A stretch of DNA of 64,000 nucleotides, taken from Coniferiporia sulphurascens. Lineage: Eukaryota; Basidiomycota; Agaricomycetes; Hymenochaetales; Hymenochaetaceae. Within the stretch, counting starts at the first letter, position 1; every line of letters starts with the position of its first letter. The notes under the pieces were generated by a model. That model was not told the origin of the DNA. It made no database searches and saw only the letters and a program-made list of their open reading frames with translations. Shown piece by piece: positions 1 to 64,000 of this stretch. The stretch covers positions 1,860,001 through 1,924,000 of the forward strand of contig NBBA01000001.1 of NCBI GenBank assembly GCA_002794785.1, read 5' to 3'. A program made the translations under genes and the position numbers.

Positions 1-2551
1 TTGGCGGTGTTGTAGGCTTTATTACAGGCGCCGGCTGCTTGGGTTCCGGCTGGAGCTGCGTTGCAGGTTTCTGTGCTGCGACTGGCTTCGTAGTGGGGAG
101 CGGTTTTATGGGTTGCGTCACGGGCTGTGCTGCGGGTGCTTGTGGTACAACTGGTTTCGTAATGGGGACAGGCTTTGCAGGCCCCGTCACGGACTGTGCT
201 GCGGGTGTTTGTGGTATAGCCGGCTTTATAACGGGCGTCGGCTTTGTGGGCTGCGTCCCAACCTGTGTTGCAGGTTTCTGCGGTATGATCAGCTGTGCGA
301 CGGCGGTCGACTTCGTGGACTCTGGCTGAAGCTGCGTTGGATCCTTTTGCGGTACAGCTTTTTCTGTAATAAGGTCCGACTTATCAGGTTCTTTCCCAAA
401 TTGTGTCGAGGATTTCTGTAACGCAGTATTCAGTTGCGCCGTAACAGCACTGGGTTTCGCAGGTTCTGCCTGGAGTTGGGGCGCGGAATTCTGCGGCATT
501 TCTGCATCCGCAACGGGGGCTGGTTTTGTGGGCTCCTGTGACGCAGGTTTTTGAGGTACAGGCACCACCATAACGAAGGTCGGCTTCGTGGATCCTGACT
601 GAAGCTGCGTCACCGCTTTTTGCAGGACATCCGTCTCTGTAACGGGAGACGAATCTGCGGTTTCCCTCTTTAATTGTATCGCAAGTTTCTCTGCACCAGT
701 TGGCTTTGTAACAGCAGCCCCTTTCACTGGCTCTTCCTGGGGTCCCGTCGCGTTGATTGGAATTGCAGTTCCTGCATTGGGTGCGGACTTTGCGGGCTCC
801 AGTGGGACTATTATTGCAGACATCTGACTCGGGGATATAGCCAGCACCATATCCAACCCCATAACGGGAGTCGTTTCTGTAGGTTCCGACTCAGGTTCTT
901 GCTCAAGTAAACCCATGTCACGAGAGCGGCCGATTTGTCCAGTGTTAAGGAAGATACGGCCTTCTTCCGTCTGCCAGTTAACGTCAAAAAAGGAGACTAC
1001 ATTGGCATCTCGAGCAAGTTCGAGATACCCCTTTAGACCAGTCGCTCCGGCCTGCCGGTACGTTTCAGGGTTCGTCTGAATGAGTAGAATATCAAGAGAC
1101 GTCAACGATGTGCTTAGATTCCCGCGTATTCGCTCCTGTTCCAATACTTCGATCAGATCCATGAATGAACGGATATCGCTGTGTCTGATTTTGGGTCCGG
1201 GAGACGGGGGCGTTTGATAAGTGGCGTTGTGTGGTATGTTAATAATACACAGTTCGTGTAGATATGGATTGATATATGTGGTAATTCCGGGTGTGTCGCA
1301 AACGGCTGCCATAGGGTCACTGGAACTGTACTCCTCCACAAGAAGAGTATTAACGGATTCTCGGAGCTCTAGGCTAATAGTTTCCGCATTTTGAAGGACG
1401 GTAATCTCCGCGTTATTCTCATCATCCCGGAATTCATCCTCGGAACTGGGCCGGCAGGCTTGAGTAGAATCAGCTAGTGTATTCCCCACTATAAGAGTTT
1501 GAATTCCTCGAGAAACCTGATCCGATGATGGCGCGAAGGGACGTAATAATACCTGGTCATCGGTGTATGTCTGAGTGGCCCGCGAAGCAACATTTCGTCT
1601 CTGGTCCGCTTCACTTTCCCTGGATGACCCCATACTAAGTTTAGGTTTCAGCGATTGTACGCCGGTCGGAGGGAACGAGCTTGATACGCACCGGGTGGAG
1701 GCATGCTTTCCAAGGGAGGACACAGTATCACCTTCCCTAGTCATTCCAGTAACTTGAGATAGCTCCAATGGTTCCACGCACGTATGCACGGATGCTTCTG
1801 AGAGGGATGGGGACTCATGAACCCACGGCGACGGCAACTCGGGACGCGAGTATGAAAGTGGGAAAGTCTTTGCCATTATAGGACTTCGACTAATGAGAGC
1901 ACATGTTTTGACAGCGGGACTCTCGCATTCAACAATGTCGGATTTCCAATCAAGATTTCCATCAGCCAGATATTTCAAGCCGCGATGGGTAGCCTTAGGT
2001 GGAGATATGAAAATTACAACATGACCCCGCAGTCGAAGAGTGGAAACGGCGTAAGAAAAATCCCCGTCCCCAGTTATGAGAACAATAGTAGCGAGTCCCT
2101 GCCTTTCCAAGGCAAAAACCAATAGATCGACTTGTAAGATCGGGCCGGTCAGAATTTAGTAAAAATATTTTTTGGATAGCGTGCGGGTCACCTGTCATTA
2201 CTCTGTCAGCCGCCTCCTTCTTCCCATTGTGTGGTGTGTGAATTAAAGTCACCCCTGGAAGATACCTCGAGTTTACAAGCGACGCTAATGATGGAGGATA
2301 TCCTATTCACCTGAAGCCTGCAGTTCATAATGCCGAGCAGCATCGGGGCTTTTTAAACTCAAGTCCATGTAGGCATTGAAAACGGAGATGCATCCCAACG
2401 GTTGCACCGATTCCCGGATTTTTCCGGCTATCGAGTACCCTGAGCCAGGTGACGAGCAGCAGTTCTCTGACAATGTGTTAGAGATGGAATAGTTGAAGTC
2501 AAGTAGTATAGTAAACCCACCATAATCCCAGAAGATACCGACTCGATTCAT
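1..2551 (-). CDS. NYN-domain (PIN-like) putative ribonuclease with proline-rich repeat tail, 3' end outside window
   Basis: The exons I can join are 2521-2551, 2311-2466, 2192-2254 and 2130 to beyond 1, with introns of 54, 56 and 61 nt, all GT..AG and frame-preserving. The first about 140 residues form a NYN domain of the MARF1/limkain-b1 type. It starts RVGIFWDYENC, continues with KKEAADRVM, and contains LITGDGDFSYAV followed by a beta strand HVVIFIS. The acidic residues in WDYEN, in AADRVM and in GDGDF match the PIN-like metal site, so an RNA-directed nuclease role is inferred from the family. After the domain comes a long Ser/Thr/Pro-rich, probably disordered region. From about 590 down to base 1 it becomes an imperfect repeat of about 20-22 residues built on KP-x-PV-I-x-KP-x-VPQ-x-P-AAQ. 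The start ATG lies directly before the NYN fold. The protein has no stop inside the window. Confidence 0.85.
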
Positions 2552-2964
2552 AGTTCGAAGGATACGGATGCTCGAGTAAGCCCTTCTGAAGGATGCTCTT
2601 GCGATATAGTTCCACTGCACGCCTGCACGCATCCGCTTTCTTCAGAGATGAGGCAACTTGAGTCCAATGATCCAAGCAGTCATTCACCACTAGCAGAGGA
2701 AAGATAGAAACCCAGAAAGGCGGGCGAAAGCTTTAGGCCAGAGCCGCGAGAGTCTCAAGTCAGAGGCTGGCGTGGAAAACTTGAAGAGTCTTGCCATCCT
2801 AAAGGGCCTGCGCGAGGCAGGCGCATGCCCTATTGGCACTACAAGAAGAGGGACTCAGGTGCTTAATCCGGAGATGATTGATGGTACGATGTGATGCTCC
2901 GACACAAGTCCCCTCAAATTCCTTTCTCAAAAACTATATGCGCTCTTGTAAAACAAATAAACAC
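2552..2964. other. Intergenic, upstream of NYN gene
   Basis: About 410 bp between the start of the NYN gene and the first tRNA gene. It should hold the promoter of the NYN gene on the minus strand. I see no coding exon, RNA gene or clear TATA box here. Confidence 0.5.
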
Positions 2965-3039
2965 GGGTACATGGTGTAGTTGGTTTATCACGCTCGCTTA
3001 GCATGCGAGAGGTGTCCGGTTCAATTCCGGATGTATCCA
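2965..3039 (+). tRNA. tRNA-Ala (AGC), intronless copy
   Basis: The cloverleaf folds fully by eye. The acceptor stem is GGGTACA with TGTATCC and includes the G3-T70 wobble pair that is the alanine identity element. The anticodon stem is CTCGC/GCGAG around loop TTAGCAT, giving anticodon AGC. The T arm is TCCGG-TTCAATT-CCGGA, and the discriminator is A. The internal A box (TGGTGTAGTTGG) and B box (GGTTCAATTCC) are intact. A run of five T follows directly, a usual Pol III terminator. This is the best formed of three alanine copies in 940 bp. Confidence 0.95.
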
Positions 3040-3521
3040 TTTTTCCAGTTACAACTCTGTACTAGTGCTTTATTTTTCCGCTCTGTTAGAAATAGGTCAG
3101 TCCAAAACTCACTGTCTCCGATAAGGGGACAGACGGCTGCACGCCAACTAGGCACGATTTTGTGTGCGACTGACCTTCAGACCGATCTCCTCGCATAAAG
3201 GGACCAACATTATGGGTCTCTTTTTCTTCTTTTGGGGGGAGGGGCTGGAAACGGCGAAATGGCACGTTATTCCGGCGAGTACAATTCTCCATATGCGATC
3301 TTAATGCTGCGAGAGCGTGAGTTAAATGCTCCAGTCATTTTCGAAAGTCAACACGACGATTTAGTACGACAGTTCAGCGAGAAAACGCCGTTACTACGCA
3401 CAGAGTTAGTGAGCCGGCAGATCAATCCATATCATCGATCACGCGAGTTTAAAAAGACAATTACTGTAATAATTACATCGGCGGTCGCTCGTGCTCATCA
3501 AATACCTGTCACTGCCATCGC
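3040..3521. other. Spacer between tRNA-Ala copies 1 and 2
   Basis: 482 bp without a supportable gene. Apart from the tRNA bodies I see no extended similarity between this spacer and the flanks of the other alanine copies. Open frames across it lack fungal gene structure. Confidence 0.4.
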
Positions 3522-3604
3522 GGGTACATGGTGTAGTTGGTTTATCACGCTCGCTTAGCATTTGAATATGCGAGAGGTGTCCGGTTCAATTCCGGATGTA
3601 TCCA
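3522..3604 (+). tRNA. tRNA-Ala (AGC) with 8-nt intron
   Basis: The mature sequence is identical to the copy at 2965-3039: same acceptor, anticodon and T arms, and G3-T70 pair. It carries eight extra bases, TTTGAATA at 3561-3568, between the base after the anticodon and the last loop base. That is position 37/38, the canonical site of eukaryotic nuclear tRNA introns. The intron is very short. The T-rich run downstream (from about 3606) can serve as Pol III terminator. tRNA-Ala introns are not the commonest class, and the neighbouring copies lack one. Confidence 0.92.
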
Positions 3605-3828
3605 TTGATTTTGCTTTGTTTTTAATTACAGTGGTTAGTAGAAGGTGCTACGTAGTCATGCCTTCTTTCTAAATATGTTCGTATCCAGCGGAGTAAGGCA
3701 GGCAGATTATTATTGGTTGTACCCTAATTCTCGTTTAGGTTCAGAGGATTCTGTCATAAAAACAGATCAATCAGCCACATTAAATGTAAAGGAGGGAAAA
3801 TGTTGTAAAAATACAGTCTTAAGGATGA

Positions 3829-3903
3829 TGGATACATCCGGAATTGAACCGGACACCTCTCGCATGCTAAGCGAGCGTGATAAACCAACTACAGCATGTA
3901 CCC
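3829..3903 (-). tRNA. tRNA-Ala (AGC), copy with altered A box (possible pseudogene)
   Basis: On the minus strand, the sequence is the same as the copy at 2965 except for G to C at tRNA position 10 (ATGCTGTAG instead of ATGGTGTAG). This breaks the G10-C25 pair of the D stem and changes the nearly invariant G of the A-box promoter. Acceptor, anticodon and T arms are unchanged and there is no intron. The nearest T5 run lies about 20 nt past the 3' end. It may be a weakly expressed gene or a young pseudogene; the sequence alone cannot decide. Confidence 0.8.
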
Positions 3904-4222
3904 CACAACATTTTCCTTTTTTAATAGAGTCCTAAATACAGAAACGACGTTTTTTCTTTACGATGCGCTAAGCGCATGGAGAACATACTCTTCAACGCGC
4001 GGCCGTACACACCTTTTCTATGGTGAAACACATCTTGGCTGTTTAGGCTCGCGAAAACGACTGCTTGGTAGTTGAGGGAACAGCACTCCGGACCAACAAA
4101 TTTATCGACGCGAACAGGGCCGGAAGGGGGATGTCTACAACTAAACCCGGGATTGTTGCATTGAATAAAATTAATGTAGTCATGGACATGGTCATATTAT
4201 GTTGGACAAAAATAGCAGACAT
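3904..4222. other. Spacer between tRNA-Ala copy 3 and tRNA-Lys
   Basis: About 320 bp in which I see no gene, repeat or regulatory element I can support. Confidence 0.4.
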
Positions 4223-4316
4223 GCCCGCCTAGCTCAATCGGATAGAGCGTCAGACTCTTACGAGTCATCTAATAGGTGGAATCTGAAGGCTGCGAGTTCG
4301 ACCCTCGCGGTGGGCT
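4223..4316 (+). tRNA. tRNA-Lys (CTT) with 20-nt intron
   Basis: Acceptor stem GCCCGCC pairs with GGTGGGC. The D stem is GCTC/GAGC, the T arm GCGAG-TTCGACC-CTCGC. The anticodon stem TCAGA/TCTGA encloses CTCTTA, then a 20-nt intron at 4261-4280, then A. The mature loop is CTCTTAA with anticodon CTT, so it reads AAG lysine codons. The intron sits at position 37/38 as expected. A T6 run at about 4325-4330 is a good Pol III terminator. Confidence 0.94.
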
Positions 4317-4786
4317 AGTGATTCCTTTTTTCTTTCTTCAAGCCTTAACTGCATAAAAAGGACTTGCTTCTTGATTATTGCTTAAGTATGATATTTTTGT
4401 TCCGGAACGCACGGGTGAATCATGGAGAATACAGAAACGGTATTTATTCGTGCTGTCTGAGATCGCTAGAAAATACATCCTAAGTAGTGAGCCCGTCTGA
4501 ACAGAAAAATACAGAATGGTTATGCAAAACAACGGCGAACGTGATTGTACGAGATGGGTTTAAAGCGGATCAGGATGAATGAACATGACAGGGTTAGGAG
4601 AGAAACACAAGCAGAAAACCAAAGCAAAGTAAAAGCTGGAGCTGCAAATAATCTAGCAACCATAAACACATAAATACAGTTATAAATTTTGCCGACCATA
4701 GTAACACCGGCCGTACTGTTTCACGTTTGTCCACTCGCAGACACGATCCCCGAGAACTTATCTGATTTGAGAGCTCCAGTAGTAAC
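4317..4786. other. Intergenic, between tRNA-Lys and P450 3' end
   Basis: About 470 bp, AT-richer than the genes around it. It probably holds the 3' UTR of the P450 gene. No supportable gene seen. Confidence 0.4.
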
Positions 4787-7051
4787 TCACAAGACGATCT
4801 TAGAAACCTTTAGCGGCAGCGCGGGGCCGTGTTCGAATCTGTCCTCAACATAAGGGCGAGTAATAATCGCATTGTACCTCTTGATCTCCGCTGCAGGTGC
4901 AAATGCAAAGTGTGGAAGGAGAGCAGCGAGGAACACTTTCATCTCTAGCACAGAGAAGCGCCAGCCGATACACGCATGTGGGCCAAAGGTGAACGACATA
5001 AGGTTCGCGAGACCCAGATGGGGGGATGCACTCGCAGGAAGGGCAAACCAGCGGTCGGGGCTAAAAGGAATAAAAAAGAAGCCATGAGATACGGAAAAAG
5101 GAGAGGATGCAATGAGGCGCAATACTTGAAAATTAAGGCGTCCTCGCCCCAGATGTCTTTGCTGTAGTTTAGACCCTCGATTGGGATATGTACATAACTG
5201 CCCTTGCGGATGCGCACTTCGCTCACGAGCTCGTTCGTGCGCAAGACAAGAGGTCGGCTCAACGGGATGAGGTCGTCCTTTGTCGCGACGCGGATTGTCC
5301 CATGCACAGGTGGTGCAATACGCAACGTCTCGCGGACTACCGCATCAAGGAAAGGGAGCCCGTCAAGTACGGCGGTCCGGTCCTTTTCAAGAAGTGCATC
5401 CGGGAGAGACGTCGAGAGTTCCTCTCGTAAGCGATTCTGAATTTCCGGATCAAGGGCAAGATAGTGGAGGGCCCACGCGATAGAGATAGCGGTCGTATCC
5501 GAGCCAGCGAACTGGGATACATAATTAAACCATATACTTTTTGACAACGATTCCAGAGCCTTACAAGAAATGTTGATAATTGGTCGAGGAGTTCGGCATC
5601 GGACAGACGGTGAGACGGCTTCTCCGAAAGGTTCGCCTTGACTTATCACGTAGAGTTCAGGTTGAGTACACTTAATTTCGCTCCAGAATGAAATAAATGC
5701 TCACTCAACAGCGAAAGAATGTCCTTATCCTGGATATCGTCCGACTTCGTGATCTCCGCCATAACCACTTGCTTTTTTGCCCTTACAAGTTCTTCGCCTC
5801 TTCTCCTAATCGTCCTTAGCGAAGCATTTACTTGTCGAATTACGTCGTCTGACCAGATTTTTTCGATGATGGGAAAGTACAACTCTGCGATGCGCTTGAA
5901 GCCTGACCCTTTCTCCACGTAGCAAAACATCGAGCGATAAGCAAGGTAAACTTCTTCGCTCTCATCCTCGAGCGCATGAAAGGAGTAGTCAAAGCCTGCA
6001 AGCCCGATGATGTCGAAAGTCGCACGCGAGACCCAGTGTGCAACGTCGATGATCGCTCCTTCGGTGACACCCTTTTCGTCCGGGTCGGACTCAGGTACAG
6101 AATTCGGGAGGGATTCGGGCGGAAGAGAGGCAATTATGGAATCCCACTTGCTCTGCAAACCCTCGGATACAATGGTGTCCCATTTGTCTTTGAGTTCTTC
6201 AGCCTATGAACTAATTAGTGAATTGTTCCGGTTCTCATACTAGTCCGTACCTTTTGAAACATGGTCAAGGAAATATCTTTAATGGCTTGTGAGGTAAATG
6301 CAGGGCCGATAATCCTTCGTTGTATGCGGTGCTGCTCGCCTTCCATTGCAAAGACACCTTTGTGGAACATGTAAGTATCGCCTCCAAAGCATGGCATTAC
6401 ACGTACCTCGTCCAAGGAGACGAGTTAAAAGGCCGCGAGTCTGCCAAGGCTTTTCATAAATGGGAGAGTTGAAGACGTGCGACACGACCCGCAGATCGAG
6501 CGACATGAGACGCAGATCGTACTAAACGACCATCGACCGCATGTTAAGAACAATTCCAAGAAGTTCTACAAAGTTGAACATACGGAGCCAAATCCGTGAT
6601 AGCGGAACGTTGTACCAAATTGTCTGACCCATTCTTCATGCGTGGTAGGCGTTCTCTCTGGGCTGTAGGGGAGGTTAGTATCTGGGTGCGAGGTATGGCG
6701 CGCCCGGAGGACGTACTCCATGACCTCGCGAAAGTGATTCTGCATCCTGTGGGCATCTGGTCCCGGTAGGTGTCTGAGAGGGTCTGAGGGCGGCCGGATG
6801 AGAAGCAAATTGACAAGCCACCAGAGACCCCTCAAAGCCTGTATAAGAGCAACCAGAGCCGAAGCCTTTCCAGCGAAAGCCAGTGCCTGTAAGGAGAAGC
6901 TTAACGCGTCCATGCCGGAGTGTACACCGAGTACAGCTGGAACTGGCGTATAAGCCAAGAAGATATAGGCGGTCGTACAGGCTAAGACAGCAGGAGGTGG
7001 TGGTGGGCGCAAAGGAACGGGAAAGTGGCTTGTTCTTTCCGAATGGCGCAT
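4787..7051 (-). CDS. Cytochrome P450 monooxygenase
   Basis: A multi-exon gene with the full set of P450 landmarks. The N-terminus has hydrophobic membrane segments (about residues 10-65) followed by a proline hinge ending RHLPGP. Then come the C-helix region GEQHRIQRRIIGPAF, the I-helix oxygen-binding motif AGSDTTA, the K-helix ExxR motif ETLR, and the haem loop FTFGPHACIGWRF with the cysteine ligand. The stop TGA is at 4787-4789. The start is the first ATG of the hydrophobic exon at 7051. It should be an ER-anchored monooxygenase needing NADPH-P450 reductase; the substrate cannot be told. The continuous frame from about 5650 to 4945 runs through introns and is not the protein. It is divergent from the acetyl-CoA transporter with 386 bp between the starts. 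No biosynthetic cluster genes accompany it. Confidence 0.92.
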
Positions 7052-7437
7052 AAAGCAGCGCGGGGGGCGTGCTAGCGAGAGCCCATGATTGGCAGTGCCA
7101 GTGGTGTTCGCTTGTCTCTTCTGAGGGCGTCGTTTGTTCCGTTTTGGGAGAGTCTAGAAGAAGCTCATCCTATTGCCCTGGTTGATAGTCTTTCCAGGGC
7201 AAAAATATTGTACATTAGCAATTAGACTCTTCAACGAATTGCTGAAATCAAAGGGAAGCGCATAACTTGTTATTGATGGGTAGATGGCTCACACCAGAGT
7301 TGTGATTAGTCGTGATGTATACAACTGCCTAAAACGCGCCCGTGACAAAAGGTGACCTGTAACGCCCATTATGTCACCTCTCCGCCTAGCATCGCCGGAC
7401 TGGACACGACTACTCGCGGTCGTTATAAGTCTGGTTC
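7052..7437. promoter_or_regulatory. Divergent intergenic region P450 / acetyl-CoA transporter
   Basis: 386 bp between two start codons pointing away from each other, so it should hold both promoters. I see no convincing TATA box and none of the RTCACRTG octamers found in other divergent promoters of this window. Confidence 0.5.
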
Positions 7438-9847
7438 ATGTCTGGCCTTGGCAACACGAAAGCCACCTCGCAGCTTGACCCAAAGCACGAACCTAGGCAG
7501 CGTCGCAAGCATAAATCCAAAGCGGCCGCTAGCTCCCCGTCCCCCGAACCCGATTCTGATTTCATGCCCGGGAACGGTGTGGTGTCGTCCTCACTGGAGA
7601 GCATTCACATTCCGCCGCGCACGCCGAGAACTGCGCGCAGCTATAGCAACAATGACGACGCAGTGGAAGAGGTTGAGTTGAGCCTTTTAAGCGAGGATGA
7701 GCGACGTGTGGCGGGCACGAGTGCAGAGGACGGCGACGCGTATGCGCCGTCGTTGAAGACGAAGGCCGGAATGTCTTCAAAGGACAAGCGTGGCATGATT
7801 CTCCTTATAGTGTTATGTGAGTCCAGACAAGTTGCCTTCCTAACTGCAACCTGACGGCCCTCTGTAGACCTTATTCAGGGTGTCCCGGTACGCTGGCTTG
7901 CTTTAACTGAGGCAATTACGCCGAAACTAATTTCCTCTGTTGCCAGCTTGGACTCGCGTTAGGCTCCGTTCCTTTCCTCCTGCGTGAACACCTCTCCTAC
8001 TCCCAACTTGCCATATTCGCACTAGCTAGTTACCCTTACTCTCTCAAGCTTCTATGGTCGCCTATCGTCGACTCCAGTTTTTTCCAGAGCGTCGGGCGTA
8101 GGAAATCGTGGATTATTCCCATGCAGCTCATTATCGGGAGCTTGATGTTCTGGATTGCGAACAATGTACAGGTTCTATTGGATTTAGTCAGTAGCTTTTT
8201 AATCCACTCTTCACTAAATAACACGCTAAATATTCGGACACGTAGCCCGCCGAAAATATTTACAAACTAACCTTCATTTTTACTACACTTGTTTTAATAT
8301 CTGCAACGCAAGGTTAGTTTCCAATGTTTGGCTCCCGGATCACAAAAGTGCTGATGCTCCCTTTAAGATATTGCCGTAGACGGCTGGGCTCTTACCCTCC
8401 TTTCTCATGAAAATCTCTCCTATGCGTCTACTTGTCAGACTATCGGACTCAATACAGGCTATTTTGCATCATTCACAGTCTTCCTCGCACTGAATAGTGA
8501 AGCATTTGCGTGCGTTAATGTTAGCCGTAAATGTATCATGCTAAAATTATTATTTTTAGAGAAAGATGGGGTATCCCTGTACTCTCTTTATCCACTTATT
8601 TGAAGTTCTGGGCTATGGTCTGCTATTCCGTCACCTTGTGGCTGATCTTCGTCAAGAAGGAAGATAGACCTTCGTCGGAAGATGACGACATGGACCTAGT
8701 CAAGGTTTATAAAATTATATGGGGTATCTGCAAGCTCCCTCGTAAGACCTCTTATTTCCTGATGTCGTGTCCTGTTAGATGCTGACGGTGCTTTCTGAAG
8801 ATGTTCAATCTCTTTTAGTCATCCATTTTGTTTGCAAGATAGGCTTCCAAGCCAACGAGGCCGTAACATCGCTGAAGCTTGTCGAGAAGGGGCTTGGTCG
8901 CGAGGATCTCGCTCTTGCAGTACTGATCGACTTCCCGTGCCAGATCGTCGGCGGATACCTTGCTGCGCGCTGGTCAGCGGGAGACAAGCCGTTGCGCCCG
9001 TGGTTGGCCGCATTTTGGGTTCGCCTTGGCTTTGCGGCTATCTGGGCGGTCATTGTCGCTCATTTCCCGGAGCCGCCGATTAGCAACTCGTATTTTGCGT
9101 TTCTTGTGGCGATGACGGTTCTGCAGGGCTTTTCAGTGTATGTCTATTTGTCTCTATCCGTGTTTCAGAGGTGCTTTCGTAGATACTCATGACGGTCTAT
9201 CATCAAGGACAATTCAGTTCGTCGGTATCAGTGCCTTCCATACGCGAATATCGGACCCGCTTATCGGCGGAACTTACATGACAGTAGGTCACTCCTTTTT
9301 CCTGTGCCAGACGTGACAGTGCGCTAAGTTTTCCTTCTTTGTCTGAAGCTTTTGAACACGTTTACAAATCTCGGTGGAACATGGCCGCGATTCTTTGTGC
9401 TCAAAGGAGTCGACTTCTTCACGATTGCGACGTGTAACATTAACGAAGGCGGGAGCGAAACTATCGTGGAAGGTGAGCTTTCTAACACGTGTTATCTATT
9501 TTGTCGAGTGCCTTCATTTTCTTTTGAACTTTGTTGCTTTCCGTTTACATGGCGACTTGTGCTGATTAAAATTTTCTCAGCGTCTGAATGCGTGTCTGAC
9601 TTGGGCAAATCTCAGTGCGCGGACATTGGTGGGAAGTGCGTGACGGAACGCGATGGATACTACATCGTCTCGGTCCTGTGCATGATCCTGGGCGCAATAC
9701 TCCTTACTACTTATGTCACACCGACCGCGCGACGCTTACAGGGTGGGTTTTCAATACGTAGTCACCGTTGTAGGCACATCAGACTAATCTCCTTCCCTTG
9801 CAGCTCTGCCTGTAAGCAAGTGGCGCGTAAAAAATATCCCCTCTTGA
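7438..9847 (+). CDS. Acetyl-CoA transporter, SLC33A1/AT-1 family
   Basis: Starts MSGLGNTKATSQ at 7438 and ends KWRVKNIPS with TGA at 9845-9847 after a final intron. A polar N-terminal tail of about 115 residues is followed by a multi-pass membrane protein. Diagnostic family stretches are GLALGSVPFLLREHLSYSQ, LLWSPIVDS, VDGWALTLLSHENLSYAST (8376 onward), TGYFASFTVFLALNSEAF, IDFPCQIVGGYLAARWS, and the C-terminal DPLIGGTYMTLLNTFTNLGG. These match the eukaryotic Acatn family that moves cytosolic acetyl-CoA into the ER/Golgi lumen. At least seven introns interrupt it, several near 60 nt. A cysteine-rich lumenal loop (CVSDLGKSQCADIGGKC) precedes the last membrane helix. Exact borders of the exons between about 8180 and 8800 were not all resolved. 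Confidence 0.93.
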
Positions 9848-11519
9848 TTTTATCGCCTGCCATACCCATGCCTCCCACTCCTGGTGCAAAAACATGTAGA
9901 TTTCGGATCTTTGATGGTGCAGACTGTGCCATAGGACTTGTACTCGTACATAAAGGCCTAATCAAAGCTAGAGAACTTACGGAACTCTAGTGCGGTGGTG
10001 GAGTGCTGACTGTATGTGTGCCGTCTGCTGACCCAGACGTGCACCCTCCGATCGGACATTTGGTTCTCTGTGTCCCTTATTTGACAAAAAGTGGCTGAGT
10101 GAGCTTGAGTAGTCATTGCTGACTTGTATACCGGTAGTCAGAGCAATGCAGATGAACTCCTATTCCCATCACCGATGATAGATTTGACTCGGTGGGAAGT
10201 GCGTCTAGGAGTTATCTGAGATGGACGGGACAGTAGCGTGACCCATTCAAGCTGACAACGATTTTGTCTGCAAAGCTGAGAAATACTTTTAAATCGGACA
10301 CGAATTCGGAGATATGAAAGGCGACGGTAATTTAGGAACCGCGAGCCTGCACCAGTGCAGAACACGTACGCACGGCGCTTGTCTCGGCCCCGGCGCTCGA
10401 CCTATGCGCATTGGTTACACACTACGCAGGAAGAGTGCGAATGGATATTCAGTATTGTCGGTACCGTCTGATTGCGAGCGCAGCCGCAGTAGCTTGGCGT
10501 GAAACAGCGCGCAGACGCGACGCGTTTTGGCTTATGCATATTATCTCAGCGCTAGCCGGAGGCCCGGCGCAACCAGTGTCCGGCATCTCGGCGTGAGCCG
10601 ACGCGCTCATGACGCGGCCGTGCTGGAACCTCTGCTTGTCGCCACTCTGCTCGTCTCACTCGTGTATCGTCCATCGTCCGTATCTTTAGCAATCAAACAC
10701 GCACTTCACGGCACCCTTGTCTTGAGCTCGCGATCGGCCTGCATTTCCGATTCCGTTTTTCGCTAGCACGCCCTTGTCTGCTCTTTTCGTCAGGTCTTTG
10801 CTCTATCTTCGCCAATAAGCGGTCTTGACTTTGCGTGCCATCGGCCCGGGAACTCTGCGCAAACTTGGATAACAGGTTTCGGAAGCAAGGAGCTTCAGTG
10901 CAGATAATTAAGACGGGCGTGCCGCGTTACGCTGCGCTGCGGCAACATGTATCAACACATTCATGGGAGATCCAAACATGCCTTCGCCACAGAGCACCTC
11001 TGTCTTCTCTGATGTTTGATTCTCAGATGAAGATCAAAAATCTGCGGTTGCGCAGCCAGGGATCCAACAATTGCAGCCACACTCTTGATCTAAGCGGCGT
11101 TGATGGCAATTACTCGGCCCTAAGGGGCTTAAGTTACCTGCCGATTGGAGGCCGCTATATCAGGGGAACTAATGCGCAGGCGCGCCGGTACCACGGTTTG
11201 GGGCTGTGCTCGGAATAGTTGCCACAAATGTAGCGTCCACTGTTCCGCTGCCGCGTACTTATAAATCCAGGCGGCACCGGTCCTCTCTTCAACCTATGTT
11301 ATAGCCCTCATACTTGCAGCCCTCGCCCCACCGCAAAAGGAGTCGAGTAACTGGTCTTTCGCCGACTTACCAAGAGCCTCGTGTGCAGTAACCCGCAGAC
11401 TGCACATGCTAGTATCTAGGCCGTGTACCCTTCATCCTACACATCACCACTCCGAGTTGCTCGTACCCCGGACGACCTAGGGTCGCTAATCGGTAGCCAT
11501 TCCGCGAATATACGAACTC
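9848..11519. other. Intergenic, no gene recognised
   Basis: About 1.7 kb. Long frames occur but have no start, splice or domain support. A TATA-like TATAAAT lies at 11260-11266, about 254 bp before the next start codon, and could serve the small gene downstream if its 5' UTR is long or spliced. Confidence 0.4.
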
Positions 11520-12175
11520 ATGCATATTTTCTCCTTGCGCCGCCGCGATATACCTTGGGAGGTCGTCGATTGCAAGGTGGTTCAGTCCGTGCCAACGTTC
11601 TACGACGATGAGGGTGAGTTAGAGTTTCCTTCATCTTCTTATGACACCGCGCATGATCAATGTGGCTTCATCGCTCTGCGATGACCGTCCTGATCCCCGT
11701 CTCTTCCCCCTCTTATTGTTCATGTTCTAACCCACGCTGCTTTATTTTAGACGTCGACATCATTCGGCTCTCGGCTGCAGAGACCCGTGGAACGTACGTC
11801 TTTGAGCTTCGCGCAGGAGCGAGTAACAGATCTGGAAAGAAGAAAGGCCTCGATTCCTGTGCGGACGCAGCGCTCGGGGGCGAGCAGGGACGTAAGGCGC
11901 TCATCTTCGCGCGTCAGCAGCTCCTTGCTGAAGTCGCGAAGAAGGATTACAATGTACTCCTTCACGAAGGGTGAGTTTACTCAACAAACTGTTCTCTTCC
12001 GACGCAATTGCTGACCTATCTGCGCGTGATTGCTAGATGGAGTCTCACTGTTTTCAGAAGCGGCAAGAAGCTCCGCGTTGAGGTGATATACAGCGGGCGT
12101 GGCGCATTGGCGGCAGGGAAGCCAATACTCGCACATCGCCAGCCACCGTTCATGGAGCTTCTCGGGCCAGCATGA
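11520..12175 (+). CDS. Small uncharacterised protein, three exons
   Basis: Exons 11520-11613, 11751-11970 and 12037-12175 join through GT..AG introns of 137 and 66 nt to give exactly 151 codons (150 residues plus TGA). The frame stays open across both junctions and gives a coherent protein: RDIPWEVVDCKVV, then VDIIRLSAAETRGTYVFEL, then RQQLLAEVAKKDYNVLLHEG, then WSLTVFRSGKKLRVEVIYSG, ending PPFMELLGPA. It has no signal peptide or membrane helix and looks like a compact alpha/beta cytosolic protein. I do not recognise a named family and assign no function. The start is uncertain: the frame is open upstream only to about 11490, where TAA blocks it, so either this ATG or an additional 5' exon is used. 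Confidence 0.7.
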
Positions 12176-14130
12176 AAGGACACGCGGTAGAATGGCGAGG
12201 ACTACTGCGCATTTCTCTATAATATTGCCATTACCGCACTACCCGACCATCACCGTCCAGCTCATCTTCGACTTCTTACTGCGACTTCTCCCAGGGGCTC
12301 AGACTGTATCGGATGCTTAGCGAGCGCGGGATCTGCATGTCCGCGGGGATCGGAGTCTGAACTTGCGAATTGACTTGACGAAGCGACCTCTCAGACTGCC
12401 GTGAGCGCCTGATGCGCTGTGAACGTCGGCGTGCTACGCACCGACGCCGAAATCAGACGACTGTGGCTGCGGCTGCGGACGCTGCGGCGCAGGTTCGGCT
12501 AACTGTCGTAAAATGGCTGCGGTCACCGCAGCACGCTTCGATTTCGATAGCTGACAATCGATCGGCATCGTGTCCGTTCCCCTGGTGGTTCCAAAATCTC
12601 GTTCCGCATACGACTCCTCTTCTGTGTACTCTGATTCCCAATATCACCGCCACTCATCATTTCGATTCTCCTCATCACTCATTGCACCGCCTAGTAGTAC
12701 AGAATCCATCGTGATATCAAATACTGTCAAGTAACTTATTACATATGGTCGTCACCCACCTTCGATCGATCTTTCTTCTTCACTACACTATATTTGTAGA
12801 TTTCCCGCTGGTAGTTTGTACGATAGCATGCAGCTTTATTAAGGCAAAGCAAAGAAGCCACATGTAACTTTACATACATATGTACTCGGATTTCATCCAA
12901 CACTCTTTTTATGTATGATCAAATTAGATACTCCCCGTATTGGAATCGAGAATTGTTCTCTCCGTTCTCGATGCTTCGATGCTCTTTTCTGGCCCATATG
13001 CATGAGCGTGGGGCGTGCAAGGGTGGAATCCTAAAGGCCCGGCGCGTACGGCCCGACGTCCGGGTCCGAGTCCCCAATTGCAGGCTTCGACGTGTTCGTG
13101 TGTTCGCCGCGTATCCATATTCAATCCGCTGATTTACGGGCGCTAAAAGTGAGTTTGTGCACAGTTACAGTTATTATTGTTGACCCAGGAACGACCTCCG
13201 AGTCGACACGGAAGAAAGGGCGATTTGAATTCAAAGAAGTGAAGAAAGATCTAGTACTACAAATGCGGAACTGCCAGTAGTGCGGCACTGCGGCCTGCCG
13301 GTGAGATACTAGGTGCACAATTGCAGTTATTCTGGGAATCACGATATCTTGACTCTTGAAAGTCGATTCCAAGTACAGTACTGCACACACTACTGACTCG
13401 GAACTCGGAAACCTTGGCTTTGTGAAAGGGCTGTTCACCTCTAGCTCAGCTGACCCCCTCCCGGATGGTACCAGACGAGCGTCTAACGTTATTCAAGTTG
13501 GCGTCCACTGCATTAACGTTAATATTGCCCCCGGCGCTAACGTGTTGAAAGCAGTTGCATGCCTACCTCAAGGCAATTAGACCTTGCTCGTATCAACCGC
13601 ACACACCGGACAAGATTGATATTAATTGTGGGGCATCAGCGTTGTAAAAATATTCATATCCGGGGACAGCCTGAGAGTCGGGCTCGGAGGGAATCATGTG
13701 TACGAGGCTTTTCGAGCCGCGACTCGCGAGCGCGTATCGCCGACTTTTCATTTAGACTCTCTAGCGCCTTTTGTTCTCCTCGAGAGAGTGTGCTGATAAG
13801 TATCTGACACAGATATGACTTCGAGTCCGATTATTGCGGGACTGTACTTCATCGGGCTTTCCCGACTCCAATACAGACCATAATCACACATTAAAGTGAA
13901 TGTTGGTTGTGGCCCGTTGCTGGTCGCCTTGCACGATATCTTTCATCTACGAAGCCCCTCCGTTGTATCCCCAAAATAGTACATGCAGATGTTCGCCGAA
14001 GATATTGTCAAGATTTTAGCTTGTACCAGGCGCAATCTATGTGGGGGATTAACCTTGGCTTCTCTAATTCTGTGTTACTCTTATAATGTCAAAATGTAGC
14101 CGCGCCGCAGTCAAGCTTGATTTGCCAATC
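12176..14130. other. Intergenic, no gene recognised
   Basis: About 1.95 kb. A serine-rich open stretch around 12560-12726 resembles a C-terminus but has an in-frame TGA just upstream and no acceptor that could open it, so it is not called as a gene. The rest shows no coding structure I can support. Confidence 0.4.
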
Positions 14131-15439
14131 CTAGACGTCCTTTACGATTTTGCTTGAGGGCCGCATAGCGTATCCTGTCCATGACTAAAGCAAAGAATAC
14201 GTAAGCAAAGGGCAAACGCCGAGTGACGCTTAAGAAATGTCCGGATCTAAAAAAGTAAACGCACCTCATCATACAGCGCGGGGCGCTGAACGCCCAGCAT
14301 CCTCAGACCGAGCCAGAGTACGCCTGCAGTCATGCCACTCCCGCAGCTTGTGATCACGCTCCTCCGCCCCGCCAGCACATCCTCTGCGTTTTGTGCTCCG
14401 AGCGCGCGTACAAGCGCGTCTTGCAGAGCAGGCACGGGCAGGAATGTGGTGTATGTTCCGCCTGAGGGCAGGGTGTGCGTCTGCAGGAAGGCTGAGAAGG
14501 GGAGCGAAAGGGCGTGCGGGATGTGGCCCGATGAGAGTCCTGGGCGTGGCTCAGGGTCCTTACCGGTGAACCTTGAGACAAATCGTTTGATGATCTCTGT
14601 GGACGGGAAGGGAAGATATAAAGGGCGCACCTTCCGTTCGAGCGGGCGTCAAAGACGAGCGCTGCTGTGGGATCCGCATGGGGATCGAGTGCGGCGTTTG
14701 AGACCATCTCCCCGTAGCCTTCCATGTCCATCAGCACGCGCCGGACTTTCCGTACGTTCGTTACTCACTCTTTATGATCTCTTCGTCCAGCGAGGGTTCG
14801 GGATAGCTCGTTTTCTCGGTTCCTGGCGGTCCCAGAGCATCGCTCTCGGCTTCGATGGGGAGCCCCTCTGCCTCCCAAAGGGGTAGCCCGCCATCGAGGA
14901 CGCTCGAGTTCGCGTGCCCAAACGCACGAAACATGAATAGCGCGCGTGGCGAGGAGAAGACGCCGTGCGAGTCGTAGCTGAGCAAGACAGGACGCGCTCA
15001 GGACCTACGCGTATGGAGACGTAAAGCCGACGTACAGAACGACATGCGTATCAGGCCTGATGCCAAACGACTCTGCAACACACCACGATACCTGTATCAG
15101 CAACTGTCCGCCACAGATGAAAATGAGGCACCCACCACACGCCCGTGCAAACTGCGACGCATCTGGCATCATGTGCTTTAAACCGAGCTCGTTTTCACTA
15201 GCAACTCCATCGAGGTCGAGGAAACGAGCGCCAGGCAGGCGGCGCCGCGCGAACTCGTCGCGTGCATGGCGCGGTGAATTCGGCATGTGCCAGCTAGCAT
15301 CGAGCGCGACGACCTTTGCATGGTCAGATGCAGCGGCGGCTTTCAGCTCGTGCGGTGAGAGGAGAAAGGGCGCCTGCCTGCTGGTGGACATGCTGCGGGC
15401 GAGGGAGACGCGACGAGCTGGTCTTAGGAGGAAGGACAT
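14131..15439 (-). CDS. Two-domain rhodanese: thiosulfate / 3-mercaptopyruvate sulfurtransferase
   Basis: The N-terminal about 30 residues (MSFLLRPARRVSLARSMSTS) are rich in Arg and Ser without acids, which suggests a mitochondrial presequence. The first, inactive rhodanese domain includes VVALDASWHMPN and ARFLDLDGVAS. The second includes LVFDARS, SGHIPHALSLPFS and the catalytic loop ITSCGSGMTAG, where the Cys carries the persulfide. CGSGMTA is closer to mercaptopyruvate-type loops (CGSGVTA) than to the CRKGVTA form of animal thiosulfate enzymes. The last exon reads SWTGYAMRPSSKIVKDV with TAG at 14131-14133, reached by an intron after LYDE. Resolved introns include 15073-15136. An in-frame ATG at 15460 is possible, but 15439 has the better context (GCCATGT). 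It is divergent from the Mpv17 gene. Confidence 0.9.
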
Positions 15440-15457
15440 GGCGAAGGCGCAGTGGGT

Positions 15458-15465
15458 CATGTGAT
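15458..15465. promoter_or_regulatory. RTCACRTG-type octamer (ATCACATG) before sulfurtransferase gene
   Basis: The minus strand reads ATCACATG, a variant of the octamer found in other divergent promoters of this window. It lies only about 19 bp from the chosen ATG and overlaps the alternative upstream ATG, so it may be fortuitous. Confidence 0.3.
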
Positions 15466-15654
15466 GAAATGAGCCTTAGCTACTCAAACTTCCGGATAAG
15501 GCAACCACGATGGATTGAATGACATCATTCCCACGGACTACTAAATATATTGGAAGCCGCTCCTCTGCGCCGTCACCCTGGCCGGGACGCGCCACTGGCG
15601 GAGTCCGTCTGGATGTGCATATCTAGTCGTCAGACTCCCCTCTCCCCCTTGTTC

Positions 15655-16509
15655 ATGGCCTCCATCGCCTTTGCTGTTCGCGCATACCAGCATAGTTTTG
15701 ACTCTCGTCCATACACAACTCTCGCTCTCACAAATGGCGCGTTCTCCACCCTCGGCGACGCTGTCGCTCAGCTCACTGAGATCCTGGTACGTAGAGTCGT
15801 TCGTATAGAATCAGGAAAGAAGGCTCACAGTGTACTGTCGCAGATGGCAAAACCGGTCGAACATGAGGACACGTTCAAGTACGATCCCCAACGCACTCTC
15901 CGCTTCTTCACATTCGGCTTCGCCATGGGTCTGTCGTCTTTGAACCATTTCACTCTCGTTTTTCATTTACTCATCTCCTTCGACCCAGGTCCACTTATCG
16001 GCCGCTGGAACAAGTTCCTCGAGCTACGCTTTCCTTTGCGCAAAGCCGGTTCCCGCCCTGGGCTCCACGCCTTCTCTCCACTCGCGGCGGGCGTGCAATT
16101 CGGGGCTGGTGCCGCGTCCCCGACCTCCGCTGTTGGAGTGCGCATCGGACGCGCGCCAGGCGCCAGCGGACTCGCAGTCGCAAAACGCGTCGCGGCCGAC
16201 CAGCTGTTCATGGCCCCCTTAGGACTCGCGCTCTTCTTGGGATCCATGGGCGTCATGGAAGCCGAGCGCGGGCACGCCAAATCGCATGTACGCCATAAAT
16301 TCACCGACCTGTACGGCAGCGCGCTCTCTGCGAACTGGCGAGTGTGGCCGCTCGCGCAAGTTGTCAACTTCCGGTATATGCCACTCGCGTATCGCGTGCC
16401 CTTCCAGGCGACCTGTGGTGTCTTCTGGAACCTATACTTGTCACTTCTCAATTCACGCGGTAACATTAAGGAACACGAAAACGAAGCTATACGCGATACT
16501 GTTGGCTAG
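15655..16509 (+). CDS. Mpv17/PMP22 family membrane protein (Sym1-like)
   Basis: Starts MASIAFAVRAYQHSFDSRPY. The family pattern is clear: N-terminal YTTLALTNGAFSTLGDAVAQ, PQRTLRFFTFGFAMGPLIGR, DQLFMAPLGLALFLGSMG, then the C-terminal signature NWRVWPLAQVVNFRYMPLAY followed by WNLYLS. Four hydrophobic helices are expected, with location in the mitochondrial inner membrane or peroxisome. Two introns, 15787-15843 (57 nt) and 15929-15988 (60 nt), are removed to give 245 residues. Both are multiples of three without a stop, so the unspliced frame also stays open. An insert of about 40 residues rich in Gly, Ala, Ser and Pro separates the second and third helices. Members shape inner-membrane permeability; the transported species is not settled. 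Confidence 0.88.
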   Translation: MASIAFAVRAYQHSFDSRPYTTLALTNGAFSTLGDAVAQLTEILVRRVVRIESGKKAHSVLSQMAKPVEHEDTFKYDPQRTLRFFTFGFAMGLSSLNHFTLVFHLLISFDPGPLIGRWNKFLELRFPLRKAGSRPGLHAFSPLAAGVQFGAGAASPTSAVGVRIGRAPGASGLAVAKRVAADQLFMAPLGLALFLGSMGVMEAERGHAKSHVRHKFTDLYGSALSANWRVWPLAQVVNFRYMPLAYRVPFQATCGVFWNLYLSLLNSRGNIKEHENEAIRDTVG

Positions 16510-17149
16510 CTAGACGTCTGTTTGCTCCCCTCCCCTCTGCCCCCTTCAAAAGACCGCCATGGGAACATGCCGCAAGATCTAGAAGGTTCCCTCTTCCTCT
16601 AAAATCCTTCCTCGTAATTCCATACTTGCCTTACTCTTGTCCCTAAAGCTTCTTATTGATCCTTATTACTTCAAGACTGCTGTAACTGTATCATTAGCTC
16701 TTTTCTTCATTATCTTCAGAACACATTGTCCTTCAAGCTCTATCTTTTCATCTCCTCATTAGTTTGCCTTCCTTTTTTTCCACGAACGTACGATAGCAGC
16801 ATTACTAGCATTACGAAAAGTAGCAGTCATACACGAAATAGAAAGCACGAAATAACCATCAATCGTAACGCTCCAGGCCTCCATGCGAGAACTTGATAAT
16901 TATGATTCCCTCTCGCTAGTACCGGGGTTTCGCATCTTCCTTTGTTGTAAGAATCGCCGAACCGGCGTTCTTTGCTAAGCACACAGGGGTGCAAAATACA
17001 GAAAGACCGTATGAAACCAAAAAAAGAGAAGAATTCTAGCCTGTACATACAGCACAACAAAATGCAATCGTATAGGTTACTTTTATACTCCACTCCACCT
17101 CCTTTTCCCTTTAACACCGCGAGAAATGGACCCAGACAGTCTGCGGGTT
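16510..17149. other. Intergenic between convergent Mpv17-like and Utp4 genes
   Basis: 640 bp between two gene 3' ends, T-rich on the plus strand after the Mpv17-like stop, as expected for the two 3' UTRs and terminators. No gene seen. Confidence 0.45.
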
Positions 17150-20100
17150 TTACGACCCGTACCGTGGCTTGAAGAACGCAGGCGGCAGTGCGTTCAACAT
17201 GTCCACGAGCGGCCGCTCTACGACGAGCAGCTCGCCTGCACCGAGGAAATCCGCACGCAGGATCGGTCGGTAGCGCGTTACGAGCCGGAAATTGCTCAGT
17301 GCGTCCGCTTCTGCGTCTGCGTCGCCCTCTGCGCCTTCCTCATCGTCGTTGTCGTCACCGTTGTCGGTTGCAGTCTTGCCTGACGGTGCACCGCGTTTCG
17401 AACCGGGGACGGAAGAAGGGGCAGGCCCGTCGCGCCGTCGCTTCTTGACGAACCCGCCCCAGCCGACTGGCCCGTCGAGCGTCACGCGGCAGAGCCACGT
17501 CGCGCCCCAGAACAACGCGTGGCGCCCTCCCCCGGAACCAGGGGCGTTTGAAGTGGGTAAGGAAGACGAGGGCGCGTCCGGCTCGATGGTGACGCCGAGT
17601 ACACTATCGTGTAGACCCGTCCAGCGGCGCGGCAGGCGCGCGCGCTGTGTGAGGTGAGCTGCCCAGCTTGGGAACCGCCGCGTCTCGACGTCGAACACCG
17701 CGAGCGTCGCGTCCGCGTGCGACATCAGTAGAAGTGTTGCGTTTGCGCTGGAGCTTGAATGTGCGGAGAGAGAGGAGGAAGGGGAGAATGCGAATGCGGT
17801 AATGCGGGCGGGTGAGGTTGGTAGGGTGGTGTGGTGCTGCAAAAAAAAAAAAAACAGAAGTTAGAGGAGTGTACCCTTATTTCGTTTAGATAAGTAGGAA
17901 AACTGTACCTGTACGGCGTCTAGATTGAAAATATGTGTTCGACACCGATCGTCTGCTGTCGCAAGCCATTGACCGTCGGGACTGAACGTCATGCGCGTCA
18001 CAAGGGCGCGCGACTCGTCGTCGTCTTCCTCCGGGTCACTTTCAGCGTCCTCCTTCGCTTCACCATCACCCATCTCCACATCCCCGCTCTCGTCCGCACC
18101 ATCCCCCTCCCTGCTGACACTAGAGCGGCCTGGCATCTCTTTAACAAGACGCCCAAATACTGCACCGCGCTGCGCATGATGCTCGAAGCACCTCAGCACT
18201 CGAGGTTCTGGCCGCCCTGCGTCCGTACGGCCGGTAAGGTCCACAATGAGCACGCGCGCGCTTCGTGTGCCCGCGAGTACGAGACGCCCACTGTCCGGCG
18301 CGAAGCCGAGCGACGATGCGCCCTCTAATGGTATGAGGTGTTGCATGAGTACAGATACGAGTGACTTCACACGTCGCGGTCGTAGGGAGCCACTCGTATC
18401 GGAGGAAGGGGAAGATAGCTCAAAGAGCTTCACCTCATATACGTCTGAGACTGCAAGCCATCGCCCATCGTCCGACACTGCACTTGCGCATAGGTTTGTT
18501 GTCGTGTCTAACTCCATATCGAGGAGCTTCTCATAGCCGCACTCTTCGTCTCCGCCCTCAGGTCTACCCTTCGTCGGTCCCTCGTCACCAGCGTCCTCGT
18601 TATCGATCGCCATTGCCTCCGCAGCGCGCAGATCTGCCTCGAGCGCGCTCGCGACCCGCGCGCGCCCAAGGATGCGCCATACGCTCACGCTAGTATCGCG
18701 GGCGCATACGACAAGGCGCGCCGCGGGCGCAACGGACACTGCTGGTATGAGTCCTGTCGGATACGTGACGCGTCGGTGATACGCGTCCTCAAACGTCGTT
18801 ACTGCGCTCGTTGCAAGAGGATTGAGCATACGCGGTCCCGCACTCGCCGAAGCGCACGGGGCGAGGACGAGTGACGCGTCAAGCCCACCTGAAGCGAGGA
18901 TAGGGGCAATGCCGGCGAATGGATTGGGTGTAGATGAGAAAGAAGGGGCGCGAAGAGTAGATGTATTTATAGGAAGGTAGGGAGGCCAGACAGCAAGCGC
19001 ACGGACGTCGTGCGAATGCATGCGCTTGGCTGTGGATTGCACCCAACGGGACGTTGGTCGCAGACCCTTTTTGGCAGTCTTGTCCGGGTTAGAGAACTTG
19101 ACCTGTGTGAAGAGACAGACCTTCTGATCTACGCCAGAGGTGAAAACTGAATTTCCGTCCTAGGGAGGAACATAAATATATAATGATTCGCATTAGAAAA
19201 AAAACGGGAACATACGGGTCCAATGGCTAAACAGAGCACGTCGGCTCCATGTGCCGAGAAACTGTGAAGTTGCGTGCACGTCCTCGAGTCCCAGAACTTC
19301 ACGATACCTAACGAGTCCCCTGAAGCAATAGTGCCATCCCTGTTTTTAAATTGAAAACTGAGCATACTTCCCGAGCGATCGAGCGAAAGAACACGTACGC
19401 AAGAGTACCCACTGCCCATACCAGCGTCTGCTCACCGCGCACCTTATCTGTACCCATCCTATCGAGCACCCTCCCCGTCTTCACGTCCCACTTTCTCAGG
19501 CTGCTGTCCGATCCGCCCGTCACGAGCCATTCATCCGACCATTCATCGTCATCGTCATCATCGCTGCTCTCACTGGAATCTCCCCCTTCATTAGCGGTCT
19601 TCCCCTTGTCTTTGTTTTGCTTTTGCGCAGGAGACGGGGGTGGGACGGGCGGCCCCCATGCAATGCTGAGTACGCGACACTTGACGCGGTCAAAGCGGCG
19701 GGAGTGTTCAAACGCGCCACCGGCGATGTCAAGCAGACGCAGGCATCCGTCTTCGCACCCAAGCGCGAGCAATGTATTTGCCGGGTTAACGGCCAGACTC
19801 CAAATTGCGCCACCTTGCAAATTTAGTGTACGCTAGAGTGTTTATTTAAAAGCGTTAATAAAGAAGGAACCACAAGCGGAGTTGAAGAGAGCTCACAAGA
19901 ACGGTACCTGTTGCCAAGTCCCACTCGACGAGTTCACTCCCACCGCCCGCACTGAACAGGCGGAGGTCTTCTAAGCCCGGAACTTCATTGTGAGCATGTA
20001 GGTGAGGGTGTTTCAATGCGAACGCTAGGGAGTCTACTTTCGATGGGTTCGGGCCGTGTAAAATCTGAACACCATTCCAGCACGTAAGAAAAGCATCAAG

Positions 20101-20435
20101 AGAAGATGAAGGCGAGTAAGACGAACTTTCGACAGAACCCACGCCTGGGGGGACTGTGCCTCCCGCTCTTGCTCGTGAACCGATGCAGCCCATTCCGAAA
20201 GTTCAATATTTCCATTTGCGCGCCCTACAGCGAGCGCACCAAACCGCCGCCGGTTTCGTGCAGCCGTGTTCTTCGACCGCGCGGACCTGCTTGCATGTAA
20301 GGAGGGGAGCGCGAGGGGCGGGAAAGCGATGGCGGTTATAGCAGCAGGCGTATAGTCGACGAAACGGCAGCGGTGTACAGCAAGTGCATGTCCGGTCTGT
20401 GCTTGCGAAGCAGCCGGAGTCGCTGGGACCGGCAT
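17150..20435 (-). CDS. UTP4: U3 snoRNP / t-UTP WD40 protein Utp4 (cirhin)
   Basis: Starts MPVPATPAASQAQTG. WD-repeat blades run along the whole length: VHRCRFVDYTPAAITAIAF, GALAVGRANGNIELSEW, LFSAGGGSELVEWDLATG, GGAIWSLAVNPANTLLALG, GIVKFWDSRTC, VTRMTFSPDGQWLATADD and others. The C-terminal end, RYRPILRADFLGAGELLVVE followed by PPAFFKPRYGS, is typical of Utp4. The protein is part of the t-UTP subcomplex of the small-subunit processome in the nucleolus, needed for early 18S rRNA processing and linked to rDNA transcription. Acidic low-complexity inserts (SSESSDDDDDDEWSDEW; DPEEDDDES) sit between blades. Several introns are present, for example before HHTTLPTSPARI and after LDAVQ. It is divergent from TIM10 with 220 bp between starts. 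Confidence 0.93.
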
Positions 20436-20557
20436 AACTGTGAGGAGTCGAAAGAAATGAAGAATTACAAGATTTAGCAAAGCATTGCTGCACAGCGGGC
20501 AAGCAAGAAATTGTTCAGAAAATTTGGGAAAAGTCGAAAGTGCGCGGGACCGTTTAG

Positions 20558-20565
20558 CACGTGAC
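20558..20565. promoter_or_regulatory. GTCACGTG octamer in UTP4/TIM10 divergent promoter
   Basis: The plus strand reads CACGTGAC, so the minus strand reads GTCACGTG, an E-box with the extension preferred by Cbf1-type bHLH factors (RTCACRTG). It lies 123 bp from the UTP4 start and about 90 bp from the TIM10 start. Confidence 0.5.
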
Positions 20566-20655
20566 CACTTTCTTCACTTTCAAGTTTCCCGAGTTCCTCA
20601 GACTCAAGACTCCAAACGACACCGACGTCGACGCCGACAAGCACACTCTATAGTC

Positions 20656-21063
20656 ATGTCGTTTCTCCGAGGCTCAGCTCCCCCAGCAGGTGGAATTAAC
20701 CCAGAGCGCATTGAGCTCGCCAGCGCTGAGTCCGTACCCGTATTGCTTCTGAAAATTGCAACCTGACAGCGCACCGACCAGGCTGGACATGATCACGGAT
20801 GTGTTCAACCGTCTCGTCTCGTCAGTATCTCCTCTTCATTTCGTATATTCCTAATCTCATGTTTTATATTCCACAGGACATGCTACACCAAGTGTATTGG
20901 CACGCGGTTTACGGAGGCAGACCTCAACAAGGGCGAGAGCGTCTGTGTCGACCGCTGCGTGGCCAAATTCTTCGAAGTTAACAAGAAGGTTGGCGAGAAG
21001 ATGCAGCAAATGGGGGCGGGCGCGCAGGCGAGCGGTGCCGGGAGCTCTTTTACATCCCTCTAA
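20656..21063 (+). CDS. TIM10: Mitochondrial intermembrane-space chaperone Tim10
   Basis: Three exons. The introns are 20730-20781 (52 nt) and a second one ending at the AG before ACATGC near 20879. The protein starts [20 protein letters not shown], then [20 protein letters not shown] and [20 protein letters not shown], ending [10 protein letters not shown] with TAA at 21061-21063. It is about 90 residues and has the twin CX3C motif (CYTKC and CVDRC), which is oxidised by the Mia40 relay. With Tim9 it forms the hexamer that escorts carrier and other hydrophobic proteins across the intermembrane space to TIM22. The [11 protein letters not shown] segment is typical of Tim10 rather than Tim9. Confidence 0.93.
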
Positions 21064-21387
21064 TTTATCCACCTCCTTGCTTTCGTTCACGCGTCCCTTT
21101 ACTTCCCGTGCCTCGCGTATTTACCGAATATCATAGACGAAGCTCGACGCATCCCACCTTACGACTGCAACGGCAGGATATAGCCTTTACTCCTGCTATA
21201 CATGTACGCACATATAATTGCCACATTACTGGTATTCACACATGCACACGGGGTCCAAGAGGAAAGAGGGGTGTACAACATTAAGACAAAATCCAGAAAT
21301 TCTAAGCAAGTGGTGTGATCAAAGCCAAGAGGCGGAGGAAAGCATCCGGAGGGAAGACGGCACGACGCGGCGTAATAGATACTACGT
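21064..21387. other. Intergenic between convergent TIM10 and zinc-finger gene
   Basis: 324 bp shared by two 3' ends. No gene seen. Confidence 0.4.
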
Positions 21388-21784
21388 CTAGAAGCATTCG
21401 TCTTTGGTCTTGCTATGTTTGTTCTGCGCGTGCTCGACGAGTCTTTACCGACCGAGCGACCGAGTCAGTTTTCCAGTCATGGTCCGGGAAATAATACAAT
21501 ACTTACTGCGGTTCACGGGTCGTCAGCATCTAGACGATCGGGAATCACAAACGCGTTAGGCGCCAGAACCGTTCGGGGAGAAAGCGGCACTCACAAAAGG
21601 CTGTTTGCAGACTTTGCAAACGATGTTCTTGGCGGCCTCGTTCACTTTCAGCTGACTCTTGCCACCCTTGCCTCCACTTTTGTCTGAGCGCTCGCGGCGC
21701 TGTTGTGCTTTGGCGCCCTGTAGTCGGTAACGTTAGAGAAGGTGTGGGGGATAGGGAGAGAAAAAAAGGACGAACGTTACCCAT
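21388..21784 (-). CDS. Small C2H2 zinc-finger protein, ZNF706/4F5-like
   Basis: Reassembled from four short exons separated by GT..AG introns: MGN, then GAKAQQRRERSDKSGG onward to NIVCKVCKQPF, then MLTTREPQ, then LVEHAQNKHSKTKDECF with TAG at 21388-21390. It is about 70 residues. The N-terminal half is very rich in Lys, Arg, Gln and Gly, and the C-terminal half is a single C2H2 finger (CKVC ... HAQNKH). That is the layout of the small zinc-finger/4F5 family that includes human ZNF706. Its role is not well defined; family members are small basic nucleic-acid-associated proteins. The first donor is GTTCGT, slightly unusual. It is divergent from the threonine aldolase gene. Confidence 0.75.
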
Positions 21785-21918
21785 AATAAAGAGAAAGAGA
21801 CAAGTATGAAGGAGAAAGAAAGAGACGGGGACGGAGAGGAAAGCGGGCAGTGCACAGGCAAACGTAAGGACTTGCTGTATTGAATTTCTTTTGCGAGGCA
21901 AAAGCTAATGAGAACGAG

Positions 21919-21926
21919 CACGTGAC
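21919..21926. promoter_or_regulatory. GTCACGTG octamer in zinc-finger/threonine aldolase promoter
   Basis: The plus strand reads CACGTGAC. It lies 135 bp from the zinc-finger start and about 95 bp before the threonine aldolase start. This is the same element as at 20558. Confidence 0.45.
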
Positions 21927-22020
21927 GTAACCGCGTATACTATTTCCACAGTTTGACTCACACCAGAAGGCTTAAATATGTGAGCCATGTGCATATAAGC
22001 AGCCGCCGTTGGTAAGCCGC

Positions 22021-23584
22021 ATGCTCTCACTCCGTCCTTTGCACTCCCTCGCTTTTTTAGCTCCTTTCACCTCCCACCGTTTCCCCGTAAGGCTCGCCGC
22101 AACTCGTGAAAACATTCGCTCAGCCAGGATGTCTACCGACGCATCCTCCGTCGGGCTCGAGGCCGCGCGCGCAAAGCTCTTCAAGGACACAAAGATCGAC
22201 ATCCTCACCGCGACACAGGCTGTCGATAACGACAAGGCGAGAAAAGAGGTCTCGCGCACCTTCATCTGTAAGTTTCCCAGCCTCTTCTTAGTTCCGTTAT
22301 TCACTGCTTGCACTCTGCACAGCGGATACTCTCACAGGTACAAGGTGTCCAGCTCGTAACGTCATGCCACATTTCCTTACACGTATCTAGTCCCGGTCCC
22401 CGAGATGCAGGCATATGCAGCGCAGGCGTCCCTTGGTGACGATGTCTATCATGAACCCGCTACTATCGCCCTCGAGGCTGCCATTGCTCGTCTTACCGGA
22501 AAGGAAGCTGCTCTCTTTATGCCCTCGGGCACCATGTCAAACCAGATCGGTATGCGCACACACCTTAAGCAGCCCCCGTACTCCGTCCTTTGCGATCACC
22601 GCGCACACATATACAAATATGAGGCCGGTGGACTCGGCTTCCACTCTGGGGCGGCCGTCATCCCGGTCTTGCCCTCAAATGGTAAGTCAAAGTTCTAACT
22701 TTCTACTGCTGGACTAAATTGCAAACGCCAGGTCACCACCTCAGACTGGAGGACGTGAAAGCTAATGTCATTCTTGGGACAGACGTGCATTACGCGTCAA
22801 CCGAGCTCATTGCACTCGAGAACACGCTCAACGGCACTATCATCCCCCAGAGTGACGTTATCGCAATCTCTGCCTTCGCGCATGAGGAGGGCATCCCCAT
22901 GCACCTTGACGGTGCCCGTCTCTGGCACGTCGCGGCCGAGACCGGCCTCTCCCTGGAGGAATTGTGTGCACCGTTTGACTCCGTGTCTCTGTGCTTCAGC
23001 AAGGGTCTAGGCGCACCTGTTGGATCGTGCCTCGTTGGCGGCGCTGCATTTATTCAACGCGCCAGGCGGTTCCGCAAGTTGTTCGGTGGAGGCATGCGTC
23101 AAATTGGCTACTTGGCCGGTGCCGCGGCGTACTCCGTCTCAAATCACCTGCCCCTCCTCCCGGGCGTGCACGCGCTGGCACGCAAGCTCGAGCAAGGGCT
23201 GGGGGAGATCGGGTGCGACATTACCAGCCGCGCTGAGACGTGCATGGTAAGCCGTTCGTCCCTTGAAGTTTTAAGTTTCCGCGTCTTACCGGGTCTTTTT
23301 TTTGTCAGGTCTTCTTCGACCCCAGTCCAATCGGTGTTGAGCTCACGGAGCTCATCCGGCGTGCCGCGGCGCTTCCGGAACCCATCCGGCTTTTGGGTTC
23401 ACGTCTTGTTGTGCACATCCAAACAACGCCGGAAGCCGTCGACGACCTCCTTGCACTTGTACGGACACTCGCGGAGGAAAAGAAGGCCGCGGGTTTCGTA
23501 CGTCCCGAGAAAATTGCTGAAACGAATGGACCAACTAGCATTTACAAGGAAGTTTTCGTGCGAACGGGTCGCAACCTTATTTAA
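22021..23584 (+). CDS. Threonine aldolase (PLP-dependent, low-specificity type)
   Basis: Cleaves L-threonine to glycine and acetaldehyde. Visible family elements: QASLGDDVYHEPATIALEAA, GKEAALFMPSGTMSNQ, CDHRAHIYKYEAGG with the base-stacking His, GIPMHLDGARLWHVAAETG with the PLP-ring Asp, and the Schiff-base Lys in SLCFSKGLGAPVGS. It ends YKEVFVRTGRNLI with TAA. Introns follow RTFI, LPSNG and AETCM. The N-terminus from the first ATG (MLSLRPLHSLAFLAPF) looks like a mitochondrial presequence; an internal ATG at 22129 (MSTDASS) could give a cytosolic form. One oddity: the usual N-terminal FRSDTxT motif appears as VSRTFIFPVPEM, so the Asp is replaced by Arg. Confidence 0.9.
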
Positions 23585-23727
23585 CGAGGTTTATATTTAT
23601 AAGTCATGAGCATAAGCATATAGACTGTATTTTTTCTTGGGTAGGCGATAGATAGATGTCTCATACAATGCCTTTGCATAGCATGCAAAATTACAACTGC
23701 ACGCCTCATCTACATAGCCCCGAACTA

Positions 23728-26700
23728 CTACCCTCTCCCGACATACCTCTGTTTTTCATACTCCCTCCACAGTGCCTTTAGTGCAATTCTGCCGCTTGCA
23801 TCGAGGCCGCTCGCCATCAGCGCATCTCGCCCGTGCTCGCCCATCGAATCACAGAGTGCATACAGTCCAGGCGCAAGAGCGTCTCGCACAGCCGGCTCAA
23901 GCACAACCAGAGGGTCGCCCAGTGCACTAACATAAGCGCCCAGCACCGGACCCGCGTGCTTAGAAAAGGCGCCCGCGAGCGCCTCTGCGCCCTTTTCCTT
24001 CTCCGCGTCCTTCGCCGCAAAGGTACGCGGGACCGTTTTCGCCTGCAGGCCCGTCAGGAGGCGTGCAACCGCCCGCGCTTCTTCCGGTCCGGGAGGGGCG
24101 GCCGGCGCGACCCACCATGGGAGCGTGTCTGCGACGAGCGCGCGCTGCCGTGCGCCGAGCTGCGGCCGTGGGCTGCGAAGCACGCAGAGGAGCAGGCGTA
24201 AGATGTCTGCGAGGTGCGGGAGCGTCGCGCGGACGAGGTCGCGTCGTAAATGCACGAGGGTACTGGCGATGCTGGCGATGGCGTGTAGGATCAGTGTATG
24301 TGTATGTGCGGTGTGCGTCGGCGAGCCGGTGAGGAGCTTGGCGAGGGAGGACCAGATGGGGCCAAGGGCGAGCGGGCGAATGGATGCTGGCTATAAATGC
24401 AGCGGGATGATTTAATATAATTATTGTAAGAGGAATCGGAAGGTAATCCATACCTTGTCAGAACACACAAGTCCTATGAATTTGAGAACCTCCAGGCTGA
24501 GGTCAGCATCGCACGATGTGTATACGGTGTCCGCGGAGAAAATCTGCATGCATTCCTCAAAGTGCTCTTGAGTAGTCTTCAACGCGCCTGCAAGTTATAA
24601 CATGTTTATTATTCGATTCAACTAATAAAGAAAGGAATTGCATGCCTTCGGGCGCGTCCCCGACTAGGACGCATGACAAGCGAATAACAGCCTGTAACTC
24701 CCTTTTTGAAGGCAACCCCCGGGTCAGGGCCTCACGGATTAACGACAGCATGAAAGCGAAGTCCGCGAGCGAGAGCAACCTCGATGCTCGGCGCAAAGCC
24801 GAGTCGCAGGCCTCCCCGTCTATTCACGAAAGTTGTCATTGAGTACCAGCGGGATAATACGGCAGGCTTCAATCTTGGGAAAAATGACATACCCGCGAGA
24901 TCCAGTCTACCAAGCAGCAGCACGTACGAGGACACAACTAAGTTGAGATGTACCTCACGTTCCTGCGGCGTCGTGGAGTGGAGCTCCTCAAGCAGTAAGG
25001 AGAATATCTGAACGCCCAAGGCCTTAGATTCCGTGAGCCTCCCTTTACTATCCGAAGCCATTAGCTTTTGCAGGAGTTTTCCACCGAATTGGCTTGCAGT
25101 ACCTAGAAGAGTGATAAGCCCGTTTAGATTTTTTGGAAGATCAAAGATTTCATACTTCCGACGTTCAGCCATCTTCCTAGGACAAGACAGGCTTTATATG
25201 CACGAATGGTAGATTCGCTTTCATGCAAAGTCCTGGTTGCAAAATCTGACGACAGCGTAACAATAGCCATTGAATACTGAGTATTCAGGCTCCTGTATAG
25301 ACTTTCGACGGCTTTCAGAGAAGCCGATGGAAGTTTACTAGATACTGATTTTCAGCACATAACAAGTATTTACTTTCGTTGCAGGAATACACACCTGGGA
25401 CTCGGAATCTCAGAGACCAGTATTTCGATAAACTGCAACAGGCCTTGTTTATCCAGAATCGTCACTGCATCCCTCCGATCTGCAGAGTTTGCAGTCTGAA
25501 TCGAAGCGCAGAGGTTCGGTAGTCGGAGGTCTTCGTCATGCGTGGCAGAGCGGATTATTTGCCTTGAGGACACAAATAAGCATAGTGATAAAGCGATGTT
25601 GGAATGAACGAAGAGATTACTTGTATGCGTTTGCCAGCAAGTCAAGAGTCACTGTCTCATAAGCCACACTGAGGTCCTCCTGTCCACTCGCCGAAATCGC
25701 TAGATAGTCGATGCAGTCCTCTGCGTTCGGCTGAGCACGGTAAACCGAAATACAATAAGCTCATACGACAAATACTGAGGACTTCTCACTTACTATGACA
25801 TCTAAAATACTAAATGCATCTGACATTGAGCTGAGCCAAGCGCGAATGACTGTTCTCGTCCGGTGGTAGATGGCCGAATCACCTTTGGCTTGTCGCATGC
25901 TATGAAACACGACGAGGTCTGAGACTAGGGCACACCGAAAGAAAGCCGGTCTGGAGGCACGAGGAAGGTACTCTCGGGGAGCACGGAGTAATACCTCAAA
26001 CGTTGAAGCTGCCAATCGCACTCGCTTCGAGTCCCACGTCGTCGTTGCTTTCTTTGGTTTGGACCGCGTCTGCTTTAAAAGTTTGTCGAAGTCTGTCCAT
26101 TGTGCATTTTCTGAGCTTTGTTCCAAAACGGATACTAAGGCATCTGAACGTTATGGATAGTCAATAGCTATTGAGTTCAGGGGAAGAAAATGAATTGTAC
26201 TGCGGAGATTTGGAAGTTCCCAGAATGCAGCCGAGCGCATCGCCCGTTCCAGAGCCCCATTGAATGATAAACCAGTTGAAGGCGTACTATCGCTTTGGTT
26301 ATCCGGAAGACATAATTCTGCTAGCCTCTTTAAACTTTCTGGTGATGATATTTCGCTATAAGAAACTCTCGTAAATTTTTATCTCTGCGGAAAGTAGAGA
26401 ACACACTCTATAATTGGAAGCCACCGGTCCAGTATAAGATGCCAAATCGCTAAAGCCCCTCTTTGCGGGCTGCCAGGCTCCGAAAAGTCTAATAAACTCG
26501 AAGATCCATTCCACGTCGTACGGGGAGCGTTCACTCCGATGTTTCCCTCCTCGTCAGGAACACATAACCCTTTTTTCAGATAATCAAGCATAGCCCTGAC
26601 GACTACATCTCGCTCGTCGACGCTCGCGAACTGCAAATCTTTGTCGAAGAAGGAACGCAGCTGTCGCGAAGCACTGTTAGCATGAATTATCCAAACAAGC

Positions 26701-29007
26701 CCACTACTGACGAAAAGTGCGCACCACTTCAACGACTAGTTCCGGGTTTGCTTCTTCAGAGCGGATTATTGCAACACCACTGCTGAACGGCACGATCTCT
26801 TGTCGTAGAAATTCTAAGGAACGAAGAGAGGGGCACATATTCAATGCATGACAGATGCGCAAGGTTGCTGCTGTGACGATCTGGCCCGCCCAGCGCTCAT
26901 TCCTAGACATCCGAGATGATACGTCGAGACCAGTCAACACAGCTTTCCCTAGGCTTTCTATCCAAACCTCGTCAATACTTGAGCGAACGCTGTTATACGA
27001 TGACTCTGGGAGCGTCGAAAATGGAAGCGAAGGCAGAATAACGGAGACAACACGAGCCACGAGCGAGTACGATACGGCCGAGCAATCTGTCGTAGACATA
27101 CAAGACGAATCGTCGGTCTTCCTACGCTTCGACTTCCTGTTATTATGACCTTTGGTTTTTAAGTCTCTGGTGGTTTGGTCCTCGTCAACGTCCATTGAGG
27201 TGTCTTTACTATCCAGATATGCACTCCATGCAGTGGCTAGGGACAGGAGAATAGCTTGGACCGTGTCGGGCGTCTGTCCAGGCGTGAGGAAAGCTTTTAC
27301 AGCCCGCGAAACTTCTTCAAGGTGCGCAAGACATAGAAGTGAACCAGATGCGCAGTCTCTGTGGAACAGGTACGGTGCAGTATAATTGTCGGATCTTTTC
27401 TCTGATGGGAGGCCGCCGACGAGGCAGTCGATCAAACATGAGAGATAAGAAGGGATCGTCCTGGTTTTTGAGTGGAAGTCCAGGATTTCGTGCAGAAGAA
27501 CCTGGGCGGTAGATAAGGCCGAGGAATTTATCTGTCACGGCCATCAGTCATAATGCAAGTCATAAAGGTCCCGAAGAGCGCACCAGTAGCAATTCTGAGA
27601 AAATTTGTCGCATGAGAGGGTTGATGATCTCAAAGTCCACGCGTGCCAAAATGCAAAGAATTCGTAGGGCGGCATCGGACTTCTCCGGCTCAACTAGGAA
27701 TACGTGAGCTACATAGCTACATCCCACTATACGGGTGGACAGGTTCATCACATACCGTCCGGTACAGTCAGACAATCGACAGCCCAGGATGCGATATCAT
27801 TTAGGACGTCTGTTCTTTCAGACAGTCCGGGACCAACCAAATTTGCCTCTTCAAGGATTTCTAGTAAGAATACTACGCTTCCCCAGGTCTCCAGCTCGTT
27901 CCCGAATTCGCGTAGAGCCCTATAAGAGTTTGCGAAAGCCTTCATGCCCGCATCTCTAACCTTGCTTTGGACCGTCTGGTCTTGAGACTGGTTTGAGCCG
28001 GATCCAAGTATGGCGAAGCGATGTCTGCGCATTTCTTGAACATACGACTTGTACACCATAGGGATAATACGTAGTTGCGAAATTGTAATTTTCGATGGAA
28101 CGGCATGATCAACAAGAAACATCTCGAGTGGATCCTGAGAGCCCTTCAATGATTCAGCGGAGAAGAAAATATCGACACCAGCCTGATAGACTTCGGCTTT
28201 CAACGTTTTCTCTTCCTTCTGCTGACAGCTTTCAAGTGCACTTTCTGTACACATGAAGCGTATCCAACACAAGACGTTGTTCTGTAAGAACGAAGACAAT
28301 AACTGTAATGCAATATTTCGGTTTAGGAACAATGTACGAAGGAAACATGAATTATCAAACCTTTTTCTTATTTGATGAATTCCCGATTGACTGACGAAAG
28401 GGGCGAACGACCAATATACATATCGGTGACAGCCTGCTTTGGTGGTGTATGTTAGAAGAAAGGTAAGTGAGCACAGCGCCAAAGCAATCAGTCAGTGTGT
28501 CTACGTTCATCCGAGCCGCAGCCAAAGGCCACAGGACAAGCATGCATCGGACGAAGCTCTCCGCCAGTTCCTCGCTGCATGTCGTACTCGAAGAGATTGA
28601 GGTAAAGAAGGTTGTCGTTATGGTCGCAACAGACACGCGATTTAACAGCGGCGACAACCAGACTCTGCTTGAGCGTGAGGCTTGCGCTTGTGGATCCGCC
28701 GTAAGTAGCTCGCCGAGCAGTGACCAGTAGGACGGGGAAAGAACTGCACTTGAACCGCTTTTCAGCAGGTCGAGATAAGCTTGACTGGAAGAGACGAGCT
28801 GTATGCGTACCTCGTGTTCCCTTTGACCCTAGAAAAAGTACTGAGTACCCACTCCGCCAAAACCTCGTCCTTATTCGGGAAGGGGATGTCCGTCGACTCC
28901 CAAGCATGCTGCGCGATTAAAATTTTGGAAGGACCCGCAGGTTTAGGCGGATCAGCAGAGCCTTTGAGAGCCTTTATAATGGCATGGGAGGAGAAATATT
29001 CGTCCAT
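23728..29007 (-). CDS. URB2: Ribosome-biogenesis protein Urb2/Npa2
   Basis: A very long gene with many introns. The N-terminus MDEYFSSHAIIKALKGSADP then KILIAQHAWESTDIPFPNK matches the start of Urb2-type proteins. The C-terminal domain is the best evidence: CDSMGEHGRDALMASGLDAS then LKALWREYEKQRYVGRG, which is the conserved Urb2/Npa2 C-terminal block. Between lie helical-repeat regions without catalytic motifs, plus a basic nuclear-type patch KGHNNRKSKRRKT (near 27130). The protein acts in the nucleolus in early 60S assembly, in the Npa1 complex. Individual exon limits in the 24.4-28.4 kb part were only partly resolved. The start lies 203 bp from the divergent RBR ligase start. Confidence 0.88.
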
Positions 29008-29210
29008 ATTTCTCGAGCAGAGAAGAGCAGCGCGGGGCGTATGCGGCAGTCAGAGCTGGGCCAAAAATTGCTACAGTACTTGCCAGGGCGCTAAAAGTTG
29101 TTTCCTCATTGCGCAGATCCCGCAGATCCTTTTTCCTTTCGCAACGGTCTGAGTAAGTCGGGGACTAGTCGGGATGGCGAAACTTGAAAGCACAATTACC
29201 TCCTACCTCT

Positions 29211-30799
29211 ATGATCAGTGGCGAGTTTCTAATAGATGAAGAGCTGCAAGTCCTAGAGTCCATCTACCCGGATTACATTACAGAGTCTGGCCCTGAGCTT
29301 GTGCGTCTGGAGGTCCCTATCGAACTGGGTGAACCTCGACATGTCTGCGTCAGCGTGGTCACAGACGGCTCCGAGAAAGCCGCTTCATCGAGTACTGGCA
29401 CTGAGCCATCAATAAAACTTGCGCACTTGCCCCCAATCTTTCTCAACATCCGACTTCCCAAAGGCTATCCTTCAGAATCTCCCCCAGTGCTATTATCTAT
29501 TCATGCAGCACACTCCTGGTTACCGTACGAGGCGCAGCTGGCACAGACTCTTCGGGGAATGTGGTCGGAAGGGGAAGGGGTGCTGTGTAATTGGATAGAG
29601 TTAATACGCAGTGGGGACTTCCTGGAACAAGCGAAAATGGTTGACCAGTCCGGTGTTATACGGTACGTCTGTGTGTATTAAATGCATGAGGCTGAAGTAC
29701 CAATAACTCAGCACAGGCTTGAACATCTAGTACCACAGCCCGTTTTAGCGCAAATTCTTCTTGCTTATGATGCAACAGTAACTTCGAACGAGTTCTCTCA
29801 GACGTCGTTTGCTTGTTCGATTTGCTTTGACTCATTGAAAGGCGCGCGCTGCATCCGGCTCTCATGCTCCCACGTATTTTGTCAATCGTGTCTGCAAGAC
29901 TATTGGGGTTCTTGCATCACCGAAGGCTCTGTTGAACGGGTGGGCTGTGCAGATCCTGCGTGCGTAAAAGTGTCGAGGGAGGCGTCTGAGGAGGAAGTGA
30001 GGCGCGTCGTTAGCGAAAAGGAAGTTATCAGATGGAAATGGTTAAGGACAAAGAAAGAGATTGAGAAAGGTGATTTTGCTATGCATTGTGCAGTGTACGA
30101 CTGAACGCCTCACAATTATTCTAGATCCTACCATAGTACACTGCCCTATACCAACGTGCCAAGCTCCCGTCCCGAAGCCTGTGCCCGATCCGGGCCAATC
30201 CTCCGGATGGGATCGGCTTCGCAGTTGCTCAGCCTGCGGTTTTTGTTTTTGCTCGTTTTGCAAACATACATGGTAAGCACTTTATAATGTCCTCACTCAC
30301 AAGTCTGACCGGTTGGTTGGTATTAGGCACGGTCCCATATCCGAATGTCCGAAATCTGTGACACACTCTTTGGTAATGGAATACCTTGAATTACCAGAAG
30401 GATCACTGGAACGGCTAGCTCTTGAACGGAAATTCGGCAAGGGAGTTGTGCTTAAGCTCGTCAAGCAGTATGAAGAAGATAAATCAACCAGTGACTGGCT
30501 GCAAGGCTCAACAACGGCCTGCCCCGGATGTCATGTCCGTGTTGAGAAATCCCTGGGATGTAACCATGTTCGTACTCATTGTTTAAGGATGTTGCAAATA
30601 ATTGAAGAAAGTTCTGTAGATGATGTGCGCGAAATGTCAGCAGCATTTCTGCTATCGATGTGGGGCGAAGTTGAGGGCACTGGATCCGTATGTTCACTTT
30701 TCGACAAAGGGGTCGGATTGTTACGGGAAACTATTTGACATTAACCGGAATCCTGAGGAGGATGACTGGCAGCGAATAGAAGGTTTTGATTTTTTGTAG
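29211..30799 (+). CDS. RWD-RBR E3 ubiquitin ligase (RNF14/Itt1-like)
   Basis: An RWD domain comes first (EELQVLESIYPDYITESG ... IFLNIRLPKGYPSESPPVLL). RING1 follows (CSICFDSLKGARCIRLSCSH, then VFCQSCLQDYW), then the IBR (CPIPTCQAP ... RSCSACGFCFCSFCKHTWHG), and RING2 (ACPGCHVRVEKSLGCNHMMC, then CQQHFCYRCG). The catalytic Cys is the one in GCNHM, by comparison with HHARI and Parkin. It ends IEGFDFL with TAG at 30797-30799. Introns follow SGVIR, KEIEK, KHTW and GCNH. The architecture is that of RNF14/ITT1, ligases tied to translation quality control and stalled-ribosome factors in yeast and animals. An out-of-frame ATG at 29174 starts a 21-codon upstream frame overlapping the start. The ATG at 29211 fits the beginning of the RWD domain. 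Confidence 0.9.
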
Positions 30800-31286
30800 G
30801 ATAATTCTGTTACTTTTCATTTCATGGGAATATAGTGGTATACACAGTATTCGGCGTTGCGCGTATGACGAATTTTTTGCGTGTCTTTTGGAGTTGAGAA
30901 AAAAAAAGGGGGGGAAAAGGTGTCTCGGCCCAGGTATTTCCGAGACCGGCGGCAACTGGTGGCTGGTGGCTGACAACGATGCCTCATCCGCTTTCCGCTG
31001 ACCACAGGCACTGCATGGCTCTTTCGTTCGCGCCGTGAGCCAACTATTTTCCTTTACACCCTTTCTTTCGACTTTTCTTTACCTTCATCGCTCAAAGCGA
31101 GGGCGGCAGGCGTATTGTCGACGTCGCAGTATATCCACTTCGCTATACCCGTTGCACATCCTCCATACCCTCCGTGGACTGGGTCTCGTCTCGCATCCAA
31201 CCTGCTCATCTTGTGTTCACCAACAGATCTGTATTTTGATCTCTTTCTTGGATCCAAAGCATCCTCGGGAACGTATACTATCAATT
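30800..31286. other. Intergenic, RBR 3' end to KH gene start
   Basis: About 490 bp between two genes on the same strand. It should hold the KH-gene promoter; its last 200 bp are pyrimidine-rich, as in many fungal promoters. No gene seen. Confidence 0.4.
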
Positions 31287-34200
31287 ATGGACATTTACAC
31301 GACTTCATTCTCCTATCCGCGCGTCGCTGCGACTTCGCGGCCCCCCTCTGCACTTGACTACGCAAACCCGTATGCACCCGCGCAGAATGTACACGCGAAT
31401 GACCCTCAGGCTGCAAGCAACTTCGCTGCAGACGCTGATGCGGTCCAAAAAGTAGCCTTGTCGGCGACGCAGGCTCACGGTTGTCTCGTAACGTTCACCA
31501 AGGCTACACACGGCAAGGGCTGGAACTTCCACTTGTCCGGTTCATATCAGCAGGTCATGGCTGCGCGCGGCATGATTCTGCGCGAGTGTCCTACTCAGGT
31601 CTGTTTGCACCTGTGGTTATTAGCCCTTGTTACTCATAGCCGTGTCCTGTTTAGCATCGGGCATCTATACGGCTGACTCGTTCCGAAATCTTGGACCTTC
31701 CGTCGACAAGTCCTGCCGTGAAGCCGGAAGTTCGTGCACGTCTCGACGAAATCGCCGCTCAGACAAGCGTGCGCATTGCCGTAGTTAACAGTCCTCAGTC
31801 CCTCTCCCTTGCGCCGCCCGACAGTATCGCCGCGGACAGTAGTTGGACTGGACTTGAGACGGAGCGGATATGTGAGCTTGCGATTTCCGGCAGCGGGGTT
31901 GACAGTGTCGATGTAGCAAAGGTTCGGCTGCTCGTTATGCTGGATGAATTGGTACGTCATGTGTATTTGAGGATGGAACAACTAGGTAATCCCGTATTAC
32001 AGAGTGGGCTTCAGTCAGAAGTTTGTGAAATAGATCACAAGCTTCACGCGATCATTGCCGGGCGCAGGCGCGGTGCTATTCAATCCATTCAAGAGGAGAC
32101 AGGCACGAGTATATATTTCCCTTCTCCCCTTCAAGGCCTAGTTGGTCCAGATGTCGGACCTCTGGGACACCCACAAACTCCTATTGGCTCAGCGCCCAGA
32201 CAGAGCAACAACGTTATTTGGATTACCGGAGAATTCTTTGGCGTTCAGAGGGCAAGAGACATGTTATTCAAACTTTCTATGCAGAAGGTGTGTGAACTTC
32301 GTGCCTTTCTGTATTCTTTTCCAGTGACATATCATGGCTGTTTGCAGAGCAAGCAGGCTATGTCGAGGGACACTGCTATTTTGCCGCGCAAGTTGGATTG
32401 GATGCTTACAGACCGCATGGACGATCTCAAAACCATCATGAACGATAATGCGACCTTCATTAATTTTCCTCCTATCGGTAGCGCAACTAGCTTAATCACT
32501 GTCTACGGTGACAATAAGGTCAACATACAACGAACTATTCGTTCTGTTATGCAATTGGTATGCTAGTGTTGCACGTACTCTTTGAGACATATTAACGGTG
32601 CTTTTTTCCAAGGCGTGCCAATTTTATGTAGCATCACTCTGGCTTTTGCCAGTTCAGTTCAACGTTCTTTTGCCTCCCTCAACTCTCAACCCAGCGCAAA
32701 TGACGAATGTCTTGAAGCAAATTTCAGACTCATCTAGCGCTGAGGTAGTATTTAAAAGTATGTGCTTCGAGATGCACGGACTTGAACACGAAGTGCGAGC
32801 GGCAGTCTCAATGGTCTTGGATCTCGATGCTATTAAGGTGCGATTACTATTAACAATTTCTGCACATGATGCTAAATTACGTATATATAGGCCTTCCATC
32901 ATGAAATTCGGTTCCAGATAGAGCTAGCCAACGAGCATCGCGAGTTCATCAGCGGTAAGAAGAATGGCAAGATAAACAAAATTATGCAGACATCCAACGT
33001 AAAGATCAAGTTTGAGACTTTCAATGACCACAACTTCCTCATCGACATCTCAAGCAACGATGTGGGTGCGCTGCAGGGCCTCAGCCTTCTGCAAGAGGAA
33101 CTTCCTGCGGAAATTTCGTTCCATGTTCCCGAGGCGTACCACAAACGCATCATTGGCGTTGGAGGGAAAAGTATCCAACGGATTATGAAGAAATGGGGTG
33201 TCTATGTCAAGTTCTCGAATGCAGAAGAGTTCGCTGCGCTCGGAGGCTATCTCGACAATGAGGACAATGTAGTCGCGCGTACCCCTGCGAAGAATGCCAT
33301 GAATCTTGAAAATCTTAAGGCCGCAGTGACGGAGCTTGTCAACCCCAAGGTATGTCCAAAATTCATTCGCGCCATAGAGGAGCTCGCTTATTCTCTGTTT
33401 TTCAGGACCGTGATTATATGGCAGAAAAGGTTGTCATACCCCGCAAATACCATCGCACGCTATTGGGGGATAAGAGTATCTTCATTCACGACATTGAGGT
33501 CAAGACAAACTGCAAATTTCGCTTTCCCGACAAAGAGACGGCTTCAGATGTCATTTCTATATTTGGTCCTGAGTCTCAGGTGAACATCGCGGCGACGATG
33601 CTTCTTGTACGTGTCCTTTTCCTCTACAACTATATCTTTCTCTAAAGCGTCTATCTTTGATACGCGGCATTCAGGACCATGTTCCGTTTGAAGCCGAGAT
33701 GGCGATCCCTCCCAGCTCGGATATCGCGCGCGTATGCGCCTCGCCCGACTTTTTGGCGTTCACGGAACGCATCAAGCGCGACTTCCAGGTTTCCATCGTT
33801 CCTTCATTAAAGAAGGGCCCGAATGGTTCACCGTCTGTGTCGCCTGGCGAGTGTTCGTTCAAGTTCATGTGTCAGAGGAGCAACAGTGACTTCCTGATTA
33901 CTGCACGGGAGAATCTGGAACAATTCCTTGTTTCGCAGAATGTCCGCGTCTTCCCGACGTTCAAAACGCACAGACGGGCAGACTCATTCGCGGAATCGCT
34001 ACCGCATTTCGATAGCAAGCTCCTCTCAGCCGCTCATGGTACCAAATCCGCGTCTTTCAGTCTTCCTTCGCGGCGACTAACAAATGTCCCCGCAGCACCC
34101 GAGGTGTCTGCAGACAGGAGATTGAGAATGGCGAGCTCCTCTCCGGATGTTAAGGCTCTCTTTGACAGCCACAGCAACTCGGGACAGCAGCAGCCTTCGT

Positions 34201-34761
34201 ATCTGTACAATATTGAGCAGGAGGAGCATGCTGAGACGGACTCCGTGTACGACTCGCCTTCCGCTGACTACTGGACGCCGCTCCCAATGATTGTACGTGT
34301 TTCCGGGCGGTCACCTACTTTTTCTTGACTGATCTTTTTTGACTCATTAGGGCGGGCCGGCGCCGATTGCACGTACACGTCAGACCGAAGAGTCGTTTAA
34401 ACGCGGCTCGGACTCGCTCCTCCAGGAAAAAATAAAGGAGAAGCTCAATAAGCCGCGCTCGTTGCAGAATCGCGCACAGTCGCTCGACCTCACGTTCTCG
34501 CTCGCGCGTATCACCGAGTCGTCGTCGTTTATGCGACCGGATTCTCCGACAACATCCATCCCGGACGAGGAAGCCTCACGTCCGGCGTCGGCGACCGCAC
34601 CAAGCTTTCCGAGTGTGTACGGCCCGCCGGGATCCTCGGGCATGAGCGGAACGACCCCCCTTCGTTCCAGCTCCCTGTACGGCGCGAGCCGCGGGGCGCA
34701 CATTCTAGACGACGACAGCGTCGAAGAAGTCAACCGCTTCATCTCGAACCTGGGACTGTAG
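31287..34761 (+). CDS. Multi-KH-domain RNA-binding protein, Bicaudal-C-like
   Basis: Starts MDIYTTSFSYPRVAATSRPP and ends SVEEVNRFISNLGL with TAG. Several KH-like modules can be read in order: HAIIAGRRRGAIQSIQEETG; EFISGKKNGKINKIMQTSN (GKKNGKIN is typical of Bicaudal-C KH folds); AYHKRIIGVGGKSIQRIMKK with a good GxxG loop; and KYHRTLLGDKSIFIHDIEVK. An N-terminal module and one around 32350-32560 look degenerate. The C-terminal about 300 residues are Ser/Pro-rich and likely disordered, with a basic patch GSDSLLQEKIKEKLNKPRSL. Introns of about 55-75 nt separate the modules. It probably binds mRNA in the cytoplasm; its targets are unknown. At least two modules lack a standard GxxG loop and may serve protein contacts. 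Confidence 0.85.
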
Positions 34762-35319
34762 ATAAAAGACAGGTGAAGAAACATTGCATCTTCATACCAA
34801 TCCCCCAACCAAAGAACGAGAATGTGCCTTGGATTACACTCCCTGGATGGACACTTTGAAAAATCTTTTCTGATCTAATCCCCTTACCCTCGTGTTTGAT
34901 CTGTCCCTTATATTATTGTCTCCTTACCGTCATCGGCGCATTGAAGGTCTCTGCATAACCGTCCGCTATTCATTTCGCTTTGACCGAGCTACCGTAGTAC
35001 TTCTAGATTGTCGATTTTGTACGACATCGTACATGGTACATACTGTTCGCGCAACTCCCATTCATTCCGTGTCCATAAAAACCATTTACTGTAAAGATGT
35101 ACACAGTACGGCACAGGATGTCTCAGACCCTATTCAATATTATTATCGTTCCGATTAGAATCGCGCGCGGCGGGCGAGGGAACTCGGTAAATTACAGGCG
35201 GCCGATGCGGAGCATGAAAAAAAAACGCGGTATATTTATTACAATTGATAGCGCATGTGCATATCCAAAGGGTGCGCTGCGGCGGACCAAGTCTAGGTCC
35301 GCCTGGATCGGACTCGGTA
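34762..35319. other. Intergenic between convergent KH and V-ATPase C genes
   Basis: About 560 bp shared by two 3' ends. It contains only T/A-rich UTR-like sequence and no supportable gene. Confidence 0.4.
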
Positions 35320-36999
35320 CTAATTCACAATCCACGGTACCTCGAACACGACAAAGTCAAGGAACTCCTGCTCCATGAGTGTCTGGTACTCGCCCAGGAA
35401 TTCTTCGCCTGACGCCGCTGCCTCCTTGGCGTTCGACCGCTTGCTGTTCGAGCGCGGCGCCAAGTACGCGAAGTGTGCGGTGAGAGTAGAGAGTACTTTT
35501 TTCTGCGTTTTTGGTTCAGGCTACGATGGCGGTGGATGGCGGCCGAAGCGGCATTGTATAGCACAGCGTCAGCCCCTCTTACACGGAAAAAACGGCGCAT
35601 GACCAACCTTGATCACTATCCCCACGTAGTTTGCTGGGAGACCGTACCGAAGCACGCTCTCTACGAATAGACGAACAACTTTCAGATGCACGAGCAGCTG
35701 TAATGCCTCCGAGAAGTTCGTTCGTGAGATGCGCAGGAGTTCAGTCTGTTCACAGGCATTCATATAAGCACTACGGATATCTGTGCGGAGAGTTCAGCAT
35801 ACCCAAAGTTCCTTTTCAGTAAGCCCGGCGATCTCAAGCTCCTGCTGGTGCTTTAAGGCCATCTCATCGGAGTATGCAAAGTCTCGCGCTAGGAACCTAT
35901 ATAGATTCATACGCATAAATCAATAGAATAAGAAGCTCAGTAAGTCAGCCCACGCACTTGTTCTCCCTGCATTTCTGGGTAAATTCATCCTTCACACGCC
36001 TGAACACCACAACTCCAAACAGCGAAAACTCATCATCCGAGGCAATTAATCTGTATACGCGCCAAGTCAGATGTGTGAAGGGGGAGTGCCTTAATGGCTT
36101 ACCTAGATGAACGAGGCACGACCATGGAGGTTAGGCGTTCATATTTGGAAGACCATTCCTTCGCTAAAGCTCTGCCCGAATAGCAGGTCAGTCAACGAAG
36201 GAGGGGTCTTTGGGAGGTAAACGCACATGGGAACAGCGACGAGCACAGTTTCTAAATACTCCGAGTCCTGTATGAAATCCTCTTTTGACACGATGTCTAC
36301 CAATGAGCGTACTGACAAATTGCCGCTAATTCGGGAGGGGGGGAGGTCAATAACAGCTACAGTACCAATGTCGATGAAACTTACGTGTTCTTCCTCTGCA
36401 TTTGAACCAGAGAGCCCTTGGCCAGGTTGTAATTGTTAAGCTTGACCTTCATGACATTGTCCACCGACGACATTTCCTGCACGGAACATGCATATAGTAA
36501 GCTTCTGCATCGGACTTGCAGATATTAAGAGCCGATCCACCTTGCTCAGCGTGTCCACAAGCTCCTTCACGCTCTTCTGCGCATTGTACCTGCCCCCATT
36601 CCACTTCCAGCCTTGCAAAAGATAGCTATCCACAGTACGCTCTTCTACGAGTGTGTGCTGGCCGAGCTTCTTTGGATCGTTATTGAGAAGGTTGCGGAGC
36701 GTGTCGACGATCTTCGCTACGACCGAGGTGAAGTACGCGTCCTGCTTTGGGAGGTCCTCGGACAAAGAGACAAGAATATCGAGCGTACCAGTCTGCAAAC
36801 GCACGTAATCAAACAACACAAATAACACCCAATGAGATGCACCGCACACCTTGAAGGATGGGATATGAAACTCGGCGATGTTCCTCGGCGAGAACGAACG
36901 CGACTGCTGCTGAATCTTCGTGGTCAGCTCGTGGACGATGCCCTCCGAATCACCGTCCTGAGGGGCTGCAACGAGCCAGGTGCCCTGATCCGACGGCAT
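35320..36999 (-). CDS. VMA5: V-type proton ATPase subunit C (Vma5)
   Basis: Starts MPSDQGTWLVAAPQDGDSEG and ends LDFVVFEVPWIVN with TAG at 35320-35322. Conserved subunit C features: IAEFHIPSFK, SLSEDLPKQDAYFTSVVAKI, VDTLRNLLNNDP, VDSYLLQGWKWNGGRYNAQK, VDNVMKVKLNNYNLAKGSL, and the C-terminal LMEQEFLDFVVFEVPW. Many short introns interrupt the second half. Subunit C sits at the V1-Vo interface, clamping the peripheral stalks; its release drives reversible disassembly of the vacuolar pump. The frame after KVCGASHW in the first exon is an intron, not protein. Confidence 0.93.
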
Positions 37000-39383
37000 A
37001 GCAAGCTCGCAAGCGGGTTAAGAGAGCGCGAACGGCGAGCACGACTCGGGATAGACGCAGTGGCGTACCCCCGAGCAAGTGCGCATCTGATCACGTGATG
37101 CGCTCCTCCCTGCCGACGCGTTTGCGACGCGACCTGGCGGACTTTAGACCCGAACTTTATATTCCCGGCGAGCATAACAGTTCCCCTTACAAGGCATGCG
37201 CCAGCGAAACTAACACTTGTGCTAGAATTTAATTTTACCACGAATTAACGTACCTCAACCCTGTTTAACCGAGCCACGTTGCTGCCGCTCCAAGCTCCTT
37301 TGAGCTTTTTGGCCCGCTACCACGCCAGCTGGCGACTCTCGGCTTTAAACTACAAGTTTCGCAATCGTCCTCTCCTGGAGATCATCCCCTAGCGCGATAC
37401 TTAAGATATGCCTCGTTGACACCGCGTAGAGTTTTATATCCCCCACGACATCATTTATGGGCTTTTAATACTTTCTTTATTCCGCGAATAACGATTAAAG
37501 CATTAATCAACTCAGAAAGGCCCGGGGTTTAGAAGGGCAGTGTTAACTCATCACATAAATCACATAACCCAGGGAGATTGATGCATTTACGCTCCTCAAA
37601 TAAGCTAGCGCCTCGAGTGCATATATCATGTCAACCTAGAGAATAAGTAAATAAAAACCACCTGATGGGCCACCGTGCGCAGCAGTCGAGATTCGAGATT
37701 CGAGATTAAAGCCTATCTGTAGCATGCTCACACCAGCTATGCTATTTCCAGTTCTGCCATATTTACGGAGCGCATTAGCGCGCCGCTGTGCGCCGCCGAA
37801 GCCCGTCTGACAGCGCCCAAACTGGCGGTGGGCATGACCACCAACATGAACCACGCGGCGGGGACTCGGGGACTCGGGGGACTCCAAGTTAGTATAGTAG
37901 CACTATCATCAGAGCCCATATGGCACTGTTCCCGTCGTCCCCGGTCGTATACCCCGGTCCCCACAGCCCCTCGCTCCTTATCAGCCCTCCAGAAGGGGCT
38001 TCTCCTAACTACTGGGCAACAGACGAACTCTGTCGTTGCCAAAGGACCCGTCCTCGGGGAGAAGCCTGAGGTCGCTGGCATCTTGGACTTCAAAGTTGGG
38101 TCGCGAGAACCTAGCAACGAGCTCCGGCACTGCCCCCCCCCGGCCGGACAGGAGTACAGTAACTGGCTGGCAGCCGTTGCGACGCGCGGCAGAATCGCAC
38201 ACTGCACATCTCCTATAATCAGTTGATTTCGTTGTTATTGATAGAGAGGCTGCAGTGAGCGCGCTCGGCACAACCGTGGCCCACAAGATAGATCACCGTG
38301 ACCCTCTCTGATCTTCGCGCAAACTCCTGTCTCTAAAAATAAATGTAAAAGAGAGGGAAGGAAGGCGTGCTGCCGATCATGATTGCGCACACGCGGTCGC
38401 ACGTCCCTTCAATCGGCATACTCACGCACCGCGCGCCCACGTTTGTCGCTATTCAAGGAAGGATGGGGGAGGGAGGGCCCTCGTGAGCTTCCCCCCGGGG
38501 CCACACCCGATTTCCAACTCTCCGAAATTGCTGCATGAATGCGCCGGACACAATAGCACGGACGGTAGGTTAAAGAAACGGATTTGGGCCCGGCGTCACG
38601 GTCAAGTCAGCGGAGTCGGAGTCGGAGAAATCGATATTGGATTCCTGGATTCTCCATTCACCGTCACGCTCCCTTGTCGTGCCTTCCTTCCATTACCAAG
38701 TGCGCTATGATCAGAGTTCTCCTTCAAGTTCTTTTCTCCTTTTGTCCTTCCCTTTCTCTCCCCTTCGCTGACGAGCACGCAATCATCAAGCCGACGAAAT
38801 TGCGCGCGGCTCGGCACGGCATGCCAGTGCTATATAAGGATTCCCTCGTTCTTTCAATATAAAAGTCATCGGAACTACAGAGATCCGTAAGGAAGGTCCA
38901 TTTATAGCCTTTTTTTCCGTTACAAGTAAAGACAGGGCGCGCCAATACAGCGGCCGTCAATGTAAGTTTTGCAGTTGTATGTATAGTGAAACCATCTCCA
39001 AAGAATGACAGAGCTCGGGAAACCCAGGGGAAAAAGAGAAGGGACAAAAGGATGTAGCTAATGTGTACGATACAATCGATACAACGAAGTAAACCGGCTA
39101 AGATTAGTGGTAGTCAAACATACAGGGGGTGCGCTAAAACAGCCGAGTCACAGGGGCAGGTGGGGAGGATAAAAATCGTGCAGGAAGAGAGGGAGTGTCC
39201 TGATTGCGCGACATGAACTTTGAGAGGAAGACGAGTAAAAGTGGGGGGAGGTGCTCGAGAAAGTCTGCAAGGTTAAAAATGGACATCAGCTTCGGTCAGA
39301 ACAAAAAGAAAATGGACGATTGCTGACCTGCTCTACTGAGTTCATTAAAGATACACACGGAGAGTGATGGACAACCGGTAAGA
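37000..39383. other. Gene-poor stretch downstream of the ASADW precursor gene
   Basis: About 2.4 kb. The first 100 bp hold the V-ATPase C promoter. The rest has short tandem bits (three GATTCGA-type copies near 37687-37706; GGGACTCG copies near 37860-37882) and a C9 run near 38136. No coding structure I can support. The last few hundred bases should be the 3' UTR of the peptide precursor gene. Confidence 0.45.
37090..37099. promoter_or_regulatory. Palindromic ATCACGTGAT upstream of V-ATPase C
   Basis: A perfect 10-bp palindrome with a CACGTG E-box core, 91 bp before the V-ATPase subunit C start codon. It matches RTCACRTG on both strands. Confidence 0.5.
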
Positions 39384-40199
39384 TTACCAGTCGGCCGAGG
39401 CGGGTTCACGTTTCCAGTCTGCCGAGGCGGGCTCGCGCCTCCAGTCTGCCGAAGCAGGCTTCGCCTCTCGTCTCCAGTCCGCCGAGGCGGGCTCACGCTT
39501 CCAATCAGCCGACGCTGGGTCGCGTTTCCAGTCTGCCGAGGCGGGCTCGCGTTTCCAATCGGCCGACGCAGGCTCCGCCTCCCGCCTCCAGTCCGCCGAA
39601 GCAGGTTCGAGTTCACGTTTCCAATCTGCGGATGCAGGTTCCGCTTCACGCTTCCAATCTGCCGACGCGGGCTCCGCCTCCCTTTTCCAATCTGCCGAAG
39701 CGGGTTCCGCCTCCCGCTTCCAATCCGCCGACGCCGGGTCGCGCTTCCAGTCCGCCGACGCAGGCTCCGCCTCGCGCCTCCAATCCGCCGACGCGGGGTC
39801 ACGTTTCCAGTCAGCGGAAGCGGGCTCCGCTTCACGTTTCCAATCCGCCGACGCAGGCTCCGCCTCGCGTTTCCAATCAGCAGACGCCGGGCTGCGTTTC
39901 CAATCAGCGGACGCAGGGTCGCGTTTCCAGTCAGCGGAGGCCGGCTCAGCCGCAGCCTCAGGCTCGGGCTCGGGCACGGGCTCCCTCTTCCAGTCGGCCG
40001 AGGCCGGGTCGCGTCTCCAGTCAGCAGATGCGGGCGCCCTGCGAAGGAGCTTCCAGTCTGCGGACGCAGCGCGCGCGTCAGGGGCCGGTACGGGTGCGGG
40101 CATGGGATCAGCGTTTGCGTTTGCGTTGGGGGTAGGGACAGGGGCGGCGCTGGCGACGGAGAGAGCCGCGAAGGCGAGGATGAACGAGATAGCGCGCAT
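39384..40199 (-). CDS. Secreted Kex2-type repeat precursor, 22 copies of ASADW
   Basis: A single exon of 271 codons plus TAA. Residues 1-18 (MRAISFILAFAALSVASA) are a textbook signal peptide. Next comes a pro-region made only of X-Pro and X-Ala dipeptides (AP-VP-TP-NA-NA-NA-DP-MP-AP-VP), then 22 copies of ASADW. Every copy except the first and last is directly followed by KR or RR; the first is followed by KLLRR and the last ends at the stop. Spacers between the dibasic site and the next ASADW are EP, DP, SP, AP, EAEP, EAKP, ELEP and one 14-residue run of X-P/X-A pairs. The core is identical in all copies although its codons differ (GCC GAC TGG, GCA GAC TGG, GCT GAT TGG). Predicted processing: signal peptidase, Kex2, Kex1-like trimming of KR, Ste13-like dipeptidase, yielding ASADW. 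Relatives are alpha-factor precursors and KEP proteins; no biosynthetic tailoring genes are nearby. Confidence 0.85.
   Translation of the reverse strand: MRAISFILAFAALSVASAAPVPTPNANANADPMPAPVPAPDARAASADWKLLRRAPASADWRRDPASADWKREPVPEPEPEAAAEPASADWKRDPASADWKRSPASADWKREAEPASADWKREAEPASADWKRDPASADWRREAEPASADWKRDPASADWKREAEPASADWKREAEPASADWKREAEPASADWKRELEPASADWRREAEPASADWKREPASADWKRDPASADWKREPASADWRREAKPASADWRREPASADWKREPASADW
39387..40068 (-). repeat. Coding tandem repeat, 22 units of 24-60 bp
   Basis: A minisatellite-like array within the ASADW precursor gene. Unit length changes in steps of six bases because whole dipeptide codon pairs are added or lost in the spacers. Dense repeat identity makes copy number likely to vary among strains. 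Confidence 0.85.
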
Positions 40200-43100
40200 A
40201 GTCGAACGAGTAAGGAAAGAGCAACAAATTCACAGTCTGTGTTAGAGGAAGAGAGGATAGCGCCGTGAGTTAGCTCCCGTAGCGACGGCGAAAGAACGGG
40301 GGGGGCGCGACGCGACGCACAAGGCAAAGGGACGATATAAAAGGGCTGCACCGACGTCGATGGCGGGGAGGGTGGGTGAAGGAGCGCGTGGGTAGCAGGG
40401 GCCGGGGAGGGAGAGGGGGAAGGGGGTTACTGTAAAGCGAAGGAGTAGGGGCACGGCCAGGGGCTATTTAATGCAGGACGGAACCAGGAACCACGGCCGA
40501 CAACGAGTGCAGGGATGGGAACGCTCCGTGCCTGGCCACGGGTAACCGTAATCCAAATCGGGCCCGTACCTGGACGAACCCCCCGGCAGAAGCCTGCCAT
40601 ATAAGTCCCCCAGTGTGACGCAGCGCGGCCCGGGCGCAATGAAGGCGCGCACTAGAGGCGAGGGCTCAGCGAAGAAGCTTCATTTCGAGCACAAAAGCGC
40701 GTTATTCGCGAGATAGAGGTCGCCTTGGAGGAGAGAGAGTTGATGGCGTCTCAGCGCACGACTACCGCTGATCGGAATCGACGACGAAATGCACCAGCAT
40801 TCCAGACGACCGCGAAGGTGAGTATGCACCTTAATTTCACGATTACCAAAATGAAAAACACGAGCACAGACAATCAATCTCCGTCCGCCAGACGGGATGA
40901 CTGTACACGGGATCAAACCCGAGCAGGCCTTCCCCCCGACGTCAGTGCAGCAAAAAAAAAAGACTCGTTGCCTCCCCTTACGGAGCAGCCTCCGCAGCAC
41001 CGCCCTTCATCGCCGGGCTGCGCGGCAAGGCACACACAGCGCCACTGCACGCGCACATTCGAGGTCCTTACAAACTTCAAACCTCTGCAACGCCTCGGAC
41101 GCCCGGATTCGGATTCCAGCGACGACTGGGGCTATCTCCCCCCATCTACGCGGACATCGATCGGGAAAGTGCGAGGTTGCTTTTGAATTGGAAATAATTG
41201 GATATTGGATATGGATTTGCGTTTTGGGTCTGGATCTGGATCTGGAATCTGGCCGCGAGCAGCGGCGGGCGGCGGCATCCGAGTCCGGGTACGATCGGAG
41301 GGTACCTTTCGCGGCATGTACAGCAAGACAATTGAGAGTCCGACCGAGCACAATAATAATGCCACTCAAGGTTGCCTTGTAAGAGGGGCCGGCGCGACGA
41401 ACGACGACCAGCCTTACACCGCCAGTGGCCACAGCCCGAAAAGCCAGGGCGGCACCAAATCGGGGACCACTCTCCGTCACGTCACACCGGTCGGACCTGC
41501 CCCCGTCGATCACGCAAAGAGCGGAACAGGAAAGTCGACGCAGTACACTACTGCCGGGACCTTTTTTTCTTTAGCTCTGACCCGTCAGCGCAGTTTTTGG
41601 TGGCGTCAAGCAGGTACATACATACAGTGCGGTATGGTATGGAAGCACCACGCCAAGCAAGGTTATGGCCACCTACGGCTTGGGGCCGGTGCTGCCAGTG
41701 CACCCAATCCCCAACCTATCCACCAATCCGCCAGTCCACCAATCCACCACTGCGGTAACTGGTGTGGGCGCGGGTTGCAGCTCCGCTCTAGGTGCAAGGT
41801 TCTTAGTCATCACAATAAAAAATGTATTCAAGGCCTGTCGTGCCGTGCGGCATCCAGAAAAAAAGCAAAAAGCAAAACGCAATTATTAAATTGAGAACCG
41901 CGCCATTAATAATAACAATAATAACAACCACCGGCCGGGTCTCTCCTCTGTCGGTGTCGGAAGTGGGAGAGGGGGTGGTGCCTGCTTACGGCGTCCCACT
42001 CCGATGAACAGCCAAAAAAAAACACGGAGTGAACCTTCAGTTTTTACATAACCATAAACCAACGAGTCGGGATTCGCAGTGGCCCTTATCCCTAGATACG
42101 TATGGATTTTGGATTTAGCGCCCAAAGTCCAATTCAATTCATTCATTCGTTCATTCTATTATTATCGAGATAGAGGGTTGGGTCCTTAATCCATCATCAT
42201 CCGTAACTCATTTTACACATGTACATGTAATTCAGTCCATTAAAAAGAAAGAAAAAAAAGACGGTACTGTGCTAGTCCCAAAAATAAACTTACTTGCTCC
42301 ATTCGCGCTAAACCAGATCGCGGCCGCCCGCTTCCACGAGACATTCGGGAAGGGGAGGGGGGAGGGGGGAGGGTGCGCCGATCTCCACGGCCGCGTTGCC
42401 GAGTCCAACAAGTACGCACCACATCCACGTCCACATACATGTATTAATTGTAGGTACTGTACTAGTTCCGTCATTAATATTGGAACCGAGATGTGCGTCG
42501 GCGACGAGCGAGCGAGCGATACCACGCCCCCTCCCTTCCCTCCCCCCCACTTCCTTCGTCGTTTAAACCTCGGCTTTGGCTTCGGCTTCGGCATAAACTT
42601 CAGCTTCGGCACGGACTTGAGCTTCGGCATGAACCCCGGCTCAAGCTTCTTTCTGTCCCGCACTCATCCCCCTAGGCCTATCTATCCCTATACAGCGCTC
42701 AAAACTTCTTCCCAACTTAAGCTTGTCAACGACAAAACCGATCACCAATCAGCAAAACAAAACCATCAATCAGCAATTCTGCAACAAAACAAAAAACAGG
42801 TTCCGGCAACAAAGACAAAGAAAGAAAGAAAGTTTCCCTCGTTAACGCCCACCCTACGGCTACATCTGAACCCCGCCGGGCTATGCCGGCGGGAAGGCAG
42901 ACGTGGCAAGCACCCCTCGTTCAATCAATCAATCAAGGCAACAACCTTACTTCACCGCCCACATAAGTAATTCCAAGAACCCCTCTCTCCAAAGATCCTC
43001 CCCCGTCCCAACTTCGACTCGCCGTTCCCCGGTGGGGGAATGGCAATATTAATGGGAGGAGTGAGTTTCGTATTCTTGGCGGCGCGCCACCCCTCTTATC

Positions 43101-43979
43101 TCTCCATTCCTCACGACAAACATAAGAATATCCATATCCCTCACCTCATCTCCCTTCTCAACTGCGCCAAGCCCGGAGCGTGTCGCTCGTCAGGCATATT
43201 TATCACAGAGTACCACCGCCCAGCATTCTCATCAATAGCTATAAAAACTTCACACAGGCTATTCATTATCTTCTGCGAACTGCGCAGTACACTGCCTACT
43301 TCGCATCAACAAGCTTATTTAGACTGAATAGGATTTATCCCGAAGGATAGAGGCTTACACTGGGCGGTGAGACAGGGAAGCAGCTGGGGGAATGGGAGGG
43401 AGGGCGAAAAATAACTCACAACTTCTTAACCAGCCAAGAGCTTGGGCCCCGGCGGGAAAAGAACACCGGAGGAAAAAAAGGATGAGGGAAGACGGGGGAC
43501 AACTCTTTTGAAACACCAAGACAACTATAGAAAGAATAACACACCAGCAAAGGAAGGTTGAAAGAGCGTGCACGACCAAAGACGAATTGCCAAGGAAGAT
43601 GCTTCTCTTGCAATCCTACAAACAAACGTCTTGGTCTTTTAAAGAGGGAAAAAAAATACACCGATCGAGAGTGAATAAGTGAGAGCTTCGCAACGATATC
43701 GACAATGATAAGGAGTTTGACCAAAGTCATTGTCCATAAAGAGCACGAGCAAAGAGAGTACGAATTACGAAATAATGAGAACAAATAATGGGAGGAATAA
43801 ACGAGAAGCGACATAATTCAGAGAGGTCTTAAAAAAGTACACGATCTGCGAAAATCTATGATTAGCGCTTAAGAGTAAATGAGGGGGTGAGCGTGCGTAC
43901 TCCACAAAACCAGCCCCAACTTAATCCGCACACACAGGTCCCAAAGAACAACGTTTAATCTTCCAAGCGAGGCGACGCA
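40200..43979. other. Long gene-poor stretch between the two peptide precursor genes
   Basis: 3.8 kb, far longer than the 200-600 bp typical of other gaps here. It holds low-complexity DNA: a GGCTTC-type hexamer run at about 42573-42640, a CCAATCC/CCACCAATC run near 41702-41752, several poly-A and poly-G tracts, and two GGCGGGAA motifs (42888, 43451). I see no coding exon, tRNA or transposon gene. It includes the promoter of the ASADW gene and the 3' UTR of the second precursor. Confidence 0.45.
40334..40344. promoter_or_regulatory. AT-rich element upstream of ASADW precursor (GATATAAAAGG on plus strand)
   Basis: About 135-145 bp before the start codon. The minus strand reads CCTTTTATATC. A similar element, CCTTATATC, lies about 100 bp before the second precursor gene. 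It could be a TATA-type element shared by the two; a canonical TATAAAA is seen only on the opposite strand. Confidence 0.3.
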
Positions 43980-44746
43980 TTAGGCCGAGCCGCGCTTCCA
44001 ATCCTTTCCTGAACCGCCCATGCCTCCTTGCTGATGACAAAACAGCAGTCAGCATTCAGACAAGAGATGAGGGCAGATGAAGCCGACTAACAGGAAGGGG
44101 TGCGGGCTCTCTTTTCCAGTCCTTGCCGGAACCACCCATGTTACCCTGCTGTATAAGAGAAGTGGCAATGAGCAAGAAGGATCGCCCAGATCGCCTTGGA
44201 GATAGTAACGCCTAAAATTATTACTCACGGGAAGGGCCTCGGGCTCGCGTTTCCAGTCTTTGCTGCCAAAACCGCTCTGCTATTGGCATATGGGCATAAG
44301 CCAAACGCGAACGATAGATGATGTAACTTACAGGCTCGCGCTTCCAGTCCTTTCCTGAACCGCCCATGCCTCCTTGCTGCATCCGCGAAATTTTTCGTCA
44401 TTAGATACAACCCTTTGCCCGGGATGCACGGGAAAGACATACCGGCAACGCCTTGCGCTTCCAGTCCTTGCCGCTGCCACCCATGCCACCCTGCTAAAGA
44501 AAATGCATCAAGACCAAAAGCCAAATAAGCAATTTAGTCCGGGTTAGTGCTCACAGGCTCAGCTACGCGCTTGGCGAGGGCATCGGGCGAGGCGATCTAA
44601 TCCAGGAGAGAGGGGGGAGACGAATTTGAGCAAGCCAGAACTAGAACAGCCCAATTAGAGCAGAAGACACGCACGGGAGCAGCCTGGACGAAGGCGAGGA
44701 AGAAGAACAGGCAGGAGACGAGGAGGAGGAGCTTCGGAGAATACAT
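43980..44746 (-). CDS. Secreted Kex2-type precursor with one W-ending peptide per exon
   Basis: Seven exons: 44675-44746, 44555-44596, 44443-44493, 44332-44376, 44229-44279, 44092-44148 and 43980-44030. All are joined by phase-0 GT..AG introns of 52-80 nt; together they code for 122 residues. Exon 1 is a signal peptide (MYSPKLLLLVSCLFFFLAFV, then QA/AP). Exon 2 is a pro-piece, IASPDALAKRVAEP. Exons 3-7 each code for one unit starting with Gln and ending DWKR or DWKR plus spacer: QGGMGGSGKDW three times, QSGFGSKDW and QGNMGGSGKDW once each. Spacers after KR are VA-EP, KA-LP, EP, EP-EA-LP and EP-AP-LP, always whole X-Ala/X-Pro dipeptides. The likely mature products are Gln-first (perhaps pyroglutamate) peptides of 9-11 residues ending in Trp. 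No continuous frame reveals this gene; it appears only on splicing. It is related in design to the ASADW precursor 3.8 kb away. Confidence 0.83.
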
Positions 44747-44844
44747 TGTGAAGGGCTGATGAGATCAAGTCGCCCAGATTTACGGTGAAGACAGGGAGGA
44801 TGGGAATGGGGACGAGGGGCAAAATAGAGTGTATGGGGCGAGGA

Positions 44845-44853
44845 GATATAAGG
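44845..44853. promoter_or_regulatory. AT-rich element upstream of second precursor (GATATAAGG on plus strand)
   Basis: About 100 bp before the start codon at 44746; the minus strand reads CCTTATATC. It resembles the element before the ASADW gene. Confidence 0.3.
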
Positions 44854-47658
44854 AGCGTGGAAAGGGGGAGATATTCACACAGAGTTGGTGGGAGCTGATA
44901 TGGACCCGTGGCATGCTCACCCTCCGCTGGCCCCCGCGAGCCGCGTGGTGCCCTCCCCGGCAAAACTCGCTACCTCTCCTCGGCCCTTCCCGATCTTCCC
45001 CTAATCTGCCCCTCTTTTGCTCGTCCATTCCCTTTTCCGGTAAGGCCTGGGGTTACCCCCTCGGCTGTCGGCCCTTCGGCGGCCCAGTACCCGCTCTCCT
45101 GCAAATCAGGTACATTTTCGTCCGTGTGCCGGCCTAGTCAAGCGTTAGACTAGTAGGCACCCAGTTGCAGCAGCGTTCAGCTCCATCTGCTTTCACTGCA
45201 CTTGCGACCCGAAATGATCTGCTGCGTCTCTCCCTATCAGGAACAAGCGGGCGGTGTATCCGGTTGATCAAATCTGGTCTGACGCTTCTCGATTGCACGT
45301 CAGAGAGCTCTATGTAGCAATGTACAGAGCCTTGACGTTTCACCCACTTGTTTCTTGCGGTTGTTCGCCTCAGCAGCCTGACCTAATAGAATCTCGCTCT
45401 CACGTTGGACTGGACGCCGAAATACAAATGAGATAACGGACTAGTGCTACAGGCCTTCTTTTTTAATTGCCTACCGTGCTTCGCGAGGCACGGGCTCGAT
45501 AGCAAATCTCTCGGATCTCGACTGGGAGCAAGCAAAGGAAGCTCGCGACCTGGGGTGGCATCAGAACGAAGGACGTGAAATTGCATTTACACGTCGTCAC
45601 CACCGATGCGGGCAGTAAAAAAAGAGCACTCGTCAAGCTGTTGCGTTTGCGGCCCACATGACTCGAAAGTGTGTATATTAACGCCTTCCTGACGGGTGGG
45701 TGTTTCGATTTGCTCTCTGCGTTCTCCCATTCGCCTTCTGACCACCGGGTTGTCGACGCACGTTCTGTTCTTCAAACCCGCACGCGACGATCACGGTTTC
45801 CAAGTACAGTACAGCAAGTAAAATCAGACTCGGAGCGAGCACTGGACCTTTGCACAACGGCAATCATCTCTACCCCGCGCCGGCTGTTCCGGGGGCACGG
45901 CTATAGGCTGCTACCACTCCCGCCCGGCTAACCGACCGACCGACCGTCGACCGGGCCTGGAGAATGCAAAGCCCAGATAAGGCAATGATCGGCATATCTG
46001 ATATCTCCGACAGGCGCCGTGGGATGCATACGCAAATTGCGCAAATTCGCAAACCTCCGGTATTGTTTCATCGAAACCGTGACAAGCTCGTACGGTGCTA
46101 CTAAGTCGTATGGACGCGTTTTGTTCGACTGCCGACTGCTGCTCCTATCGTCCGCGCCTGTTGTGGATTGCGGATGCAACCCGACTCGGCAAGAACAAGG
46201 TAGCAGTGCAGTGCAAGCGCAAAACGCAAACACAAACGCAAACGCGAATGACGACGAGCGCGTCAGGAGTTGAAGTTAATGACGCCGAATAAACGTGTTG
46301 TCCCGAGCTAATCACAGGGCGCTTGAAGTTGCTCCACCAGGCTACAGTACTAGCGTCTAGATCTGTCGCCTGTCCCTCGGCCCTCGGGTGATCACCTGAT
46401 CGACCGAGGGAGACCCCAAACCATCACCAGTCAAAACGAGTCTTGGTCTTGATCAGCTACCGTCGTAACGAAGGATCAACGACCAATTGCACGTACTGCA
46501 GCCACCCAGCACAGGTTGGAGTGGTCCAATTGCAGGCCTTTATACTTATGCCGCGGCGGTAATCAGTCGTGCGCAGATCCGTCTCGAACTGGGGGCGTGA
46601 TGGCGGTGCTCGGAACTGAGCCATGACCTTTCCCTTTTTCCCGATTCCCTACCCCCATCAACATTCCGATCCATGATCCACGATCCCCTGTCCTCCCTCT
46701 ACTTTCCTTGAGGCAAGGCGGATCTCCGAACTTGTCCCTCGCATGTTCCATCACAGAAAACACAGGGCCCTGGGTCTGGGTGCAACACCAGAAAGAAAGA
46801 ACGTCAGTAGCTTTCCAAATTCCACATGCATGTGCCGATAAGTAATTCTGATTAATTTGCACAACTCGCTCAGGCTCGGAGACTTCTTCCCATGTTCAAG
46901 GGAAGGAAAAAAACCGTACACGTTAATATTACTTGTACAAATTCTAGAACCCTGCCGGCGGGAAAAGCGGTAGGAGGGTCACGGTTGGAATTACCAGTAG
47001 TACTCCCGACCTGCATCGGGGCCCCGCGGCCTTCTAAGCATAGTCGCATAATCGCATAATCACATCACGTCAACTCTCCCCCTCCGTACGATCCTTTTCA
47101 ATTCATCAAGGATGCAATATCGCGAGAAGCCGCCCCTCCCTCCCTTCCCGGGGCGCATGAACGAGCATGAGAAGTATTATTAATGACTCGTAAAGCGAGG
47201 CGAGTGCGCGTGCGCGATTGTCCCCCGCCCGATTGAGGATTATTCGATCGTGCTTGGTCCCGGGCCGCGGAGGCGGGAGAGGCGGGAGAGTACGAGGTTA
47301 ACGTCCAATCCCAATCCTCAAAGCAGCCTGTCGTGCAGCCCATAGGAAGTGAAGATCTTCCTCAATCGGTACGCCCGGGTCGGGGTCTTTTTTTTTTAAA
47401 CGGCTTCATGGCTTCAAGACGTCCCTTCACGTTCGCAATCCGTCTTCACACGGGGTCTCAGGCAGACCGCGTCCGCGCTCCGTGCTCCGAGTCCGTGTTC
47501 CAAGTTTCGTGTCGCATGCTCCGTACGCACGGCGGGGTTAGTGCGCGGTATACAAACTATATTATGCGAAGGCGCGGAAGTCCTGGGACGACACCGAGCT
47601 TAACGATAGCGCCTCCCCCCGTGTGTCTGCCCGCAGAAGGGAAACAGCCTATCTGCGA

Positions 47659-47874
47659 GCCGCCGACCGTATACAACCTTTTCCGGGAGGGTTGACCCAG
47701 CGGCTGATACCAGTATTAGTGTTCTTCCCCCGAGCGCTGGTGAGTTCTTTCCTGCAACGAAGAAGAAGAGGAAGAAGTGCCGCCGACCATCTTTCGGAGG
47801 GTGTGTATACTCTGCGACTGATATCAGGCGTCAAGTGTTCTCCCCCAGTGCTGCACTGGTGGGTCCATTCCCGG
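47659..47874. repeat. Imperfect direct duplication of about 90 bp
   Basis: The segments starting CGCCGACC at about 47661 and about 47781 share the same order of blocks: a GGGAGGG/GGAGGG block, GACTGATA/GGCTGATA, GTGTTCTTCCCCC/GTGTTCTCCCCC, and GCTGGTGAG/ACTGGTGGG. Between the blocks the match is patchy. It is seen by eye only. Confidence 0.45.
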
Positions 47875-49095
47875 ACCAAGAAAAAAAGAACGCATAGAAC
47901 CCGGACAGCAAGAACCGAAGCCGTCACGTACGATCTTGCAGGGAATGAGTGATTAGTCAGCTCAATTTGGACACCCAGAGAGACAGCTGTCGTCTGTCGA
48001 GCATCTGGCACTATGAATCAAAGATTAGTGAATGAATCACGTCCAAAGCTGATGAGAAAAAAAACTATTACCATTCGCAGCAGCGCGGAGTCGGTGGTCT
48101 AATTTCCTCCACTCGACTAGTGCTAACCACAACAGGTTGCCGTGTTCCGTCCTATTAATTGCTAGACTCCAGCACGACGTGGGAATTGGAGGGTGCCAGC
48201 CAAGCAGTCAAGCGCTTGGGGATGGGGGTGATCATCGACGGCCACTTGCACATGCGCATGCACATGTACATGCCCTTTCCCCCGGAGATGGAAGCAGGTC
48301 GAAACGTTCACACAGCGTAGCAGATCGTTGGGAGCTAAAAGTGTAGTAACATGGCTGCGCAGCGGCGGCCGCAGCGAAAACTAGTCGAGTTCGTTGACGC
48401 TGCCAGAATCACAAATAAGGTCCTCCTGATAAAGAGAATATGCTGTGCGACGGTGTATTAAACATTACGCGGGAGCAGGATAGCACAAATCAGAGCGTTG
48501 CCGCAGCGTATCGATCTCAACTTCGGATGGCGACCTGCGCGGAGTCTCCAGTGTTGCGTGTTGCGAGGATTACGGGGACGCCCGCCCGCTTCGGCAAGAA
48601 CGGACCTATAGCCGCCCATTTTTGATCTACGTATTTGCAAATTTGATCATCCCGTATCTCCGCTTCCTTCCCTTTCTCGTTGTTCGGCGATATGAAATGG
48701 GTTGTGACATGGCGAATGGCTCTAAAGATTAAACGCTATCGGCCGGCTAAGGGCTCCATTCATCACCGTTGCGTAATCTCCATTGTTGGCCGCCCTGCGG
48801 TCGCAGGTGTGTATGTATAAACCCGACCGGGCGTATGTAAGCCAGCTTGGAATCATGATGTTAAGGTCTCCGTTACGACCCCTAACCTTCTCGCAATCGC
48901 CGGGGGCACGGAGTCAAGCTGCACCGGCAAGTTCTTCGGATGCCCCTAGAAAATTAGTATCATGTAATAATTTCTTTAGAACCGACCCGTGCATTTAGGG
49001 AAAAAGGAGACTGACGTGAAGAAGATGGTAACGCAGGCCACTCAATTGCTTGTATTCATTTGAACAGGTGGAATGCGGGCATTTATGCAGCTTTC

Positions 49096-51100
49096 TTATT
49101 GGCTTTGGCGGTGATACTTCTTCGAAAGGTGCATGATCGGCACTTGCTTCTTCCGAGGGAGCTGTTTCTTTGGTTCGCCTTTTCTTCGCCGTAGCGGCAA
49201 CTGAAAATGTGCGCTGGTAGTGGACTTTAGAGCTGATGAGGAAACCCCGTTAGAACCAAACAAGGATAAAGGCGGGGAACACTGCACATTTGAAGGTGAT
49301 ATTGCAGCCCATTAATACTCTATTAAGTCGTTATTTGTGATTGTATACGCGGCCATTAAATGAGAATACCGACCTTCCAGCCCTTGCCACACCCTTCCAA
49401 GCTGCATCTAAAAGGTGTCTCGTCGCAGGCACCGGGGGCATCCATGTGCTGGTCTTTAAAATGATTCCATAGCTCCCCAGACGTCGCAAAGCACTGGCTA
49501 CTCGATGAAGTATTACGCGGCCAACAAGACGTATGTCCACATGCGTAGGCCAAGATCGACAAACTAATTAGCAGGAGCGCGTCAGAAAGTCGTGTAAAGA
49601 GACGGTCCTTCAGTCTTTAAATGTATAATACGCACTCGCCAGTTATGGGAAGCGTAGACGACAGCTTTGGTGGCGTTTTTTGCTTCTCGTTCTGGATCGA
49701 AAAAATACATATTCCGGAGTTGACAGAAGAAACTGGGGCGCGCCGCTTTTTGCGAGGAGGCGGCAGAATCTCTTGATTCTCTTGCTGAGTTTGAGGATTA
49801 GGAAGGAGAGAGACATTTGGAGATGGGATGGGGTAAGGTGTATTAGAAGTGGTTGGGCCAGAAGGGAGTTCAGTGTTGTTATCGGAACCATGACGGCACA
49901 GGTCTTCACAGGTAGATGAAGGTGCTTGCTCATCCATTCTATCCACGCTCTGACTATCAAGCGAATGATCAAGGGGAACGATATCCTCAACGTGCGATCT
50001 GTAAAAGTCCACATTATGACCCAATTGAAAGGCGTACATATTAGCATCCCGCACAGATTGTTCATTAGATTGCGGCTGATTAACTTCGGCATTAGCCTCG
50101 CCAGAAGATACAGAATAGTAGCTAGTTTGCTCATGTCCACCCGGGTGTCTCACAATATCGTCTTCAGTATGTGAACTTCCTACTCTGGGTCGCACGTCCA
50201 AAAGAGCCGCGTCAAGAGAAAACGAAGCTCTCGTTATTGTGAGTACAGGTTGAGTGCCAGGATTGACATCAACCATAGCCGGGCGTGCACTGTCCAATGC
50301 TGACATTGTGTCTGCAGAGCCGGCACAATGCATCTGAAATTGGTCCATATTGAGTGCCATCATGTCCAGACCCATTTCTTCAGGAGCTCCCAGACGAGGA
50401 TCAACGAGGGGAGACGGGTCCCAAGGAGAGTCCCAGTAGGTCGAGGGCCCATCTTCTGCAAAAAGCGGCGAGACATCCCCCAGAAAATCCGGAACGATAT
50501 TTGCACTGTCGTTGTCGGTTTGTGGAGTCTGGCGAACAGCTGTTTTTTTCTTTCGCTCAAGCAGTCTCCAACGATTACGACAACCGAGCCCGCTACGACC
50601 CAGTTCCTGACCGATGAGCCCCCATTTCGGTTTCGCGAGACCACCAAATCGCGAAAGAACCTCTAACAGCCGCCTGTCCTCTTCTTCTGTCCACTCGTCC
50701 TTTTTAAGATTGGGGTCCAAGGCCTCCCGGTAACGCTTCGAGCAAGCATCATCCGTACGCCCGGGGATTTCACGGGCAATCAGTGACCATTTATTCGGAT
50801 GCCTCCCGTAAAGTGAGAGAAGCAAAGAGTCTTCTTCAGGGGTCCAAGCACACTTCTTAATAGTCGGAGAGAGTGAATGGAGCCAGCGCTTATACCAGGA
50901 AAAAAGCAACTAAAGTTGAGACAAACCGGCACACAAGCGGGTCCGCTCACCTTCCTGCACGCTTTGTTCGTCCTCCCTTGCACGGACAGAGCGATGGTTT
51001 TCCATTTCTCCGTGTTCTCGCCGTGTATGTGGACAGCGTCCGTGAGCAACTTGTCCTCGTAAGGCGTCCATGGGCGGCCGAGGTTGCCCTGTGTGTTCAT
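49096..51100 (-). CDS. Three-repeat Myb-type transcription factor with C-terminal zinc fingers
   Basis: Starts MNTQGNLGRPWTPYEDKLLT. Three tandem Myb repeats follow: PWTPYEDKLL ... WKTIALSVQGRTNKACRK; AWTPEEDSLLLSLYGRHPNK then WSLIAREIPGRTDDACSKRY; and EWTEEEDRRLLEVLSRFG then WGLIGQELGRSGLGCRNRW. A long, probably disordered and partly acidic middle follows, then a basic patch PPPRKKRRAP. After an intron (ending TAATTAG) come two finger-like segments, CFATSGELWNHFKDQH and CSLEGCGKGWKSINGLQYHL then QMC. The tail is very basic (LPLRRRKGEPKKQLPRKKQV) and ends YHRQSQ with TAA at 49096-49098. The last intron contains a good branch site TTCTAAC. Nuclear DNA binding is expected; target genes are unknown. 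It is divergent from PRP17. Confidence 0.85.
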
Positions 51101-51397
51101 TCACGAATCACATCGAATGAGTAGTCCAGTACGTGTGTAAGAGTCAGTAACTTTAGCAGTGAGATGTGTAGAAGTCGAGCCTGGGAAACTAATTCTTTTC
51201 TGGTTCCAGTAGTGATCGTCCCGAGTCCTGCAGTCAGAACCAACCTGCGCCTCGCCTCACTGGAACTGCTTCAGTTTCGCCTCTTTGGAACCTCATTCAC
51301 TTTCCGGCGCACCGAGGTCTCAGATTTCATTAAAGGGCCTGGAACGTATTTAACCTTAGCAACAGACGCGTTTCTGTATCACTTCCTGTCGTCTAGC

Positions 51398-53476
51398 ATG
51401 GCTTTGGTACAAGGTTATTCTTCAGACGAAGACGATGTTGTCATGTCCCCGACAGAGGATGCCTTCGGCATTTCTGCCATTCCTGCTTCGAAGAAGGCAC
51501 GCATAGAACAATTAACTTTAGCAAAAGTTGATTCAAGTGCACCGGATGTGCTCGTCGAGGTATGTTTTCACCTAACTGACGTCTGGGCACATGTGAATGT
51601 TCACTACCAACCAGGATCCATTGAAGCAAACATCGCTCATTACCCGAACATCAGACACTCAAATGAACGTTAACATCCCGTACAGTGACATGACCCTTCC
51701 CGTTCAAGGACCCCTGGACCCATTTAGCGACCGAAATCGCTTCGATAACCAAAATGCGTTGGCTGGGCACGTCGAGGAGCAAGCTATGACAGAACATTCC
51801 TTCCGACGGCAGCATCTTACTTATAGTATCCTTGGATATTCAGCAAATCCATCCGCGGATCCCAATGCCCCTGCATTCCTGGGCTCTTTGGAGAAGGCAC
51901 AGGCAAATGGTTTCGCTACGGTAGACACACTTCGCGCAAGTCATTCCGAGAGGAGCGAGCTTAAACGAAAGAGGAAACCAAAGGGTAACGTGGATATTGT
52001 AGATGGGGATGGTGCGTATGTTGGTCCATGGGCGTCTTATGAAGGCGATGATAAGTCCAATGAGCTCCCTGAGAGCGCTCATGACGCTGGGGGAGACGAG
52101 GAGGAGGAGTCTGAAGAAGAAGAAGCGCCTACGGCTGTGGCGAGGAGATCGAGGGCAAAGCGTGGGACGGCTGGACAGGAGTCGTCCGTTTTCCATGGCA
52201 AGTCCTTAACGGATTACCAGGGCCGGACGTATATGCATCCTCCCCTTGCGGAGGCGCCGCATATTGTGCAAGAGCCGGGTTCCCAGGAGTGCTTCATTCC
52301 GAAAGTTTGTGTGCATACTTATACGGGCCACACGCAGGGTGTGTCTGTTATCAAGTTGTTGCCAAAGACAGCACATCTTTTTTTGAGTGGCTCAATGGAT
52401 ACCAAGATCAAAGTGAGTCTGCCGTGGCTGACCCCGGTTCTTTAACTAACGGTCTTGAAGCTCTGGGATGTTTATACAACCGGAAACTGTCTTCGTACTT
52501 TCGTCGGTCACACGAAGGCTGTGAAGGACGTGTGTTTCTCCAACGATGGTCGACGCTTTCTCTCTTGCGGTTATGATCGTCAAATGAAACTTTGGGACAC
52601 TGAGACAGGGCAATGTATTAAACGCTTCAGCAACGGGAAAATACCTTATGTGATCAAATTCCATCCGGATGAGGACAAGCAAAACATCTTTTTGGCTGGT
52701 ATGTCGGACAAGAAAATCATCCAGGTAATTAAAATGGTTCTTCCTTTGCAGTACACCGCTAAAGTAAATTTTAGTACGATATGGATTCGGGAGAAATCAC
52801 ACAAGAATATGACCAGCATCTGGGTCCAGTGAATACAATTACGTTCGTCGACGAAAACCGGCGTTTTGTAACAACGTCAGACGACAAGACAATTCGTGCA
52901 TGGGACTTTGACATCCCAGTCGTCATCAAGTATATTGCAGAGCCTTTTATGCATTCTATGCCTGCCGTAACTCTCCATCCATCCAGTGGGTACTTTACTC
53001 TCCATCCATGCCGAGTTTGTGTTCACGCGATTATTTAGAAAAATACTTCGCCGCACAGTCGCTCGACAACCAGATCCTCATTTACAGCACAGACAACTTC
53101 CGACAAAACCGCAAAAAACGATTCGCTGGTCACAGTGTCGCGGGTTACGCATGTCAAGTCGGTTTCTCGCCAGACGGAAAATGGGTGAGCAGCGGAGATA
53201 GCTCTGGAGACGTTGTTTTCTGGGACTGGAAGACTGGCCGGATAAAGTCCCGCCTCAAGGCGCACCAGAAGGTCGTTATCGCTCACGAGTGGCTGCCTCA
53301 TGAAAGCGTGAGTAACGGGTTTTTCCTATATAGTCTCGAATGCCTGCTGACGCATTTAATGGAACACAGTCTAAGGTCCTTACGGCGTCATGGGATGGCT
53401 TAATAAAATTATGGGTGAGCTTGCTGAGTCTTTTCCTTTATGGTCTCATTACTGACGCAGCTGCTTCTAGGACTGA
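51398..53476 (+). CDS. PRP17: Pre-mRNA-splicing factor Prp17/Cdc40 (WD40)
   Basis: Starts [13 protein letters not shown]. The middle has Prp17-type blocks [34 protein letters not shown] and [22 protein letters not shown]-terminal WD40 propeller of seven blades follows, including [60 protein letters not shown] and [14 protein letters not shown]. The last intron leaves only the GAC codon and TGA (53471-53476) in the final exon. The protein joins the spliceosome around the second catalytic step. An acidic stretch ([14 protein letters not shown]) precedes the propeller. Introns occur after DVLVE, MDTKIK, KKIIQ, LHPSS, LPHES and KLW. Confidence 0.94.
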
Positions 53477-54117
53477 TCCTTGTAAGATATTACATTTCTC
53501 TGTACTATATTTGCTACCTAGTGTCGGTGCTTCGTAATTTGCGTGTATTTCCGTATCTTGGAAATAATAATGAGGCGCTGCGAATGTGATCTGTGAGTAG
53601 GTGTGACTAGCGAACACGCGACACGTCAACAAGCAACAACAACGCGTGCCGGTTGCTTATCGTGCTGTAGCCACAACTGTGCTTCAATGGACACATTGTG
53701 CTTCTGCCCAGTGCTGGCGCGGACACTGTTTATGCCCTCTTTCCAAGTCATCTTGCCGATGAGGATTTTCATGTAGTTGCTCGCCAGGACGCGGGTCATC
53801 GATTGGCACAGTTAGACCCGGTTGTTGTTGTTAATCTCGGCATATGTACTTCTGCGCTAGTAGTATACTTTGTCCGCGACATCCTCGACTGCAATACATT
53901 AAGATTAACCCGGGAAAGTCCAGGAATTTCTTTAAAGAACGCCCCAGAGTCCAGGATCGCCATGATCGTGGGAAAGGCAGGCTGCCGTGTTCAACTCAGT
54001 TCTCGCTTAGCGTGGCTCGCAACTCAACTTGAACCGTACTTCGAACACGCCGCTTTTCATCACGACGAGCACGACTCCCAACGACGCGGACACGAACCAG
54101 TATCTGCTGCCAGCCAA
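53477..54117. other. Intergenic / possible 5' UTR before coiled-coil gene
   Basis: About 640 bp. The frame of the next gene stays open back to about 53700, but the first codon there is GTG, and the only ATG before 54118 is at 53962. I treat the region as promoter and 5' UTR. Confidence 0.4.
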
Positions 54118-56373
54118 ATGGCCAGCGTAACGACCAAGACGCCGGATGCTACGAAACCAGCGAGACGGACCACACGGAGCTCAATTCGACACTCCTTGAA
54201 TTTGGCTTCAGTCGGTAAGGCACTCGCGGATGTGATAAACAAAGAGGGAAAAGACTCGGAGCGCAGGAAGTCGACTGTGGGCACTCGCTCGAAGGATGTT
54301 CCCGGACGCCGAGCGAGCACCATCGGGTTTACCAAGGGAGGCGGCGTACTCGAACCGGTACTCGAGGGTCAGTCACGAAACATCACGCCGCATGACCTGA
54401 AGACGGTGACACAACCAAGGAGGTCGAGCTCCTCATTGCAAAGGGCTGGGAGGTTATCTGTGGACGAGACCGGCTCCAAGGTCACGACCACCACCTCGCC
54501 GCAGTCGACCACCCTCAATCATGCTACCACCACCTTGCGTCCACGCAAGACTGGCCCAGGATCCGCCCTTCCGAAGTACAGGCCGAAGTCTGTCATTGTG
54601 GAAGGCCTTCCTAGAAGGTCTTTGTCCCCTATTTATGCTGGTACGCGCAGGAAGCACAGCAGCTCTGAAGAGGACAGAGATAGTTCCAGCTTGGGAACCA
54701 CTTGCGCCCACGTCGTACACTCGCCTATGGACAAAATGAGTAGGCCAATCAGTCCTATCCCCCGCAGGTCCTCAAGGATCACCCCGACCATCTCGTCAAG
54801 GACCGGCAACGACAAGCCCTCGCCCTCACGTAAGGAGAAGATCGCCAGGAATTCCCCAGCCACCTCTACTCCCCCGCGTCCTAGGAAGACGCAGAAGCCA
54901 TCGTCGTCGCCTGTGGTAAAGAAGACCGGCTTGCCGCGCCTGTCGCCTCGCGATGGCTCTCCTGCCTCTTCCTCAGACAGTCCTCAAACTCCTACTTCTG
55001 CAAAGAACGTTGCATCGCGTTATCTGAACGTTCGCTCCACTGGTCGCGAGAGTCCAAGCCCCTTACGCGGTTCATCTGTTCTCAATGGATCCACTTCGTC
55101 GCGTAGAAATATAGTGAAGGGCTTTGTGGACTCCGAGTCGGATTCAAGTCAGAATACTCCAACCGCGGCCATCGTGACAAAGTCATCTGGAGGCTATTCA
55201 GAGGGACCAGGTAATGACAGCGTAGATGATGTCGAGTTTATGCTTGCAGAAATTGCCTCTCCTTCGGCACCGACACCCGGAATTCCTAGAATACAGACAA
55301 CTTTCCAAGGTTCTCAGCCACCGGAAACACCGTCGCGACCTTCTCTTCATCCACAGAAGTCTATGTTAGGACTGTCCCTGGCTCCTAAAAACGATACCTT
55401 GCCTCTTCCATCCCCGCGGAAATCCTCACCCGACCGTAGGCCTGCCGCTGAGCGTAATTCCATTGCCGCATGGGAGAAACTGGCGGATTTGTCTGTAGAA
55501 ATTAATGCAGCAGAATTGGGTGGGGGTTTGATCACGGAGCTGGACCTTCCGTCAACACCAGGCATGTTGTCCCCGAGTCCAAGTATCATGCGACTAGATT
55601 CTGAGCAAGGAGGACGTGAGAGTCCCACACCCCTTACGCTCCCCTCGCCTGGTGGTTATGCCTCCATATCTCAGGTACTCCTCCCCGCCGTGACTCCATC
55701 GCCCGCACCGGCTATGCACTCTTTACATAGTAATGACTTCTTCGGCGACGACCAAAGAATGGACTCGGGGACGGTAACCTTACTAAGACTCCAGCTCGCC
55801 TCCGTGGAGAATCTTGCAAAGGAGCGCCTTGCACGGATAACACGTCTCGAGGAACAGATGCATGCGTTGAAGGAGATACGTAACCGAGAGGAGCACGAGC
55901 TTGCATCGCACGCAGCCGAGCTAGAGGAGCGCCTTAATGAGGCGCTTGCCAGTCGTGAGCATGATCAGGAGGACACCATACGTTTCGGTCCAGTTCCTTC
56001 TGCTGAAGAAGCTACGGAAGCTCACGCAGCGTGTCGTGACATGCTTGAGGACTACGTGCAGCAGGCGGAGGACTCACGCCGAGAGGCGGTTTCCGCCGCT
56101 ATTGCTGAGTTCTCAGAGCGGGAGCGAGCAGAGCGTGCGCAGCTCTTGCTACAGGTAGAGAAGCGACAACAACTTTCGATTGTTGTTCGCGACGCGGGGA
56201 AGCAGTGGCAGAACGTACACGATGTTGCGGATGGAGAGTTGGAAGCTATTCGCACGAACCGCGAGACGCTGGCCGTCTTACGGGCAGGGTTGGACTTTTT
56301 TGAGGCGCAGATTTACATTAGTCGTTGCATACGCATCCCACCTCCTACCGCCGCTCGATTTCACTTGACGTAG
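54118..56373 (+). CDS. Large Ser/Pro-rich protein with C-terminal coiled coil, unknown function
   Basis: An intronless frame. The chosen start is MASVTTKTPDATKPARRTTR at 54118 because the sequence upstream is less protein-like; ATG 53962 is an alternative adding 52 residues. Residues 1 to about 530 are basic and Ser/Thr/Pro-rich, with many SP and RRS/RRAS-type phospho-motifs (GLPRRSLSPIYAG; RPISPIPRRSSRITP), typical of disordered, kinase-regulated cytoskeletal proteins. From about residue 550 to 740 it is heptad-rich and acidic-basic (LLRLQLASVENLAKERLARI, RLEEQMHALKEIRNREEHEL), a clear coiled coil. The C-terminus after that is short. No catalytic domain is visible and I do not recognise the family. 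It may be a cytoskeletal or cell-cycle scaffold, which is inference only. Confidence 0.75.
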   Translation: MASVTTKTPDATKPARRTTRSSIRHSLNLASVGKALADVINKEGKDSERRKSTVGTRSKDVPGRRASTIGFTKGGGVLEPVLEGQSRNITPHDLKTVTQPRRSSSSLQRAGRLSVDETGSKVTTTTSPQSTTLNHATTTLRPRKTGPGSALPKYRPKSVIVEGLPRRSLSPIYAGTRRKHSSSEEDRDSSSLGTTCAHVVHSPMDKMSRPISPIPRRSSRITPTISSRTGNDKPSPSRKEKIARNSPATSTPPRPRKTQKPSSSPVVKKTGLPRLSPRDGSPASSSDSPQTPTSAKNVASRYLNVRSTGRESPSPLRGSSVLNGSTSSRRNIVKGFVDSESDSSQNTPTAAIVTKSSGGYSEGPGNDSVDDVEFMLAEIASPSAPTPGIPRIQTTFQGSQPPETPSRPSLHPQKSMLGLSLAPKNDTLPLPSPRKSSPDRRPAAERNSIAAWEKLADLSVEINAAELGGGLITELDLPSTPGMLSPSPSIMRLDSEQGGRESPTPLTLPSPGGYASISQVLLPAVTPSPAPAMHSLHSNDFFGDDQRMDSGTVTLLRLQLASVENLAKERLARITRLEEQMHALKEIRNREEHELASHAAELEERLNEALASREHDQEDTIRFGPVPSAEEATEAHAACRDMLEDYVQQAEDSRREAVSAAIAEFSERERAERAQLLLQVEKRQQLSIVVRDAGKQWQNVHDVADGELEAIRTNRETLAVLRAGLDFFEAQIYISRCIRIPPPTAARFHLT

Positions 56374-56919
56374 GACTCGCATATTATTTTTTGATTCCTT
56401 TTTTTGCCTTTATGTGTTGTCCATCGTACGGACACGCACTTGATCTTCATGTATCGTAGCGTCTTCGTCTTGCTTTTCTTTTCCTAACGTTTTCCCCTTG
56501 CTATGCACACGAATTCGGAATGTCACGACCCTGATACGAAGGCTCACAAGACCCACCCCACGCGTACATTATTGTATTAGTACAATATAGGGCTGCAGAC
56601 TTTGTACACACTTATCTTCACAACATTCACTACTATCACTACTGCCTCACTTCTGCATCGTTCTCTGTCTAATTCAGTCGGAAGGTAAGCCACCGCCGAG
56701 GGTTCAGAAGCGTTTTTTTTCTTTCTTCTGCCGTGTAATGGGTATATTGTGGCTTACAGGGATGTGGAATTTTTCGTGTAAAAGAATCTGTGCGTTTAGA
56801 CGTGCGTATACATAATTATAACTACATAAAACCACTGACTGTTACTACATCGTACATGTGGACAACATAATTTCTCGTTATCTGCTCTTAAAATAAGAAG
56901 TCTAGCACCTCACTTCACC
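56374..56919. other. Intergenic between convergent coiled-coil and SPC7 genes
   Basis: About 550 bp between two 3' ends, T-rich, without a supportable gene. Confidence 0.4.
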
Positions 56920-59900
56920 TTACTCGTACCGCGAAGCTGCTTCTACGCAGGCATCGAGAAGACAGGCATGGTTGTCTTCTACGGAAGCCTCCGATAGACG
57001 TTCCATCACAGCGCCACGTACCTCCTCTGAGCTATATAGAAGGAAATATCAGTTAACAAGCTATCGAAAGGTGTAGAGGAAACGAAACAGCTCGAGCACC
57101 GTCTGAAATGAAAAACGACTTACTCGACTTTCCCGTACGCGATTTTTACTTCGCACTGGAGCTTTTGGATCGCGAATGGCCAACGGGCGAGCAGCTCCTC
57201 ATCAAAGGGGAACTTAACGACAGCCTTCGCCTTGTGCTTGTGCAGAAGGATTGATACGGCGGCCTTGAATCCGGTACACTCGCCATCCTGCTGGTCCGGA
57301 AGAGGCTCGATTGACAAAGGGTATTTTATAGCCAAAAATCTAAGTTGCGTCCGGATCTGAGCACAGGAGGTCCAGAAATCGCTCAATGCCTCGACAATCT
57401 GCAGAGCGATCATCCAGTGTTAGTTTGGGTTCTCTACAAGTCGAAGTTCTAAGGCCTCACCCGTTTTGCCGAATTCATTGACGCCTTGCGTATGAAAAGC
57501 TGGGCCTGGCGGACAATGAGGTCGCTAAACAGTAGTAGCGAGTCCGACCTCTTTTTGGTGCCTCCGAGCTCTTCGTCTGTATCGATACGCGAGATGACGA
57601 TTTCCGCCGAGATTGGGCGATACTTGACGCAGGGTGCTGTGACAAGAAACTGTTCGTCGAAAACAAGTTCCAGATTCTGCGGCACCACTTTTGCAATGCG
57701 CCAAGAATGCAGAACCTGAAGGGATTCAAGCTCATCTATACAAAGTCATAGGGAAACGAACAATCAGTAGCTTATAAATAATGAGCCAAGAAAGAACCAC
57801 CTTTCAACCGGAAGACTTCTGCACTAGTACTGTTCTTGTTTAGGGTTATTTTCCTCTCGGCATTTTCTATCGCTTGAACGCTTTCTTGTTTCTGTGCCTC
57901 GAGTTCCGCAAGTTTTTCATTCAGTCGCTCAAGTTTTGCATGGCCCTCAGCGACATCTGCTCGGTATACCTCCAGCAATTCGCTTGAGGAAAGCAGGTCA
58001 CACATCTAGGTCAGACGTGCAGTAGGGTAAAAGAAGACCATGGAAACATACTTCTGTTCGTCAATTGTCACCTTCAGCTCCTCAAGATAGTCCGGGTCGC
58101 TCTGCTCTACTTCCTCTATTTCTCTACGTTCCTTCTCGAGTTCAAGTAGAATCTGAGCATGCTGCTGTCTCAGGGCCGGTAACAGGTCCTTTGCTTGATT
58201 CATAATATCGGACAAAATGGCACTATCCTACAGGAAGATTGTAATTAGCTCAACGCAATCGTAGCAATGCTGGCGGTGTTATACCTGCTCGAGCTCCGCA
58301 AAGCCTTTGTCTGCATTTTCATGGAGATTCTCAACCCATTGATACTTCCACTCGTACCATTTCCCCTTCGCAGCACTATGTTTGTTCGCCTTGATAAGCT
58401 TTAGTTGGTGCTGAGAAGCAACAGACTCGCTTAATATTTGTTTTAGTGATTAAAAGATGACTACTTACAAGTAGTTCTGCACGTCCGTCCTCATTCGCTT
58501 GCGAGAATTCGCGGAACAAGCTGGGCGTCACCTTTGCAACTTCGTCCTCTGCCTCACGATAAATATTTTTGCTGTTGTCGATCCACGTCTGAAGATCCTT
58601 TGCAACCCAAGAATACAACTGAAGCTGTGGTATATGCACGGTCATCGCCGTAACAAACTCAGCCATTGAGGGCAAGGCAGTCGAATCTAAGAAATATATA
58701 TCCGTCACATCTACCGCAGAGAATCCACAAACGCAAGGCAGTCTCAAATACACCTACCTCGACGACCCCCTTGGAGCTGAGAAGGATGTATAGTTGATCG
58801 GCGCGGGATGGTCAGTTCATCCATAAATTTCACGCCGGTCATCATGAGGAATTCCCCAATTGAAATTGAAGGCTACACATAGCAAAATTTTTAATCGGGA
58901 ATAGCTTTCAAAAACGCCACCACTTACGAGATCATCGTCAAATCCGTATTCTACTTCGGGAGACGGTACTTGAGGTTGAACATTCGCCATCCATTGCTTG
59001 GTCTGTTCCTGGTTCCCAGTATTCATCGTGGCAAGCTCAGAAGCGCTATCCTCAGGATTCTCTTCAGACGTGATAACGACTTCGGGAATAGAAATCGGCG
59101 CAGACTCGGACAAAGGTAAGCCCGGTTTGTTATGTGATACAGGTTCGATGTGAGGTGAACTTGAAACTGGAAACTGGTTCTCGTTCTGAATTCGGCTCCT
59201 TGATACAGTAGTCGCGATGCTTGCCCGCCGCATGTGTGGTTTATCTGAAGAAGTGCCTGGAGTGTCGGCCCCTCCTGAAGATGCCTCATGTCTATCAGCA
59301 ACATCTGTTGACGATATATCGGACGGGTTAATGGCACCCGGCACGAGACTTCGTCGTTGAGCGAAATAGCCTGATGGACGCCTCATACCAATACTTGTCC
59401 TTGTGTTCGATGGAAAGACATTAGATGCGGTCGCTGGGGCATCGGATAGTGGGGTGGGTGTAGCCACGTCTGGCAACTGACGATTTAGAGCCTGAGACTG
59501 GGAAAGTGGAATTATGGAGGAGACTTCCAGCGCGCGCTTCTTGGCGGGACTAGGTTGCGGGAGATCCTCAGACATGTCCTGAGGAGGTGCTGGGCGCTTC
59601 TTGGCTGGTGAGGCCAAAGTGAACCCGGGCTTGGATGGAGAAGACGGCACAGGAATACGCGAGGGAGAAGGGGGCGCAGTAAAAACGGAGGACCCAGGCG
59701 GCTTAAGCCGTGAAGAGTTACTTTCCTCGGGCACTTTCGCCGCTATCGAAGATGGAAGCTTGCGGGAATCAGGTTCGTCATCTATTTGGCTGAGTGGTGG
59801 GTTCAGCATGGCTATAGCTGGATTTGTCACTGGTGTAGGCGCCGTAAATACGCTCGAAAATACTTTTACTGGAGCTACTGGCGTGGGAGCCTCTTTGCGC

Positions 59901-61372
59901 TGTATGTTCAAGGGCATAGTAGCAACGGACGGGAGAAGTGGTCGCGCGAAGTCCTCATCTTCCGCGGCACCTGTATCCCTTTCGGAGTCATCGCCTGAAA
60001 TTTCGAGATTCCGGACGCTCCCCATTAAATTTGTGACGTTCAAAGTCCTATCTCCCATATCCATACTGGAGTTCATGCTGTCGTCGGTGCTTGTGAAGCT
60101 AGCCTCCTCGTGCATAGCGTCGTGGTCGTCTTCTGCCTCATTTTGTCCGCCAAAGTCGAATGAAGCGCGGGCCTTCCGTAGCCGTGAGAGAGCATTTGTG
60201 AGTTCCATCCCCTCACCATCGTCATCATCATTATGATCCCCCTGACTATGCGTTACGGCCTGCAACGCGAGCCATGCCTCGCTCGGGGGCTTGGGTTCCT
60301 TCAATGACTTCTCAAGGGGGATGGTAAATTCCATGGGTGCCTCACTTTCCTGCGTCATTTGCGAAGCCGTCGTGACATCCTCACTCCCCCCTTCCTCGCT
60401 TCTCTCGTTTTCTCCCAATTCATCGTCCGACTGGCCTGAAGGAGGTTGTGAAAACTTTACGGATGACCGCCTGGGAGCGAGCGATGAACGCCGTGCCATC
60501 GCATGCTGTTGCGCGATTGAAAGTGAGCGCTTCCGATTGATGTTTAACGCGATTGCTTCAGTAATTTCCATGTCGTCTTCGTCTTCGTCCTCGTCCATGT
60601 CTTCAAAATCATCATCATCAGGTGCATCAGCATCCTCCCCAGCGGGATTTGCAGAGTCGAAGAATACGGGATCGGTGGGAGGCTCCGAATTCTCGTCGTC
60701 ATCGTCGTCGTCCATGTCAAGGGACATAGACGTTTCGCCGTATCCAGAAGCCGTGGAGACCCGTCTGGCGGAGGGTAGGCTAGTCCGCCGCCCTGGATAA
60801 TCATTCTCATTGCTCAAGCGTGGCGCAGGTAAAGGATTCGACGGAGGCGACTGCTCAGGTTCAGAAGGGGATGCAGGGGCGGGCGAGGAGCTCGGACCAC
60901 CTGAGCTATTGGTATTTTGATCGTTCGTTTCAAATACACTGTAGTAGGGTAATTATAACAGTCGATAAATCAAGGGAAAACCCAACACACACCGGTATTG
61001 GGCAAATGGCGCAAAGCTTACACGCCGCCCTAAGCTCTTCCGGGACGTATTATCAGATACCTCGGCTCTATAGTCGGTCCCTGCGTCTGTTTCCATGCTT
61101 TCCATATCATCATCCACAGTTTGCGCGAGGCCAGTGTTGTGAGATAGTTGTTCTTGTTGAGGCGGATCCTGTTGACGTTGCTCCTGCTGCTGCTCTTGCG
61201 GAGGGACACTGAACGTAAATGGAGTGGACTTGAGAATACTCTTGCGTGGGGCGACGTGCCGAGCGTCACTGGGAATGAGACTCTGCGCTCTCTTACGACC
61301 GAGTCCCTGTCTCGACTTCCCCGCATTTGAAGATGGTGCAAGGGATTGTCGACGACGAGGTTGTTGAGACAT
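56920..61372 (-). CDS. SPC7: Kinetochore scaffold Spc7/KNL1
   Basis: Starts MSQQPRRRQSLAPSSNAGKS. The N-terminus carries both PP1-docking motifs of the family, SILK (in PRKSILKSTPFTF) and RVSF (in LGRRVSFAPFAQY). Three MELT-like motifs follow: MEITEAIAL, MEFTIPLE and MELTNALS, the sites phosphorylated by Mps1 to recruit Bub proteins. After a long acidic, Ser/Pro-rich part comes the Spc7 domain, with PSMAEFVTAMTVHIPQLQLY, KWYEWKYQWVENLHENADKG, the coiled coil AKLERLNEKLAELEAQKQES, and the RWD-like C-terminal region (VPQNLELVFDEQFLV ... FDEELLARWPFAIQKLQCEV). It ends CVEAASRYE with TAA at 56920-56922. It belongs to the KMN network that links centromeres to microtubules. At least eight introns lie mostly in the C-terminal half. 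Confidence 0.93.
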
Positions 61373-61468
61373 GCCGAGCAGCCAGTGCAGAATATAGTCC
61401 TTGTCGAACTCAGTGCCCTCGGAGCGCGCCAACAACAGGCGCGAACAGGATATTACATAATATCCACG

Positions 61469-61487
61469 ATCACGTGCTTGTCACATG
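61469..61487. promoter_or_regulatory. Two RTCACRTG octamers between SPC7 and kinesin-6
   Basis: ATCACGTG at 61469-61476 and GTCACATG at 61480-61487, three bases apart, in the 197-bp gap between the two divergent start codons. RTCACRTG is the CDEI/Cbf1 consensus of yeasts, used at promoters of many genes as well as at point centromeres. Confidence 0.5.
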
Positions 61488-61569
61488 ATATCTTCACGCG
61501 CACGCTTAGGCCACGACCAACTCACTTAAAATCAAACCTTTACAGAATCCAGCACTGACGATAACGACG

Positions 61570-64000
61570 ATGGCAACACGAAAGACCACTGCTACACGCG
61601 GGCAAGCACTGAAAACAGCAAATCCTCCTAGGGTTACTCGTGCGGCTGTCTCACGCTCTCCGTCTGGCCTGAACGAGCCCCCTGCTCCTTCAAAACCTGC
61701 ACTTCAAGCTGCAGAGAAAACAAGGACGAGAAAGCCAGTCACCGCCAAGTCGAATGCCCCAACCGGTGTGTCAAAGGCAGCCAAAGTAAAAGCTCCTGCA
61801 AAGCAGGCCATAGACGAAGGAGATAGAGAACCGATCAAGGTGCGCCTGTGTTTGTGCTCAATGAATTTATACTCACCACAAAGCTCACCACAGGCATTTC
61901 TCCGTATTCGCCCGAACATTGACGAGACGGAACAAACAACTATGCCTTATCTCAAGTCTTTGTCTGATACCACAGTTCAGATGTTTGACTTATCCGGTAC
62001 TAACCGTATACGTCTTCATCCTCAAGCCCAGCTTTATACCTTCAGCCACGTATTTCCTTCTGATACACATCAAGCCGAGTTCTTCACAAAAACTACTCTC
62101 CCGTTGGTCCAGGGACTTCTACAAGGCCAGAATGGCCTCATTTTCACATATGGCGTAACCAACTCAGGCAAGACCTATACGATTCAAGGAGGATCCCGTC
62201 CCAACACAGCTGGCTTGCTGCCTCGTGCACTCGATGTCGTGTTCAATAGTCTTGACGGTTTGCATAGTGACGCGCCTGTAAGCTTGAAGCCCTCGTACCG
62301 CCATCAAACTAAGATCGTCCCTAGTACCGACCAGTACGCCTGGCTGGCGTTGAACACTTCACCAACGATGATCCCTATCCCGTTCTTCCGGAAATATTTG
62401 ATGAAAACGCTATTGCAGCTGCCTTAGGAGAAATCGGCTTGCAAGATGCCGATCCAACGAGCGTTAAGGTTGACAAAAACTACGAATATTCAATTTGGAT
62501 ATCATACGCTGAAGTCTACAATGAAAAAGTGTATGATTTATTATCGGATGATGCAACTGAAGGGGATGGATACAGTGCATGCACAACACCTCAGGGTCCA
62601 AACGGCATGCCTCGTTCAGGAACCACCAAGAAGCCTCCTCGTACCACTTCTACCACATGGTCAAACCTCACAGCCTTCACTTCATCCTCTGCTGATGTCC
62701 TACTCGTTAAACGCAAGGCACTCACACTGAAAAGCGACCTAGAGAGTGGTGGCAAGTATATTTCTGGGCTCAAATGTATACGTGTAAAATCTGCAGAAGA
62801 AGCGAAACGAGTCTTTCGCACTGGGAATATCAACCGACGCGTCTTTGGAACACTCGCGAACGCTGTCTCCTCCCGTAGCCATGGTATCTTCACATTACGT
62901 GCCGTGCGTATACACCGTGCAGACCGCAGCGATGTATCAGTTTCGCGACTGTCTATCGTCGATTTGGCTGGCTCCGAACGAACAAAAAACACGCAAAACA
63001 CCGGTGATAGGCTGAAGGAGGCAGGAAGCATCAACAAATCACTAATGGTGTTGGGACAGTGCATGGAGGCCATGCGGAGTAACCAACGACGTCTCGCTGC
63101 ATCGCTCGCTGCACCAGGGCGCGGAGCTCTCGACATTAACAATCCGGGCGCGAACATGAAGCTTGCCATTGTGCCATTCCGACACAGCAAATTGACGGAG
63201 CTTTTCCAAGATTTCTTTGTAGGTGAACATGAAGGACGTGCTGTGATGATCGTGAACGTCAACCCGTATGATACTGGCTTCGACGAGAATAGTCATGTGA
63301 TGCGATTTGCAGCACTTGCACGAGAAGTAACCACCGCACCTGCGACAGCTCCATTCAAGACTAGCATACAACCTGGACAGTCCTCTGTGCAACATGGAAC
63401 TGCGGTAAGAAAGGTGCAAGCACCCCAGCGTAGGAAGGTGACGATCTCGACGGGAGATGTGGGAGCTAGAAAAGCCAGTGAAGCTCATCTGGAGATAGTC
63501 GAAGGTGAGTGCTCCCACCTGGGTCAACGAGATCTCTCACGTTCGCTTACTTATTCTATACTTCAATCCTGTAGAAGATGAGGAATCTGACGAGGACAAC
63601 AATGAGCCCATAGACCTCCTTGTTGATGCATTATTTGAAGAACTGGAAGATCTCCGCATTAAAGTATGTACACCAGACTGGCTATTCTCAGGGGGTTGCC
63701 TGACCTGACTAATGTTGACAGCTGTACGAGTCCGAAATGCGTTGCGCCGTTATCGAGGCAGAAACGCGTGAAGAAGTCATGCACGAAATGGAAGCGCGGA
63801 TGATGGATATGGAACGCATTTTCGCTAAACGGCTCAACCATGCTGTGAGCCCATCCACCCTTTTTTGCACCTCAGCCTCATCGTATTTCATGTCTTATAG
63901 GTTGAGCAAAATGAGGCCAAGACGGATGCAAAAATCGATATGCTACACCGATTTGGTGCCTTTAACAGCAAGATAAATGATCCAGAGCCCGGTGACGCTA
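61570..64000 (+). CDS. Kinesin-6 motor (KIF20/KIF23-like), 3' end outside window
   Basis: Starts MATRKTTATRGQALKTANPP. A basic tail of about 90 residues precedes the motor domain. Motor motifs: AFLRIRPN, the P-loop YGVTNSGKTYTIQG, switch I region NAVSSRSHGIFTL, switch II VDLAGSERTKNTQNTGDRLK then EAGSINKSLMVLGQC, and PFRHSKLTELFQDFF. A long insertion between EVYNEKVYDLLSD and SGLKCIRVKSAEE, plus TKNTQNTG after LAGSER, mark kinesin-6. Introns follow EPIK (before AFLRIRP), SDAP (62277-62326 by my reading, acceptor CCCTAG), and others after 63505. Kinesin-6 proteins work at the anaphase spindle midzone. It is divergent from SPC7, so two mitotic genes share one short promoter. The stalk and tail lie beyond the window. 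Confidence 0.9.

Follow-up and report, generated by a model that had tools for sequence, protein, structure and literature searches.

What a fungus would release from a gene that spells out the same five residues 22 times, and to what end, is the question raised by a locus of Coniferiporia sulphurascens. The locus lies in a 64,000-nucleotide stretch of contig NBBA01000001.1 (positions 1,860,001 to 1,924,000 of the forward strand), here called the window; the contig is referred to as C1.

Structure of the ASADW precursor gene

Translation of the ORF gave 22 exact copies of the pentapeptide ASADW within 271 residues, in agreement with the coordinates and counts of the original prediction (22 cores, 20 of them followed by KR or RR, the last at the stop codon). 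The feature limits, together with those of a second precursor gene described below, are collected in Table 1. Of the 21 cores with anything downstream, 15 run straight into KR and five into RR, 20 dibasic pairs in all; KLLRR comes after the first core and the stop codon after the 22nd. The mass of about 549.23 proposed for the product was reproduced, with a computed MH+ of 549.2304 for ASADW.

Table 1. Features of the two precursor genes, in window positions
Feature	Position	Strand	Description
ASADW precursor gene	39384..40199	-	Single ATG-to-stop ORF, 271 aa plus stop
Putative signal peptide MRAISFILAFAALSVASA	40146..40199	-	Set by eye; predicted cleavage before APVP, by the A-X-A rule
Pro-region APVPTPNANANADPMPAPVPAPDARA	40068..40145	-	All 13 dipeptides have A or P as second residue; same register as core 1
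Core array	39387..40067	-	22 ASADW cores with KR/RR (once KLLRR) and X-A/X-P spacers; last core ends at the stop
Second STE13-type KEP (KDW gene)	43980..44746	-	122 aa, 7 exons; predicted exon model set by eye

A search of the 39.3-Mb genome for two DW[KR]R motifs separated by 6-36 bases returned 18 matches, all 18 in the ASADW gene, and a control pattern returned none, which excludes chance as the source of the array. An ASADW[KR]R-type pattern gave 22 matches in the genome, comprising 20 in the ASADW gene and two isolated ones on contigs C6 and C13 (control pattern, 1); no further ASADW arrays were seen elsewhere in the genome by this search. The ASADW array is real, and the precursor is intact and under selection.

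Selection on the core peptide

The 22 cores are encoded by 18 distinct 15-mers with no amino-acid change among them, every difference being synonymous and located at a third codon position of the minus frame. Synonymous changes make up 0.222 of the possible single changes in the core. By our own arithmetic, the chance that at least nine extra codon types would all be synonymous is about 1e-6, and the 21 changes along the minimum spanning tree of the cores give 2e-14, although copying between repeats would weaken both figures. The spacers, unlike the cores, vary in their amino acids (EAEP, ELEP, EAKP, EP, DP, SP and AP). Judged from this pattern, selection acts on the ASADW peptide, as had been proposed from the invariance of the core under varying codons, and the conclusion stands even if the figures are too strong under inter-repeat copying. 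Recent DNA duplication alone was ruled out as the source of the array by the synonymous-only variation of the cores. Since the differences all fall at third positions of the minus frame, this is the coding frame, and the antisense ORFs 39632-40135 and 40102-40245 on the plus strand were rejected as genes.

Spacer register and proposed processing

The original prediction of a secreted multi-copy precursor with dibasic sites was supported, the sites being of KEX2 type and the signal-like start being recognized by eye. It had placed the cores between the dibasic sites; the dibasic pairs were confirmed, but the interval between them holds X-Ala or X-Pro dipeptides as well as ASADW. All 21 spacers between a dibasic site and a core are even in length (2, 4 or 14 residues), and 20 of them are composed of a whole number of such dipeptides, the exception being ELEP. 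Shuffling residues within spacers never yielded 20 decomposable spacers (0/100000 shuffles; mean 7.3). The same register extends upstream, where the 26 residues from the putative signal cleavage site to the first core are made up of X-A/X-P dipeptides in 13 of 13 positions, matched by 10 of 200000 shuffles. Dipeptides of this kind are described as the signature that the STE13 dipeptidyl aminopeptidase removes in alpha-pheromone precursors (PMC6339444, PMC9769878).

With spacers filled in this way, release of ASADW would require three proteases: KEX2, a carboxypeptidase of the KEX1 type and an enzyme of the STE13 type. In the proposed pathway, the signal peptide would be removed in the ER, KEX2 would cleave after each KR or RR in the late Golgi, the C-terminal basic pair would be taken off by a KEX1-type carboxypeptidase, and an STE13-type dipeptidyl aminopeptidase would strip X-A/X-P dipeptides until Ala-Ser is reached, releasing linear, unmodified ASADW at a yield of about 20 copies per precursor. 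The earlier claim that ASADW is the mature product is thus retained for the core, but not for the enzymes implied, because KEX2 and KEX1 alone would leave forms extended by DP, EP, SP, AP or EAEP. Two copies are predicted to deviate: copy 1 would appear as ASADWKLL, and copy 15 as ELEPASADW, given that EL is not a standard STE13 dipeptide. The computed MH+ values of these predicted and of the extended forms are 903.493 (ASADWKLL), 1017.452 (ELEPASADW), 761.310 (DPASADW), 775.326 (EPASADW) and 975.405 (EAEPASADW).

Both a kexin and a dipeptidyl aminopeptidase are encoded in the genome, as judged from domain matches that lie on separate exons. Two kexin P-domain loci were found, along with one DPPIV_N locus; the kexin match on C13 is interrupted by a stop, which may reflect an intron. 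Exons of locus L019 encode S8 and P domains, with a membrane anchor placed by eye at the C-terminus; those of locus L018 encode DPPIV_N and S9 domains and a membrane anchor, also set by eye, after a long N-terminal tail. Trimming of XA/XP from a Coprinopsis KEX2-processed repeat protein (KEP) by Pichia has been reported (PMC9769878).

The ASADW gene very probably encodes a KEP with an alpha-factor-style layout that is processed as proposed, even though ELEP, one spacer in 21, breaks the register. We infer the processing model with strong confidence.

A second precursor with one core per exon

The original prediction described a single locus; its ASADW array stands, but a second KEP on the same strand, 3780 bp away, had been missed. 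This gene, here called the KDW gene, was modelled by eye; its six introns measure 52-80 bp, are GT-AG throughout and lie in phase 0, with a one-codon ambiguity at some CAGCAG acceptors. A signal exon and a pro exon are followed by five core exons, each with one core and then KR: QGGMGGSGKDW (three copies), QSGFGSKDW (one) and QGNMGGSGKDW (one). The core exons start at the Gln of the core, and the last residue of the four non-terminal ones is the final Pro of the XA/XP spacer. Of the six segments downstream of KR, five consist of XA/XP throughout and one is the C-terminal tail GSA. A product of the commonest core with an N-terminal pyroGlu, pyroGlu-GGMGGSGKDW, would have a computed MH+ of 1062.431.

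When a KEP of Sanghuangporus weigelae (P0059) was used as the genome query, the ASADW gene was matched once and the interval 44101-44493 three times; all four matches were weak, the best having an E of 0.0097. P0059 and P0063, from Phellopilus nigrolimitatus, are homologs of the KDW gene with 72 and 70 percent identity, respectively. Their layout resembles that of the ASADW precursor, but their cores are longer, Gly-rich and not ASADW. The contig of P0063 is equal in length, at 2,651,010 bases, to that of the Phellopilus homolog of the ORF at 53671-56373 of the window, which suggests synteny. The best match of this 900-residue ORF was from Coniferiporia weirii (93 percent identical, with 83 percent of the query covered), and the next ones were mostly from other Hymenochaetales. 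Comparison of the two precursors with each other gave a BLAST E of 8e-10 for this single pair, a score driven by repeats and composition, so that no paralogy is claimed.

The gap between the two KEPs is overlapped by 12 ATG ORFs of at least 60 aa. Three stop-to-stop ORFs from this interval (40656-41186, 41187-41894 and 42119-42970) were scanned against Pfam and had no match, and a conserved gene is probably absent from the gap. Nor was a third KEP array seen in a six-frame motif scan of the window and 20 kb on each side, which gave 11 isolated flank matches and which intron-split arrays with other cores could escape. The Pfam scan of the window covered 20 of its 63 ORFs of at least 150 aa and recognized a V-ATPase subunit C and KH-domain, RWD and Myb proteins, as well as a WD40 match below the cut-off. 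At positions 81-286 of the window there are about 2.3 copies of a 69-bp repeat whose frames are open on both strands, one minus frame reading as a Pro/Thr/Lys-rich repeat.

In the main texts of three KEP studies (PMC6339444, PMC7329392, PMC9769878) the word 'exon' is absent and 'intron' occurs once, in connection with amplifying intron-less cDNA; on this count, the one-core-per-exon layout may be undescribed.

Relatives and described precursors

The search with the ASADW precursor protein returned at least 4 matches at E <=0.001 among 7995 scored candidates, and a four-row profile returned at least 21 at E <=10 among 7997 scored candidates. Of the 21 profile matches listed, 12 had E <=0.001, three of these being the profile rows themselves; P0063 was found at E 0.043. 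The named sources belong, as we take it, to Agaricales, Ramaria, Jaapia and Hymenochaetales. Of the 21 retrieved proteins, 17 contain DW[KR]R once or more, and P0053 lacks W[KR]R altogether. Over the 103 W[KR]R sites of the set, D is the preceding residue in 79 and XA/XP comes next in 76; both counts are biased because DWKR was favoured by the searches. P0068, which is among the 17 and carries one ASADW, is probably an unrelated chance match; no ASADW array was present in the other proteins among the 21 listed.

No close ortholog of the ASADW precursor from other Hymenochaetales was found among the matches listed, and no C. weirii protein for either KEP. The latter species is represented in the database and yet is missing for the KDW gene too, so the absence of an ortholog carries little weight. 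A Pleurotus eryngii protein (P0067) used as query against the genome gave nothing at E <=1, not even the ASADW gene itself, which marks the search as insensitive. A bacterial or archaeal origin was rejected after a scan of genome contigs, from which near-identical records may be left out, gave 28 pattern matches and no confirmed relatives.

The statement that no basidiomycete peptide of this sequence is described needs to be divided. Among the papers listed, the exact letters appeared only in work on subjects that are unrelated by title and abstract, but the class is known. KEPs with STE13 signatures were reported in Basidiomycota in 2019 (PMC6339444), a 2020 survey counted 7878 KEPs (PMC7329392), and a 2022 study confirmed -AADW peptides in fruiting bodies of Lentinula and Pleurotus, its authors pointing out the shared ending (PMC9769878). 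Among the newer works listed, none came closer to the ASADW precursor by title. We take Phellinus sulphurascens to be a synonym of the source species. The terms 'pheromone' and 'kex' do not occur in the main text of an expression study under that name (PMC4117978).

Measured by the KEP definition of Umemura, which asks for three or more tandem repeats, each 8 aa or longer, between KEX2 sites, the ASADW precursor qualifies: of its 21 units after a dibasic site, ten have 9 or 19 aa and the other 11 have 7 aa. The JGI code Fomme1 presumably denotes Fomitiporia mediterranea, which would belong to the same order as the ASADW fungus. One of the KEPs of Le Marquer et al. carries this code (PMC7329392), and the basidiomycete alpha-pheromone-like KEPs of that 2019 study are alike in layout to the ASADW gene as far as their description in the text goes (PMC6339444). 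Pleurotus ostreatus KEP 1091723 (SGVAADW) and Lentinula edodes KEP 2599 (SGTGEASAADW) share with it multiple cores between dibasic sites and -ADW ends, and in the Pleurotus KEPs the dibasic site is, moreover, followed by XA/XP dipeptides; Pleurotus KEPs with STE13 motifs are reported to yield MSGVAADW, SGVAADW and LSGVAADW in fruiting bodies (PMC9769878). Going by these published descriptions, the ASADW gene is set apart by its five-residue core, by the identity of all 22 copies, by the extension of XA/XP through the pro-region, and by its occurrence in Hymenochaetales. Cores ending in SADW before KR are also present in P0004 (Stygiomarasmius scandens) and P0003 (Dendrothele bispora), but their spacers are acidic, of the KREEE type, with XA/XP after only 1/9 and 1/7 of the W[KR]R sites, respectively.

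Ascomycete alpha-pheromone precursors, as their layout is given in PMC6339444, likewise combine a signal, a pro-region, dibasic sites with XA/XP and repeated cores. They differ in having an unrelated and longer core, reported to span 9 to 24 residues and to be repeated 1 to 16 times, against five residues and 22 copies in the basidiomycete gene; the shortness of ASADW counts against the explanation preferred here. By the features of their predicted products, the ASADW and KDW genes fit the known class of KEPs with STE13 signatures.

Possible functions of the peptide

Our tentative preference, held at somewhat less than even confidence, is that ASADW would serve the mycelium as a secreted non-sexual signal, alongside the peptide QGGMGGSGKDW from the gene next to it. 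A more specific proposal, that the two adjacent genes, whose peptides would share a free C-terminal Asp-Trp, provide self-signals through a non-STE2 receptor and form an alpha-factor-style hormone system outside mating, seems unlikely. Alternatively, ASADW could act outward as an effector or in defence, on the host tree, competitors or soil animals, which is possible though rather doubtful. Most defence peptides are cationic or cysteine-rich, whereas ASADW is small, acidic and neither of these. The STE13 layout is, in addition, best known in self-signalling pheromones (PMC6339444). On the other side, the six Coprinopsis kep knockouts showed no apparent phenotype in the published account, whose authors lean towards a function directed at the biotic environment (PMC9769878), a result that also argues against an essential developmental hormone. 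The 2019 study retains an effector role as a non-exclusive option (PMC6339444), and the lifestyle recorded for the fungus is parasitic to saprophytic, on gymnosperms (PMC10410303).

A precursor of a modified cyclic RiPP of the dikaritin type would share the architecture of a signal followed by KEX2 repeats, and UstYa matches do exist in the genome; we nevertheless consider this reading highly improbable. The six matches lie on contigs C4 and C2, none of them on C1, none was found in the 20 of 63 window ORFs scanned, and the core has no Tyr. A cyclization based on its Trp may be envisaged. With no UstYa match on the contig, a cyclic RiPP was discarded as the leading idea, and the ASADW peptide is expected to be linear. 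The UstYa-type matches on C4 (1937186-1938669 and 1962977-1964461) form two mirror-image pairs about 25 kb apart with strands reversed; one match scores equally in both pairs and the other at 49.4 and 51.6 bits, and the arrangement may reflect an inverted duplication and mark a cluster of the dikaritin type.

That ASADW is a true alpha-type mating pheromone is scarcely credible, despite the alpha-pheromone layout of its precursor. STE2 gave no match in the genome, as was also the case in the control genomes, and no alpha-factor family was matched in Pfam at E <=1, the sole match being Borrelia_P83 at E 0.58, below the cut-off. STE3 and a MIP-like Peptidase_M3 were taken by us as markers of mating loci. 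All eight STE3 matches are on contig C8, and the Peptidase_M3 match, although on C1, is 1.85 Mb from the ASADW gene, which by these markers is therefore not at a mating locus. The STE3 matches on C8 (772662-781279) fall into three groups, which are probably three receptor genes of a likely pheromone-receptor mating locus. An a-type pheromone was also rejected: these peptides have a C-terminal CaaX and no secretion signal, whereas the ASADW precursor begins with a signal-like segment and its last four residues are SADW. The mating pheromones of basidiomycetes are described as a-type (PMC6339444, PMC9769878).

Finally, the intact precursor or an uncut run of repeats could be the product, as a wall or surface protein, since the repeats are long and regular and the processing is a predicted one, but this would leave the X-A/X-P register in spacers of three different sizes with no evident reason and is hardly plausible.

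Biological significance

Alpha-type pheromones are not expected in basidiomycetes, yet precursors in the style of alpha-factor are encoded in some genomes of the group. The ASADW gene is an extreme case among these, with 22 identical five-residue cores, a register that fills nearly the whole precursor, and a paired neighbour gene, all in a well-assembled genome. Because each KDW core would form its own phase-0 exon, the dose or mixture of peptides could be shifted by exon duplication or alternative splicing. The 2020 survey required repeats of at least 8 residues (PMC7329392) and the 2022 mass spectrometry study dropped peptides of fewer than 6 (PMC9769878), so that a five-residue product would easily be missed; very short trimmed products like ASADW would be under-reported, as they can be hidden by the cut-offs of current screens. 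In a genus counted among tree pathogens (PMC10410303), the ASADW gene offers one exact small peptide for synthesis and testing.
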